Notes under the pieces: generated by a model
Told to the model about the DNA's origin: nothing
The model's database searches: none
The model's input: only the letters and a program-made list of their open reading frames with translations
Position numbers and translations under genes: made by a program
Source: Adineta ricciae
Taxonomy: Eukaryota > Rotifera > Eurotatoria > Adinetida > Adinetidae
Length of the DNA stretch: 64,000 bases
Reading direction: 5' to 3'
Assembly: GCA_905250025.1 (NCBI GenBank)
Contig: CAJNOJ010000138.1
Span: 208,817 to 272,816 of the forward strand
Part shown: piece by piece, positions 1-64,000 of the stretch
How positions within the stretch are numbered: the stretch's first letter is position 1
Layout of the letters: each line of letters starts with the position of its first letter

Positions 1-423
1 ATGATGGGCTTTCTAAAATAATCTTCAATGAATAAAAAGTCTGCTATGATGAAACTGCATCTGAACAAATAAAAGACGTATAGAAATGCCATTGACATCT
101 TCATCAGCAAGACGGTTTTTTAGGAGACTGTAAAAAGAAATATAGAAACCAAATTTATATGCATAGTAAATTACAAAAAGATCAACAGAGGTCAATCGCA
201 TAGATAAAAACAATTAGAAAAGTGTCGAATGTGTCACAATGCTTGTATAATGAATGTACTTCAGTGGAAAATTCTCTAGATAATTATATTTAGTCGGAGA
301 TCTTAATCTGTCAGAAAAAAAACCGGCTGCTGTACGCGATATTTAGAGACTTAACTTGTCTTTCTAGTAAAGATTTCATCTAACTAATAATTGTCTGGTA
401 GTTTATACATTTCTGTGCAAGTT
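1..423. other. Sequence downstream of the Cys-repeat gene, no gene seen
   Basis: AT-rich sequence 3' of the minus-strand Cys-repeat gene. Short open frames here have no family signature and no second copy in the window to test them, so nothing is called. Confidence 0.4.
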
Positions 424-3303
424 TCACGGCCATTCCAGCAATTGGCCACCGCTACTTGTCTGTGTGTGATTCAATGATCCCTTATAGTATACAATTGCAT
501 TTTGTGAAACAATTGCATTAATCGCCTTCGTAGCACAAACATACACGATTGCTGAATCAGTGGCTGTAATATTCGCAACAAGTGGACATCTTGATTTTGT
601 CATATGTATCGTGGAGTTTGTTGCTTGGATACGCGTTTCATTTGTCGAGCAGAGATTATTAACGGTTAATCCATCACTACCTATGACAGTGGCAAAAGCA
701 GCACAGTCAGATACACTCACATTCACAGTTGAATTCGAACCACTAATTTCCAAAGAGTCTTGTGCACAAGCATTGGCAATAGAACTATTTTGAGTAATTT
801 TAAGAGCAGCTAACTTTGGACAAGGCCACGATGCAGTTACAGAAACATTCATAACATTACGTAGTGTTATATTCATTTCTTCACTCGCACAAAGATTGGA
901 GACTGTAGTCATATTTTGAATACTAAGAAGAACTTTCCTTGGACAGGCCGTTGATGAATCAATGGCGATTGAACCTATGGTCGTGGCTGCTATGTTCATT
1001 TCTTCGCTTGCACAGAGATTCTCAATGTTCTGTATACTTCGAGCAGCAAGAAAAGTCTTCTTTGGACACGCGGCTGCAGAATCAATTGAAAGAAGACCTA
1101 ACCTATCTGTTGCTATGTACATTTCCTCACTTGCACAGATGTTCTTAATATTTTGTGCACTTTGAACACTAAGAAGAACCCTTTCGGGACATACACCCGA
1201 TGAATTCACAGTAATAGAGCCTATGCCAGCTGCTGTTATGTCCATGTGTTCACTAGCACAGAGGTTGGAAACTTCGGTTATATCTTGAGCATCAAGGACA
1301 ACTTTTTGTGGACATGCTGCCGCTGAATTGATGGAAATCGTTTCCATTTGAGCGGATATTAAACTCATTTCTTCACTTGCACAAAGATCGGAAACCGAAT
1401 CGACCGAGGTCATATAAAAAGCGCTGACTTTTGGACAAGTTGTTGAATTGAAAGTAATCTTATTAGCTTGAAATACCATTATATCCAAATGATCACTAGC
1501 ACAAAGATTTTCAATTTCAGATGTGTTATTAACTGTAACGGTAGTCATTTTAGGACATGGTGAAGCTGGATTCATAGATACGACAGATTTATCTTCGATG
1601 TCTATCTTCATTAAATCCATTGCACATACGTTTTTGACACGAGCTGCTCCTGCTGCATGAATCTCAGTTATTTGTGGACATGATGAGGGCGTTGAAATGA
1701 TGGTTGCTCTGTTCTTTGCTTTGATATTCAGCTGATTAAGCGAACAAACATTGTTCACTGTGGAACTCCCTGTGGCTGTTAAATTAAGCATCGGCGAACG
1801 GCAAGTGTGCCTATTTTCTATGTCTATTGTGTCATTATTTTGAGCCAGGACATGAACCATGTGACGAGATGCTGAAAGAGAGTAATAGGAAGTCAAAAGC
1901 TAACCACAGAAATTGCTGTTTAGATTTATATTAGAAATGTTGAAAGTTGTAGACAACAGATTCCTTAGTTTTTGTTCTCCGTATTATAAACTTACCTAAT
2001 GTTGTAGTTGCGTATTTACTTGTTTGGCGTGCTTTTCTGGTCGTTCTACGTGAGTTGTAAGGAGATCGATAATAGTTTCGTTTTCCTTCGTCTTCGTCTT
2101 CGTCCTCTTCTTCTTCATAATCATCTTCTTGTATTTCGTGCGAATAGTCGTCTTCTGCCATTCCTTGATAGTCTTGAGTTTTATGAAACGAACCAAAGTT
2201 ACCATGCATTCCACCGCTAAAACCACCTTTGGTAGGATTGAACACTGGGATGCTTGGACCAATCACTATAATAAAGAGCGTTGTGTATAAATAGAAAATT
2301 CTGTAATATAAACATACACGGTATCGGATTAAAATAACGAAGCATATCAATGTTTCCAGTCAAGGCCGATCCACTGCTGACTAAACTTGCATAACCTGAA
2401 GCGATGAGTTGAGCAACAGAAAATACTTGGCCATACATGTTGATCACTGGTGGAATTATGTAAACTAGAACAAACGCAAAAAATTCTCTTTACTTCGAAT
2501 AATCAATAAGTATATGGTTTACCGCCTGATGATGAATAAATGATGGTTTGTTTAGATAATCGATCAGCAAAGATGGGGACCGATGGTAAGAAACTGACAA
2601 ATGGACCACGTAGCGCTGGAAAAAAAAGTTAAAATGGATCAAATCAATAAGGACAATGATTTAAAGAAAACCGACGATTGTCACGACGATTGTATCGAGC
2701 TACAGGAAAACGAAATCGTTGATAGGATCGTCGATTGCTTTGATCGATGTAAATGTTCATATATCCAAGACTATTTGTTGTTGGTGGACGTCTCTTAAAA
2801 ATTCATCAAACTGATTCAACTATGCACATACTAATCATTTACTTTGTTTCCTACATATGACCGCAGTTGAAGAACTGTATCATCTATCAAAATATTCAAA
2901 AGCATCAGTGACTGGCAGATCAGAAGGAAAATTATGCTCATGAGAAGAAGGTACGAATATTCACAGTAGTAGCTATACCTTCACAAAAGCTATCGATTAT
3001 TGATTACATTTCACAACATTACCTTGATCGTTCGATGATGATCGAGAAAAAGCGAAGAACCTCATCGAAACAGCAACAGCGATAACAAGTACCAACACTG
3101 TACATATAATCTTCAATCTATTTCGCGTGAAAACAATCGAACACCACGATCTAAATCATTGAGATATCGAAAAACTCGTCACTCTATTCACTAAACATTT
3201 ACAGCACTCACAATGGGTGTGCTCGGTGCATAATAGTTTTCTTCGAAATAGATTCCGTTTGTTCATCATTTGTAGACACCTTATTATATTCACGTCTATC
3301 CAT
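424..3303 (-). CDS. Type II membrane protein with tandem two-cysteine repeats (copy A)
   Basis: Family not recognised. The last exon (1871-424) encodes about a dozen repeats of 33-36 residues, each with an N(L/I)CASE(E/H)M-like block and an ACP(K/R)-like block, so two Cys per repeat with alternating hydrophobic residues, as in a beta-solenoid. Upstream exons read from splice sites and phase: 3303-3212 (ATG; MDRREYNK start), 3150-3023 (about 20 hydrophobic residues, IICTVLVLVIAVAVS, a likely signal anchor), 2911-2843, 2793-2655, 2615-2523, 2464-2318 and 2265-1996 (an acidic D/E run, then RRTTRKARQ). Phases agree from 2793 to the stop; the junction between 3023 and 2911 is unresolved and the 39-nt intron at 2654-2616 is short. 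Substitutions against the copy at 7712-9938 suit this frame. Probable short cytoplasmic N-terminus and large extracellular repeat region. Confidence 0.6.
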
Positions 3304-4100
3304 TGAAGTTGCTCTTCAATACAGCAAACGAACTAAAATAGAAACAAAACATTGAAAAATAACTCCATTGGTTTATTATTGATTTTTGATTATATAAAGT
3401 CCTGTATAAAAATATAGTCGGACTCGTTACTCAAGAAATATATACTATTTTGGCTATCTGTCTCTCTATACTGAGCATGTTGTTTACTGTTTCGAACAAA
3501 GTATATCTTATCATTATCATCATCTGAGTTGTTATCTCATATTGAGAAACATTCATTTTTCTATTCGTTTGAGTCCATTTTCTTGCATCATATGATGTCC
3601 TCTTTCTCTCTTTGTATTTTAGTCAACATTGAAGCACAAAATATAAGCTATCAGAACTAGCTGAAATCCTAGACAAAGAGGGCTAATGACAGAATCACTG
3701 CCCATCAATTCATCAACGACATGATACAGTGATCTACGTCTATCTATGTCACCAAATTCTTCATAATCTCCTGATTACTAAGTGTTCGCTACTTTGATCA
3801 TGATTTTATTTTTACGATTCAATGTATAGACAGTAACAATATTGAATATCTCATCTGATATACGTAAATATTGATGGTTGTATGCGATATGTGCATAGAA
3901 TTATTCGTTTTTCGTTATTTTCTTTGCTTGCGAAATAACAGAACATGGTTTATTCAGAAAATGTGAAGTTGATAACGCTTTTTTGTTCTTCTCTAATAAA
4001 GAATCGATGCACGTGTTCTCTTGTTCGGTAGTTCTTATCAGTACTTATATGGCATTTACGAAAAGGAAAGAATCTTTTGAAAATTTTCAGATTAACTTCA
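3304..4100. promoter_or_regulatory. Divergent intergenic region, copy A
   Basis: About 800 nt between the starts of the minus-strand Cys-repeat gene and the plus-strand SAHH-like gene, so it probably carries both promoters. The homologous region at 9939-10633 lacks about 107 nt present here near 3800-3905. An AG at 4089-4090 just before the SAHH-like start looks like a splice acceptor, so a 5' UTR exon may lie in this stretch. No specific element could be named. Confidence 0.35.
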
Positions 4101-5621
4101 ATGCAGCATTTACAATGCATTCGGTCACCCTTTGTTCATCAAATGAGAAACATTGCTCACCATATTCCCTTCCATAACCGTGTTAAACAAGAATGTCTTC
4201 GTTTATCAAACGTTCCCTTATTATCTTCAATTGTGAAACAATATGAAAGCATTCAACCATTGAAACACTATTCGGTATTAAATATTCAACATGAACTAGG
4301 TGACGTTAGCGCACAAGTTGAAGCATTAATTCGTCTTGGTGCCTTGCCAAAACATGTGTATTTCCTTCCTCCGTCATATTCTCATAATAAGCAGTTCGAG
4401 GCGTTCTTAGCCAAGCATTTTCACATCCCGAAAGAAAATCTGTTCGATTCGTCATCGTATCGACTACGTTACAATTACGATAAATATCGTTTAATGAATG
4501 TTTTAGTTCATCTAAAACAAATGATTCAACTGGAATCGATGAAAACCCAGAACCAATCGAATAATTTACTTATTTTAGATGATGGCGGTTGTTTTTCTGA
4601 AGCAATAACCATCCTATTCGATATCGAAGAAAATAAACTAGATCCAAATGAACTAAGCTGCAATCTGCCATCGACGTTGGAGCTGTCGGAACGTGATGCG
4701 AAATTAATTTTATCGTTTTTAAAAACAAATCAAATCCGTCTCGTTGAGCAAACATCACGTGGTTTGTTTAAATATATTGATCAGCCAAAAATTCCGATTG
4801 CGTTGAAAAAACTTGGCATATCAATAGTTGATGTTGCTACGAGTGAACCGAAAAAACGTTTAGAATCTGTGATAATCGCTGAAACTTGTCTAAATATGTT
4901 ATCTTACCTTTTTTATGACGCTCCCGCTCATTTAAAAATCCCCAAACCTTCCAAGAACGATCAATGTTTATTACTTGGATATGGGGCGATTGGACAAGCG
5001 ATTGCATACGCCTTGACGCATGGTGGAGATCTAGGAATGTTTTCAAAAGATTCGGTTTACATATGGGATACAGATATGAACAAAAGAACTTCGGCAGAGA
5101 GCGATGGATTTCGACTGTTCAATCAATGGGATAAGACAAATGAATTTAATTATATTATCGGTTGTGCTGGTCGATGTTCATTATCAATGTCGTCTCTATC
5201 GCTATTACGTAACAGTTCATATTTAATCAGCGTTTCATCGGCAGCAATCGAATTTCCGTTTCATGAAATGATTCAATATGCATCGGAAAGGCGTGCTGAT
5301 GATATACAAATCCGATTATCGAAGGAAGAGTTCGATAAATTGAATGATGAGGATATTCATCGAAATATTAAGTTTCTTATTGAAAATAGCAAAGAAATAA
5401 CAGTTGTAAATGGTGGAATGCCGATCACATTCTTGGGAATTTTAAATCCAACAGTACCTGAAAAGTTCGACCTGACAATTAGTCTAATGGTTGCTGCGAG
5501 CATTCAAGCAACTTTGATGAAACTGGCGAACGATCAAGAGAATCGGATTATACCATTGAACACAAACTTTTCAAATTTCATTTGTAATTGGTTCGAAACT
5601 AGGAAATCCGTAGAATATTAA
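4101..5621 (+). CDS. S-adenosylhomocysteine hydrolase-like NAD-binding protein (copy A)
   Basis: Single coding exon of 506 aa. The start chosen is the first ATG after an acceptor-like TTTTCAG. A Rossmann fingerprint GYGAIGQ lies near residue 293. Further upstream are LILDDGG near 160 and VEQTSRG near 215, at the positions and spacing of the DDGG and EETTTG motifs of SAH hydrolase. The following catalytic stretch of true SAH hydrolases (Lys and Asp-Asn of NDSVTKSKFDN) is not conserved: here it reads VDVATSEPKKRLES. Family knowledge says those residues carry out the C3' oxidation, so I infer a nucleotide-binding relative without hydrolase activity. The near-identical copy at 10634-12154 shows the frame is maintained. 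The gene lies divergent to the Cys-repeat gene and upstream of the receptor. Confidence 0.6.
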   Translation: MQHLQCIRSPFVHQMRNIAHHIPFHNRVKQECLRLSNVPLLSSIVKQYESIQPLKHYSVLNIQHELGDVSAQVEALIRLGALPKHVYFLPPSYSHNKQFEAFLAKHFHIPKENLFDSSSYRLRYNYDKYRLMNVLVHLKQMIQLESMKTQNQSNNLLILDDGGCFSEAITILFDIEENKLDPNELSCNLPSTLELSERDAKLILSFLKTNQIRLVEQTSRGLFKYIDQPKIPIALKKLGISIVDVATSEPKKRLESVIIAETCLNMLSYLFYDAPAHLKIPKPSKNDQCLLLGYGAIGQAIAYALTHGGDLGMFSKDSVYIWDTDMNKRTSAESDGFRLFNQWDKTNEFNYIIGCAGRCSLSMSSLSLLRNSSYLISVSSAAIEFPFHEMIQYASERRADDIQIRLSKEEFDKLNDEDIHRNIKFLIENSKEITVVNGGMPITFLGILNPTVPEKFDLTISLMVAASIQATLMKLANDQENRIIPLNTNFSNFICNWFETRKSVEY

Positions 5622-6042
5622 TAAAAGTTCATATCTCAACGATCAGCGTGAGTGACTTGTATGTACCCACATTCATCGTCCTTCTCGGATATTTTATGAC
5701 ATTTCTTTTAATATAAAGACACACATGCAATCTTCTGAAGGTGAAAAATTCTCTGGGATGTATATCTTATGATATTGAATTAACACGCGTGTAAAACTAT
5801 TCTACTCACATTAATTCACACATCTGTAATAACCTAATAACTGTGGATCACTTCGTTCGTCTTTCTTTCTCCTATTATCTGACAATTAATTACAGAAGAA
5901 GAAATCCATCTTTGTTCTTATATACCAATTACAAAAAAAAAGAAAGATTTGTAGTTACAAAACCATCAGATCACCCACACTAGCTGACAAGTTTCGTTTT
6001 TTCCTACCAGAAAAACTAAATTGCTAAAATTACATTCAACTC
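5622..6042. other. Intergenic, SAHH-like gene to receptor (copy A)
   Basis: AT-rich spacer of 421 nt between two same-strand genes. It holds the 3' UTR of the first and presumably the promoter of the receptor. No coding signal or structured element seen. Confidence 0.4.
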
Positions 6043-7079
6043 ATGTCATCAGCAGTTGTCACAAGCCTAATCGATTCCTATCGGCAAGTGTTCATCTATA
6101 TGGGCATTCCTATCTTATCATTCGGTCTTGTCGGTGATATTTTCAATATACTTGTATTCTTGAGTCTTCGAACCTTTCGACAAAGTTCATGTGCATTCTA
6201 TCTGACTACAATGTCATTATTGAATCTTGGTCAACTGATCACTGGTTTATTATCGCGTATTTTAATCACTGGTTATGACATTGACCTCACACGTACTTCA
6301 TTGTTTTATTGTAAATTCCGATTATTCTTCCTTCAAGTGTCTACGGCAAGTTCTCTTGGATGTATTTGTCTGGCGACAATCGATCAATACTTTGCCACAT
6401 GTGCTCGACCTCGTTGGCAACAATGGTGTAATATTTATTTATCCCGACGAATTCTGTTCGGTTTGATTGTCATCGTCATTATCGAACAAAGTCCTTGTAT
6501 GATTGTTTATGACCACAGGATCTTATCGGTGACATCGAATGAAACAATTTGTGTTAGTACAAGTATCGATTTTGACAAATTCAACATTTATTTTAATTCA
6601 CTTGTGTTAGGGAATGTCATTCCTCTTACCATAACATCTACTTTCGGTGTCCTAATCTATCGAAATATTCAACAATTGAGCTATCGAACCGTTCCATTGG
6701 TTAGACAAGAGCTCGATAAGCAATTAAATTCTATGGTTCTTATTCTAATTTTTTGCATTCATATGACGTTTTTACCACAACTGATCGTTTACTTTATCGC
6801 AGTTTATGGAAATATTCAAAATTCTCGTACTCGAGCACAACTTAATTTGGCTTATGCAATTACTCTTTGCTTATATTATTCATTCTTTGCTGTAAGTCAT
6901 CTTTGTTCATTATTTCTCAGCTTTTTTGTGTCCGTCTCATGTTTTAGTCGTCATTTTATATTTATATGATCGTTTCGGAACGTTTTCGTCGGCAGTTTGT
7001 GTACGTGATCTTTCAAATGCATATTAATCGGTATCGTCCACAACGAGTCGCTCCAAATGTAATCTTCAACTTAACATAG
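6043..7079 (+). CDS. Rhodopsin-family seven-transmembrane receptor (copy A)
   Basis: Two exons, 6043-6891 and 6948-7079, with a 56-nt GT-AG intron in phase 0; 326 aa. Without the splice the frame ends in low-quality sequence. With it TM7 ends SSFYIYMIVSERFRRQF, the usual class A TM7/helix 8 arrangement. Seven hydrophobic segments can be counted, starting at IPILSFGLVGDIFNILVF (TM1). The end of TM3 reads TIDQYFATC, a variant of the E/DRY region, and WQQWCN lies in the second intracellular loop. Similar to the large FMRFamide/peptide-receptor-like expansions of rotifers; ligand unknown. The allele at 12589-13625 has identical exon lengths. Confidence 0.8.
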
Positions 7080-7625
7080 TTCATAACAAAAATGATATTT
7101 TCATGTTGTACAACAAATTTTTTGCTTCGAGATTGAAAAAGTCGCTCGTCGTTTCGTTTTATCCGATCTTAAATTCAGTAGAATGTTTTAGTATATTCTT
7201 ATCGTTAGATCTGGAATGTAATTAAGCACGCTTTTACCGCCAATAACTGAAGTAATATATTACATACACTTAACTGAGACTTTTCTCTTATTAGAAAAAG
7301 AAGAAAGATAAATGTGAAACTATAATGATGGTTGTAATAGAGGTCGACGAATACGTCGGAAATACTGTTTAGTGTAAAGAAATGTGATCGTGATATGAAA
7401 CGGCCTTCTTTCCTTGTGCTACAATCAAACAGATGCCAACTTCGTAGAAGCTGTGCATTGCCCACTGTGATGTATGGAATTGACCATTTCAGATGCTTTA
7501 TCTTGTTCAGATCACATGATTCGATCTATACGTGTTAGTAACGATGAAAATGCATATTTATTTATAAAACACGAATTGAACACTGTAGCACAACAGTTCA
7601 TACTATGCAGTACTAGTTGTCGTTC
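7080..7625. other. Tail-to-tail spacer, receptor to phospholipase D gene (copy A)
   Basis: Region between the 3' ends of convergent genes. Plus-strand open frames here and in the homologous 13626-14179 are not supported: part of them is antisense to the last exon of the phospholipase D gene. Confidence 0.4.
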
Positions 7626-7710
7626 TCAGAATCGAAACTTGCCACTGGCATCGGACCATTTTCCCTCATCGTTTAATTTACCATATTTATCTGTGGATTG
7701 ATTTCTGTAC
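7626..7710 (-). CDS. Phospholipase D-like protein, C-terminal fragment (copy A)
   Basis: The last 85 nt of the piece match the end of the last exon of the complete gene at 14180-16209, including the TGA (TCA at 7626-7628). The rest of this copy-A gene resumes after the join, at 19462-21136. About 220 nt (start of exon 4, intron 3 and most of exon 3) are missing between the two parts. Confidence 0.75.
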
Positions 7711-7711
7711 N
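7711..7711. other. Assembly join (1 N), copy A to copy B
   Basis: Gene order jumps back here: receptor and phospholipase D tail on the left, Cys-repeat gene, SAHH-like gene and receptor again on the right. The Cys-repeat gene on the right is cut inside its repeat exon. Confidence 0.9.
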
Positions 7712-9938
7712 TGTATACTTCGAGCAGCAAGAAAAGTCTTCTTTGGACACGCGGCTGCAGAATCAATTGAAAGAAGACCTAACCTATCTGTTGCTATGTA
7801 CATTTCCTCACTTGCACAGATGTTCTTAATATCTTGTGCACTTTGAACACTAAGAAGAACCTTTTCGGGACATACACCCGATGAATTCACAGTAACAGAG
7901 CCTATACCAACTGCTGTTATGTCCATGTGTTCACTAGCACAGAGATTGGAAACTTCGGTTATATCCTGAGCGTCAAGGACAACTTTTTGTGGGCATGCTG
8001 TCGCTGAATTGATAGAAATCTTTTCCATTTGAGCGGATATTAAACTCATTTCTTCACTTGCACAAAGATCGGAAACAGAATCGACCGATTTCATATAAAA
8101 AGCGCTGACTTTTGGACATGATGTTGTTGAATTGAAAGTAATCTTATTAGCTTGAAATATCATTACATCCAAGTGATCACTAGCACAAAGATTTTCAATT
8201 TCAGATGTGTTATTAACTGTAACGGTAGCCATTTTAGGACATGGTGAAGATGGATCCATAGATACGACAGATTTATCTTCGATGTCTATCTTCATTAAAT
8301 CCATTGCACATACGTTTTTGACACGAGCTGCTCCTGCTGCATGAATCTCAGCTGTTTGCGGACATGACGAGGGCATTGCCATGATGGTTGCTTTGCCTTT
8401 GGCTTTGATATTCAACTGATTAAGCGAACAAACATTGTTCACTGTGGAGCTACCTGTGGCTGTTAAATTAAGCATCGGCGAACGGCACGTGTGACTATTT
8501 TCTATGTCTATTGTGTCATTATTTTGAGCCAGAACATTAACCACGTGATGAGATGCTGAAAGAGAATAATAGGATGTTCAAAGTTGTAGACAATAGATCG
8601 CTTAGTTTTTGTTCTCCATACTAATTATAAACTTACCTAATGTTGTACTTGTGTATTTACTTGTTTGGCGTGCTTTTTTGGTCGTTCTACGTGAGTTGTA
8701 AGGAGATCGATAATAACTTCGTTCTCCTTCGTCTTCTTCTTCGTCTCCGTCATATCCATCTTCTTGTGTTTCTTGCGAATAGTCGCCTTCTGCCGTTGCT
8801 TCATAGTCTTGAGTTTTATGAAACGAACCAAAGTTACCATGCATTCCACCGCTAAAGCCACCTTTGGTAGGATTGAGTACTGGGATACCTGGACCAATCA
8901 CTATACAATAGAGAGCGTTGCCTGTAAATAGAAAATTCTGTAATATAAACGTACATGGTATCGGATTAAAATAACGAAGCATATCGATGTTTCCAGTCAA
9001 GGCCGATCCACTGCTGACTAAACTTGCATAACCTGAAGCGATGAGTTGAGCAACAGAAAACACTTGACCATACATGTTGATCACGGGTGGAATGATGTAA
9101 ACTAGAACAAACGCAAGAAATTCTCTTTGCTTCGAATAATCAATAAGTATATGGTTTACCGCCTGATGATGAATAAATGATGGTTTGTTTAGATAATCGA
9201 TCGGCAAAGATGGGGACCGACGGTAAGAAACTGAAAAATGGACCACGTAGCGCTGGAAGAGAAAAGTTAAAATGGATCAAATCAATAGGGACAATAATTT
9301 AAAGAAAACTGACGATTGTCACGACGACTGTATCGAGCTACAGGAAAACGAAACCGTTGATAGGGTCGTCGATTGTCCTGGTCGATGTAAATGTTCATAT
9401 ATCCAAGATTATTTGTTGTTGGGCGCCTCTTGAAAATTCATCAAACTTATTTAACTATGCACATACTAATCATTTACTTTGTTTCCTACGTATGACCGCA
9501 GTTGAAGAACTGTATCGTCTATCAAAATATACAAAAGCATCAGTGACTAATAGGTTAGAATGAAAACTATGCCCATGAGAAGAAGATACGAATATTCACA
9601 GCCGTAGCTGTAACTTCACGAAAGCTATCGATTATTAATTACATTTCACAACATTACCTTGATCGTTCGATAATGGTTGAGAAAAGGCGAAGAACCCTAT
9701 CGAAACAGCAACAGCGATAACAAGTACCAACGCTGTACATATAATCTTCAATCTATTTCGCGTGAAAGCAATTGAACACCACGATCTAAATCATTGAGAT
9801 ATCGAAAAAGTCGTCACTCTATTCATTGAACATCTACAACACTCACAATTGGTGTGCTCGGTCCATAATAGTTTTCTTCGAAATAGATTCCGTTTGTTCA
9901 TCATGTGTAGGCACCTTATCATATTCACTTCTATCCAT
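7712..9938 (-). CDS. Type II membrane Cys-repeat protein (copy B, 3' end missing)
   Basis: Allele of the gene at 424-3303. Exons: start ATG at 9938-9936 (MDRSEYDK), then an anchor exon with LVLVIAVAVSIGFFAF, then 9428-9293, 9252-9160, 9101-8955, 8900-8637 and 8555 to the join. The repeat exon is cut at 7711 after about 7-8 repeats, so the C-terminus is absent. The two alleles differ by an in-frame 3-nt deletion (RRPPTTN against RRPTTN at the exon starting 9428), which supports minus-strand coding there. The acidic segment before the repeats is also conserved. Function unknown. Confidence 0.6.
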
Positions 9939-10633
9939 TGAATTTGCTCTTCAATACAGCAAACGAACTAAAATAGAAAAAAAACATTGACAAATAATTC
10001 CATAGGTTTATTATTGACTTTTGATTATATAAAACCCTGTATAAAAATATAGTCGGACTCGTTACTCAAGAAATATATACTATTTTGGCTATCTGTCCCT
10101 CTATACTGAGCATGTTATTTACTGTTTCGCACAAAGTATCTCTTATCATCATTATTATCTAAGTTGTTATCTCATATTGAGAAACATATTCATTTTTCTA
10201 TTCGTTTGAGTCCATTTTCTTTACATGATGTGATGTCCTCTTTCTCTCTTTTTATTTTAATCAAGATCGAAGCACAAAATATAAGCTATCAGAACTAGCT
10301 GAAATTCTAGACAAAAAGGAATAATGACAGAATCACTGCCCATCAATTCGTCGACGACTTGATACAGTGATCTACGTCTATTCATGATACCAAATTCTTC
10401 ATGATATCACGACTACACTAAGTGTGCGCTACTTTGATCGTTTTTCGTTATTTTCTTTGCTTGCGAAATAACAGAACATGGGTTATTCAGAAAATGTGAA
10501 GTTGATAACGCTTTTTCGCTCTCCTTGAATAAAGAATCGATGCACGTGTTCTCTTGTTCGGTAGTTCTTATCAGTGCTTATATGGCATCCTCGAAAAGCA
10601 AAGAATCTTTTGAAAATTTTCAGATTAACTTCA
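9939..10633. promoter_or_regulatory. Divergent intergenic region, copy B
   Basis: Counterpart of 3304-4100, about 100 nt shorter because of one deletion. Presumed promoters of the Cys-repeat gene (-) and SAHH-like gene (+). No specific element recognised. Confidence 0.35.
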
Positions 10634-12154
10634 ATGCAGCATTTACAATGTATTCGGTCACCCTTTGTTCATCAAATGAGAAACATTACTCAACATATTC
10701 CCTTCCATAACCGTGTTAAACAAGAATGTCTCCGTTTATCAAACGTTCCTTTATTATCTTCAATTGTGAGACAATACGAAGGCTTTCAACCATTGAAACA
10801 GTATTCAGTATTAAACATTCAACATGAACTGGGTGACGTTAGCGCACAAGTTGAAGCACTAATTCGTCTTGGTGCCTTGCCAAAACATGTGTATTTCCTT
10901 CCTCCGTCATATTCTCATAATACGCAGTTCGAGGCGTTCTTAGTCAAGCACTTTCAAATTCCGAAAGAAAATCTATTCAATTCGTCATCGTACCGTTTAT
11001 GTTACAATTACGATAAATATCGTTTAATGAATGTTTTAGTTCATTTAAAACAAATGATTCAAATGGAATCGATGAAAACCCAGCACCAACCGAATAATTT
11101 ACTTATTTTAGATGATGGCGGCTGTTTTTCCGAAGCAATAACCATCCTATTCGATATCGAAGAAAATAAACTAGATCCAAATGAACTAAGCTGCAATCTG
11201 CCATTGACGTTGGGACTATCGGAAGGTGATGCCAAATTGATTTTATCGTATTTAAAAACAAATCAAATCCGGCTCGTTGAGCAAACATCTCGTGGTTTGT
11301 TTAAATATATCGATCAGCCAAAAATTCCGATTGCGTTGAAGAAACTTGGCATATCAATAGTTGATGTTGCTACAAGTGAACCAAAAAAACGTTTAGAATC
11401 TGTGATAATCGCTGAAACTTGTCTGAATATGTTATCGTACCTTTTTTATGACGCTCCCGTTCATTTGCAAATCCCCAAGCCTTCCAAGAACGATCAATGT
11501 TTATTACTTGGATACGGGGCGATTGGACAAGCGATTGCACACGCATTGACACATGGTGGAGATCTAGGAATGTTTTCAAAAGATTCAGTTTACATATGGG
11601 ATACAGATATGAACAAAAGAACTTCGGCAGAGAGCGATGGATTTCGATTGTTCAATCAATGGGATAAGACAAATGAATTTAATTATATTATCGGTTGTGC
11701 TGGTCGATGTTCATTATCGATGTCGTCTCTATCGCTATTACGTAACAATTCATATTTAATCAGCGTTTCATCGGCAGCAATCGAATTTCCGTTTCATGAA
11801 ATGATTCAATATGCATCGGAAAGGCGTGCTGATGACATACAAATCCGATTATCGAAGGAAGAGTTCGATAAATTGAATGATGAGGATATTCATCGAAATA
11901 TCAAGTTTCTTATTGAAAATAGCAAAGAAATAACAGTTGTAAATGGTGGAATGCCGATCACATTTTTAGGAATTTTAAATCCAACAGCAGCCGAAAAGTT
12001 CGACCTGACAATTAGTCTGATGGTTGCTGCGAGCATTCAAGCAACTTTGATGAAACTGCCGAACGATCAAGAGGATCGGATTATACCATTGAACACATAC
12101 TTTTCAAATTTCATTTGTAATTGGTTCGAAAATAGGAAATCCGTAGAATATTAA
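10634..12154 (+). CDS. S-adenosylhomocysteine hydrolase-like NAD-binding protein (copy B)
   Basis: 506 aa, same length as the copy at 4101-5621 and collinear with it. Shares LILDDGG, the GYGAIGQ nucleotide-binding loop and the missing Lys/Asp-Asn pair expected in an active SAH hydrolase. Differences are scattered and mostly conservative, so both alleles look functional. Lies between the divergent Cys-repeat gene and the receptor, as in copy A. Confidence 0.6.
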   Translation: MQHLQCIRSPFVHQMRNITQHIPFHNRVKQECLRLSNVPLLSSIVRQYEGFQPLKQYSVLNIQHELGDVSAQVEALIRLGALPKHVYFLPPSYSHNTQFEAFLVKHFQIPKENLFNSSSYRLCYNYDKYRLMNVLVHLKQMIQMESMKTQHQPNNLLILDDGGCFSEAITILFDIEENKLDPNELSCNLPLTLGLSEGDAKLILSYLKTNQIRLVEQTSRGLFKYIDQPKIPIALKKLGISIVDVATSEPKKRLESVIIAETCLNMLSYLFYDAPVHLQIPKPSKNDQCLLLGYGAIGQAIAHALTHGGDLGMFSKDSVYIWDTDMNKRTSAESDGFRLFNQWDKTNEFNYIIGCAGRCSLSMSSLSLLRNNSYLISVSSAAIEFPFHEMIQYASERRADDIQIRLSKEEFDKLNDEDIHRNIKFLIENSKEITVVNGGMPITFLGILNPTAAEKFDLTISLMVAASIQATLMKLPNDQEDRIIPLNTYFSNFICNWFENRKSVEY

Positions 12155-12588
12155 TAAAAGTTCGTACCTCAACGATTAGCATGAGTGACTCATATGTACT
12201 CCCATTCATCGTCCTTTTCGGATATTTTATGACATTTCTTTTAATATGAGGACACACATGCGATCTTCTGAGGGTGAAAAGTTCTCTTGGATGTATTTCT
12301 TATGATATTAAGTTGACACGCGTGTAAAAATATTCTACTCACATTAATTCGCACGTCTGTAATAATCTAATAACTACGGATCACTTCGTTCGTCTTTCTT
12401 TCTCCTATTATCTGACAACTAATTACAGAAAAAGAAATCCATCTTTATTCTTATATACCAATTACAAGGAAAAGAAAGATTTGTAGTTATAAAACTATCC
12501 ATTCGCGAACAAAAGATCAGGCACAGTAGTTGACAAGTTTCGTTTGTTGTTACCAGAAAAACTAAATTGCTAAAAGTACATTCAACTC
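12155..12588. other. Intergenic, SAHH-like gene to receptor (copy B)
   Basis: Spacer of 434 nt, alignable with 5622-6042, with small indels (for example a short insertion near 12500). No gene seen. Confidence 0.4.
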
Positions 12589-13625
12589 ATGTCATCAGCA
12601 GTTGTCACAAGCCTAGTCGATTCCTATCGGCAAGTGTTCATCTATATGGGCATTCCTATCTTATCATTCGGTCTTGTCGGTGGTATTTTCAATATACTTG
12701 TATTCTTGAGTCTTCAAACCTTTCGACAAAGTTCATGTGCATCCTATCTGACTGTAATGTCATTATTGAATCTTGGTCAACTGATCACTGGTTTATTATC
12801 GCGTATTTTAATCACTGGTTATGACATTGACTTCACACGTACTTCATTGTTTTATTGTAAATTTCGATTATTCTTCCTTCAAGTGTCTACGGGAAGTTCT
12901 CTTGGATGTATTTGTCTGGCGACAATCGATCAATACTTTGCCACATGTGCTCGACCTCGTTGGCAACAATGGTGTAATATTCATGTTTCCCGACGAATCC
13001 TTCTCGGTTTGATTGTCATCTTCGTTATCGAACAAAGTCCTTGTATGATTGTTTATGACCACAGGATGTTATCGGTGACATCGAATGAAACAATTTGTGT
13101 TAGTACAAGTATCGATTTTGACAAATTCAACATTTATTTTAATTCAGTTGTGTTGGCAAATGTCATTCCTCTTACCATAACATCTACTTTCGGTGTCCTA
13201 ATCTATCGAAATATTCAACAATTGAGCTATCGAACGGTTCCATTCGTTAGACAAGAGCTTGACAAGCAATTGAATTCTATGGTTCTTATTCTAATTTTTT
13301 GCATTAATATGATGCTTTTACCACAACTAATCGTTTACTTTATCGTAGTTTATGGAAATATTCAAGATTCTCGTGCTCGAGCACAACTTAATTTAGCTTA
13401 TGCAATTACTCTTTGCTTATATTATTTATTCTTTGCTGTAAGTCATCTTTGTTTATTATTTCTCAGCTTTTTTTTGCCCGCCTCATGTTTTAGTCGCCAT
13501 TTTATATTTATATGATCGTTTCCGAACGTTTTCGTCGACAGTTTGTGTACGTGATCTTTCAAATGCATATTAATCGGTATCGTCCACAACGAGTCGCTCC
13601 AAATGTAATCTTCAATTTAACATAG
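12589..13625 (+). CDS. Rhodopsin-family seven-transmembrane receptor (copy B)
   Basis: Exons 12589-13437 and 13494-13625, 326 aa. Both exon lengths (849 and 132 nt) equal those of the allele at 6043-7079, and the 56-nt intron is conserved in position and phase. The TM3 TIDQYFATC and the helix 8 SERFRRQF motifs are unchanged. Most differences are conservative changes in membrane segments. Orphan receptor; neuropeptide-type ligand likely by family, not shown by the sequence. Confidence 0.8.
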
Positions 13626-14179
13626 TTCGTAACAAAAATGATATTTCCATGTTGTACATCAAATGTTTTGCTTTGAGATCGAAACAATCGCTCATCGTTT
13701 TACTCAATCTTAACTTTAGTAAAATGGTTTAGTATATTCTTATCGTTAGATTTGGAATGTAATTAAGCACGCTTTTATCGTCAATAACTCGAGTAATATA
13801 TTACATGCACCCGACTGAGTCTTTTCTAATTAGAAAAAAAGAAGAAAGTTAAATGTGAAACTATCATTATGGTTGTCAATGCATGCCTAGTGTAATAGAG
13901 GACGATGAACACGTCGGAAATACTGTTTAGTGCAAAGAAATATGATAGTGACATGAAACCGCCTTCTCTCCTTGGCCTACGATCAAACAGATGCCAACTT
14001 CAAAGAAGCTGTGCATCGTCCGCTGTGATGTATGGAATTGACCATTTCAGATGCTTCTTTTGTCCAGATCACATGATTCGATCTATACGTGTTAGTAACG
14101 ATGACAATGCATATTTATTTATAAAACATGAATTGAACACTGTAGCAAAGTTCATACTATGCAGTACTATTTGTCGTCC
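13626..14179. other. Tail-to-tail spacer, receptor to phospholipase D gene (copy B)
   Basis: 3' ends of convergent genes. A plus-strand open frame at 13905-14255 is antisense to the last exon of the phospholipase D gene in its second half and is not called. Confidence 0.4.
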
Positions 14180-16209
14180 TCAGAATCGAAACTTGCCACT
14201 GGCATCGGACCATTTCCCCTCATCGTTTAGTTTACCATATTTATCTGTGGATTGATTTCTGTACAACGCATCGATGAGTTCTTTTGCGATCAGTGGGGAA
14301 TCGATCATTGTATTGATTTCCTATTGAATGTGAAATGAGAACGTACATCAGGGGAAAACAAGATGAAACTTACTTGAGAATGGCACCAAGTTTGTGTATC
14401 CATATTGCCACTACCCATGATGACTATTTGATTGTCGACGGACATGAATTTAATATGACAATTTCGCTTCTTTTCAGAGAAGTGGAAAGGACGCGTTTGA
14501 TCTATAATAGAAAATCAATTGGATTGCTAAACCAGTTATTCTCGAGCATACCTTTTGCAGTATACCAGAAAATGTCGAGATTCTTCTCTGATCCATTATT
14601 GTTTTCTTTCAATTTTCGAAAGAGTTTCTTTGCCACGTGTTGGTTCGTTCCACCTTGAAATGTTCCGAAGCCTTCTTTCAAATAATCATAGCCTAAATCG
14701 AGCCATAGAGTAACTTTGATACCGCGCTGACAAGCGTTGATAACTCCGTCGACAGCAAGTGATGCATTAAACATCGGAGATTGGATAAATATCGATTGTT
14801 GAGCATATCGAAAGGCGCTCAGCCATGCACCATTCTGTGGATTAACAGTATCTCCATGACCTGGCGCACCGTGCGACATACGGCTGACAAGAGCGATGGG
14901 AACAGGTTGATGTGGCGTATGGAAAATAAAAGGATTGAAATCTTCTAAGAGCCGCTCCAACTGTTTGGCAGACAGAGTACTGGGGGTTTCCGTTCTTTGA
15001 GCAGATGGAGACGATCCATTGAGATGAACAGTGAGAGAACATTGTGAATGAGGAGTGATATAACCAATAACACTATCTTGTGGTTTTTTTGTTACTTTTG
15101 TTAGTTCAGTATGCGAATCAGCGGACTGATTGTTTGATATAGCTCGGTATGCGATCTCCGAAAAAGTCTTGTGAGATGTTGAACTTTGTTCAACGCTTCG
15201 ACGACGCTGAAGTTGACGTCGTGCTCGATCAGCTGCTTTTTGTAACGAACCTTTTACAGATGCATTCAAAGCACTATCGAGTCCGAAATGGAAATCCTGA
15301 TTGACTGGTGCTTCTTCTCGTAAATAGGCAGGCTCTGGCTCGAACGGTAACTGCCAAGTAATCAAATATGTATCGTAAAACGAATTGACAATATCTCCTT
15401 CGTAATGCATCATCATTTCTAAATTTGGCCGATCATAAATATTATTGGTATTCAACAAAGTGATCTTTCGGTCAACGACAAGAAATTTCGCATGAAATGC
15501 ACCCATGATGAGCTGGTGGTAGATATTCACTTCTATCATGAGATTGGGAAGTTCTTCAGCCGTAGGAATACTGCATTGTGCCCATTTGTTTGGTGGTAGA
15601 ATCATATGTGGATGTAGAACGTTTCCGATTTTGAAATGATCGATCATAAGCTTGACGATCACAAAACGATTTTCTTGTGCAGCGCGTTTGTTCAAATCGC
15701 GTAGAGCATCACCAATAATGCGAGCTGTTTCACCTTTTTGCCACCAACACGTGGCGAATAGAACTTCCTTCTGAGCATTCACAATAACGTGATGGTAGTG
15801 TTGCATGATATCCGGAATCGTCGATATGATTGTCAGAGGAATCACACCCGACGTACCGACTAAATTTGGTGATACACAACCGGCCATTGGATCAGCATCG
15901 AGTGTACGAATCGCACCATAAAAGAGCTAAAATTGATAGATTCTATGAAAGTTTGTTTGTTGTCGATGGAATACATACTTTAAGAAATAAATCACTTGGG
16001 CGATAAGGAAATCGACCATATTTCGCTACAGCATCCAGTTTATCTTGGGTGATTTCGTGTTCAAGTAATTCACGCTTGATTTTAGTTGCTGATTGATATA
16101 CTGATTTATCAAAGAGAAGTTTAACAGCATCTTTCGGACATTTGATATTAGGATGTCCGGAAGCGTAGACAGAAGTTACAGTTTCATCAGTTAGTGGCGA
16201 AGCATTCAT
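14180..16209 (-). CDS. Phospholipase D-like enzyme with two HKD motifs (copy B, intact)
   Basis: Four exons, 16209-15979, 15926-14552, 14501-14374 and 14320-14180, giving 624 aa; all phases agree. First HKD motif HAKFLVVDR with His222, Lys224 and Asp229. Second motif HIKFMSVDNQIVIMGSGN with His551, Lys553 and Asp558, reached only after the 50-nt intron at 14551-14502. The HxKxxxxD pairs define the PLD superfamily; two motifs on one chain form one active site, with a covalent phospho-His intermediate. The spacing and the lack of PX/PH or C2 domains point to the bacterial/fungal PLD or cardiolipin-synthase-like group rather than animal PLD1/2, so substrate is open. A basic RRQLQRRR stretch lies in the linker. 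Copy A is frameshifted. Confidence 0.82.
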
Positions 16210-16524
16210 TTGTATACGTATTATTCTACTGAATCAAAACAAAAAAGAAAATTACATCGCTTTTTGTACTTATTTATTCTTGTACGTAATAGAACACGTG
16301 GTTACAATATTGTGAAACTTGTTTACACTTATACATATAAAAGAGATAAAGAACGGTTCGATTGTTTGAGAAAAGTGACTCATAATACGTCATAATTCAG
16401 CTTTATTGTCTTATTCATCCATTCAAATTATTTTGTATTTATGAATACGCCCAGAATTTGTTTACTCAAGCAAAGCAAAACTAACTAAAAAAAGCATTCA
16501 AAAGTCAGTCGGTTCAACGAGCAA
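16210..16524. other. Spacer between phospholipase D gene start and lectin-like gene end
   Basis: About 315 nt, nearly identical to 21137-21450. Probably the phospholipase D promoter. The segment near 16430-16515 recurs next to each lectin-like copy or remnant (21355-21440, 24240-24325, 26820-26910), so it belongs to the duplicated unit of that gene. Confidence 0.4.
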
Positions 16525-17240
16525 CTAAGGTTGTATTGATACACTCGTCGTGATACCTGTACTAATACTACCGCTCCATTTAGTCCAGAAACCAATTCTT
16601 AGATGTCGACCAATAGTAGTATTGAACGTCTGCTGCATATAAGTCATCGATGTGGCTCCGTTGTAGATACCATATGTTCCGTTGTGTGGTGTATTTGTCG
16701 AAATGTGACCCGTACAACCACTTCCGATCCAACATGGTGAGCATGTTCCATTTTCGAAATCACCATTGCAGAGCAGTTGTGCTGAAGTAGTTGCATCGAC
16801 AACAGATATGTCATCTAACCATGTGTAGGCCGGGACATTGACTACAGCGAATGTTATTGTTTCTTTGGCACTCTGCGCAACGTACGATAATGTGACGTGC
16901 ATGTAGGTAGTTTGTGGTGAGCAGGGATTGTTCATGTACCATAATGTTGTTGCTGCACCAGGTGCTACTGTTGTCGTAGCTACAGTGGAATGAGTAGGAT
17001 GAATGGACTAGAATGATAGTATGAGAATTCACCTATGGTTGTCGAACTATTCGAGCAAATAGTTGAAACTAGAAGTCGACAAAAATAAAAAAATCATCGT
17101 GAAGAAAATATTAGTTTCTCTTATCAATTGTTACAATGGCTGTTACTGTCGGCATAGGGAGCAACATAATGAAATGAATAGGTAAGACAATTCCTGATGC
17201 AGTAATGCATATTTTAATGTTAACTACTGCAATCAAGCTT
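16525..17240 (-). CDS. Small membrane-anchored lectin-like protein (copy B)
   Basis: Last exon 17007-16525 encodes 160 aa. It has a Thr/Ala-rich linker (TVATTTVAPGAATT) and a compact beta-rich region with NVPAYTWLDDISVVD, LLCNGDFENG and CSPCW, then IGFWTKWSG near the end. The FENG/LDDISV pattern resembles galactose-binding-like (jelly-roll) carbohydrate-binding modules. An upstream exon ending at 17135 encodes a hydrophobic stretch (GIVLPIHFIMLLPMP), which I read as a membrane anchor; its 5' limit is not defined. The same arrangement occurs at 21451-22166 and, decayed, at 24240-24720 and 26820-27180. Probable cell-surface glycan binder; family assignment is tentative. Confidence 0.5.
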
Positions 17241-17723
17241 GACTAATTACTGACTTTCAAACGTGGAACGTCGGATTTGAAATAAGTACTTCTTCGAGTC
17301 ACATAACATTTTTCTAAATTCTCTAAGCTTATTTCAGAACTTTTCGAAAATCAATCACTATCAATCTTTTAGCATAAAAATGTGTTTGCTGGAACAACTT
17401 ATTTAATGGAAAGTCACAGACTTTAATAGAGAGCCATGAGAAAGGAAGTGAAACGATTTGTCTTGAATAGAAAAATACTTATTGAAGTCACTTAGAAGCC
17501 GAGTTACATACGTTTTCTCACTTTAACTTGTTCATAATTAACTCAAATCGACAAATCTTGTACCAAACAGAAAAAAATTCTCTTTCAATTGATAAAACGA
17601 CCTCGAAATCGTCAAAAACGAAAGATTTTCTCACAAAGATCTCTAATAAAAGTACTTTTGTTACTTTACATACAGAGAAGGACTCAAAAGTGATCAAATC
17701 TTAAATATCAATTAAGGTCAACT
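17241..17723. other. Intergenic stretch with about 300 nt absent from copy A
   Basis: Between the lectin-like gene and the NHL gene. Compared with 22167-22378, roughly 17425-17705 is extra here. No terminal inverted repeats or open frame were seen in the extra part, so it is either an insertion in copy B or a deletion in copy A. Confidence 0.4.
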
Positions 17724-18681
17724 TTACAACTTACATCCTGAATTGATAATCAGGTTAAATTTTTGAATTCGACTATTTCCTTGATCAACAACGAGAATAT
17801 TTCCAACCGAATCAAAACTAAGAGCCGACGGATACCTTAATTGATTTGCACCTGAACCCTCTGATTGATTACATCCGAATAAACAACGAAAACCATTCGT
17901 ATTCTGACCGATAATTCGATGATTACGAGAATCAACAAATAAACAAGTAACTTTCACTATTCAGCGCAATTCCAGTTGGGCAATCAAGATCAAATGTAAC
18001 GTTGGGCGATCCATTTCCGACGACAGTTGTTCCCAGTAAATTTTGATACTCAAATAATTGAATTCGATGGTTTCCGCAATCTGCAACGAGTAGTTCTCGG
18101 CTTTTTTCATCAAAAAAGATTCCTCGATGATTGCGAAATGTTGCTGATGTGGAACCGGGACTCGCTGTTCCCGCAACAATTGACGAATGGCTCCATGGAT
18201 TGATTAATGATCTGGAAATAACTTGATGTTGTTCAGATAATGAACAATAAAGAGTTTGATAACTTTCACTTAAGAAAAGATGAAAACATTGTTGACAGAA
18301 ATTCATTCGTGGAATTGGAATCAACTTTGTCGAATTCGACTTGATTTCACTTACAACATTAGTTGAGGAGTGAAACGTATCAACAAAAATGTCTTCTTTT
18401 GTGGTTACAAACAAACTTGATGAATTTGTTATATTGACAGATATAGCTTTAATTAAACTCACATTTCCAGAGAGAAAAACGAGGATTTGTTCCTTATTTT
18501 TATTTGAAATATAAATTGTATTATTCTGATTGATAAAGAAATCAAAAGGATTTGATCCGATGATAGATTCGTTCGCAATTGTTGTGCCATTCGGATTCCA
18601 TTGCGAAGTAGAAGAAAGAATTGGCCGATTATATGAAAAACCTATATTTACGAAAAGACGTGTGTTTAGATCAATTATCAT
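17724..18681 (-). pseudogene. NHL-repeat beta-propeller protein, frameshifted (copy B)
   Basis: Counterpart of the intact frame at 22379-23335. Repeats are visible as RGIFFDEKSRELLVADCGNHRI, cut here to its core (LLVADCGNHRIQLF), then PTGIALNSESYLFI, then VDSRNHRIIGQN and ILVVDQGNSRIQKF. Relative to the other copy there is one extra A near 17936-17941 (CAACAAATAAAC against CAACAATAAAC). It shifts the frame after SYLFI and gives an early stop; the remaining repeats continue in another frame to 17724. A sequencing or assembly error in a short A-run would look the same. Upstream exons were not found. Confidence 0.65.
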
Positions 18682-19356
18682 CGGGATTAACCTGAAAATT
18701 TACCTGAAATTTGTTTTATAATGAATAAAATGATCAAAAAACATTGTTTTCCATTGAAGGACATAGCGCACAAATAATTGATCTCATTTTCCAACAAGTT
18801 TACATATTAGGCATTTCTTTGTTTAGAAATCAAAATTAAAAGGAAAGGTAATTTCCCTCATTTTAGTTTTCTCTCATTAAATATTGGACTGCTGATTTTC
18901 CTTGTTCAAAACTTTATTTACATTTCAGTCTACATGTAAAAGTCACGAAAGAATATTTCAAGGTGTAAGAAGTATAAATACTATGACGTCGACCCATTTC
19001 AAAATCAATTTAGAAAGTCTAGAGAACGATACGAAAAGTTCTTCAATGACAAGTTTTGATCATTTCTGAAATGAAATGAAGATTTCCGGTTGTACTATCC
19101 ACTTTTTTCCCTTAATTTTTATCCTGTAACAAGAATATGTTTTTTGAAGAAACCATGATACAAATTAGTGTCACATCACCTATCAAACACTCTCATTAAG
19201 AAGACTAAGTAACTTCGCACAAAGCCATTTACGTACAAGTTGTATCCTACAAAAGTACTACTCTCGTGAACTAGTGTTCTGGTATATAATGAACTCTATA
19301 ACATATGTAATGTTTTTGTTTAAATTTTCGAACTAAATGGTTCTCTCGATGGATAG
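18682..19356. other. Upstream region of the NHL gene (copy B)
   Basis: AT-rich, alignable with 23336-23980. No coding exon or known element recognised, although the NHL gene still lacks a signal-peptide exon that could be here. Confidence 0.35.
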
Positions 19357-19460
19357 AACTATTCATTGCGGAGTGACTGAACATTTTTTTTTGTAGATCA
19401 CTATCTGATGAGCAAGTAATAGTTTAATCCTTTTTGATCGCGTTTTTGAAAAACAATTAC
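19357..19460. repeat. Terminal overlap with 26566-26668
   Basis: The last 104 nt of this piece recur as the first 103 nt of the piece at 26566. The only difference I see is one T in a T-run. The corresponding copy-A sequence (about 23986-24090) differs at several sites. The two pieces are therefore the same chromosome copy, cut and not merged. Confidence 0.8.
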
Positions 19461-19461
19461 N
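19461..19461. other. Assembly join (1 N), copy B to copy A
   Basis: Order jumps back: on the right the phospholipase D, lectin-like and NHL genes appear a second time. Confidence 0.9.
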
Positions 19462-21136
19462 GCGTTTGATCTATGATAGAAAATCAATTGGATTGTTAAA
19501 CCAGTCAGTTATTCTCGAGCATACCTTTTGCAGTATACCAGAAAATGTCGAGATTCTTCTCTGATCCATTATTGTTTTCTTTCAATTTTCGAAAGAGTTT
19601 CTTTGCCACGTGCTGGTTCGTTCCACCTTGAAATGTTCCGAAGCCTTCTTTCAAATAGTCATACCCTAAATCGAGCCATAGAGTAACTTTGATACCGCGC
19701 TGACATGCGTTGATAACTCCGTCGATAGCGAGTGATGCATTAAACATCGGAGATTGGATAAATATCGATTGTTGAGCATATCGAAAGGCGCTCAGCCATG
19801 CGCCATTCTGTGGATTAACAGTATCTCCATGACCTGGCGCACCGTGCGACATACGGCTAACGAGAGCGATTGGAACAGGTTGATGTGGCGTATGGAAAAT
19901 AAAAGGATTGAAATCTTCTAAGAGCTGTTCCAGCTGTTGGGCAGATAGAGTATTCGGGGTTTCCGTTCTTTGAGCAGATGGAGACGATCCATTGAGATGA
20001 ATAGTGAGAGAACATTGTGAAAGAGGAGTGATATAACCAACAACACTATTTTGTGGTTCTTTTTCTACTTTTATTAGTTCAGTGTGCGAATCAGCGGATT
20101 GATTGTTCGATATAACTCGGTGTGGGATCTCCGAGAAAGTCTTGTGAGATGTTGAACTTTGTTCAACGCTTCGACGACGCTGAAGTTGTCGTCGTGCTCG
20201 ATCAGCAGCTTTTTGTAACGAACCTTTCACAGATGCATTCAAAGCACTATCGAGTCCGAAATGGAAATCCCGATTGATTGGTGCTTCTTCTCGTAAGTAG
20301 GCAGGCTCTGGCTCGAACGGTAACTGCCAAGTAATCAGATATGTATCGTAAAATGAATTGACAATATCTCCTTCGTAATGCATCATCATTTCTAAATTTG
20401 GCCGATCATAAATATTATTAGTATTCAACAAAGTGATCTTTCGGTCAACGACAAGAAATTTCGCATGAAATGCACCCATGATGAGCTGGTGGTAGATATT
20501 CACTTCTATCATGAGATTAGGAAGTTCTTCAGCTGTAGGAATACTGCATTGTGCCCATTTGTTTGGTGGTAGAATCATATGTGGATGTAGGATGTTTCCG
20601 ATTTTGAAATGATCAATCATAAGCTTGACGATCACAAAACGATTTTCTTGTGCAGCGCGTTTGTTCAAATCGCGTAGAGCATCACCAATAATGCGAGCAG
20701 TTTCACCTGTTTTGCCACCAACACGTGTTGCATGATATCCGGAATCGTCGATATGATTGTCAGAGGAATCACACCCGACGTACCGACTAAATTTGGTGAT
20801 ACACAACCGGCCATTGGATCAGCATCGAGGGTACGAATCGCACCATAAAAGAGCTAAAATTGATAGATTCTATGAAAGTGTCTTTGTTGTCGATGGAATA
20901 CATACTTTAAGAAATAAATCACTCGGACGATAAGGAAATCGACCGTATTTCGCTACAACATCCAGTTCATCTTGGGTGATTTCATGTTCATGTAATTCAC
21001 GCTTGATTTTCGATGCTGACTGATATACTGATTTATCAAAGAGAAGTTTAACAGCATCTTTCGGACATGTGATATTAGGATGTCCAGAAGCGTAGACAGA
21101 AGTTACAGTTTCATCAGTTAGCGGCGAAGCATTCAT
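19462..21136 (-). pseudogene. Phospholipase D-like gene, frameshifted (copy A)
   Basis: Exon 1 21136-20906, exon 2 20853-19525 and 9 nt of exon 3 (19470-19462). The remainder lies at 7626-7710 of the same copy. Compared with the intact allele, exon 2 lacks 47 nt near 20725 (between ACACGTG and TTGCATG) and has one extra base just upstream in a T-run, net minus 46. This shifts the frame before the first HKD motif and gives a stop about 25 codons later. The downstream frame, including HAKFLVVDR, stays open and well conserved, so the lesion is recent or an assembly error. The deletion ends share a short GTG. Confidence 0.75.
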
Positions 21137-21450
21137 TTGTATACGTATTATTCTAATGAATCAAAACAAAAAGGAAATTACATAGCCTTTTGTACTTATT
21201 TATTCTTGTACGTAATAGAACACGTGGTTACAATATTGTGAAACTTGTTTACACTTATACATATAAAAGAGATAAAGAACGGTTCGATTGTTTGAGAAAA
21301 GTGACTCATAATACGTCATAATTCAGCTTTGTTGTCTTATTCATCCTTTCAAATTATTTTGTATTTATGAATACGCCCAGAATTTGTTTACTCAAGCAAA
21401 GCAAAACTAACTAAAAAAAGCATTCAAAAGTCAGTCGGTGCAACGAACAA
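21137..21450. other. Spacer between phospholipase D gene start and lectin-like gene end (copy A)
   Basis: Counterpart of 16210-16524, almost identical, no gene. Confidence 0.4.
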
Positions 21451-22166
21451 CTACGGTTGTATTGATACACTCGTCGTGATACTGGTACTAATACTACCGC
21501 TCCATTTAGTCCAGAAACCAATGCTCAGATGTCGACCAATAGTAGTATTGAACGTCTGCTGCATATAAGTCATCGATAAGGCTCCGTTGTAGATACCATA
21601 TACTCCGCTGTGCGGTGTATTTGTCGAAATGTGACCTACACAACCACTTCCGATCCAACATGGTGAGCATGTTCCATTTTCGAAACCACCATTGCAGAGC
21701 AGTTGCGCTGAAGTAGTTACATCGACAACAGATATGTCATCTAACCATGTGTAGGCTGGAACGTTGACTACAGCAAATGTTATTGTTTCTTTGGTGCTCT
21801 GAGCAACGTACGATAATGTGACGTGCCTGTAGGTAGTTTGTGGTGAGCAGGGATTGTTCATGTACCATAATGTTGTTGCTGCACCAGGTGCTACTGTTGT
21901 CGTAGCTACAGTGGAATGAGTAGGATGAATGGACTAGAATGATAGTATGAGAACTCACCGATTGTTGTCGAACTAGTCGAGCAAACAGTTGAAACTAGAA
22001 GTCGACAAAAATAGAAAAATCATCGTGAAGAAAATATTAGTTTCTCTTATCAATTGTTACAATGGCTGCTACTGTCGGCATACGGAGCAACATAATGAAA
22101 TGAATAGGTAAGACAATTCCTAGTGCAGCAATGCATATTTTAATGTTAACTACTACGATCAAGCTT
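21451..22166 (-). CDS. Small membrane-anchored lectin-like protein (copy A)
   Basis: Last exon 21933-21451 encodes 160 aa, same length as the copy-B exon at 17007-16525. Shares LDDISVVD, LLCNGGFENG, CSPCW and FWTKWSG. The upstream anchor exon ends at 22061 (GIVLPIHFIMLLRMP). About a dozen scattered residue differences separate the alleles. The beta-rich module and Thr-rich linker suggest a surface carbohydrate-binding protein; the exact module family is uncertain, and the translation start was not located. Confidence 0.5.
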
Positions 22167-22378
22167 GACTAATTACTGACTTTCAAACGTGGAACGTCGG
22201 ATTTGAAATAAGTACTTCTTCGAGCCACATAACATTTTTCTAAATTCTCTAAGCTTATTTCAGAGCTTTTCGAAAATCAATTACTATCAATCTTTTAGAA
22301 TAAAAATGTGTTTGCTGGAACAAGTTATTTAATAGAAGGTCACAGACTTTAATAGAGAAATATCAGTTAAGGTCAACT

Positions 22379-23335
22379 TTATAACTTACAGCCTGAATTG
22401 ATAATCAGGTTAAATTTTTGAATTCGACTATTTCCTTGATCAACAACGAGAATATTTCCAAACGAATCAAAACTAAGAGTCGACGGGTAACTTAATTGAT
22501 TTGCATCTGAACCCTCTGATTGATTACATCCGAATAAACAACGAAAACCATTCGCATTCTGACCGATAATTCGATGATTACGAGAATCAACAATAAACAA
22601 GTAACTTTGACTATCCAGTGCAATTCCAGTTGGATAATCAAGATCAAATGTAACGTTGGGTGATCCATTTCCGGCGACAGTTGTTCCCAGTAAATTTTGA
22701 TACTCAAATAATTGAATTCGATGGTTTCCGCAATCTGCAACGAGTAGTTCTTGGCTTTTTTCATCAAAAAAGATTCCTCGAGGATTGCGAAGTGTTGCTG
22801 ATGTGGAACCGGGACTCGCTGTTCCCGCAACAATTGACGAATGGCTCCATGGATTGATCAAGGATTTGGAAATAACTTGATGCTGTTCAGATAATGAACA
22901 ATAAAGAGTTTGATAAGTTTCACTTAGGAAAAGATCAAAACATTGTCGACAGAAATTCATTCGTGGAATTGAAATCAACTTTGTTGATTTCGACTTGATT
23001 TCACTTACAACGCTAGTTGAGGAGTGAAATGTATCAACGAAAATGTCTTCTTTTGTGGTTACAAACAAACTTGATGAATTTGTTATATTGACAGAAATAG
23101 CTTTAATTAAACTCACATTTCCAGAGAGAAAAACGAGGATTTGTCCCTTATTTTTATTCGAAATATAAATTGTATTATTCTTATTGATAAAGAAATCAAA
23201 AGGATTTGATCCGATGACAGATTCGTTCGCAATTGTTGTGCCATTCGGATTCCATTGTGAAGTAGAAGAAAAAATTGGTCGATTATATGAAAAACCTACA
23301 TTTACGAAAAGGCGTGTGACTAGATCGATTATCAT
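22379..23335 (-). CDS. NHL-repeat beta-propeller protein (copy A, intact)
   Basis: Open frame of 318 aa. The second half has typical NHL blades (LLVADCGNHRIQLF, YLFIVDSRNHRIIG, ILVVDQGNSRIQKF), each ending in the N-H/S-R-I signature. The first half has weaker blades and two Cys (NFCRQCFDLF). NHL propellers are protein or RNA binding platforms; in bdelloids similar extracellular versions are abundant. The first ATG is close to an acceptor-like TTTTCAG, so at least one 5' exon is probably missing from this call. The 3' end may also be spliced (GTAAGT at the GCKL stop). Counterpart 17724-18681 is frameshifted. Confidence 0.65.
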   Translation of the reverse strand: MIIDLVTRLFVNVGFSYNRPIFSSTSQWNPNGTTIANESVIGSNPFDFFINKNNTIYISNKNKGQILVFLSGNVSLIKAISVNITNSSSLFVTTKEDIFVDTFHSSTSVVSEIKSKSTKLISIPRMNFCRQCFDLFLSETYQTLYCSLSEQHQVISKSLINPWSHSSIVAGTASPGSTSATLRNPRGIFFDEKSQELLVADCGNHRIQLFEYQNLLGTTVAGNGSPNVTFDLDYPTGIALDSQSYLFIVDSRNHRIIGQNANGFRCLFGCNQSEGSDANQLSYPSTLSFDSFGNILVVDQGNSRIQKFNLIINSGCKL

Positions 23336-24239
23336 CGGGATTATCCTGAAAATTTACCTGAAATTTGTTTTATAATGAATAAAACGATCAGAAAACGTTG
23401 TTTTCCATTGAAGGACATAGCGCGCAAATAAATGATCTCATTTTCCAACAAGTTTACATATTAGGGATTTCTTTGTTTAGAAATCAAAATTAAAAGAAAA
23501 GGTGATTTTCCTCATTTTAGTTTTCTCTCATTAAATATTGGACTGCTGATTTTCCTTGTTCAAAACTTTATTTACGTTTCAGTCTACATGTAAAAGTCAC
23601 GGAAGAATATTTCAAGGTGTAAGAAGCATAGATACTATGACGTCGACTCATTTCGGAATCAATTTAGAAAGTCTATAGCACAATATGAAAAGTTCTTCAG
23701 TGACAAGTTCTGATCATTTCTGAAATGAAATGAAGATTTCCGGTTGTACTATCCTGTAACAAGGATATGTTTTTTGAAGAAACCATGATACAAATTAGTG
23801 TCGCATCACCTATCAAAAACTCTCATTAAGAAGACTAAGTAACTTCGCACAAAGCCATTTACATACAAATCGTATCTTGCAAAAGTACTATTCTGGTGAA
23901 CTAGTGTTCTGGTATATAATAAACTCTATAACATATGTAATATTTTTGTTTAAATTTTTGAACTAAACGATTCTCTCGATGGATAGAACTATCCATTGCG
24001 GAGTGACTGAACATTTTTTTTGTCGATCACTATCTGATGAGCAAGTAATAGTTTAATCCTTTTTGATCGCGTTTTTGAAAAATAATTACGTTAAAAAAAA
24101 CCGTTTCCGATATGAACAGCTTGAAAATTCCAATTGGATGCAGAAAAAACGAACCTGCAGAGGCACAATTTTTTGCATAGGACGATATGTTCAAAAGGGA
24201 GATACAGTTGAAAGTTTTGCATCTTGTTCGCTGATTCAA
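23336..24239. other. Region upstream of the NHL gene (copy A)
   Basis: AT-rich and collinear with 18682-19460 and with the start of the piece at 26566. No gene recognised. Confidence 0.35.
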
Positions 24240-24720
24240 ATTATTCTGTATTCATGAATACGCCCAGAATTTGTTTACTCAAACAAATCGAAACTAATTA
24301 AAAAGCATTCAAAAGTCAGTCGGTTCAACGAACAACTAATGCTGTATTGATACTATACCACTACTACTTCATTTAGTCCAGAAACCAATGCTTAGTTGTC
24401 GACCAATGTTAAACGTCTGTTGCATACAAGTCATCGATAGGACTCCGTGGTATGTACCATGATGTTGTTGCTGCACTAGGTACTACTGTTGTCGTAGCTA
24501 CGGCGGAATAAGTAGAAAATTCTGAGATTGTACATTCAATTTTTACGTACCAGTTGCTCCTGTTGCTGTTATCGTTGTTAGGTTCCTTGTTACTAAGTAA
24601 ACAGGAAGGAAGGTTGTTAAGGTAATGACGCACATTGCAGGGAGGATTGCTACAATGATCAGTATTACAATCAGTATGGTCTTTTGCGAGAATACATCCT
24701 ATTCCGCAATGTTACACATT
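24240..24720 (-). pseudogene. Remnant of a second lectin-like gene (copy A)
   Basis: The strand opposite to the sequence shown encodes a hydrophobic anchor (ILIVILIIVAILPAMCVIT), then VATTTVVPSAATTSWY as in the linker of the lectin-like genes, then only the end of the module. About 250 nt coding for the middle of the module (LDDISV to CSPCW) are deleted at GACTCCG/TGGTATG. The 3' flank (CGCCCAGAATTTG, then GTCAGTCGG) is shared with the intact copies. A similar remnant with the same deletion lies at 26820-27180, so the loss predates the split of the two chromosome copies. Confidence 0.6.
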
Positions 24721-25570
24721 TGGGAATCAGTTCCTACGATTCCGGAATTACACCCTCACCCTCAAGATTATTTGTGACATTTTGTCTCTCACAAAAATTA
24801 GATGAAAGCTTTTCTATGTACAGCATTGTATACGATCTTCCACTTATTGCAACTGTTGTGTAGAAAGGTCGTCGTGCACAATCGTAAAATGACTTTCAGT
24901 ACGTCTAGCAAAGTTTGATCTCTTCTCCTTACTGAAAATAAACGTCTGATCAGAAATTTTGTGTAAATAAATCTCTCGGTCGAACTTGTTGACTGTTTAA
25001 GTTACGGCAGCAGAGAAGATAGGCGAGCGTCACAATGACTGGAATATAATTGCATTGGAATTGTTTCAAAGATCATCAGTGTGCTAATTGATCTGCACAT
25101 CAAGTCAGTCATATTTCATGACTTGGATTCTCCGTAGAAGACATTTCAGAAAGTATTTAACACTGGGGATTGACTATCATATACTTAAATAAGGTAGAAC
25201 TGACTGTTGGTACGATGAACTTATCGCATAACTTTGAACATTTTCTTTCTCATTATGTTTCACAGTCGTAGCCACACGATGAAACAAATCTGACATGGTA
25301 AAATCATGTTTTTGTTCGCTGCTTAAATTGAATAGCTTCAAGAAATGTAAAGTATAGGAGTGTCAACTTTTTTGAACATGAGACGTACTTTATCATCCGC
25401 GATAAATCCACTAAACAGCGCGTATAGCTAAGCAATCATTTAATATTCAACTGTAGACCTATGTAGCATATTTTTCTTATCTTGTCGTGTGTATGTGTGC
25501 ACATTGATAACTGCATGTGCTCGTTCTATCTTTTCATTTGTTTGAAAGGTATCCCTTAATTGAATGACAC
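24721..25570. other. Upstream region of the transporter gene (copy A)
   Basis: No gene seen. A short C-rich run (ACACCCTCACCCTCA, near 24751) is present. Collinear with 27181-28042, with several deletions there. Confidence 0.4.
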
Positions 25571-26545
25571 ATGGATAGAGAATCCAAGCCAAAAATTCTG
25601 TCAAATATACAAATCTATTTGAAACAACCATGGGATCTGATTAAAACTGGATATTTGATTTTAACATGGATTACCATGGTAGATTTGATCTGAGTGTAAA
25701 AATACTTTTTACATCTGACGAATTGTATTTAGGGTTTTCATCTTGAATTAATTGGTCCAACAATGCCCATTCTTGCTACAAATATTCAAGTTACATACAG
25801 TGGAATGGGCTCAGTACTTGCATCGAGAAGTGCTGGGTATTTAGTAGCAAATTGTCTCGGTGCTACGTTGCAAAGTATCGTCAAAAACCATTCGGAAGGT
25901 CTCCTTTTCTGTGCATTCTTTTTACCTGCCATTGCCGTTTTTGCTACACCTTTCATCACCTCGTTGATACTGATGTGTATTGTTTCATTTGCTCAAGGGA
26001 TTTCGAAAGGTTTTACCGACCTAGGTAAGTTCAGATTGCTCGGTTATCTATTTGAATACATATACATAGGTGGGAACAATCTATTATTGAAAATGTGGAC
26101 TGTTAATGCTTCAGCACCATTAAATGCAGTTCATTTAGGCTATGGAGTCGGCGCTGTTTTTGCTAATTTACTCATTCGTCCATTTCTTACTAATCGAAAT
26201 ATCTTCGTTCCATATTCCATCACCGCACTCATATGTCTTTTGATCTCTGTTGGACATATATTTCTCTATATCCTAGAAATAAGAAATCGAAGACAAAAGT
26301 CAAGAGTAGAGGAAGTCGAAGAGAGCTTGGAAAAGTCGTCACCTTATTCCCCGCGTACGTGTGGTCGTGGATCTTTCCAATATGGTTTAATTCTTTCGAT
26401 AATGTTTATTGCTTACACATTTTTCGTGGGTGGAAATTATCAAACATTTTCCAAATTCTACTTTTCGTTTCTGAAATTCGAAAAATTTAAGTTGTCCAAT
26501 GAAGATGCCAGTTGGGGAATGATTCTCTTTTGGCTTTCCAGTTCC
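25571..26545 (+). CDS. MFS transporter, MFSD4/Na-dependent glucose transporter-like, 5' part (copy A)
   Basis: Exons 25571-25678, 25733-26024 and 26070-26545; the 3' exons of the same copy are at 31196-32040. The first ATG opens MDRESKPKILSNI and runs through a first membrane helix (LIKTGYLILTWITM) into GFHLELIGPTMPIL, the typical MFS loop before TM2. The intron at 26025-26069 is 45 nt. Joined, the copy-A gene gives 455 aa, identical in exon lengths to the complete copy at 28216-29784. The frame that runs across the N at 26565 is an artefact. Confidence 0.78.
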
Positions 26546-26564
26546 GTATGTATATCTAGCTTTT
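26295..26564. repeat. Terminal overlap with 31196-31465 (270 nt)
   Basis: By reading, the last 270 nt of this piece are the same as the first 270 nt of the piece at 31196. Copy B (28915-29210) differs, for example GACTCTC for GATTCTC and GAAATTTG for GAAATTCG. The piece at 31196 therefore continues this one. Confidence 0.88.
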
Positions 26565-26565
26565 N
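26565..26565. other. Assembly join (1 N), copy A to copy B
   Basis: Right of the N the sequence restarts about 2.5 kb earlier in the order, with the copy-B region upstream of the transporter. Confidence 0.9.
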
Positions 26566-26819
26566 AACTATTCATTGCGGAGTGACTGAACATTTTTTTT
26601 GTAGATCACTATCTGATGAGCAAGTAATAGTTTAATCCTTTTTGATCGCGTTTTTGAAAAACAATTACTCTAAAAAAACCGTTCCCGATATGAACAGCTT
26701 GCAACTTCCAATCGGATGCAGAAAAACGAACCTGCAGAGCCACAATTTTTTTGCATACGATGATATGTTCAAAAGGGAGATACAGTTGAAATTTTTGCAT
26801 CTTGTTCACCGGTTCCAAT

Positions 26820-27180
26820 TATTCTGTATTTATGAATACGCCCAAAATTTGTTTACTCAAACAAATCGAAATTAATTTAGAAAAAGCATTCAAAAGTCAG
26901 TCGGTCCAACGAAACTACCACTACTACTCCATTTAGTCCAGAAACCAATGCTTAGTAGTCGACCAAAAGTAATATTAAACGTCTGTTGTATATAAGTCAT
27001 CGATAGGACTCCGTGGTATGTACCATAATGTGGTTGCTGTTTTCGTTGTTAGGTTCCTTCTTACAAAGTAAACAGGAAGGAAGGTTTTTAATGTAACGAT
27101 GCACATTGCAGTGAGGATTGCTAGAATGATCAGTATGACAATCAGTGGTCTTTTGCATCTATTTTGTTAAGAAGCATCGA
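26820..27180 (-). pseudogene. Remnant of a second lectin-like gene (copy B)
   Basis: Counterpart of 24240-24720 and more eroded. The anchor (LIVILIILAILTAMC) and ATTLWYIPRS remain. The module carries the same large deletion, and the Thr-rich linker is shortened. No open frame spans it. Confidence 0.55.
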
Positions 27181-28036
27181 AATACAAATGATTCACTAGT
27201 ATCAATGACAAATCTTCTGGAATCTTCAGTCTGCATTGCTTGTATATGCGCTGCGAGTTGATAACAACAATCGATCAGTATATTTATTGTTCGCAGTGTA
27301 TGATTTCTACAAAAAAAACTCATAATACAGTATGTTATTTGTCTTCGATTGGAATTCGAACTTGATTTTTTTACATGGATGAATCTTAGATTCGGATACT
27401 GAGTTATTCGTCACATATTGTCTTTAACAAAAATTAGATGAAAGCTTTTCTATGTATATTATTATATACGATCTTCCACTTACTGCAGCCGTTGTGTAAA
27501 AAGGTCGTCGTGCATAATCGCAAAATGATTTTCAGTGTGTCTAGCAAAGAAGATGGACGAGCGTCATAATGACTAGAATATAATTGCATTGGAATTGTTT
27601 CAAAGGCCATCGCTATGTTAATGATCTGCACATCAAGTCAGTTATATTTCATCCCTTGGCTTCTTCGTAGAAGACATTTCAGAAAGTATATCGCACTAGC
27701 AATTGACTATCTTTCGTATTGTGTTACACCCTCGTAGTGACACGATGAAACAAATTTGACATGGTAAAATCATGTTTTTGTTCGCTGCTTATATTTAATA
27801 CCTTCAAGAAATGTAAAGTATAGGAGTGTCAGCTTTTTGGAACATGAGACGTACTTTATCATCCCCGATAAATCCACTAAACAGCGCGTATTGCTAAGCA
27901 ATCATTTAATATTCAACTGTAGATCTATGTAACATATTTTTCTTATCTTATAGTGTGTGTGTGTGTGTGTGCACATTGATAACTGCATGTGCTCGTTCTA
28001 TCTGTTTATTTGTTTGAAAGGTATCCCTTAATTGAA
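27181..28036. other. Upstream region of the transporter gene (copy B)
   Basis: Collinear with 24721-25565, no gene seen. Contains the GT microsatellite at about 27953-27971, which is shorter in copy A. Confidence 0.4.
27953..27971. repeat. GT microsatellite
   Basis: Nine GT units in a row after ATCTTATA. The copy-A counterpart near 25485 has only GTGTGTATGTGTG, so the tract length differs between copies. Confidence 0.8.
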
Positions 28037-28208
28037 TGACACATGGATAGAGAATCCAAGCCAAAAATTCTGTCAAATATACAAATCTATTTGAAACAAC
28101 CATGGGATCTGATTAAAACTGGATATTTGATTTTAACATGGATTACCATGGTAGATTCGACCTGAGTGTAAAAATACTTTTTACATCTGACGAATTGTAT
28201 TTAGGGTT
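28037..28208. repeat. Terminal overlap with 28210-28381 (172 nt)
   Basis: The end of this piece and the start of the next are the same 172 nt by reading, including the copy-B-specific GATTCGACC where copy A has GATTTGATC. It holds a duplicate of transporter exon 1 (ATG at 28043) that should not be counted as a gene. Confidence 0.9.
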
Positions 28209-28209
28209 N
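28209..28209. other. Assembly join (1 N) inside an unmerged overlap
   Basis: Both sides carry the same 172 nt, so this is not a biological duplication. Confidence 0.9.
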
Positions 28210-28215
28210 TGACAC

Positions 28216-29784
28216 ATGGATAGAGAATCCAAGCCAAAAATTCTGTCAAATATACAAATCTATTTGAAACAACCATGGGATCTGATTAAAACTGGATATT
28301 TGATTTTAACATGGATTACCATGGTAGATTCGACCTGAGTGTAAAAATACTTTTTACATCTGACGAATTGTATTTAGGGTTTTCATCTTGAATTAATCGG
28401 TCCAACAATGCCCATTCTTGCTGCAAATATTCAAGTTACATATAGTGGAATGGGCTCAGTACTTGCATCGAGAAGTGCTGGGTATTTAGTAGCAAATTGT
28501 CTCGGTGCTACTTTACAAAGTATCGTCAAAAACCATTCTGAAGGTCTCCTTTTCTGTGCATTCGTTTTACCTGCCATTGTCGTTTTCGCTACACCATTCA
28601 TCACCTCGTTGATACTGATGTGTATTGTTTCATTTGCTCAAGGGATTTCGAAAGGTTTTACTGACCTAGGTAAGTTCAGATTGTTCAGTTATCTATTTGA
28701 ATGGGTATACATAGGTGGGAACAATCTATTATTGAAAATGTGGACTGTCAATGCTTCAGCACCATTAAATGCAGTTCATTTAGGCTATGGAGTCGGTGCT
28801 GTTTTTGCTAATTTACTCATTCGTCCATTTCTTACTAATCGAAATATCTTTGTTCCATATTCCATCACCGCATTCGTATGTCTTTTGATCGCTCTTGGAC
28901 ATATGTTTCTCTATATCCTGGAAATAAGAAATCGAAGACAAAAGTCAAGAGTAGAGGAAGTCGAAGAGAGCTTGGATAAGTCATCACCTTATTCGCCACG
29001 TACGTGTGGTCGTGGATCTTTCCAATATGGTTTAATTCTTTCGATAATGTTTATTGCTTACACATTTTTCGTGGGTGGAAATTATCAAACATTTTCCAAA
29101 TTCTACTTTTCGTTTCTGAAATTTGAAAAATTCAAGTTGTCCAATGAAGATGCCAGTTGGGGAATGACTCTCTTTTGGCTTTCCAGTTCCGTATGTATAT
29201 CTAGCTTCTTCCTGATCATCATTAAAACTATATTTTGACATACCAGATCGGACGCTTCATTTTCGCAATTATATCAATCTTTCTATCGGTAAATATCTGT
29301 CTTAGTATTATTTGGGCAGGCGCTATATGCCTCGCAGCAGCATGGCTTACTTATGTTTGGATCGTTGGTTTATCAAGTATGAGTTTATTTATTCTGGGTG
29401 CAATAACCGGCTTAATATTTTCACCGATATTTCCTTTATCGTTTGGTTATTTCAATCAAAGGCTCAATGTTATACCAATGCTCCTTGGTTTACTTTTGTG
29501 CGGGACGGCACTCGGAGCGATGACATCGAACAAAATAGCTGGTATGTTTTGTTTCGATGAAGACTTTGTATTTGACTCTCTATGTAGGTTTAGTGATGGA
29601 TCATGATCCCAACCATTTTCCAACACTGTTGGCGATTTGGATACTGATGGCAACTCTTCTCTACATTGGTTCGCATCTCGTCTACTTTTGTCATCGACGA
29701 CCTTCAGCAGATACTGGTCGTGAATGCGTTAACGAAGAAGAAAAAGGAGTGATGATGGAGATAACAAATAAAGAAAACAAATAG
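28216..29784 (+). CDS. MFS transporter, MFSD4/Na-dependent glucose transporter-like (copy B, complete)
   Basis: Exons 28216-28323, 28378-28669, 28715-29190, 29247-29541 and 29588-29784; 455 aa, with all four introns 45-56 nt and in agreeing phases. About twelve hydrophobic helices. GFHLELIGPTMPIL follows TM1; a long cytoplasmic loop with RNRRQKSRVEEVEE separates the two halves; the C-terminal tail is charged. WTVNASAPLNAVHLGYGVGA, cut to NAVHLGYGVGA here, matches the helix of MFSD4/NAGLT1 proteins with their LHFGFGLGA motif. That family is linked to sodium-coupled glucose or related solute uptake in the plasma membrane; substrate here is inferred. Same-strand guanine deaminase follows 97 nt downstream. 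Confidence 0.8.
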
Positions 29785-29881
29785 CAACTTCGTTTTTGCT
29801 TTTTTTACGATATGAAATAAAATACGAAAAGATCTTTATTCATGTTTAAAATTTAGTTTCAGAAGTTCGTTTACCACATTC

Positions 29882-31194
29882 ATGTTCAACGAGAAATATA
29901 TTTTTCATGGAACCATCATTGATACACCTGATCCATCGACATTACGAATTAGAAAACAACACATTTGTACTGTGAATAAGGGCAAAATCGAAATAATCAA
30001 ACCTGCTGATTCCCTCAATACTGTTGATGTATATCGAGATTATACGATTATTCATTTAAGCGAGAGTCAATTTATCTGTCCGGGATTTGTTGATTTACAT
30101 TGCCACGCTCCGCAATATCGACAAGTGGGAAGCGCTACTGAAGTGCCTCTTCTACAATGGCTCGACAAATTCACTTTCCCGAATGAAGCTAGATGTGCCG
30201 ATCTTTCCTACGCGCGGAATCTCTATACAAAACTTGTCTCGAGACTATTACGTAATGGAACGACAACAGTGCAATACTTTGCCACGATACATCTTGAAGC
30301 AACGAAAATTCTAGCAGATATCTGTCAAGAAAAAGGACAACGAGCATACATTGGTAAAGTGTGTGCAGATCGAAATTCACCTGATTTCTACATTGAAACG
30401 ACGGAGGAAAGTGTTCGGCATACAGAAGAATTCATTAATTATGTTCATCGTATGGAAAAAGGTAGAGATATTGCTGAGATGAAGGCTCTGATACATCCTG
30501 TTGTTACACCTCGATTTGTACCAACATGTTCACTAGATTTACTCGTTCAACTGGGACAACTAGCGAAGAAATATGATGTCCATATACAATCACACATCGC
30601 AGAGACAGCAGATCAGGTTGCATTCGTACATGCACTTCATCCTGATGTTGGAAACGGACGAGACGTAGCTATTTTCAATCAAACCGGCCTTCTGACAAAT
30701 AAAGCAGTTTTTGCTCACGGAGTCTATCTAGCTGACGATGAAGTTGACCACATGATAGCAAGTGGAAGCGCTGTAGCCAGTTGCCCAATTGCAAATTTTC
30801 TTTTTTCGAAAGGAATCACTGCCATTGAACGTTTTCGAAGAAAGGGTTTGAAAGTAGGTCTAGGAACTGACGTTGGAGGTGCATATTCAAGCAACATGCT
30901 TCCTGTCGTACGCGCTGCTGTGTTTGGTAATCGAACGATGGATTTTGTTTCGATCGATCGTTCGATTGCTGCACTTCCAGAATTTCCTGAACATAAAGAT
31001 CCAGACATTGATTTCAAATTCGCTTTCTACTTGGCCACTCTGGGAGGCGCACACGCGTTGAACATCGATACACACATCGGAAGCTTCGAAATCGGAAAGG
31101 AGTTCGATGCACTACTTGTCGACTGTAACAAGGATGATCAGGCATTCGATTATTGGAGTGAAGATGAAAGTGACATCATATTTGAGAAATGGGT
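29882..31194 (+). CDS. GDA: Guanine deaminase, 3' end missing (copy B)
   Basis: Intronless frame from ATG (MFNEKYIFHG) to the join. It has the amidohydrolase metal motif PGFVDLHCHAPQY (HxH), SHIAETADQ, VFAHGVYL and GLGTDVGG, matching the Zn ligands His, His, His, His and Asp of guanine deaminase. TFPNEARCADLSYA and RNGTTTVQYF fit that family rather than other amidohydrolases. The enzyme turns guanine into xanthine and ammonia in the cytosol. About 20 C-terminal residues are lost at the N (31195); the complete form is at 32139-33734. Confidence 0.88.
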
Positions 31195-31195
31195 N
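31195..31195. other. Assembly join (1 N), copy B to copy A
   Basis: Left is copy-B guanine deaminase; right is copy-A transporter exon 3, continuing from 26564. Confidence 0.9.
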
Positions 31196-32040
31196 AAAAG
31201 TCAAGAGTAGAGGAAGTCGAAGAGAGCTTGGAAAAGTCGTCACCTTATTCCCCGCGTACGTGTGGTCGTGGATCTTTCCAATATGGTTTAATTCTTTCGA
31301 TAATGTTTATTGCTTACACATTTTTCGTGGGTGGAAATTATCAAACATTTTCCAAATTCTACTTTTCGTTTCTGAAATTCGAAAAATTTAAGTTGTCCAA
31401 TGAAGATGCCAGTTGGGGAATGATTCTCTTTTGGCTTTCCAGTTCCGTATGTATATCTAGCTTTTTCCTGATCATCATTAAAACCATAGTTTGACACACC
31501 AGGTCGGACGCTTCCTTTTCGCAATTATATCAATCTTTCTATCGGTAAATATCTGTCTTAGTATTATTTGGGCAGGTGCTCTATGCCTCGCAGCAGCATG
31601 GCTTACTTATGTTTGGATCGTTGGTTTATCAAGTATGAGTTTATTTCTTCTGGGTGCAATAACCGGCTTAATATTTTCACCGATATTTCCTTTATCGTTC
31701 GGTTATTTCAATCAAAGGCTCAATGTTATACCAATGCTTCTCGGTTTACTTTTGTGCGGGACGGCACTCGGAGCGATGTCATCGAACAAAATAGCTGGTA
31801 TGTTTTGTTTCGATGAAGACTTTGCATTTGACTCTCTGTATAGGCTTAGTGATGGATCATGATCCCAACCATTTTCCAACACTGTTGGCGATTTGGATAC
31901 TGATGGCAACTCTTCTCTACATTGCTTCGCATCTCGTCTACTTTTGTCATCGACGACCTTCAACAGATACTGGTCGTGAATGCGTTAACGAAGAAGAAAA
32001 AGGAGTGATGATGGAGATAACAAATAAAGAAAACAAATAG
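31196..32040 (+). CDS. MFS transporter, MFSD4/NAGLT-like, 3' part (copy A)
   Basis: Continues 25571-26545. The 251 nt 31196-31446 repeat the end of exon 3, then exon 4 is 31503-31797 and exon 5 is 31844-32040, ending EEEKGVMMEITNKENK and TAG. Exon lengths equal those of copy B, and the frame is intact. Intron 4 (46 nt) and intron 3 (56 nt) are GT-AG. Confidence 0.78.
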
Positions 32041-32138
32041 CAATTTCGTTTTTGCTTTTTCTTACGATATAAAATAAAATATGAAAAGATCTTTATTCCT
32101 GTTTGAAATTTAGTTTCAGAAGTTCGTTTACCACATAC

Positions 32139-33734
32139 ATGTCCAACGGGAAATATATTTTTCATGGAACCATCATTGATACACCTGATCCATCGACATT
32201 ACGAATTAGAAAACAACACATTTGTACTGTGAATAAGGGCAAAATCGAAATCATCGAACCTGCTGATTCTCTCAATACTGTTGATCTATATCGAGATTAT
32301 ACGATTATTCATTTAAGTGAGAGTCAATTTATCTGTCCGGGATTTGTTGATTTACATTGCCACGCTCCACAATATCGACAAGTGGGAAGCGCCACTGAAG
32401 TACCTCTTCTTCAATGGCTCGACAAATTCACTTTCCCGAATGAAGCTAGATGTGCCGATCTTTCCTACGCGCGCAATCTCTACACAAAACTTGTCTCGAG
32501 GCTATTACGTAATGGAACGACGACAGTGCAATACTTTGCCACGATACATCTTGAAGCAACGAAAACTCTAGCAGATATCTGTCAAGAAAAAGGACAACGA
32601 GCTTACATTGGTAAAGTGTGTGCAGATCGAAATTCACCAGATTTCTACATTGAAACAACGGAGGAAAGTGTTCGGTATACAGAAGAATTCATTAATTATG
32701 TGCATCGTATGGAAAAAGGTAGAGATATCGCTGAGATGAAGGCTCTGATACATCCTGTTGTTACACCTCGATTTGTACCAACATGTTCACTAGATTTACT
32801 CGCTCAACTGGGACAACTAGCGAACAAATATGATGTCCATATACAATCACACATCGCGGAGACAGCAGATCAGGTTGCATTCGTACATGCACTTCATCCT
32901 GATATTGGGAATGGACGAGACGTAGCTATTTTCAATCAAACCGGTCTTCTGACAAATAAAGCAGTTTTCGCTCATGGAGTCTATCTAGCTGACGATGAAG
33001 TTGATCACATGATAGCAAGTGGAAGCGCTGTAGCCAGTTGCCCAATTGCAAATTTCCTTTTTTCGAAAGGAATCACGGCCATTGAACGTTTTCGAAGAAA
33101 GGGTTTGAAAGTGGGTCTAGGAACTGATGTTGGGGGTGGGTATTCAAGCAACATGCTTCCGGTCGTACGCGCTGCTGTGTTCGGTAATAGAACGATGGAT
33201 TTTGTTTCGATCGATCGTTCGATTGCTGCACTTCCAGAATTTCCTGAACATAAAGATCCAGACATTGATTTCACATTCGCTTTCTACTTGGCGACTCTGG
33301 GAGGCGCACACGCGTTGAACATCGATACACACATCGGAAGCTTCGAAATCGGAAAGGAGTTCGATGCACTACTTGTCGACTGTAACAAGGATGATCAGGC
33401 ATTCGATTATTGGAGTGAAGATGAAAGTGACATCATATTTGAGAAATGGGTNCTTCCAGAATTTCCTGAACATAAAGATCCAGACATTGATTTCACATTC
33501 GCTTTCTACTTGGCGACTCTGGGAGGCGCACACGCGTTGAACATCGATACACACATCGGAAGCTTCGAAATCGGAAAGGAGTTCGATGCACTACTTGTCG
33601 ACTGTAACAAGGATGATCAGGCATTCGATTATTGGAGTGAAGATGAAAGTGACATCATATTTGAGAAATGGGTGAATGCTGGTGATGACCGAAATATCGT
33701 TGGAGTGTGGGTGCAGGGACGAAAAGTGTGTTGA
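32139..33734 (+). CDS. GDA: Guanine deaminase (copy A, complete after removing an overlap)
   Basis: ATG at 32139 (MSNGKYIFHG), aligned with the copy-B start at 29882; an upstream in-frame TTG at 32103 is not a likely start. The coding part is 32139-33451 plus 33674-33734. The 221 nt 33453-33673 repeat 33231-33451, so the protein is 457 aa, not the longer frame that reads through the N. Zn ligand motifs LHCHAPQY, SHIAE, FAHGV and GTDVGG are all present, and the C-terminus ends VGVWVQGRKVC. A role in guanine salvage/catabolism follows from the family. AATAAATAAA follows about 40 nt after the stop, a probable polyadenylation signal. Confidence 0.88.
   Translation: MSNGKYIFHGTIIDTPDPSTLRIRKQHICTVNKGKIEIIEPADSLNTVDLYRDYTIIHLSESQFICPGFVDLHCHAPQYRQVGSATEVPLLQWLDKFTFPNEARCADLSYARNLYTKLVSRLLRNGTTTVQYFATIHLEATKTLADICQEKGQRAYIGKVCADRNSPDFYIETTEESVRYTEEFINYVHRMEKGRDIAEMKALIHPVVTPRFVPTCSLDLLAQLGQLANKYDVHIQSHIAETADQVAFVHALHPDIGNGRDVAIFNQTGLLTNKAVFAHGVYLADDEVDHMIASGSAVASCPIANFLFSKGITAIERFRRKGLKVGLGTDVGGGYSSNMLPVVRAAVFGNRTMDFVSIDRSIAALPEFPEHKDPDIDFTFAFYLATLGGAHALNIDTHIGSFEIGKEFDALLVDCNKDDQAFDYWSEDESDIIFEKWXLPEFPEHKDPDIDFTFAFYLATLGGAHALNIDTHIGSFEIGKEFDALLVDCNKDDQAFDYWSEDESDIIFEKWVNAGDDRNIVGVWVQGRKVC
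33231..33451. repeat. Terminal overlap with 33453-33673 (221 nt)
   Basis: Both 221-nt blocks read the same and both carry TTCACATTCGC and GGCGACTCTG, where copy B has TTCAAATTCGC and GGCCACTCTG. It duplicates 74 residues of guanine deaminase in the scaffold only. Confidence 0.9.
33452..33452. other. Assembly join (1 N) inside an unmerged overlap
   Basis: Same copy on both sides (copy A). Confidence 0.9.
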
Positions 33735-33949
33735 ATCTGTGTGTATGCGCAGAGAACCGTTTTTTTTCTTCTCCTAAATAAATAAACATATTTTTCTCTT
33801 CCAGTAAGAGAATTTTCGATTCTGTCTTCTGTCGCGTATTATTTTGCAATTATGTTGGCATAAAGCAAAACAAGTGTTTTTTCCCATCGCATTTTACGTT
33901 TTTTCATAAAAATTCTCAACGTTTGTTTAAAAAAAGGCATACGACTGGC

Positions 33950-34634
33950 ATGATGGCACCGACTATTTGGGTACAAATTGACAATTGTGACACGGAAAAG
34001 GTGCGGCTGGAATCGGAGATGGATATTGACGATCTTAAAAAGAAGTTACTAGGAAAGGATGCAAATAAATATCGAGCAATCTATCAGAATGTTAGGTTGA
34101 GGTCAGACACACTAATACCTGGTGACACGACATTTGAGCAACCCGTTTTGTTACAGTTACAAATAGCATCAGGTAGGACTGCTCTTCAACTTGTTTTTCT
34201 ACAAAATGATGAGATGATTTTTGAATCGCAGATTTGACATCGACTCAGTCGCAGCCGTTAATCACAAATGTAGACGGTACTTTTCAACCACACTTTGAAA
34301 ATCAAATGCTTGGACAGTCGACTCATGCGCACCAACGACGAGGTCAACCGCAGGCATACGATCCATATTATTCTTCGATAAATCAGGGCTTACTTAATAC
34401 TAGCTACCCACCAGTCCCGGATTATTCAACTGGTCGCACATCGATCCCTTTCAGTCTGTCATCGGGAACCTATTCTTCTGGGTTAAATTCGCATTATAAC
34501 TGTGATCAAACGTATCATTCATTTGCGGCACCCTCCAATTATGAAACATCATATTATTCACCAACAGGCATGAGCATGCCTACAATGGTAACTAACAACT
34601 GTTAATAGCGTGTGATTTTCGAGAGAAAAGAAGT
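33950..34634 (+). CDS. Ubiquitin-like header protein, 5' part (copy A)
   Basis: Exon 1 33950-34172, exon 2 34232-34587 (donor ATG|GTAACT), then intron to the join. Exon 1 encodes MMAPTIWVQIDNC and continues through MDIDDLKKKLL, KYRAIYQNVRL and a terminal PVLLQLQ: about 70 residues of beta-beta-alpha-beta type, as in ubiquitin-like headers of Crinkler (CRN/CR) proteins. The same module is in the giant GTPase gene (exon 48905-48630: KVWCQIDGY, ADIDDLKGQVL, YRAYYQNQLL). Exon 2 is a linker rich in Ser, Tyr, Pro and Thr. The rest of this copy is at 36053-36657 and is broken. Confidence 0.65.
34378..34634. repeat. Terminal overlap with 36053-36309 (257 nt)
   Basis: Same 257 nt by reading, sharing ACATCGATCCC where the copy-B piece at 34636 has ACATCAAACCC. 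The piece at 36053 therefore continues this one, skipping 34636-36051. Confidence 0.88.
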
Positions 34635-34635
34635 N
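34635..34635. other. Assembly join (1 N), copy A to copy B
   Basis: The right side repeats the linker exon with copy-B variants. Confidence 0.88.
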
Positions 34636-35232
34636 GTCCCGGATTATTCAACTGGTCGCACATCAAACCCTTTCAGTCTGTCATCGGGAACCTATTCTTC
34701 TGGGTTAAATTCGCATTATAACTGTGATCAAACGTATCATTCATTTGCGGCACCCTCCAATTATGAAACATCATATTATTCACCAACAGGCATGAGCATG
34801 CCTACAATGGTAACTAACAAATGTTAATAGCGTGTGATTTTCGAGAGAAAAGGAATATCTTCACGCTAAAGATTGTTCTCGTGTTCTATTCAGATGCGTC
34901 CGAGTTTTGTACCTCCGCATGAAATGCAACCAACGGGCATCGGATTCAGTTGTGTAACCAATGACATGAAAGTAGCGCACTTACAACAGTAAGAATCGAT
35001 ATTTATCTCAATTGAATTTATAGATTTGATTTACGTTAGAGAATGCTTTCGTCGATTGGGCCCGGAACTATTTGACAGAGCTTACGGATATCTACGACAG
35101 CAAAAAATTCGACAACGTACAGACAAGACATTAGACAATGCCCAAATACGACATGATCTGCATCAAATGACTCGAGACCCACAATCCAGTGAATTGTTAG
35201 ATCAACTCGTCTTCTTTGAGCTAAATAATTAA
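34636..35232 (+). CDS. Ubiquitin-like header protein, 3' part (copy B, intact)
   Basis: Exon 2 end (to 34809), exon 3 34894-34988 and exon 4 35040-35232. Exon 4 was placed at the AG that keeps the frame (LQQ|ECFRRLG). The C-terminal domain reads ECFRRLGPELFDRAYGYLRQ, then an IRHDLHQMTRD helix and LLDQLVFFEL. This three-helix pattern resembles the C-terminal tail of NEK1-like kinases, although no kinase domain is present. Combined with exon 1 of the other copy the protein would be about 288 aa. The stop is 111 nt from the stop of the convergent giant GTPase gene. Family assignment of the tail is weak. Confidence 0.6.
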
Positions 35233-35343
35233 GCGTAGGAAAAAAGAACTATATGAAATCGTGATTAAGATTTATTTCATGTGATAAAGCAATGTAAGGT
35301 AAATGTCATCGTAGGATATAGATAAAAATCAAATGAACGTTTT

Positions 35344-36051
35344 TCAATTTCGAGCGATTTCAGCATAGACACTGATGAGTTCTTCTAAAGTTTTTAATTC
35401 TTTGAATGTGCCACCCATTTTGTCATTAATTTTTTTCAAAAGATCCATTTGCGCAACACCGAATGCGACAGTCCAGAACTGATTAATTCTTGTTCTCAGA
35501 GTTAATAGTTTGTTGAGTTCGTTTTCGGGATAACTAGCTTGCCCATCGGTCATGAATATAATGATGAAAGATAAATTTTGAGCTGCATTAGCAGTGGAAG
35601 TTGGAAGTGGAACATTTTCTATCGTTTTAACTACTAAGTCGAATGCTTTGGTAAAATCTGTACCACCACTTGTAAATTGTATTTTGCCACTGTCAACTGC
35701 TTTTGATTCAACATTAAACATAGCGTAGTTTGCAGCACTAGCAAAAACGATAATCGTTATCCGATCTGCTGCACCACAGTCGATTCGAATTCTGATAAAT
35801 TCTTTCACAGCTTGCATCAAAGCATTCCAAGGATTTCCCGCCATTGATCCTGATGCATCAAGTAATAATATATAATGAAAAGCAGCTGGAGCGGCTTGAG
35901 GTGTGTTATTTGTAACAAATTTCATATCATATTGTTCACATAAACGTTTACCAATTTTACCCCAAACATGAAGAAACTTACTTCGTAATTTGTTCAAATC
36001 GTCGGGGTTAATCGCATTGCCGAAATACGACTGAGGGTGATCTTTCTTAAA
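35344..36051 (-). CDS. Giant SAM/Ubl/VLIG-type GTPase/vWA protein, C-terminal part (copy B)
   Basis: Last exon, cut at the N. It encodes the von Willebrand factor A domain with MIDAS motif DASGS, GGTDF and FMTDGQ, ending LEELISVYAEIARN and TGA. Alignable with 36769-37637 throughout. Metal-dependent ligand binding is the usual role of the fold; the partner is unknown. Confidence 0.8.
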   Translation of the reverse strand, partial: FKKDHPQSYFGNAINPDDLNKLRSKFLHVWGKIGKRLCEQYDMKFVTNNTPQAAPAAFHYILLLDASGSMAGNPWNALMQAVKEFIRIRIDCGAADRITIIVFASAANYAMFNVESKAVDSGKIQFTSGGTDFTKAFDLVVKTIENVPLPTSTANAAQNLSFIIIFMTDGQASYPENELNKLLTLRTRINQFWTVAFGVAQMDLLKKINDKMGGTFKELKTLEELISVYAEIARN

Positions 36052-36052
36052 N
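36052..36052. other. Assembly join (1 N), copy B to copy A
   Basis: Right side resumes the copy-A header gene in its linker exon. Confidence 0.9.
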
Positions 36053-36657
36053 ATAAATCAGGGCTTACTTAATACTAGCTACCCACCAGTCCCGGATTAT
36101 TCAACTGGTCGCACATCGATCCCTTTCAGTCTGTCATCGGGAACCTATTCTTCTGGGTTAAATTCGCATTATAACTGTGATCAAACGTATCATTCATTTG
36201 CGGCACCCTCCAATTATGAAACATCATATTATTCACCAACAGGCATGAGCATGCCTACAATGGTAACTAACAACTGTTAATAGCGTGTGATTTTCGAGAG
36301 AAAAGAAGTATCTTCACGCTAAAGATTGTTCTCGTGTTCTATTCAGATGCGTCCGAGTTTTGTACCTCCTCATGAAATGTAACCAATGACATGAAAGTAG
36401 CGCACTTACAACAGTAAGAATCGATATTTATCTTAATTGAATCTATAGATTCGATTTACGTTAGAGAATACTTTCGTCGACTGGGCCCGGAACTATTTGA
36501 CAGAACGTACGGATATCTACGACAGCAAAAAATTCGACAACGTACAGACAAGACATTAGACAATGCCCAAATGCGTCATGATCTGCATCAAGTGACTCGA
36601 GATCCACAATCCTGTGAATTATTAGATCAACTCGTCTTCTTTGAGCTAAATAATTAG
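36053..36657 (+). pseudogene. Ubiquitin-like header protein, 3' part with a 28-nt deletion (copy A)
   Basis: Exon 2 end, exon 3 from 36347, exon 4 36465-36657. Exon 3 lacks 28 nt relative to copy B; the deletion lies between two AACCA direct repeats and leaves one. It creates an immediate TAA at 36380-36382 (GAA ATG TAA), so the NEK-like tail is not translated, although exon 4 remains open. Copy B (34894-34988) has the full exon. Confidence 0.7.
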
Positions 36658-36768
36658 GCGTAGGAAAAAAGAACTATATGAAATCATGATTAAGATTTAT
36701 TTCATGTGATAAAACAATGTGAGGTAAATGTCATCGTAGGATATAGATAGGAATCAAATGAACGTCTT

Positions 36769-39700
36769 TCAATTTCGAGCGATTTCAGCATAGACACTGA
36801 TGAGTTCTTCTAAAGTTTTTAATTCTTTGAATGTGCCACCCATTTTGTCATTTATTTTTTTCAAAAGATCCATTTGCGCATTACCGAATGTGACAGTCCA
36901 GAACTGATTAATTTTTGTTCTCATAGTTAATAGTTTGTTGAGCTCGTTTTCGGGATAATTAGCTTGCCCATCGGTCATGAATATAATGATGAAAGATAAA
37001 TTTTGAGTTGCATTAGCAGTAGAAGTTGGAAGTGGAATAGTTTCTATCGTTTTAACTACTAAGTCGAATGCTTTGGTAAAATCTGTACCACCACCTGTAA
37101 ATTGTATTTTGCCAATGTCAACTGCTTTTGATTCAACATTAAACATAGCGTACTTTGCAGCACTAGCAAAAACGATAATCGTTATCCGATCTGCTGCACC
37201 ACAGTCGATTCGAATTCTGATAAATTCTTTCACAGCTTGCATCAAAGCATTCCAAGGATCTCCAGCCATTGATCCTGATGCATCAAGTAATAATATATAA
37301 TGAAAAGCAGCTGGAGCGGCTTGAGGTGTGTTATTTGTGACAAATTTCATACCATATTGTTGACATAAACATTTACCAATTTTACCCCAAACATGAAGAA
37401 ACTTACTTCGTAATTTGTTCAAATCGTCGGGGTTAATCGCATTGCCGAAATCCCACTGAGGATGATCTTTTTTAAATTCTAACCAGGTTTTCTTCGTACC
37501 TCTCACAATAATGGGTTTGCCATCTTCCATTTGTTCACATTGAGATAATGACGCTTCGTTTGACACTTCAAATTTTGTACCTGCCATTGCTCGTAATTGA
37601 TGGCCAGTTTGACAAGCATGCCGATTATCTTCATCGCCTAAATTTACGATAACAATGTATACAAAAAAGTAAAATGATAGCCACCAGATTTTCAAGACAA
37701 GTGCAAACGCCATTATGAACATTATAAAAGCTCTCCCTACAGAAAGATCTAGATAAAAATATGGTAGCAATAGTCTACCGGGGAGAGTTTTTTCGCTGCT
37801 ACGAACGTACAAAAGAGTAAATTTTGATCACATACCTGGATTAGACTTGATTAAGCTATGATCAACGTCACATGGTCGATCACAGCATGGGCATTTTGAG
37901 GTACAGCCACGTGCTTTGTCTAACAATTTGTTATATATTTGATCTTTATCGAATACAGCGAACGTGGCGAAAATTCCGTCATAATCATCTTCGAGTGTTT
38001 TTCGCGCGCCAACTATAGTTTCGAGAAACTTGTGTAGATTTTTTATGGAAGCAATGATCATAGTTGAACCATCTTCACCTTTCATTGATTTGATAACATC
38101 GGCCAATTTTGGACTTGGCGATGGCAGTTTCTCAAATAACTTCGATCCTTTTGTTTTCAAAGTATACTTATTTCGACGAACTATATAAGCCATATCGGCT
38201 TGAACTGTTCCGCCTGAAAGATACGTGTATAATAATAAACCCATGCACTGACCTTTGTTGATCAAATTATCAGAAGCCGTTCCACCAGATGCTTCGAATA
38301 TATCGTCAATATATTGTACGGATGAACCTTCATTGGCCAACGAAGAAAGTAGAAACTCGATTCGATTGAAAAATTCAACTAAAGTCTGTCGCCATTGTTT
38401 CTTTTCTTTTTCTAATTGTTGATCAATTCCCTGTTGGATTCCATTCCATAAATTTTGAAATTCTTCAACGATTATATCTGTAGGTGCTTGGATATACTGG
38501 AGTAACCAATCGTTCGTAATCGAAGGCATTAGAAGTTTGCCATCACAAATTGTTTGAATCCGTTTTCGACTGAGATCGCTTTGATTATTTTGGACTTCGG
38601 TGGCGATGATTTTTTGTCCATTGCGCATTAAAATAGTTTGAATGGTGTTTTTCACTTGAGTAGCGAATAGTTTCGCACCTTCCTGGTCACACTGCGCATC
38701 AGGTACAACCATACTGATGAAATAGTTTAACAGTGACGATTTCTGAGCCTCTAATGTTTCAAGTTGTTGAGTGAAATGTTTCTTCTGTTCATTGTAATAA
38801 AAAATTGTTAATACAATTAGGACGCATAGATGAATATTCGATTTCGTTTGTTTTGACAATAACAAACGAAACACAAGCAATTCCAGATCCATTTCATTGA
38901 AGTACGTATTGATCAAGCCGACGATCTTCTGCACAATATCGATTTCGATAGGTCGAGGAACGGCATCATTTCCATTAACGATAATCATGACATCGTGTAG
39001 GATTCTGTCGAAAAACTTTGGAATGTTGCATATGTTTGAGTTTGCGTTTGATTTCTCATCGAATTCATTTAGAATCATTTCATGCGTTGCTTTCATGAAA
39101 TCAAAAGGTAATGGCGTTGGAATGGCGGGTGCAGAAGGTATATTCGACGCTGCTTGCGGTGATCCAAAACCCATAACATTTCCAGCGAATTTCATACCTC
39201 TTTGCAACAACGTTCTTTTTTCTTTTTTCCGTTCTACATGTTCCACGTTCTCCTCTGGTGAGACGTTGAAGGCTTCAAAAGTGTTTGCTTGCACAGAACC
39301 CGCCTTATTGAAATCTGTCAGTATATCCTTGTTCAAATGTTTAAAATTGTGCAGAGTAGCTAAGGTATATCCAACACTAGCGTCTGATTGTTTATGACAA
39401 ACTTCCAGCGCATGACTTTGAAGGTCAGTAGTTAATTTATTGAAATTTTTCTTCAATATATTTACGACGTTTCTCATATCATTGATTTCAATGAGTTTTT
39501 GAATTAATTGGAGGTGCTGGAGGACCAAATCATGCGTCGGTAAAGATTGTTTTTCGAAAATATTATAATTTGCATATACAAATTTGATGGCTTGTTTTAA
39601 TCGTTCCTCTGGATTGAAATTCTGTTTGATCGACTCGATCTTCTTCAGCCACATGAGTTCGAACTCTTTTGTTGCTTCTTCTTTGTCCATTGTGTCTCCA

Positions 39701-42342
39701 CGTTTTATGATATCATCAATGAACTTGCGCAAATCAGCAGAACCATCTTTAACGAGTCTTTCCATTTGTTTCTGATCATGTGCCTGAATAGCTGCTGTAC
39801 ACCACGCATTACTTATCTCCGTCACTTGCCGTTTGAGAAATTGTCGCGATCGATCTCGAATACGATCGGAGGCGTTAGTAATTTTGAAAATATTCTCTAA
39901 TTGTATATCAAAATTCTCTTGATGCACTTGAAACTCTTTCTGGAAATGATTGCGAATGTCATACTCCATGAATTCACATGTATCCTGGATCATTTTTTCT
40001 CGATATGTTGCCGATAATGTTGCGGATATGAGATCACTGATTTCCTTGCGTATTTGATCATCTTGTCGGCGCTCGTTGATATCCTTGAAATAAGTTAAAT
40101 CTGGAAATTTCTGCAATGTATCAAATATGTTCACAGCTGTTTTTAGCCATTGCTCGGGATCGGAAAACATCTCACTGCATCGTTCATAAGCTGACTTAGC
40201 GGATTCGATGACTTTCTGGCATAATTCTTGTGTGCGTTCAATAAAATCAGGCTCTGTTCGAAGAAAACATGCACTTGAAGTGTCATTCGATACGCGTTCT
40301 TTCTTAAAAGCCGATGGCAATGAATGAAATGTTTTGAAATTAATGTCAATAGTCTCTGCTAATTCTTTTTCTTTGAGATCGTCAATAATTTTGTAAATTG
40401 CGTCGTTATGATTTTTCAAATTTGGATCAGCTTTTTGATTTAAAACGAAATGCACAATTGGTTGATTGACCGTGTTGACACCAATTTGTTTCAACGAATC
40501 AGCGCACAATGTTAACATATCTTTTAACGTTTCATTGACATCTCCCAACATATTGACAATGACCAAATGTGATACAGCCAAGCAGAATAAAACTAAACGT
40601 CTGTCGTATTCTTTATCTCCTTTCTCGATCGATAGAAGACCTTCTGTGTCGATTAACATCATATAATCAATGTTTTGTATGTTGATATTGAGGACGTTTT
40701 CCAACTGTCCCCGACGTGCTCGATCTAGTTTAGGTAGTTTAACCAATGAACCATATATACCTCGCGTACATCGTCCGTCTCTCACATCAAATAATGTACC
40801 GAACATATAGTTTAAAAGTGTACTTTTACCACTATTTTGTGGACCTATAATACTTATCACTAATATCCGTTTCGAAGCAAACCGGTGTAGAATTTTCGAT
40901 AAAAACTGATGTTGAAAATAGAAATTATCTCCATCGATAATTTCAAACGGAAAGCCAGCTGCAATGAATTCGTAATAACAATCTTGTATTAACTTTTGCG
41001 TCGCCACTGATGCATAATCATGACAAATAATTGAATTTCGCCAAAGAACTTCCAATGATAAAAATGCATGTTCAGTGTTGAGATTTCCAGCTATTTTATC
41101 CGCACCTAAACCTCGCAATGCAGATTTTAATTCAGTTGCTAACAAATCTAAACTCATTAACATGTTGTCTGACTTTAAGATATCGACGTATGATTGAAAA
41201 ATATCCCCGGATGAAATTGGTGAGGAGTGTTTGCTGCGTGGGTCTAATTCGTTTTCCAATTTGAACAACTTTTCATTGATTTCAAACATATTTTCACTTT
41301 CGGAACCGTAGAAATCAAGTCGTTTGAGTTTTTGTCGTAATTTGCACAATTCTTGAAATTTCAAGTACAATGGAAAATTCTGATCATTTCGGCGTTGATT
41401 TTTGTCTAATAGTCGTCTTGTCAATGGTTGAATAATACCATCCATCTCTTTCAAGTATTGAACGTAATCTGGCTGCATTAGTTTGTGTAAATTCGACAAA
41501 ATTTCAGCTCTGCTATTGATTGTGTTGATGTCTTTTGTGACTTTTTTCTGAATATCTTCTCGTAAAGACTGAATAGCGAAACCCGTATCTCGATCATTTG
41601 CATTTGAAGCATTTATTAATGGATACACATACACATTTTTTGACAATCGTGAATCTGATTGCTTCAACAATGCTTGAGCCTTTGAGAAATAATCTTGTCG
41701 ATTATTGATGGGTACATCGCGGATGATCATGAGTTGAAACTTATCACGCGATAGGATCTCGAGATATTCAAGTACGGCAGACGCATTCTTATCGAAAGAA
41801 GTTTTGTCGATATGGATTAGAAATCCATCAAATAACGATTGAATTTTCTGCAAAAGCTGTTTGTCAAGTGTCCCATGTGCATCAGCAATGTTTAGTAGAC
41901 GTTCGGGAACGAAACAGTAGCCGAAATCAAGGTCGATTGTTCCTTGGAAGTAAACACTATCGATTCGTTGTTCGAATGTCGATTTAAATAGTTGATTCAG
42001 TAAAGAGGATTTGCCCTGACAAGAGCCGACACCAAAAGACAAAATTGTTGGTCTTGTGTGGTCCCAAACATGGATAATTGCCGGTATAAATTCATGTTGC
42101 TGGTTCGCATCGCGGTTTAGAATAGCAGGCGAAACAAATGGCACCGGATTTCTCTTACTTGCCAATGACATGATGATACGACGTAAGAATATATCCGAGC
42201 TCATCAGTAGAACGTGTAATACCATTCGTAAACTGAGATTTGTATCGTCGCTTGGTGGATTTGTCATGTTGTATTTTTCTGTTTGATATTTGAATGTTAA
42301 TGCATTCATAAAATCATCTAAATTTTGCAAGCGTTTCAAAAA
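36769..42342 (-). CDS. Giant SAM/Ubl/VLIG-type GTPase/vWA protein, middle and C-terminal part (copy A)
   Basis: Exons 42342-37836 (continues beyond the gap) and 37637-36769, intron 198 nt. Two GTP-binding domains. The first has the loop GSCQGKSS at 42004-42027; the second has GPQNSGKST at 40822-40845 followed by LLNYMFGTLFDVRDGRCTRG (G2 region), and DTEGL (G3) near 40636-40650. This layout and the long helical region after it match the VLIG/GVIN/URGCP group of very large interferon-inducible GTPases in vertebrates. A Cys/His cluster (CPCCDRPCDVDH, then HACQTGH) follows, also as in that group. The last exon adds a vWA domain with MIDAS DASGS at 37270-37284. The 5' half of this copy is at 47423-50592. 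The nearly intronless 5.7-kb exon is also typical of the family. Confidence 0.85.
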
Positions 42343-42435
42343 NNNNNNNNNNNNNNNNNNNNNNNNNNNNNNNNNNNNNNNNNNNNNNNNNNNNNNNNNN
42401 NNNNNNNNNNNNNNNNNNNNNNNNNNNNNNNNNNN
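42343..42435. other. Assembly gap (93 N)
   Basis: Left is copy A, right is copy B of the same gene at a different position. The 93 Ns therefore do not measure a real distance. Comparison with 45834-46031 suggests that about 200 nt are missing between 42342 and the copy-A continuation at 47423. Confidence 0.9.
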
Positions 42436-45400
42436 TCATCCGTTTCAATAGGTCGAGGAACGGCATCATTTCCATTAACGATAGTCATGACATCGTGTAG
42501 GATTCTGTCGAAAAACTTTGGAATGTTGCAAATGTTTGAAATAGCGTTTGATTTCTTGTCCAATTCATTTAGAATCATTTCATGCGTTGCTTTCATGAAA
42601 TCAAAAGGTAATGGCGTTGGAATGGCGGGTGCAGAAGGTATATTCGACGCTGCTTGCGGTGATCCAAAACCTATAACATTTCCAGCGAAGTTCATACCTC
42701 TTTGCAACAATTTTCTTTTTTCCGTTCTACCTGTTCCACGTTCTCCTCTGGTGACACGTTGAAGGTTTCAGAAGTGTTTGCTTGCACAGAACCCGCCTTA
42801 TTGAAATCTGTCAATATATCCTTGTTCAAATGTTTAAAATTGTGCAGAGTAGCCAAGGTATATCCAACACTAGCGTCTGATTGTTTATGACAAACTTCCA
42901 GCGCATGACTTTGAAGGTCAGTAGTTAATTTATTGAAATTTTTCTTCAATGTATCTACGACGTTTCTCATATCATTGATTTCAATGAGTTTTTGAATTAA
43001 TTGGAGGTTCTGGAGGACACAATCATGAGTTGGTAGAGATTGTTTTTCGAAAATATTATAATTTGCATATACAAAATTTATGGCTTGTTTTAATCGTTCC
43101 ACTGGATTGAAATTCTGTTTGATCGACTTGATCTTCCTTAGCCACATGAGTTCGAACTCTTTTGTTGCTTCTTCTTTGTTCTTTGTGTCTCCACGTTTAA
43201 TGATATCATCAATGAATTTGCGCAGATCAGCAAAACCATCTTTGACGAGTTTTTCCATTTGTTTTTTGTCACGTGCTTGAATAGCTGCTGTACACCAAGC
43301 ATTACGTATTTCTGTCACTTGTCGTTGAAGAAATTGTTGCGATCGATCTCGAATACGATCGGAGGCGTTAGTAATTTTGAAAATGTTCTCTAATTGTATA
43401 TCAAAATTCTCTTGATGCACTTGAAACTCTTTCTGAAAATGATTGCGAATGTCATACTCCGTGAATTCGCATGTACCCTGGATCATTTTTTCTCGATATG
43501 TTGCCGATAATGTTGCGGATATGAGATCACTGATTTTCTTGCGTATTTCATCATCTTGTCGGCGCTCGTTGATGTCCTTGAAATAAGTTAAATCTGGAAA
43601 TTTCTGCAATGTATCAAATATGTTCACAGCTGTTTTTAGCCATTGCTCGGGATTGGAAAACATCTCACTGCATCGTTCATAAGCTGACTTAGCGGATTCG
43701 ATGACTTTCTTGCATAATTCTTGAGTACGTTCAATAAAATCAGGTTCTGTTCGGAGAAAACACGCACTTGAAGTGTCATTCGATACGCGTTCTTTCTTAA
43801 ACGCCGATGGCAGTGAATGAAATGTTTTGACATTAATGTCAATAGTCTCAGCTAATTCTTTTTCTTTGAGATCGTCAATAATTTTGCCAATTGCGTCTAT
43901 ATGATTTTTCAAATTTGGATCAGCTTTTTGATTTAAAACGAAATGCACGATTGGTTGATTGACCGTGTTGACACCAATTTGTTTCAACGAATCAGCACAC
44001 AACGTTAACATATCTTTTAACGCTTCATTGACATCTCCCAACATATTGACAATGACCAAATGTGATACAGCCAAGCAGAATAAAACTAAACGTCTGTCGT
44101 ATTCTTTATCTCCTTTCTCGATCGATAGAAGACCTTCTGTGTCAATTAACATCATATAATCAATATTTTGTATGCTAGTATTAAGGATGATTTCCAACTG
44201 TCCGCAGCGTGCTTGATCAAGTTTCGGCAGTTTAACTAATGAACCATAAATGCCTCGCGTACATCGCCCATCTCTCACATCAAATAATGTACCGAACATA
44301 TAGTTTAAAAGTGTACTTTTGCCACTGTTTTGTGGACCTATGATACTTATAACTAGTATTCGTTTCGAGGCGAATCGATGTAGAATTTTTGATAAAAACT
44401 GATGTTGAAAATAGAAGTTATCTCCATCGATAATTTCAAACGGAAAGCCAGCTGCAACGAATTCATAATAACAATCTTGAATTAGCTTTTGTGTCTCTGG
44501 TGATGAATGATCATGACAAATAATTGAGTTTCGCCAAAGAACTTCCAATGATAAAAATGCATGTTCAGTGTTGAGATTTCCAGCTATTTTATCCGCACCT
44601 AAACCTCGCAATGCAGATTTTAATTCAGTTGCTAATAAATCTAAACTCATTAACATGTTGTCTGACTTTAAGATATCGACATATGATTGGAAAATATTCC
44701 CGGATGAAATTGGCGAGGAGTGTTTGCTGCATGGATCTAATTCGTTTTCCAATCTGAATAACTTATCATTGATTCCAAACATATTTTCACTTTCGGAACC
44801 GTAGAAATCAAGTCGTTTGAGTCTTTGTCGTAATTTGCACAATTCTTGAAATTTCAAGTACAATGGAAAATTCTGATCATTTCGGCGTTGATTTTTGTCT
44901 AATAGTCGTTTCGTCAATGGTTGAATAATACCATCCATCTTTTTCAAGTATTGAACGTAATCTGGCTGCATTAGTCTGTGTAAATTAGACAAAATTTCAG
45001 CCCTGCTATTGATTGTGTTGATGTCTTTTGTGACTTTTTTCTGAATATCTTCTCGTAAAGACTGAATAGCGAAACTCGTATCTCGATCATTTGCATTTGA
45101 AGCATTTATTAATGGATACACATACACATTCTTTGACAATCGTGAATCTGATTGCTTCAACAATGCTTGAGCCTTTGAGAAATAATCTTGTCGATTATTG
45201 ATGGGTAAATCGCGGATGATCATGAATTGAAATTTATCACGCGATAGGATCTCGAGATATTCAAGTACGCCAGACGCATTCTTATCGAAAGAAGTTTTGT
45301 CGATATGGATTAGAAATCCATCGAATAACGATTGAATTTTCTGCAAAAGCTGTTTGTCAAGTGTCCCATGTGCATCAGCAATGTTTAATAGACGTTCGGG

Positions 45401-47421
45401 AACGAAACAGTAACCGAAATCAAGGTCGATTGTTCCTTGGAAGTAAACGCTATCGATTCGTTGTTCGAATGTCGATTTAAATAGTTGATTCAGTAAAGAG
45501 GATTTACCCTGACAAGAACCGACACCAAAAGACAAAATTGTTGGTCTTGTGTGATCCCAAACATGGATAATTGCCGGTATAAATTCATGTTGCTGGTTCG
45601 CATCGCGGTTTAGAATAGCAGGTGAAACAAATGGCACCGGATTTCTCTTACTTGCCAATGACATGATAATACGACGTAAGAATATATCCGAGCTCATCAG
45701 TAGAACATGTAATACCATTCGTAAACTGAGATTTGTATCGTCGCTTGGTGGATTTGTCATGTTGTATTTTTCTGTTTGATATTTGAATGTTAATGCATTC
45801 ATAAAATCATCTAAATTTTGCAAGCGTTTCAAAAAATACATAATTGGTGTCAGACAATCTTGAATGAATTCAAGAAAACTACAACGGTTGCGAATGTAAT
45901 TTTCAACTAATTCGTCAGAAATGACTTTCAAGGTTTGATTGATATATTGCAATTCGCCAGCTTGTACAAGATCTTGCAATTGAAAAGGATTGCGTGACCT
46001 CATATGTATACAATTTGAAATGACACTCAACTCGTGCTTGTTATCGGGAACACTGATTGTAGTAATAGAGTGCGTCTCGTGGAATACTTTGCTTCGAATT
46101 TCTGGGTCTTGATAGAGATCTGATTTGATTTTGTTGAATATTTCACCGGTACATTTGCTTTCGATCAGTTTCATGCCGGTTTGGCAATCGAAATATAGCT
46201 CTGATATAAGCTTGTAGAGTTCGTCAATATTACTAACAACCAACACACCTAATATGCGTTTGATATTACCGAAAATTAACATATTTGCTGGCCATATTGC
46301 TGTGAGTTTTTCGTTCGATTGAAGTTTTATAAGAAATAGTTTGATTTTTCTCGGAATGAGCAAATCCTTGAAAAAATCCGCAATGTTTCCATCCTCAGCT
46401 TTATAAAGTTTTTGTAGTAGTTCATCAAGAATAGGTGGATCCAATTGAATGTTTTCCGATTGAAATATTTTCATTATTTCGGTTTTAAATTCCATCATAT
46501 TACCATCAGTACTGCTGGATGACGACAATGTTTTGCTTTGCCAGACTTTCTTAAACAATTCATTGGCATTCAGTTCATCTGTAAAATTTTTGAATTGTTT
46601 GGGTATAAGATGTTCTCTAATTTCTTCAAGAACACTCATATCTCCGTCAAATAGTCGTTGTGATACACGATTGAAATCGAGCTCAGCGTCGACATTATAC
46701 TTTTCCCATAAGAGCTTCAGTTCGTCTTGAAATTTCTTGAAAATATCACCTTCTGCTTGGATTTTTCTACTTCTCCATATTTCGTTGATCCGAGGATGTT
46801 CGAGGAACTTTTTTGAAAACTCTTTGAAAGCATTTTCGAGTAGTAGTTCCTTTATCTGTGCTAATGCTTCGTTGTGTTGATCGTAAAGGAGACGGACAAC
46901 TTCATCAAAATGTAACTCTTTCATTGGAACACGATATTCTTGTAACAGGCCTCGAAGTATACTTTGAAATTCTGAGAATAAATCTGCATCTTCGTTCGCC
47001 ACTGAAACAAAACATACACGCTTCATAGTTAGAGAATTTAATTACGTCCGTTCTTTTGTTCTTATTTTTGTAGAAATATGACAACTGTCTGTTTGATCGG
47101 TGATTTTCCGACTTACTGCATCATTTTATTTTTACCTGGTAGTTTTGAATGATGTGCTTCTGTGTGAGTCACGCTTGGTTTTGTATCTAACAAAATCAAC
47201 AATAAAGCCGTACAGTGTAACAGCGAATTATATATTTACCATTAGTTACTGTCGATTTCGATGCATCAATTTTCTTAAGAATTACTGGTCGATCAACTGT
47301 CGTATCGAATGGAATACGCGTGTTAGCATTGAGTAATTGATTTTGGTAATAAGCGCGGTATGAGCGTTTAGTACTTTGTTCACTAAGTACTTGTCCTTTC
47401 AAATCATCAATATCAGCAGAT
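42436..47421 (-). pseudogene. Giant SAM/Ubl/VLIG-type GTPase protein, N-terminal and middle part, frameshifted (copy B)
   Basis: Exon 47001-42436 plus part of the ubiquitin-like exon (47421-47240). It includes the helical region before the GTPases and both G domains (GSCQGKSS, GPQNSGKST, DTEGL), so it fills the stretch missing from copy A. Near 42710 the sequence has 7 nt fewer than copy A (39210-39227) in a run of T, which shifts the frame and ends the protein at CCKEV. The downstream frame (MNFAGNVIGFGSPQA) is conserved. The lesion falls in a homopolymer region, so raw reads are needed before calling the allele dead. Confidence 0.7.
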
Positions 47422-47422
47422 N
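47422..47422. other. Assembly join (1 N), copy B to copy A
   Basis: Right side restarts inside the 5.7-kb exon; the ubiquitin-like exon then appears a second time upstream. Confidence 0.9.
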
Positions 47423-50400
47423 CGTGTTTGTTATCGGGAACACTGACTGTAGTAATAGAACCCGTCTCGTGGAACACTTTGCTTCGAATTTCTGGGTCTT
47501 GATAGAGATCTGATTTGATTTTGTTGAATATTTCACCGGTACATTTGCTTTCGATCAGTTTCATGCCGGTTTGGCAATCGAAATATAGCTCTGATATAAG
47601 CCTGTAGAGTTCGTCGATATTACTAACAACCAACACACCTAATATACGTTTGATATTACCGAAAATTACCATATTAGCTGGCCATATTGCTGTGAGTTTT
47701 TCGTTCGATTGGAGTTTTATAAGAAATAGTTTGATTTTTTTCGGAATGAGCAAATCCTTGAAAAAATCCGCAATGTTTTCATCCTCAGCTTTATGAAGTT
47801 TTTGTAGTAGTTCCTCAAGAATAGGTGGATCCAATTGAATGTTTTCCGATTGAAATACTTTCATTATTTCGGTTTTAAATTCCATCATATTACCATCAGT
47901 ACTGCTGGATGATGACAATGTTTTGCTTTGCCAGACTTTCTTAAACAATTCATTGGCATTCAGTTCATCTGTAAAATTTTTGAATTGTCTGGGTATAAGA
48001 TGTTCTTTAATTTCTTCAAGAACACTCATATCTTCGTCAAATAGTCGTTGTGATACACGATTGAAATCGAGCTCAGCATCGACATTATACTTTTCCCATA
48101 AGACCTTCAGTTCGTCTTGAAATTTCTTGAAAATGCCACCTTCTGCTTGCATTTTTCTACTTCTCCATATTTCGTTGATCCGGGGATGTTCAAGGAACTT
48201 TTTTGAAAACTCTTTGAAAGCATTTTCGAGCAGTAGTTCCTTTATCTGTGCTAATGCTTCGTTGTGTTGGTCGTAAAGGAGACGGGCAACTTCATCAAAA
48301 TTTAACTCTTCTATTGGAACACGATATTCTTGTAACAGGCCTCGAAGTATACTTTGAAATTCTGAGAATAAATCCGCGCCTTCGTTCGCCACTGAAACAA
48401 AACATACACGCTTTATAGTTAGAGAATTTAATTACGTCCGTTCGTTTGATCTAATTTTTGTACACATATGACAACTGTCTGTTTGATCGGTGATTTTCCG
48501 ACTTACTGCGTCATTTTATTTTTACCTGGTAGTTTTGAATGATGTGCTTCTGTGTGAGTCACGCTTGGTTTTGTATCTAACAAAATCAACAGTAAAGCCG
48601 TACAGTGTAACAGCGAATTATATATTTACCATTAGTTCCTGTCGATTGCGATGGATCAATTTTCTTAAGAATTACTGGTCGATCAACTGTCGTATCGAAT
48701 GGAATACGCGTGTTAGCATTGAGTAATTGATTTTGGTAATAAGCGCGGTATGAGCGTTTAGTACTTTGTTCACTAAGTACTTGTCCTTTCAAATCATCAA
48801 TATCAGCAGATCTATCGAGTAGAATTCCTTCCGGTTCATATCCGTCAATTTGACACCAAACTTTGATTTTAGTGGTCGTCTCGGAGTTTTCACGTGATGC
48901 TCTGCCTAAGAATCAGACAGACTAATGATTAGTTTTGCAAGACAAAGGTGAAATGTAATTACGAAATAAATCGTTCAACATCTGCTACTCTGTACACCCA
49001 ATAAACTCACCTGAAGTTTCTGACGTTAGAAGATTTGGTAGTTCTTTTGGTACGGTTGGTTCTTGGTTGTTTGTCGAGTTTGAAGGTGTTGATAACGTAT
49101 CCTTACTCTGGTCATCCATGATGGTCACACTGACGTCAGCGGTAGATATGGTGTCGTATTGATCGTCCTAATTAAGAACAAAGCATTTAAGGGGTATGGG
49201 TGTGGGTGAGTGGAAGCGTGTCAAGGAATTCTGGAACTGGTAGGAATTCAGTTCTAAGATATATGAAGGGGCGATCAGATGAAACGTCGGAATACAGTCA
49301 AGAACGTCTTTGCATAAATGTCCTCTTATCGAAAGAAAGTTTTACGACGATGATGCACCAAATTATGAATTAAAACTATGGTTAAATCAAACATTCGAAT
49401 GTGCCATGTATGTAGAAAAAGAAATCTGATGTCCAAACTATTGATACGAGGCAAAGTTGCTAAATCTTAACCTGTCAATAGTGCTTGTCATATTTCTTAT
49501 TCAGCGATTATCTGTAATGATGTCGTTTTATATTCCGCCCCCTTCTGCATAGCTTCTCGCAATTTCCATACTACAATCGCAGTTGGATTTGGCAAATGAG
49601 AATAGTACAACTGCAGTTTAATCATACCATCACCCACCTTCACCCACACCCTCACCCTCACCTGTACGCATATCCGTAATTACCTGTGATGGTTTTTTAC
49701 ACGTTGTAGATGACATTCCAGCATAGGATTTGTCCAAAGCTAAGGTAACATCAGCTGAATCCGCAGTTTCGTTCCAAGCTTGTGCTTGAGATCCAGGCTT
49801 GGTACTTTTTTCTTGATGTTCTAGCCCTTAAAGATATTCAAGAATAAAAGGATGAATGGCTATAGTTGTTTGAAAAAGGCGAGTTTGAGAGATTTTCAAC
49901 GAATGGTGAATCCGCTGCATATGGTCCATTACAATATTATCATGTATCATTAAGTGACAGAGAGAACACTTCAGAAAATACTTATCCAGTGGCGTCGTAC
50001 CTGATGTGTTCATTGTGCTGTCTGCATAGGACTACAACTAGAGATCATGAGCTATCTTTTCATATGTTAAAACTTACCGGAGGCTCGTCTGTTGAGGATA
50101 ACACCGCGGTCTGATCAGATGCCAACGAATTCCTACAGCAGACCATTTTACAAAAGCATCAAAATTTATTATGTGCGCTTACTTGAGTTTCTGCAAAGCT
50201 TCTTTGAAAGTAATACGACCCTTCATGACTGGTATAAGTTCCTTCTGCTCGGCTTCTCCAAGACCTTCGCTCAGAAGTGTTTTCCCGTCAATTCCATTCT
50301 CTACAACATTATGCGTTTTATGACAATCTTCATCATTTCGAAAAAAAAAGAAATCCATTCATGAGTCCGTATCAATGAAATAATTCTCAAAATTGACTAT

Positions 50401-50592
50401 TTTTCCTGCCTTTCGGTGATTTTCAATGAAAACCAATGAGTTAGGCGCAATACGATGAGCCGTTATACTTTGTTCTACAGCTGTAAGCTTTGATTTCATT
50501 ACCATACCTTTGAAATTCTTGACGTAGTCATGCAGTCCTTTGTCATTCAACCAATCTGCTACTTGATCAATAGTCCATTTTGTAGGATCCAT
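47423..50592 (-). CDS. Giant SAM/Ubl/VLIG-type GTPase/vWA protein, N-terminal part (copy A)
   Basis: Eight exons with agreeing phases: 50592-50508, 50300-50183, 50132-50078, 50031-50001 (31 nt), 49826-49684, 49167-49011, 48905-48630 and 48391 onward. Exons 1-2 encode a SAM domain (MDPTKWTIDQVADWLNDKG at the start; IDGKTLLSEGLG and LQKLK at the end). Exons 3-6 are a Ser/Thr-rich linker with DEPPSYADS. Exon 7 is the ubiquitin-like module (KVWCQIDGYEPEG, ADIDDLKGQV, YRAYYQNQLL, RPVILKKID). Exon 8 begins the helical region ahead of the GTPases. SAM domains mediate oligomerisation, so the protein could assemble into polymers. Total size of the joined protein is about 2,470 aa. The single ATG at 50592 fits the start of a SAM domain. 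Confidence 0.78.
49629..49662. repeat. C-rich CACCCT/CCCACA low-complexity run
   Basis: Imperfect run of CACCC units within the 516-nt intron 5 of the giant gene. A G-rich run (GGGTGTGGGTGAG) lies about 430 nt away near 49199, so the two could pair. Only one or two units equal the bdelloid telomere unit TGTGGG. Confidence 0.5.
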
Positions 50593-52542
50593 CTAAAATA
50601 TTTGAACATATCTCTTAGCTATCGATGTTCGACAGAAATCGTCGTCCTGCATATTACAGCTTTACATCAAAGAAATCAACAATAAAGTCGGAGCGGGTGG
50701 TGGCGAAGTGAGTTTTGTGGGTGTTTTGCTTCAACTTCATTATTAAAGTTCCTAGTCGTACATCGAACTCGATAAAAATTAATCTTAAAGAGGGCTATCA
50801 TTGAGACCGACCCGGACGATTATGCTTGCAACAGACTTGAATTAGTATCTTTATGGGTAAGACAACTTCGTAAAAAATGGATGCGGTGCGCTCTGAAATA
50901 ATCAAACACAGTTGTTGATGCTAATACTCTACAGCTACTGAAAGTGTATGCCTTTCATGAAAATGCATTTGATTTCTACCATATCTACGCAGAGAGAGAA
51001 AGAAAAATACTTAATAATCACAGAGAAGAAAAGTTACCGAAAGTAAACTTTACTGTCGATGTTGACTGTGCTTCCAGAAATATCAACAAGGTTGAGCAAC
51101 AACAACATACTTTTTTTCTCTAGGGAACCCATATTTTATTACGCAGCTGTTCTCCCTTTCTCTGGCTTGCCACTTCGTCTTTTTCTCTTTTTTAATGAAA
51201 TATATTTTCTTGGAGTATTTTTTTTCCTTTTCATTTTGCAGAAAATTAAACATCATGAAATATAAGATTATAACAAATGCGAAGTAATAATGTAGACAAG
51301 AACATTGAGAAAACTAAAGAAGAGAGAAAAGAAAAAAAGAGGAGCAGTGGGAAACCAGCTCTTTCTTCGTCGAACTATTCAATATAAAGTCCTTCATCGA
51401 TGAACTCTGATTGTGACACTTGATAGAGTACCGAAACGAAATATTGGACAATCTCTGACTTTGAAAAGAGTCTATGACATACGTACAGGTTATCTAATTT
51501 TGTTCTGAATTATCTCAACTGCAGAATTAACTCATTTCAAGGAAGGTGCTGTGATTAGGATATCATGCCTTTCGAGTGGGTGTAGACAGAAGGGTGTAGT
51601 GTAACGAATTATGGGAGTGGTCGCCTATACTTTTCAGTATGATGTTATCTTGTGTCATCTGTACACTCACAAGAGTGTTGGTTCTTTATTGTTCATAACT
51701 TGTATCGGAACTAAATCATGTGATATAACAAAGAGAGGGCAAGGTCAATGTCCAACGAGCAGGTTGCCAAGGCGAATTATAGATATACATTAACCATTAC
51801 ATATAGTTTAGCAGATTTTTAAATAATTCTCCTGTTATTTCCGATACGATATCTTATCTCCCCGTCCGAGTTTTTCAGGATTTAGTTTTTCCTATATGCA
51901 TTCCAACTTTGATCTCACTGATTCCAGTCATACAAATTCCATTGTTCCAAAATCTAAAAAACTGTCAAAGCGGTGAAAAAAACACAACCGTTTAAGAAAA
52001 CACCAGGCCGATTCGCTTCTGCATGACTTAACACAGTTCCATTATCGGTCCCAGATACAGTCTGATGGCCTCCATCAGTTCCAATCGTAAAACCTTTCAC
52101 CCTCGCCCACATCATCAAGATAAGATTCGAGCATTATTTCAACCAGGTCTTCAATGCTTCTATATTTGATAAAACATTGCTGATAAAGATCGGAACAAAA
52201 TTCCCAGATAAAAATTTTTCTTTATCATTTATGTAAGAGAAAAATCCCATTGTATACAGCTTCTATGGTGTGTGTGCTATTTCCCACTGTTCTCCTTCTC
52301 CTGAGTAGAGAAAAAACCTTGCACAAAAAAAGTCAACCGAAAGAATAACAATACAGATTATTTTTCATGTAATGCTACACGTGCCTCATCTTGCTCTATA
52401 TTTTAAATACATAAATATTTGGACACTAAAAGCAAATATGCACATTCACCTCTATAGCACACCAGCAACCATCCACCCACTCTGGTACATTTTCATTTTT
52501 TAGCGTTCGTGGTTCTCAAATCAATTTTATTGATCACAATCA
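50593..52542. promoter_or_regulatory. Divergent intergenic region, giant GTPase gene to ADP-ribosyltransferase gene
   Basis: 1.95 kb between the starts of the minus-strand giant gene and the plus-strand ADP-ribosyltransferase. No gene or named element was recognised; several T/A-rich runs and short open frames only. It should contain both promoters, which makes shared regulation of the two genes possible but unproven. Confidence 0.35.
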
Positions 52543-55089
52543 ATGGCAGAAGCAACGAACATACGTTTCATTGATGAATATATTCTATCCTCACTAAATC
52601 TTCAAACACTTGATAACTTTGATGACTATCTCGTTGCCATCGTGGGTGTCGACGATGAGCCACACTTTCATAAGCAACTTCTAATGATAATTGACGGCAA
52701 TTGTTTCCAATCATTCGATGACATTCAACAGATTCCTGTGTTTAATGAATTTCAATCAAAACTAGATGTTTTCTTAATCATTTCTGGTACACTGGGAAAA
52801 CAATATCGTGATCATCTCATACAGAAAAGACAACTCAGATTCGTATACGTCTATTGTAGACATGAGAACCACCACATAGAGTGGACGAATGGAGTCGAGA
52901 AAGTCAGATGTGTAACATCTGATCCAACAACACTAATCGAAAAGCTTCACAAAGATGTCAGAACATTCAGCAACCGATGGCCATTCGAACAAAGATCATT
53001 TATCAAATCGTCAATACCCACTTCTCAATGGTTTCATTTATTTCTTACGATGATTTGTCACACACCTGACACCATAACATTACCGTACGATGATATGTTC
53101 AACGAATGCCGTTCATACTATAAGAATAATCAAGCAAAGCTTCATGAGATAAATCTGTTGTCGCAACAATATCGACCGAACAATGTTATCAGAGAATACA
53201 CGCGCGATGGTTTTGTTTATTGTGTTCTCAATCATGCTTTACGTACACGAAACATGCGACTTATCAGGATATTCAGCCCGTTTATTCGTGACTTACATAG
53301 TCAATTGTCTGACTGCCGATCGAAGTATCTTCGCAATTTGGACAAAGAACAGTTGATTCGGAGTGTTTACCGAGGACAACAACTAACTGAAGAACAAGTG
53401 GATCATCTTTATTCAGTCTGGAACTCCAATCATCCTGTTATCACTTTGACCACATTTGGTTCGACATCAAGGGATCCGAATGTTGCGTTGGACTTTATAC
53501 CATTTGCAGATGGTGTCGTTTCTTGTTTGTTTGAAATCATCATCACTGACGATCACTATGCCTCGGCAGAAAACTTCTTCTATGAAGCACCAGTGTTTGC
53601 AGATATTTCTTCAATGTCTACTATGCCCGACGAAAAAGAAGTATTATTTTCTCTTGGTACACGTTTTCGTCTAATTCGAATCGAACAACAACGAACGGAA
53701 AAGAATGGCTCCTGTCTTTTAATTACATTGAAACCAGCGGAGCCGGAAGATATGCAGAATAAATTTTCTGCTTCCAGTATTATCGAAGAATTTGAGAAGT
53801 TAGAAGATGGACAAGTCTATATGGATATTCTAGACATGTTACAAGAAACTGCGGACGACGAGACAAAATTCAACAGTACAAACTGGACAGTCTGGTGGAA
53901 TAATCTGAAGAATCAATGGCACCAAGGTCTCAGGGATAAATCGCCACTCAATCTCATATTCTATGGGTGTTTTACCAATAGTCCAAAGTGGTCCAGAAAA
54001 GCAATCGAAATGCATAAAGATAGTCTACGTGCCGTTCCAAGTATTGAATCAAATCGATCTTGTTTTAGAAAACTATACGAATGGTCTAATGCACTGACGA
54101 CTGTAGTACCAACAAGATGGCTAGCTTTGTACGAAGTATATCTGGAAACGTTATGTACAACAAACACGAACGAAGTTATAAATACAGTGAAAACTGCTGT
54201 AGAAACGTATGAAAAGATCGACGACAAGGCACATGCAGAGAGCTGTTATGAAAAATTGTTGGCACTAATAGGTGATACTAATACAAAGATGAAGAAAGAA
54301 ATAGAAAAGAAAGTGAAACGCTTAGAAAATCCTTCTGCACCAACAGAGAAAAAAGGTTCCAGACCTGAACCGATCGTTCCGCACAGAGAACCGTCCAAGG
54401 TGTATAAAGTGCAAGAACAACTGTGGATGATATACGAATCGCTGAAAGAGTGTGCTGATGAGTCGAAGTCAATCAGACCCCGTTCCACTAAGGTGGATGG
54501 ATTACTTCGACTGGCTGCTGATTCGTACGATGCAGGTGACTCGCGAATTATTCTCCGAATACCATTCATCGAAAATGCGAGACTGTCTGTGAACGACTAT
54601 CGCTTCTATTGCCTTTTATCTACTGGAAGACATACGGAAAAACTAGATAACGTGATCAAAGACGGAAGTAATAATCGTGAGCTGACATTATGGCGCTATG
54701 AGAAATATATGTATGGATGGATATTTCTCGGACAACTGAAGCATTGCTTACTTTTGTCGAAAGGATCCCAAAGTCGTATTGCTTTAATTGATCGACTGAT
54801 GAAGAAACTGAATGTTCTTCTGACAATGTGCACGATTTATTTATGCGTTAAACCGCGCAGCAAGAAAGTAAACGTGGACGGGATGAAGTTCGTGAATGTG
54901 ATCGACGAGGGAACAAAGCAACATATTTTCGGTGATGTTTTTAATGACAACCTGTTGGTTAAGCTAGAAGCACTGGAACGAGAAACTGTTACCGTCAGTG
55001 AAACTTGTAAACCGATACCTGATAGTTATAGAGAATCGAGATTAGATCTGACTACGATGGAAAGAGAAGACGTTTTCTCTGATCCATGA
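52543..55089 (+). CDS. Arginine-type ADP-ribosyltransferase with helical C-terminal region
   Basis: Single exon, 848 aa. The catalytic R-S-E signature is visible: SVYRGQQL (Arg277), GSTSRDP (Ser307-Thr308-Ser309) and DEKEVLFS with Glu364/Glu366 (ExE, the arginine-specific form). The N-terminal 130 residues (FDDYLVAIVGVDD, VFLIISGTLGKQYRD, LRFVYVYCRHE) look like an alpha/beta receiver-like module common in bdelloid and protist ADP-ribosyltransferases; its function is not established. Residues 410-600 are helical and TPR-like (EKIDDKAHAESCYEKLLAL), followed by a conserved C-terminal region ending EREDVFSDP. The enzyme would transfer ADP-ribose from NAD to arginine of a protein. No signal peptide is seen, so it is probably intracellular. 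A paralogue is at 57730-59217. Confidence 0.8.
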   Translation: MAEATNIRFIDEYILSSLNLQTLDNFDDYLVAIVGVDDEPHFHKQLLMIIDGNCFQSFDDIQQIPVFNEFQSKLDVFLIISGTLGKQYRDHLIQKRQLRFVYVYCRHENHHIEWTNGVEKVRCVTSDPTTLIEKLHKDVRTFSNRWPFEQRSFIKSSIPTSQWFHLFLTMICHTPDTITLPYDDMFNECRSYYKNNQAKLHEINLLSQQYRPNNVIREYTRDGFVYCVLNHALRTRNMRLIRIFSPFIRDLHSQLSDCRSKYLRNLDKEQLIRSVYRGQQLTEEQVDHLYSVWNSNHPVITLTTFGSTSRDPNVALDFIPFADGVVSCLFEIIITDDHYASAENFFYEAPVFADISSMSTMPDEKEVLFSLGTRFRLIRIEQQRTEKNGSCLLITLKPAEPEDMQNKFSASSIIEEFEKLEDGQVYMDILDMLQETADDETKFNSTNWTVWWNNLKNQWHQGLRDKSPLNLIFYGCFTNSPKWSRKAIEMHKDSLRAVPSIESNRSCFRKLYEWSNALTTVVPTRWLALYEVYLETLCTTNTNEVINTVKTAVETYEKIDDKAHAESCYEKLLALIGDTNTKMKKEIEKKVKRLENPSAPTEKKGSRPEPIVPHREPSKVYKVQEQLWMIYESLKECADESKSIRPRSTKVDGLLRLAADSYDAGDSRIILRIPFIENARLSVNDYRFYCLLSTGRHTEKLDNVIKDGSNNRELTLWRYEKYMYGWIFLGQLKHCLLLSKGSQSRIALIDRLMKKLNVLLTMCTIYLCVKPRSKKVNVDGMKFVNVIDEGTKQHIFGDVFNDNLLVKLEALERETVTVSETCKPIPDSYRESRLDLTTMEREDVFSDP

Positions 55090-55469
55090 ATCTTGTGATT
55101 TCTGAACGTTTTTTTTTTACTTTGGCGAATAAAGAAAGCATTCCCATAAAGCAGGTATAGTAACACTTATAAAATGATGACTAGTAGAATATTTGCCAAA
55201 TTCAAAGATAGAAACTAATGTGGATAAATCACCGATCTAACATTGCAACTTATCTATCATGTTTGAAGAATGCGTCAATGCATATGCATCATCTCGAAAA
55301 CGCCTGTATGTGTGTGTACTTATATCATAAGGAATAATACTGTAGATATTGCGAGCTTCAAGACTCGGATTGACCATCATGTAGCAGTTTTCTTGAAAGT
55401 TATCATATATAAGACGGTCTATCTATCGAAGATTATGACCAGGATCGATTCCTAGTAAGAAAACTAAGT
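55090..55469. other. Spacer between ADP-ribosyltransferase gene and its relic
   Basis: 380 nt, no gene. An AATAAAG about 40 nt after the stop may be the polyadenylation signal. Confidence 0.4.
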
Positions 55470-55789
55470 AATGCCATAAAAGAGGGGCGTAATAATGACT
55501 TTGCTCATGTTATGGCGATACAAGGAAAATAAGCATGGATGGATATTTCTTGGACAACTAAAACATGATATACCACTATGTCACCAATTCTCACGTAATA
55601 TCGATCAAATTCACCGCTCGATGAAAACTCGATATTCTTGTCACAATATGCAAGATTTATTTGAGTTATACTACGCAGTAAGAGAGTGAATGTGGATAAA
55701 ATGAAGTTTATCTGCATACCCTAATCGTTACAGAGAAACATATTCCGACTAGAGTGCGTTGGAAGAAACGACGTTTTTCTGATCCATAG
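55470..55789 (+). pseudogene. Relic of an ADP-ribosyltransferase gene 3' end
   Basis: Short fragments match the end of the gene at 52543-55089: LLMLWRYKENKHGWIFLGQL (compare LTLWRYEKYMYGWIFLGQL), then GTGAATGTGGATAAAATGAAGTT, cut here to GTGGATAAAATGAAG, and a final TTTTTCTGATCCATAG like its last codons. About 200 nt are missing internally and frames do not connect. Tandem copy that has decayed. Confidence 0.7.
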
Positions 55790-55955
55790 ATAGTCTAGTG
55801 TAATTTGTGAGAAAATCTTTTTTCTGTTGCTAAAAATGAAACACGAACAATAAGCAGATGTGGAAGAACTGAGAAATTCTTTCGCTTACTATTCAATATG
55901 GATAATTAAACATCAGAGAGAAACAAAACAGAACTGATATGTCTGTCGATGTTAT

Positions 55956-55963
55956 TATAAAAT
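55956..55963 (+). promoter_or_regulatory. TATA-like box before the protoglobin-like gene
   Basis: TATAAAAT 35 nt upstream of the ATG at 55998. Position fits a TATA element with a very short 5' UTR; sequence-only call. Confidence 0.35.
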
Positions 55964-55997
55964 CACGCATATCTTGATACTTTCATTCACTTTTATC

Positions 55998-56248
55998 ATG
56001 TCTGAGCATATAGATGGTTCTCGCTTGGACACCGATCTTCGCTATCGATTCGACTATTTATCCAAGTTTCTCAACTTCACTTCCGATGACATCACTGCAT
56101 TAAACACCCTCGCTCGCGTCGCCACACCATTGATCAACTCGGTAGCTGAAATCATCTATCAGAAACTATTAGAATATGACATCACAAAAAACTACTTTCT
56201 TCGCACCACTCATGACTTCAAAGGCACAATGACGACTGATGGAAATCA
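55998..56248 (+). CDS. Protoglobin-like globin, N-terminal part
   Basis: ATG at 55998 (MSEHIDGSRLDTDLRYRFDY). 83 residues before the join. Pattern: a pre-helix, then FLNFTSDDITALNTLARVA, IINSVAEIIYQKLL-like helix and DITKNYFLRTTHDFKG. This matches the start of the protoglobin / globin-sensor family (single-domain haem proteins of archaea and bacteria). The C-terminal part is at 59219-59386, beyond an inserted piece; roughly 60 central residues, including the expected proximal His region, are not in the window. Bacterial or archaeal origin by transfer is plausible, since animals normally lack this family. Confidence 0.65.
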
Positions 56249-56249
56249 N
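56249..56249. other. Assembly join (1 N) inside the globin-like gene
   Basis: The piece 56250-59217 has no continuity with either side; both halves of the globin-like gene flank it. Confidence 0.8.
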
Positions 56250-57729
56250 CACGAGACATAGGCAGATTAGGCTTACAAGCAACGATGTGATTCTCTTTAT
56301 GCTTCTGAGGATCTTTGTTATGGAACTATCGGCTGCAATCAGTTATTTTACACAGTATCCCATTTTATCATGTACAAAGTAATCAAATTTCTTGATAAGA
56401 TTGATCCAGTGCTCCAAAAGCTAGCGAGAATGATATGAGATTCGAGTTCGAATTAGTTCAAGTCTAATTGTACAGTAAGTTACGAAAAACAATGAATATT
56501 CGTAATTAGCAATCTTTCTCTGCTCTTGAAAGTCTAACGGAAATGTTGAAAACTATTGGAAAGTCGAAAATTATTATTATATTCTTTAAAATCCCAAAAG
56601 AAACTGTTACAGAATGGTTGAATTATCTGGTATTCACAGAATTGCTGTCATATTGTTACAGTTATTCAAAGTATTGCAAGCAAACAAACAAATACACAAA
56701 TTTTTTTCAAAAAAAGTGACTCCAAATCTGAAATGAACGAGAAACTAGGACGTAGAGCTGCACAGTGTCTCAGCTATCATTAAGCAGCATTTTTCATAAT
56801 TGTGCTGTTAATTTAGGCTCATCGCTGGTAGAATCCTATTGACCCCACTGCTACTGCAATAAAGGAACTGAAAGAAATATTTAATGCAGTTTTTCAATTT
56901 GTCTGACGAATACAATGTTTAAACAAAAATTGAATAACAAATACACGAGATGAAGTCAAACAATATCGTGCTTCTTGGACTTCCATTGCATTTTAAATGC
57001 GGGAAAATGGACTGATTTCAATGAGTGCGGTGCGGGCTATCATCCTGCGAGTATCTGTCCGACGAACAAGCCGCCGTAAATAGATTTCAATATTGTAGTA
57101 AAGGTAATTTAAAAACATCTGCCACAATTGATTTAATCTGTTTTTTTTTATGAAGTTCAGTTGACGATATCGTTCGCAATAACTTCAGTACGCTATGTAA
57201 ACTCTCTATCAAAGGTCAAACAAGAAAAGCTTTAACGATCTACCCTGGTAAACATTGTCTCTCCTGATACTAAGTATATATTTCTCCTTCTTTATATAAG
57301 CCATCGCATCCACATCTGTTTCGTTCTCTTTCAGTATTCATAGACATTTCACAGAATATAATAGCGAAGGAATAAGATAGAAGAGATAGAGCACGAGACA
57401 TATAACATACTTTCTTTTCTTATCTTCGTCTTTTTCTCGTTCCTTCGGGTCGATCGTTTCTTCGCTCTTCTTCTTTTCGCAATCCGACAAAAAGAGCTTA
57501 CCTTATGAATGTTTTTCGAACACTTACAATTACGACATACTTCTTATCTTCGACGTGCTCGCCTACGAAAAATATAAACTACATCGACACGCACATTTAC
57601 TGTAGAAACATATCGTTACGAGCGATAACTATTTTTCCACAGTTCTTTCTCTTCCGCGCACGTGTTGTACACAAGTCGTATATAGTTTGGTACGTCAGAC
57701 AAAACGATTAGTTTTGCTTATCGTCGCCA
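56250..57729. other. Non-coding stretch upstream of the ADP-ribosyltransferase paralogue
   Basis: About 1.5 kb with no gene recognised. It does not resemble the 5' flank of the first gene (50593-52542), which indicates a paralogous rather than allelic locus. A TTTATATAAG at 57290-57299 could be a TATA element if the 5' UTR is long. Confidence 0.4.
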
Positions 57730-59217
57730 ATGGCAGAAGCTACGACTCAACGTCCTATTGACGGAAATACATTGCAGTCATCAAATCTCAAATTACTTAA
57801 CAACTTCGACGACTACTTGGTAGCTATTGTGGGCATCGAAGATAAACAACACTTTCTTCAGGAACTTCCGACGATGCTTAACAACGATCGTTTCCAATCG
57901 TTTGATGATATCAAAAACAGTCCTGTTTTCGTTCATTCTGAATTAGAGACTGATGTTTTCTTAATCATTTCTGGTACACTGGGAAAGCAATATCGTGATC
58001 AACTCATACAGAAAAGACAACTCAGATTCGTATACGTCTATTGTAGACATGAGAGCCACCACACAGAGTGGACGAATGGAGTCGAGAAAGTCAGATCTGT
58101 AACATCTGATCCAACAACACTAATCGAAAAGCTTCACAAAGATGTGAGAACATTCAGCAACCGATGGCCATTCGAACAAAGATCATTTATCAAATCGTCA
58201 GTACCCACTTCCCAATGGTTTCATTTATTTCTTACACTGATTTGTCACACACCTGACACTATAGCATTACCGTATGATGCTATGTTCAACGAATGTCGTT
58301 CATACTATAAGAATAATCAAGCAAAACTTCATGAGATAAATCTGTTGTCCCAACAATATCGACCGAATAATGTTATCAGAGAATACACGCGCGATAGTTT
58401 TGTTTATTGTGTTCTCAATCACGCATTGCGTACACGACGCATGCCACTTATCAGAATACTCAGCCTGTTTATTCGAGACTTACATGGTCAGTTGTGCAAG
58501 CGTCAGTCAGCCGATTATAAAAATTTGGACAAAGAACAATTGATTCGGAGTGTTTATCGAGGACAACATCTAACTGAAGAACAAGTGAATCATCTTTATT
58601 CAGTCTGGAACTCCAATCATCCTGTTATCACTTTGACCACATTTGGTTCGACATCAAGGGATCCGAATGTTGCATTTAGGTTTGCGCTGCCTGAAAATGC
58701 TGTCGTTTCTTGTTTGTTTGAAATCATCATCACTGACAATCGCTGTGACTCGACAGAAAGCCGCTTCTATGAAGCACCGGTGTTTGCAGATATTACTTCA
58801 ATCTCTGAAAAGAGGCATGAACGAGAAGTACTGTTTTCTCTTGTTACACGTTTTCGCATCATTCAAATCGAAAGGCAACAAATGGAAAACAATGACTCCT
58901 ATCTTTTAATTACATTGAAACCAGCGGAGCCGGAAGACATGCAGAATAAATTTTCTGCTTCCAGTATTATCGAAGAATTTAAGAAGTTAGAAGATGGACA
59001 AGTCTACATGGATATTCTAGACATGTTACAAGAAACTGCGGACGACGAGACAAAATTCAACAGTACAAACTGGACAGTCTGGTGGAATAATCTGAAGAAT
59101 CAATGGCACCAAGGTCTCAGGGATAAATCGCCACTCAATCTCATATTCTATGGGTGTTTTACCAATAGTCCAAAGTGGTCCAGAAAAGCAATCGAAATGC
59201 ATAAAGATAGTCTACGT
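57730..59217 (+). CDS. ADP-ribosyltransferase paralogue, 3' end missing
   Basis: Starts MAEATTQRPIDGN and runs 496 codons to the join. Arg (SVYRGQHL), Ser (GSTSRDP) and ExE (EREVLFS) residues are all present, so the catalytic core looks intact. Similarity to the gene at 52543 is uneven: the first 70 residues and the stretch around the ExE are clearly diverged. The parts from ISGTLGKQYRD to about codon 230 and from LKPAEPEDM to the end are almost identical in DNA. The piece stops at TAGTCTACGT, inside the near-identical part, typical of an assembly break at a repeat. Confidence 0.75.
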
Positions 59218-59218
59218 N
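59218..59218. other. Assembly join (1 N)
   Basis: The right side starts in the C-terminal half of the globin-like gene. Confidence 0.85.
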
Positions 59219-59386
59219 GAACATGTGTTGATCGATGGCGTGATTCATCATGATGAAATCGACGAAAGACGGAAGAACGAAATCATCATAGCATTGAACA
59301 AGTTATTCTGGATTCAAAATGACTTCTTCTCTATGCATTACATCACTGCATCAAAAAGCGAAACTACAGATAAAACAAACAAGTAA
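59219..59386 (+). CDS. Protoglobin-like globin, C-terminal part
   Basis: 55 codons, EHVLIDGVIHHDEID then ALNKLFWIQNDFFSMHYI, and a hydrophilic end KSETTDKTNK before TAA. The penultimate helix and the L-W-I-Q-N-D-x-F pattern are characteristic of the protoglobin C-terminus. In frame and same strand as 55998-56248, with which it should form one gene of about 195-200 residues. The neighbour 427 nt downstream is a secreted peptide gene. Confidence 0.65.
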   Translation, partial: EHVLIDGVIHHDEIDERRKNEIIIALNKLFWIQNDFFSMHYITASKSETTDKTNK

Positions 59387-59738
59387 CACGAGATAGTATT
59401 TTTGACATATTATACACAATTGAACAAATGTTGTTTTAGTCCAAGCTTTAGATGTGTTTTTTTTCTGGTATATGTACTTTATTTATGACTGAATGAATAA
59501 CATGAATAACCTATTAACATCGGCTCTTTGGTATATGTATATTCGTATATGTGGAACAGAACTCATTATTTGCACACGAGAGTTGTTTTTTGTCGATATA
59601 TGTACTTGTATGACGTTACGTTTTTTTTGTAATATTGGCATTAGAGAGAAAGAGAGAAAGCGCAAATAATTGAGAACAGAACGAAAGAATTTAAAAGCAG
59701 AAATTAATACATGAATAATATCGAATCAATGCGAAGTG
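59387..59738. other. Spacer after the globin-like gene
   Basis: About 350 nt, AT-rich, with a GAGAGAAAGAGAGAAAG run near 59644. No gene seen. Confidence 0.4.
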
Positions 59739-59747
59739 TATAAAAAG
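59739..59747 (+). promoter_or_regulatory. TATA-like box of the secreted peptide gene
   Basis: TATAAAAAG, 66 nt upstream of the ATG at 59813, in a position expected for a TATA element. Confidence 0.4.
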
Positions 59748-59812
59748 CGATGAAAACACGTTATTCATACACTATTCAAGACTTCGTTTCTTTCGAATAC
59801 CTGTGACACGAT

Positions 59813-60292
59813 ATGCATCTCACATTTACAGGTAAAATTTTGAGAATAACCTCTTCTCTTTCTACTACATTTAGTTTTATGTAGTATTTTGTCTTTTGAT
59901 TGCTCATGTCATCTGCTATCCATCAGTACGAAATGTGGAAGCTGATGACGACAAAAATAACGAAGATCTACAATTAGAACTTCGTTCAATTCTCAATTAT
60001 CTTGACAATGAACAAATCGAACGATCGATCACATCAAGTGAGAAAATTTTGTCTTTTTCTTATTCATTCCTTTGTTCATCGATTGGTTCACACAGGTGAG
60101 AGCGATTCGAACGAAAACGGCGACGTTTTTACCAAACGAAAAGATAGCTACAATGTAATCAATCCAGAACTGAAATGCGGAATCGAATGCGTAGGAAAAC
60201 TACGAAATCCTGAAACAGGAAAAGGCTTGTCAGTGGGTGAAGCAACCAAAGCTTGCAACAAGATTTGCGCTGATTTATTCAAAAACAAATAA
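59813..60292 (+). CDS. Secreted peptide precursor with CxxxC...CxxxC core
   Basis: Three exons, 59813-59831 (19 nt), 59885-60037 and 60096-60292, phases agreeing, 122 aa. Joined start MHLTFTVFCLLIAHVICYPS is a clear signal peptide that appears only after splicing. Then comes an acidic propeptide-like stretch (EADDDKNNEDLQLEL), a possible dibasic cleavage site FTKRKDSY, and a C-terminal part with four Cys as CGIEC and CNKIC separated by 21 residues. Two CxxxC motifs on two predicted helices fit an alpha-hairpinin-like fold. Role unknown; could be a peptide hormone or a host-defence peptide. No second copy lies in the window. Confidence 0.65.
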
Positions 60293-61223
60293 ACCATTGA
60301 ATGAATACATTTTAATGACTTTGATTATTTTCTAATTCCTAATAAAACATCTCTCGACATATTCATCAACTTTTCGTTCGTACAAATATTAACATTTATC
60401 AAAGAGAGAGAGAGAAAATCATTCGTAAATGTCAGATTTGTTTTAATGCAGAAATGTGTGAAGCATAGGGTGGACATTATCAGTACGCAAATAAATCATT
60501 AGAATAGTGATTACTTCGCGTCTCAAATGAATGTATATATGAGAAAAAGTTTGTCAAATATCCTTATGGATATTCGACGTGAATATGATGTAGATCGTTG
60601 CCGTGACGACGTGAAAATAAGTATATCAATAATGAGAAACGTTTTCATTAAATCGTGCAATATGCTCGACATGAAATATATTTTCTTTCATCTTTTTACA
60701 TTGGATCGTAACTATGTTGAAAAGGTATATTCGATTGCCGTATAACATAAACGGCTTTGTTATGCTCATTTGAGATGCACCTGTACGATTATGAACCTGA
60801 ATGTTGGAAAATATGAATTTATTGATGCTGAAATTTCAGCGACTTTTCAATTAACTGAGCATTGTAATGAGAGAATGCACTGACGTTTGAGTATTTCTCA
60901 TGTCATGAAGGATGAAAAGAGTGGTCAAAGGTCACTAGAAACGATCCAATATATTTTGATCTCAATTGGCAAGAGCAAAGAAGAATACGAGACCACAAGC
61001 AACCATTATCGTTTTGCTTTGTCTATATAGCTGCATGATTGCGGCATCCATGGAAAACGTTGGACGTCAAGATATCGAAATCATAAACATTTCTTTGAAT
61101 TATTGTAAAACTTCCGAGTGTGTTTCATTTCGTCATATTATGGACATCTACCCAAATGCCTTTGTCAATGAGGTAACAAATAATCGTAAGGGCAAGAAAA
61201 CAACATTGCACAACTAACAAGCA
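60293..61223. other. Spacer before the AAA ATPase gene
   Basis: About 930 nt. It contains short frames, including one with a hydrophobic start (60966-61217, no ATG at its start), but no homologue, splice support or second copy. A short GAGAGAGAGA run lies near 60404. Upstream exons of the ATPase cannot be excluded. Confidence 0.35.
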
Positions 61224-62699
61224 ATGACGTTTGAGTTGATTCATATCCCGCCGTATATAAAGACATTGCTTGCTGCCTTTCTAATCTGCAAAAGAATGAC
61301 ATCGAACTCAGAAAGAATCACAGAGAATTATCAAGGCTACATAAACCCCAAAACGGTTGCCAATCATGAACAACTTCTCATGGAAATGTCATTGCATGGA
61401 ACCATTCAACCAGCTCGACTTTTTGCTCTTAAATATCGTGTATTACCATGCACCATGGTCAGCAATTCGTATTCTACTCAAATTGCCGATAATACCGTTC
61501 TATACACTTTTCATACAACCAGGTAAAAGCTTGTAAGGTGCAATTGTCGATGACAGAATTTTTCTTTTCAGTGTAGTCAAGTATTTACTCGATCAATATC
61601 AAATTGATCCATGTTCAATCGTATCAAATTCACAATATATATATGAACGAAAAATCTCTTTTTATTCTGATCTATACCTTGATTTGAATGATTATTTGTC
61701 TATATTCATATCGGGTGGGAATATATCTGTTGGAGAAATGGATAATCCATTTGGTTTCCAACCAGATACGGATAATGGTAAATTCTTTTGTAACACTTCT
61801 TTTGTGATAAGTTTGGTCCGATCTTTGCATTGTAAAGATAGAAAACATGTACATTGATAGATCTTTTATGTTCCAAAAGTGGTTGAGCAGGCTCACTCTT
61901 TGTTGGATCAGTTACACCGATATAAACTGTTTTCAGTAAAAGAAACAAGTTTGCAAATGGTTTGTTACAATCCTCAATCGGGTTTTTATACTTCATCAAT
62001 TTCGATTAAACGACCATTAATCAAAGATTTACGTCTTAACTATGGAGAACAATTTACTGAAGTGCATGAAAAATTGCTAAAATGACTGAATGAAACCGAT
62101 TCAACTGGTATTACTTTCCTACATGGACCACCGGTATAAATTCTGCATCGTTGTTTATTGAAATAATCTTTTGATCGTTTCAGGGAACTGGGAAAACTTA
62201 TTATATTCGCTATTTAATTCACGAAATTACCGAGAAAATGTTGATCTACATTCCACCAGATTTAGTGACGGTAAGTACGTGTTTTGCAAATTGACTTGTC
62301 TGAAGGTGATTTTTTGTTAAGGAAATTTCGAAACCTGGCTTTTTGCCATTTCTAATGCAGTATCCAAATTCTATTTTGATTATCGAAGACTCGGAGAATA
62401 TCATACTTGATCGTAAAGAAAGTGTCAATCCCAATCAAGCTGTTAGCAATCTGCTAAATCTTAGCGATGGATTGTTAGGTGATGCAATGCATCAGCAAAT
62501 CATTGCGACATTTAATTGTGAAATCAAAAACATCGATCCCGCTTTATGTCGCGAAGGACGTTTATTAGTTGAACATAAATTTGATAAATTATCAGTGGAA
62601 AATAGTCGACGTTTAGCGAAAGAATTGGGCGTTGAAGAAGCAGACCAAATTCAAGTACCAATGACTTTAGCGGAAATTTATGCGAAGAAAATCTCGTAA
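61224..62699 (+). pseudogene. AAA-family ATPase of bacterial type with an in-frame TGA
   Basis: Exons 61224-61522, 61572-61777, 61880-62133, 62184-62270 and 62322-62699; all introns are 49-102 nt and the phases sum to 408 codons. Walker A GPPGTGKT is split by intron 3 (GPP|GTGKT, Lys257). Walker B is ILIIEDSE near 300, then NLLNLSDGLLGD, the sensor-1-like IIATFNCEIKNIDPAL and CREGRL. Pattern and helical N-terminal half resemble small AAA ATPases of Bacteroidota and phages. A TGA at 62083-62085 (codon 237, LLK*LNETD) interrupts exon 3 just before Walker A. The rest of the frame is perfect, so the stop is recent, an error, or a recoded codon. Confidence 0.7.
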
Positions 62700-63105
62700 A
62701 AATTAAATCTACGTTTGATTCGTTTCATGTTCTGCTTTATATTCTGTCAGTTTACTGCATTGAATAAAATTATTTACTTCGCTATCGTACATCTTTTCCG
62801 ATATGGTTGAGATACAGGATCAAAATTGGATTGTTCTGTAAGGAAACCATTGTAATAAACGATTAGTCAATACCAGGTACATTTTTTCACGCATGTCATC
62901 TATGAAAGATAAGTAGACCATTAGATGACAAAGTTATTTGATACTAGTGTTTTATCATGTTGATACGTAATATTTGCAATGAAAAGATGACGCATGCTAC
63001 CTGTTATTATTTTTAAATGAATGTTGCGTAGATATAAACTAAGACAAAACAACAGCTTTTTTCGTTTGCTGATTTAGTCGAGTTTCTTTGCTTTTCTTTT
63101 GTCAG
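62700..63105. other. Spacer between AAA ATPase and Kelch genes
   Basis: About 400 nt. AATAAAATT about 60 nt after the ATPase stop may be its polyadenylation signal. Otherwise nothing recognised. Confidence 0.4.
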
Positions 63106-63889
63106 ATGCATACTAACAAAGCATATACCCAATATAATATTCGGAATATTAGATCGTTCAAATGCTGGCAACATCCTCGACTCAGAATCATTTGCATTGC
63201 TTTCATAATAGTGGTAATAGTTGCTATTACATTAGGTCTTCTGCTAAGATTTGCTATTCTTGCTCCAAAAAAATCGGACAATACCAGTAGTACAATGCTA
63301 TGGTCCACATCTACGTTTACGACAATATTAACGTCAACATCGACATTAACAACTACTCTTACCAAGAAGCCTGGTAAGTGATAAAATAATCTAGTTTTAT
63401 TCATTGCACGAAGTGTACTGTCTAGGATGGTCGATTGCTGGTGATATGAGTGCTGTACGATACCAACACACTGTCTCTTTACTGGAAAACGGAAAAGTAC
63501 TAGTGGTCGGAGGGATTCAAAATTCTTCTATTCTTGATATTACTGAACTGTACGATCCAGTCACACAACGCTGGATAACGACGGGTGTTATGAATGATAT
63601 GCGTCATGCCCATATAGCAGTCGTATTAAGAAATGGCAAGGTACTGGTGGCTGGTGGATTTAATGGTAGTGATTTTTTAAATACTGCAGAGTTGTATGAT
63701 CCATTGACAGGAATATGGACGATGACTGGTAGTATGAACAATTCACGAAATTACGCTGCAGGATCTATTTTACCAAATGGAAAAGTATTGGTCAGTGGAG
63801 GATATGATGGTGACAATATTTTAGATACTGCAGAAATATACGATCCATCAACTGAAGCTTGGACAATTACTGGTAATATGAACAAGTAA
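63106..63889 (+). CDS. Type II membrane protein with Kelch repeats
   Basis: Exons 63106-63373 and 63426-63889, intron 52 nt, 243 aa as read. The short basic N-terminus is followed by a membrane anchor (IICIAFIIVVIVAITLGLLL), then a Ser/Thr stalk (TSTLTTTLTKK) and three Kelch blades. The blades contain GKVLVVGGIQ, GKVLVAGGFNG and GKVLVSGGYDG, each followed by AELYDP/AEIYDP and W. A full propeller needs six or seven blades, so the protein is short. Either the stop at 63887-63889 is real and truncates it, or a splice at AA|GTAACG leads to exons beyond the window. Surface display is likely. Confidence 0.68.
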
Positions 63890-64000
63890 CGCTCGTCGAG
63901 GCAGACTCGCTTGACCCTCGACTGAACAGTCATATTGAATTACGCTCTCTGTTAACGAGATCATTAAAAATAATTTGAATGCATTGTTTTTGTCTGTGAC

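Follow-up and report, generated by a model that had tools for sequence, protein, structure and literature searches.

A predicted giant GTPase gene of the VLIG/GVIN/URGCP kind with SAM and ubiquitin-like headers and a vWA tail in the rotifer Adineta ricciae

To our knowledge, target choice by the vertebrate GVIN and VLIG GTPases is an open matter, and we know of no ligand-binding reader in these proteins. Human GVIN1 is reported to coat Burkholderia thailandensis and acts in defence; it is encoded by an uninterrupted 5,424-nt ORF, and its AlphaFold model has the order N-domain, LG, helical linker, LG and C-domain (PMC11974893). For bdelloid rotifers, the available part of an infection study mentions neither GTPases nor interferon, its authors not having closely explored metazoan genes (PMC11258130). 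Here, we describe a gene in a 64-kb stretch of Adineta ricciae DNA (the whole stretch that was analysed, hereafter the window) that, judged from its sequence, looks like a family variant of the VLIG/GVIN/URGCP GTPases with added headers and a vWA tail. The initial annotation had called this combination unfamiliar among VLIG/GVIN proteins, and we likewise found no description of the order SAM, Ubl, VLIG, vWA among the matches listed from open-licence PMC text.

The giant gene lies on the minus strand and consists of 10 predicted exons with GT-AG borders, which together read as a single open frame, 2,485 residues long, with its only stop at the end. The model is pieced together from three copies of parts of the locus: the nine-exon part is open from the SAM start to 47424 in the splice-border model, and 2,485 residues are reached after adding 46032-45836, copy C and the last exon. 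Exon 9, the giant exon, extends from 48391 to 37836 and measures 5,673 nt by arithmetic from the coordinates once the copies are removed. The single open frame proposed in the initial annotation thus stands, while its join of 47423 to 42342, giving about 2,470 residues, does not, since it omits the 197 bp of 46032-45836, a length that is not a multiple of 3. The features, all on the minus strand, are as follows.

50592-50508 and 50300-50183 (within 50183..50592), minus strand: exons 1 and 2, SAM domain (SAM_2 match), split by a predicted phase-1 intron
50132-50078, 50031-50001, 49826-49684 and 49167-49011 (within 49011..50132), minus strand: linker, exons 3-6, placed by GT-AG splice borders alone
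48630..48905, minus strand: exon 7, Ubl domain, from fold model and Foldseek
48576-48526 and 48391-47423, minus strand: short exon 8 and start of the giant exon (copy A), with three helical repeats
42436..47421, minus strand: copy B of the locus, which begins inside the Ubl exon and spans both G domains; the sole copy with 46032-45836
44929..45916, minus strand: G domain 1 (copy B), with GVGSCQGKSS, DAHG and IIRD; weak profile matches
43916-44590, minus strand: G domain 2 of copy B, PF25683
37836..42342, minus strand: copy C, with the remaining giant exon, the G domains, the helical stalk and the first zinc-cluster half
40405..41082, minus strand: G domain 2 (copy C), URGCP/VLIG type, with GPQNSGKST, DTEG and VLNQKAD
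36769..37637, minus strand: last exon, with the second zinc-cluster half and the vWA domain (36799-37296) with its metal-site motif; stop at 36769
35344..36051, minus strand: copy D, a further vWA end, cut by the N at 36052

Along the protein, the order is SAM, Ubl, three helical repeats, G1 (weakly detected), G2, a helical stalk, the zinc cluster and vWA, so that the succession of SAM, Ubl, GTPase, zinc cluster and vWA given by the initial annotation is borne out within one frame. Exon-skipping variants of the linker, without exons 4 and 5 or without exons 5 and 6, are open as well. Between exons 5 and 6, the intron stretch 49603-49341 (minus strand) is 74% identical to part of contig C188 and is perhaps a dispersed repeat.

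The SAM domain becomes visible when exons 1 and 2 are joined, with a Pfam match to SAM_2 (E 5.9e-8, 33.2 bits versus a cut-off of 20.5) that confirms the assignment made earlier; SAM_1 is above its cut-off too (30.9 bits versus 23). A genome-wide SAM_1 search lists 38 matches from which the giant-gene SAM is absent, its exons being short singly. Among solved chains, liprin-beta-1 gives the best whole-chain E value (3.6e-13), with no single stretch passing 0.001.

For the Ubl exon, a fold model built from a three-row alignment has ubiquitin topology with a pLDDT of 80.7, and Foldseek matches it to Ubl and ubiquitin chains at a probability of 1.00 (best E 4.4e-4; 11 of 1,746 matches at E<=0.001), with TM-scores of 0.5-0.7 and identities of 8-17% in the first 30 rows. 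This confirms the ubiquitin-like module predicted for 48905-48630. The exon has no Pfam match at E<=1, and by sequence profile only, its similarity to solved chains is not significant (polyubiquitin, E 0.87). The Crinkler-like label attached to the module earlier is not supported by sequence, given the lack of a Pfam match for the exon and of PF20147 in the genome. A search of the genome for this Ubl at E<=1 returned 9 matches, comprising 2 giant-gene copies, 1 weak match (E 0.285) and 6 others, the latter at 33950 in the window, at C828, at 13.9 kb of C121, twice at C305 and once at C403. Both C305 matches carry stops inside the matched stretch, and the C403 Ubl sits 1.9 kb upstream of the GVIN exon of that locus, with no clear exons between. 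At C828 and C121:13.9 kb (L041 and L043), the Ubl header is followed by frames that we named by eye as MORN-like and F-box-like. The second Ubl header of the window (33950-34192, plus strand) is 45% identical to the giant-gene Ubl over 66 residues, and the gene that carries it appears to be convergent with the giant gene. A Crinkler header was considered and rejected, PF20147 having zero matches in the genome; no control genome gave a match either, which makes this weak evidence.

Each of the three helical repeats, which precede G1, is about 75 residues long; their borders were set by eye before alignment. G2 is a URGCP_GTPase (PF25683) with E values of 4.1e-28 and 2.3e-28 in two copies (98.7 and 99.5 bits versus a cut-off of 55); it is above cut-off for the RHD3, GBP and MMR_HSR1 Pfam models as well, and the nearest solved chains by sequence are SEY1 (the best) and GBP1/GBP2. 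G1 is recognised at the level of motifs, with a P-loop (GVGSCQGKSS), a D-x-H-G element (DAHG) and an RD element (IIRD), all of which are retained in the paralogue C48 and visible by eye in the frame of C272. Its match to MMR_HSR1 (E 0.008, 16.7 bits) is below the cut-off of 21.9, hhalign gives it a probability of 55% with G2 rows and of 5% with rows of the GVIN type, the match to G1 of the GVIN-type paralogues being colinear and weak, and its fold model has a pLDDT of 40. Of the two VLIG-type G domains claimed earlier, G2 is therefore secure, with PF25683 far above cut-off, while G1 stays at motif level with below-cut-off matches and a failed fold model. The predicted zinc cluster, CPCC...C.DH...H.C..GH, was found at about 37.9 and 37.6 kb, split over two exons, and the closing vWA domain is a PF00092 match (E 2e-8, 35.1 bits versus a cut-off of 23.8) with its metal-site residues in place; both features had been correctly called in the initial annotation.

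PF25683 has at least 9 matches in the genome, 8 of them above cut-off, corresponding to at least 8 loci when the window gene is counted once; the C272 match is just below cut-off (54 versus 55 bits). Within the stretches examined, three of eight URGCP-type loci (the window gene, C48 and C272) carry the zinc cluster and vWA end; the sequence after C403 is full of long N runs, and this locus is not judgeable for vWA. The zinc cluster is common to these three and has a weaker match in C552 (E 1.8e-4), and the vWA metal-site residues (DxSGS, T and D in the window gene) are seen by eye in all three. The vWA-type trio groups together in a tree of 8 rows (support 96/99) in which two long branches, one of them C272, were flagged; the vWA frame of C272 holds an N accompanied by a repeated segment. 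Ahead of the vWA-VLIG core of C272 lies an exon that resembles the N-terminal part of a window gene at 57724-59214 on the plus strand (24.8% identity over 101 residues, E 5e-5). That gene is related to another at 52543-55086 (plus strand), with 78% identity over the first 200 residues, and Pfam searches of three neighbouring frames, these two included, gave at best sub-threshold ADP-ribosyltransferase matches. The G2 P-loop reads GPQNSGKST in the window gene and C48, versus GEQSSAKSS in C317, C121, C299 and C403.

Two loci have a further neighbour in common: related AAA+ ATPase frames lie beside the GTPase loci at C48:32564-36416 and C403:28174-31948 (49% identity over 152 residues), with no match to this frame at E<=1e-3 in the window or in the examined stretches of C272, C317, C121, C299 and C552. 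A 23-mer of the bdelloid spliced leader has 0 matches in the genome. A four-unit run of the TGTGGG telomere repeat (PMC7943196) has 38, versus 44 for its reversed control, which is itself this repeat in a shifted register, so that the comparison carries no weight. Beyond the genome, scans with two short peptide patterns each gave 75 and 39 matches in viral contigs and 18 and 9 in prokaryote genomes, none of which was confirmed by tblastn; weakly, these searches disfavour a prokaryotic or viral source of the giant gene.

Because of the homology to GVIN1, our leading proposal, which we hold at slightly less than even confidence, is that the giant protein is a GTP-driven, self-assembling GVIN-type scaffold with docking headers and a ligand-binding tail. 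It would belong to the giant GTPases of the VLIG/GVIN/URGCP kind and reside in the cytosol, where its G domains would dimerise and power GTP-dependent assembly, as modelled for GVIN1; that such assembly is the working principle of the protein is, by the same analogy, about evenly balanced with a small tilt towards doubt. SAM would cross-link protomers or recruit a SAM partner. The Ubl domain, being embedded in the giant protein without a terminal Gly-Gly, would serve as a surface for docking, as in TBK1, and not act as a modifier. The vWA metal site would bind a ligand peptide and thereby select the target or client; in work on bacterial conflict systems, this site is said to bind extended peptides (PMC7159879). 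The most likely job of such a protein would be that of a coat or scaffold on foreign or damaged material inside the cell. An immune job is tentative, with doubt outweighing confidence, and an invertebrate immunity complex would be plausible by analogy.

Somewhat unlikely, and the best of the alternatives, is a housekeeping role, with the GTPase as a scaffold of membranes or cytoskeleton and vWA as a chaperone-like client binder, an RHD3/SEY1-like membrane fusion being one form of it. Here the RHD3_GTPase model is of interest, the cut-off of which G2 passes in both copies (46.3 and 50.9 bits versus 42.4), and SEY1 is the best solved relative; however, the URGCP_GTPase score is about twice as high, and GVIN1 itself is described as working in defence (PMC11974893). 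A housekeeping role would also suit the small size of the family and the constraint on its sequence. Between copies A and B, dN/dS is 0.31 (16 synonymous and 21 nonsynonymous differences), and between B and C it is 0.16 (88 and 58), and judged from these ratios, the copies of the giant gene are evidently under purifying selection.

The scaffold proposal presupposes that headers and GTPase core are parts of one protein. A quite improbable alternative is that the SAM and/or Ubl exons form a separate upstream gene and that the GTPase-vWA gene begins further along, an in-frame ATG at about 49119 in exon 6 being one candidate start. Elsewhere, at five loci, the Ubl is immediately preceded by an in-frame Met that resembles a gene start (the starts being assumed). 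At C48, the closest paralogue, the examined stretch has a GTPase-zinc-vWA core and matches neither SAM nor Ubl, and SAM and Ubl matches are likewise lacking in the stretch examined for C272. Both points would suit two genes, and C48 suggests that the core can do without the headers. Yet SAM exon 2 closes at an in-frame splice donor and not at a stop, the chosen borders hold one frame throughout, and the Ubl and giant exons are adjacent in both copies A and B. In addition, SAM is located upstream of the core at three of eight URGCP-type loci (the window gene, C121 and C299, with C317 reaching the contig end and not judgeable), and at C121 and C299 it is interrupted at the same place as in the giant gene by a GT/AG-bordered stretch. 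This recurrence ahead of two other GVIN-type cores argues against separate SAM/Ubl and GTPase genes, and the whole SAM-Ubl-GTPase-zinc-vWA architecture very probably belongs to a single gene.

The copies from which the model is assembled are bounded by gaps. The window contains 12 N runs, and in a self-match test with 6 kb per side, near copies touch both sides of 9 of these; a tenth (7711) has a near copy in the whole-window self-comparison, beyond the 6-kb limit, and the runs at 56249 and 59218 have no both-sided near copy within 6 kb per side, with an 88% repeat ending at 59217. The copies of the giant gene meet the N runs at 47422, 42343-42435 and 36052 within 8 bp. Their overlaps are 96.5% identical for A/B (48811-47423 versus 47421-46033), 95.2% for B/C (45835-42443 versus 42342-38943) and 94.4% for C/D (37476-36089 versus 36051-34636), and near 42.7 kb copy B goes out of frame with copy C. 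Since these near-identical overlapping copies abut Ns, we read them as one locus in unmerged overlapping pieces, which perhaps represent two haplotypes. A genuine tandem arrangement, with two or three giant genes, would suit the divergence of the copies (3.5-5.6%, with dS of 0.09 and 0.15) and is highly improbable, given that the copies end within 8 bp of N runs, that the pattern is repeated at other N runs, and that there is no second complete giant gene within the window. Positions 1-36 kb hold more near-copy blocks flanking single Ns, and we suggest that unmerged overlaps recur along this part of the window, where they would mimic tandem duplicates.

Taken as one gene, the predicted giant protein would offer SAM, Ubl and a metal-site vWA as separable parts for recruitment and target choice, and it would show the giant GTPases of this lineage to swap N-terminal headers with other proteins. 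A bolder and rather unlikely extension is a modular grammar of intracellular defence, in which interchangeable headers (SAM, the recurrent Ubl and a third shared with ADP-ribosyltransferase-like proteins) would stand before giant GTPases, one group having added vWA after the zinc cluster. If this were true, the choice of header would decide which pathway is recruited by the coat.

Compared with described systems, the gene has several partial counterparts. It shares a predicted ubiquitin-like fold with the Crinkler (CRN) domains, which are used as N-terminal headers (PMC5289972), whereas the giant-gene Ubl is internal, lacks PF20147 and is accompanied by no CR effector domain among the Pfam matches of the gene. 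With the bacterial vWA-MoxR ternary and GTPase-centric conflict systems, described as NTPases coupled to defence (PMC7159879), it has the vWA domain in common; it differs in its class of GTPase, in having introns and in having no MoxR ATPase among its Pfam matches. Within the genome, the SAM-headed GVIN-type genes at C121 and C299 likewise have an interrupted SAM followed by a GVIN-type core, but they have the other G2 P-loop and, within the stretches examined, match neither Ubl nor vWA. The vWA-VLIG paralogues C48 and C272 share the G domains, zinc cluster, vWA and tree group, although C272 has another exon upstream, which resembles a portion of the window gene at 57724-59214. Most of the core lies in one giant exon with a URGCP-type GTPase, as in VLIG/GVIN genes such as human GVIN1 (5,673 nt versus the 5,424-nt ORF; PMC11974893), and the weakly detected G1 of the giant protein would be parted from G2 by a helical linker, as the two LG domains are in the GVIN1 model. 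Unlike the VLIG/GVIN proteins, the giant protein adds SAM and Ubl headers, helical repeats and a C-terminal vWA domain.
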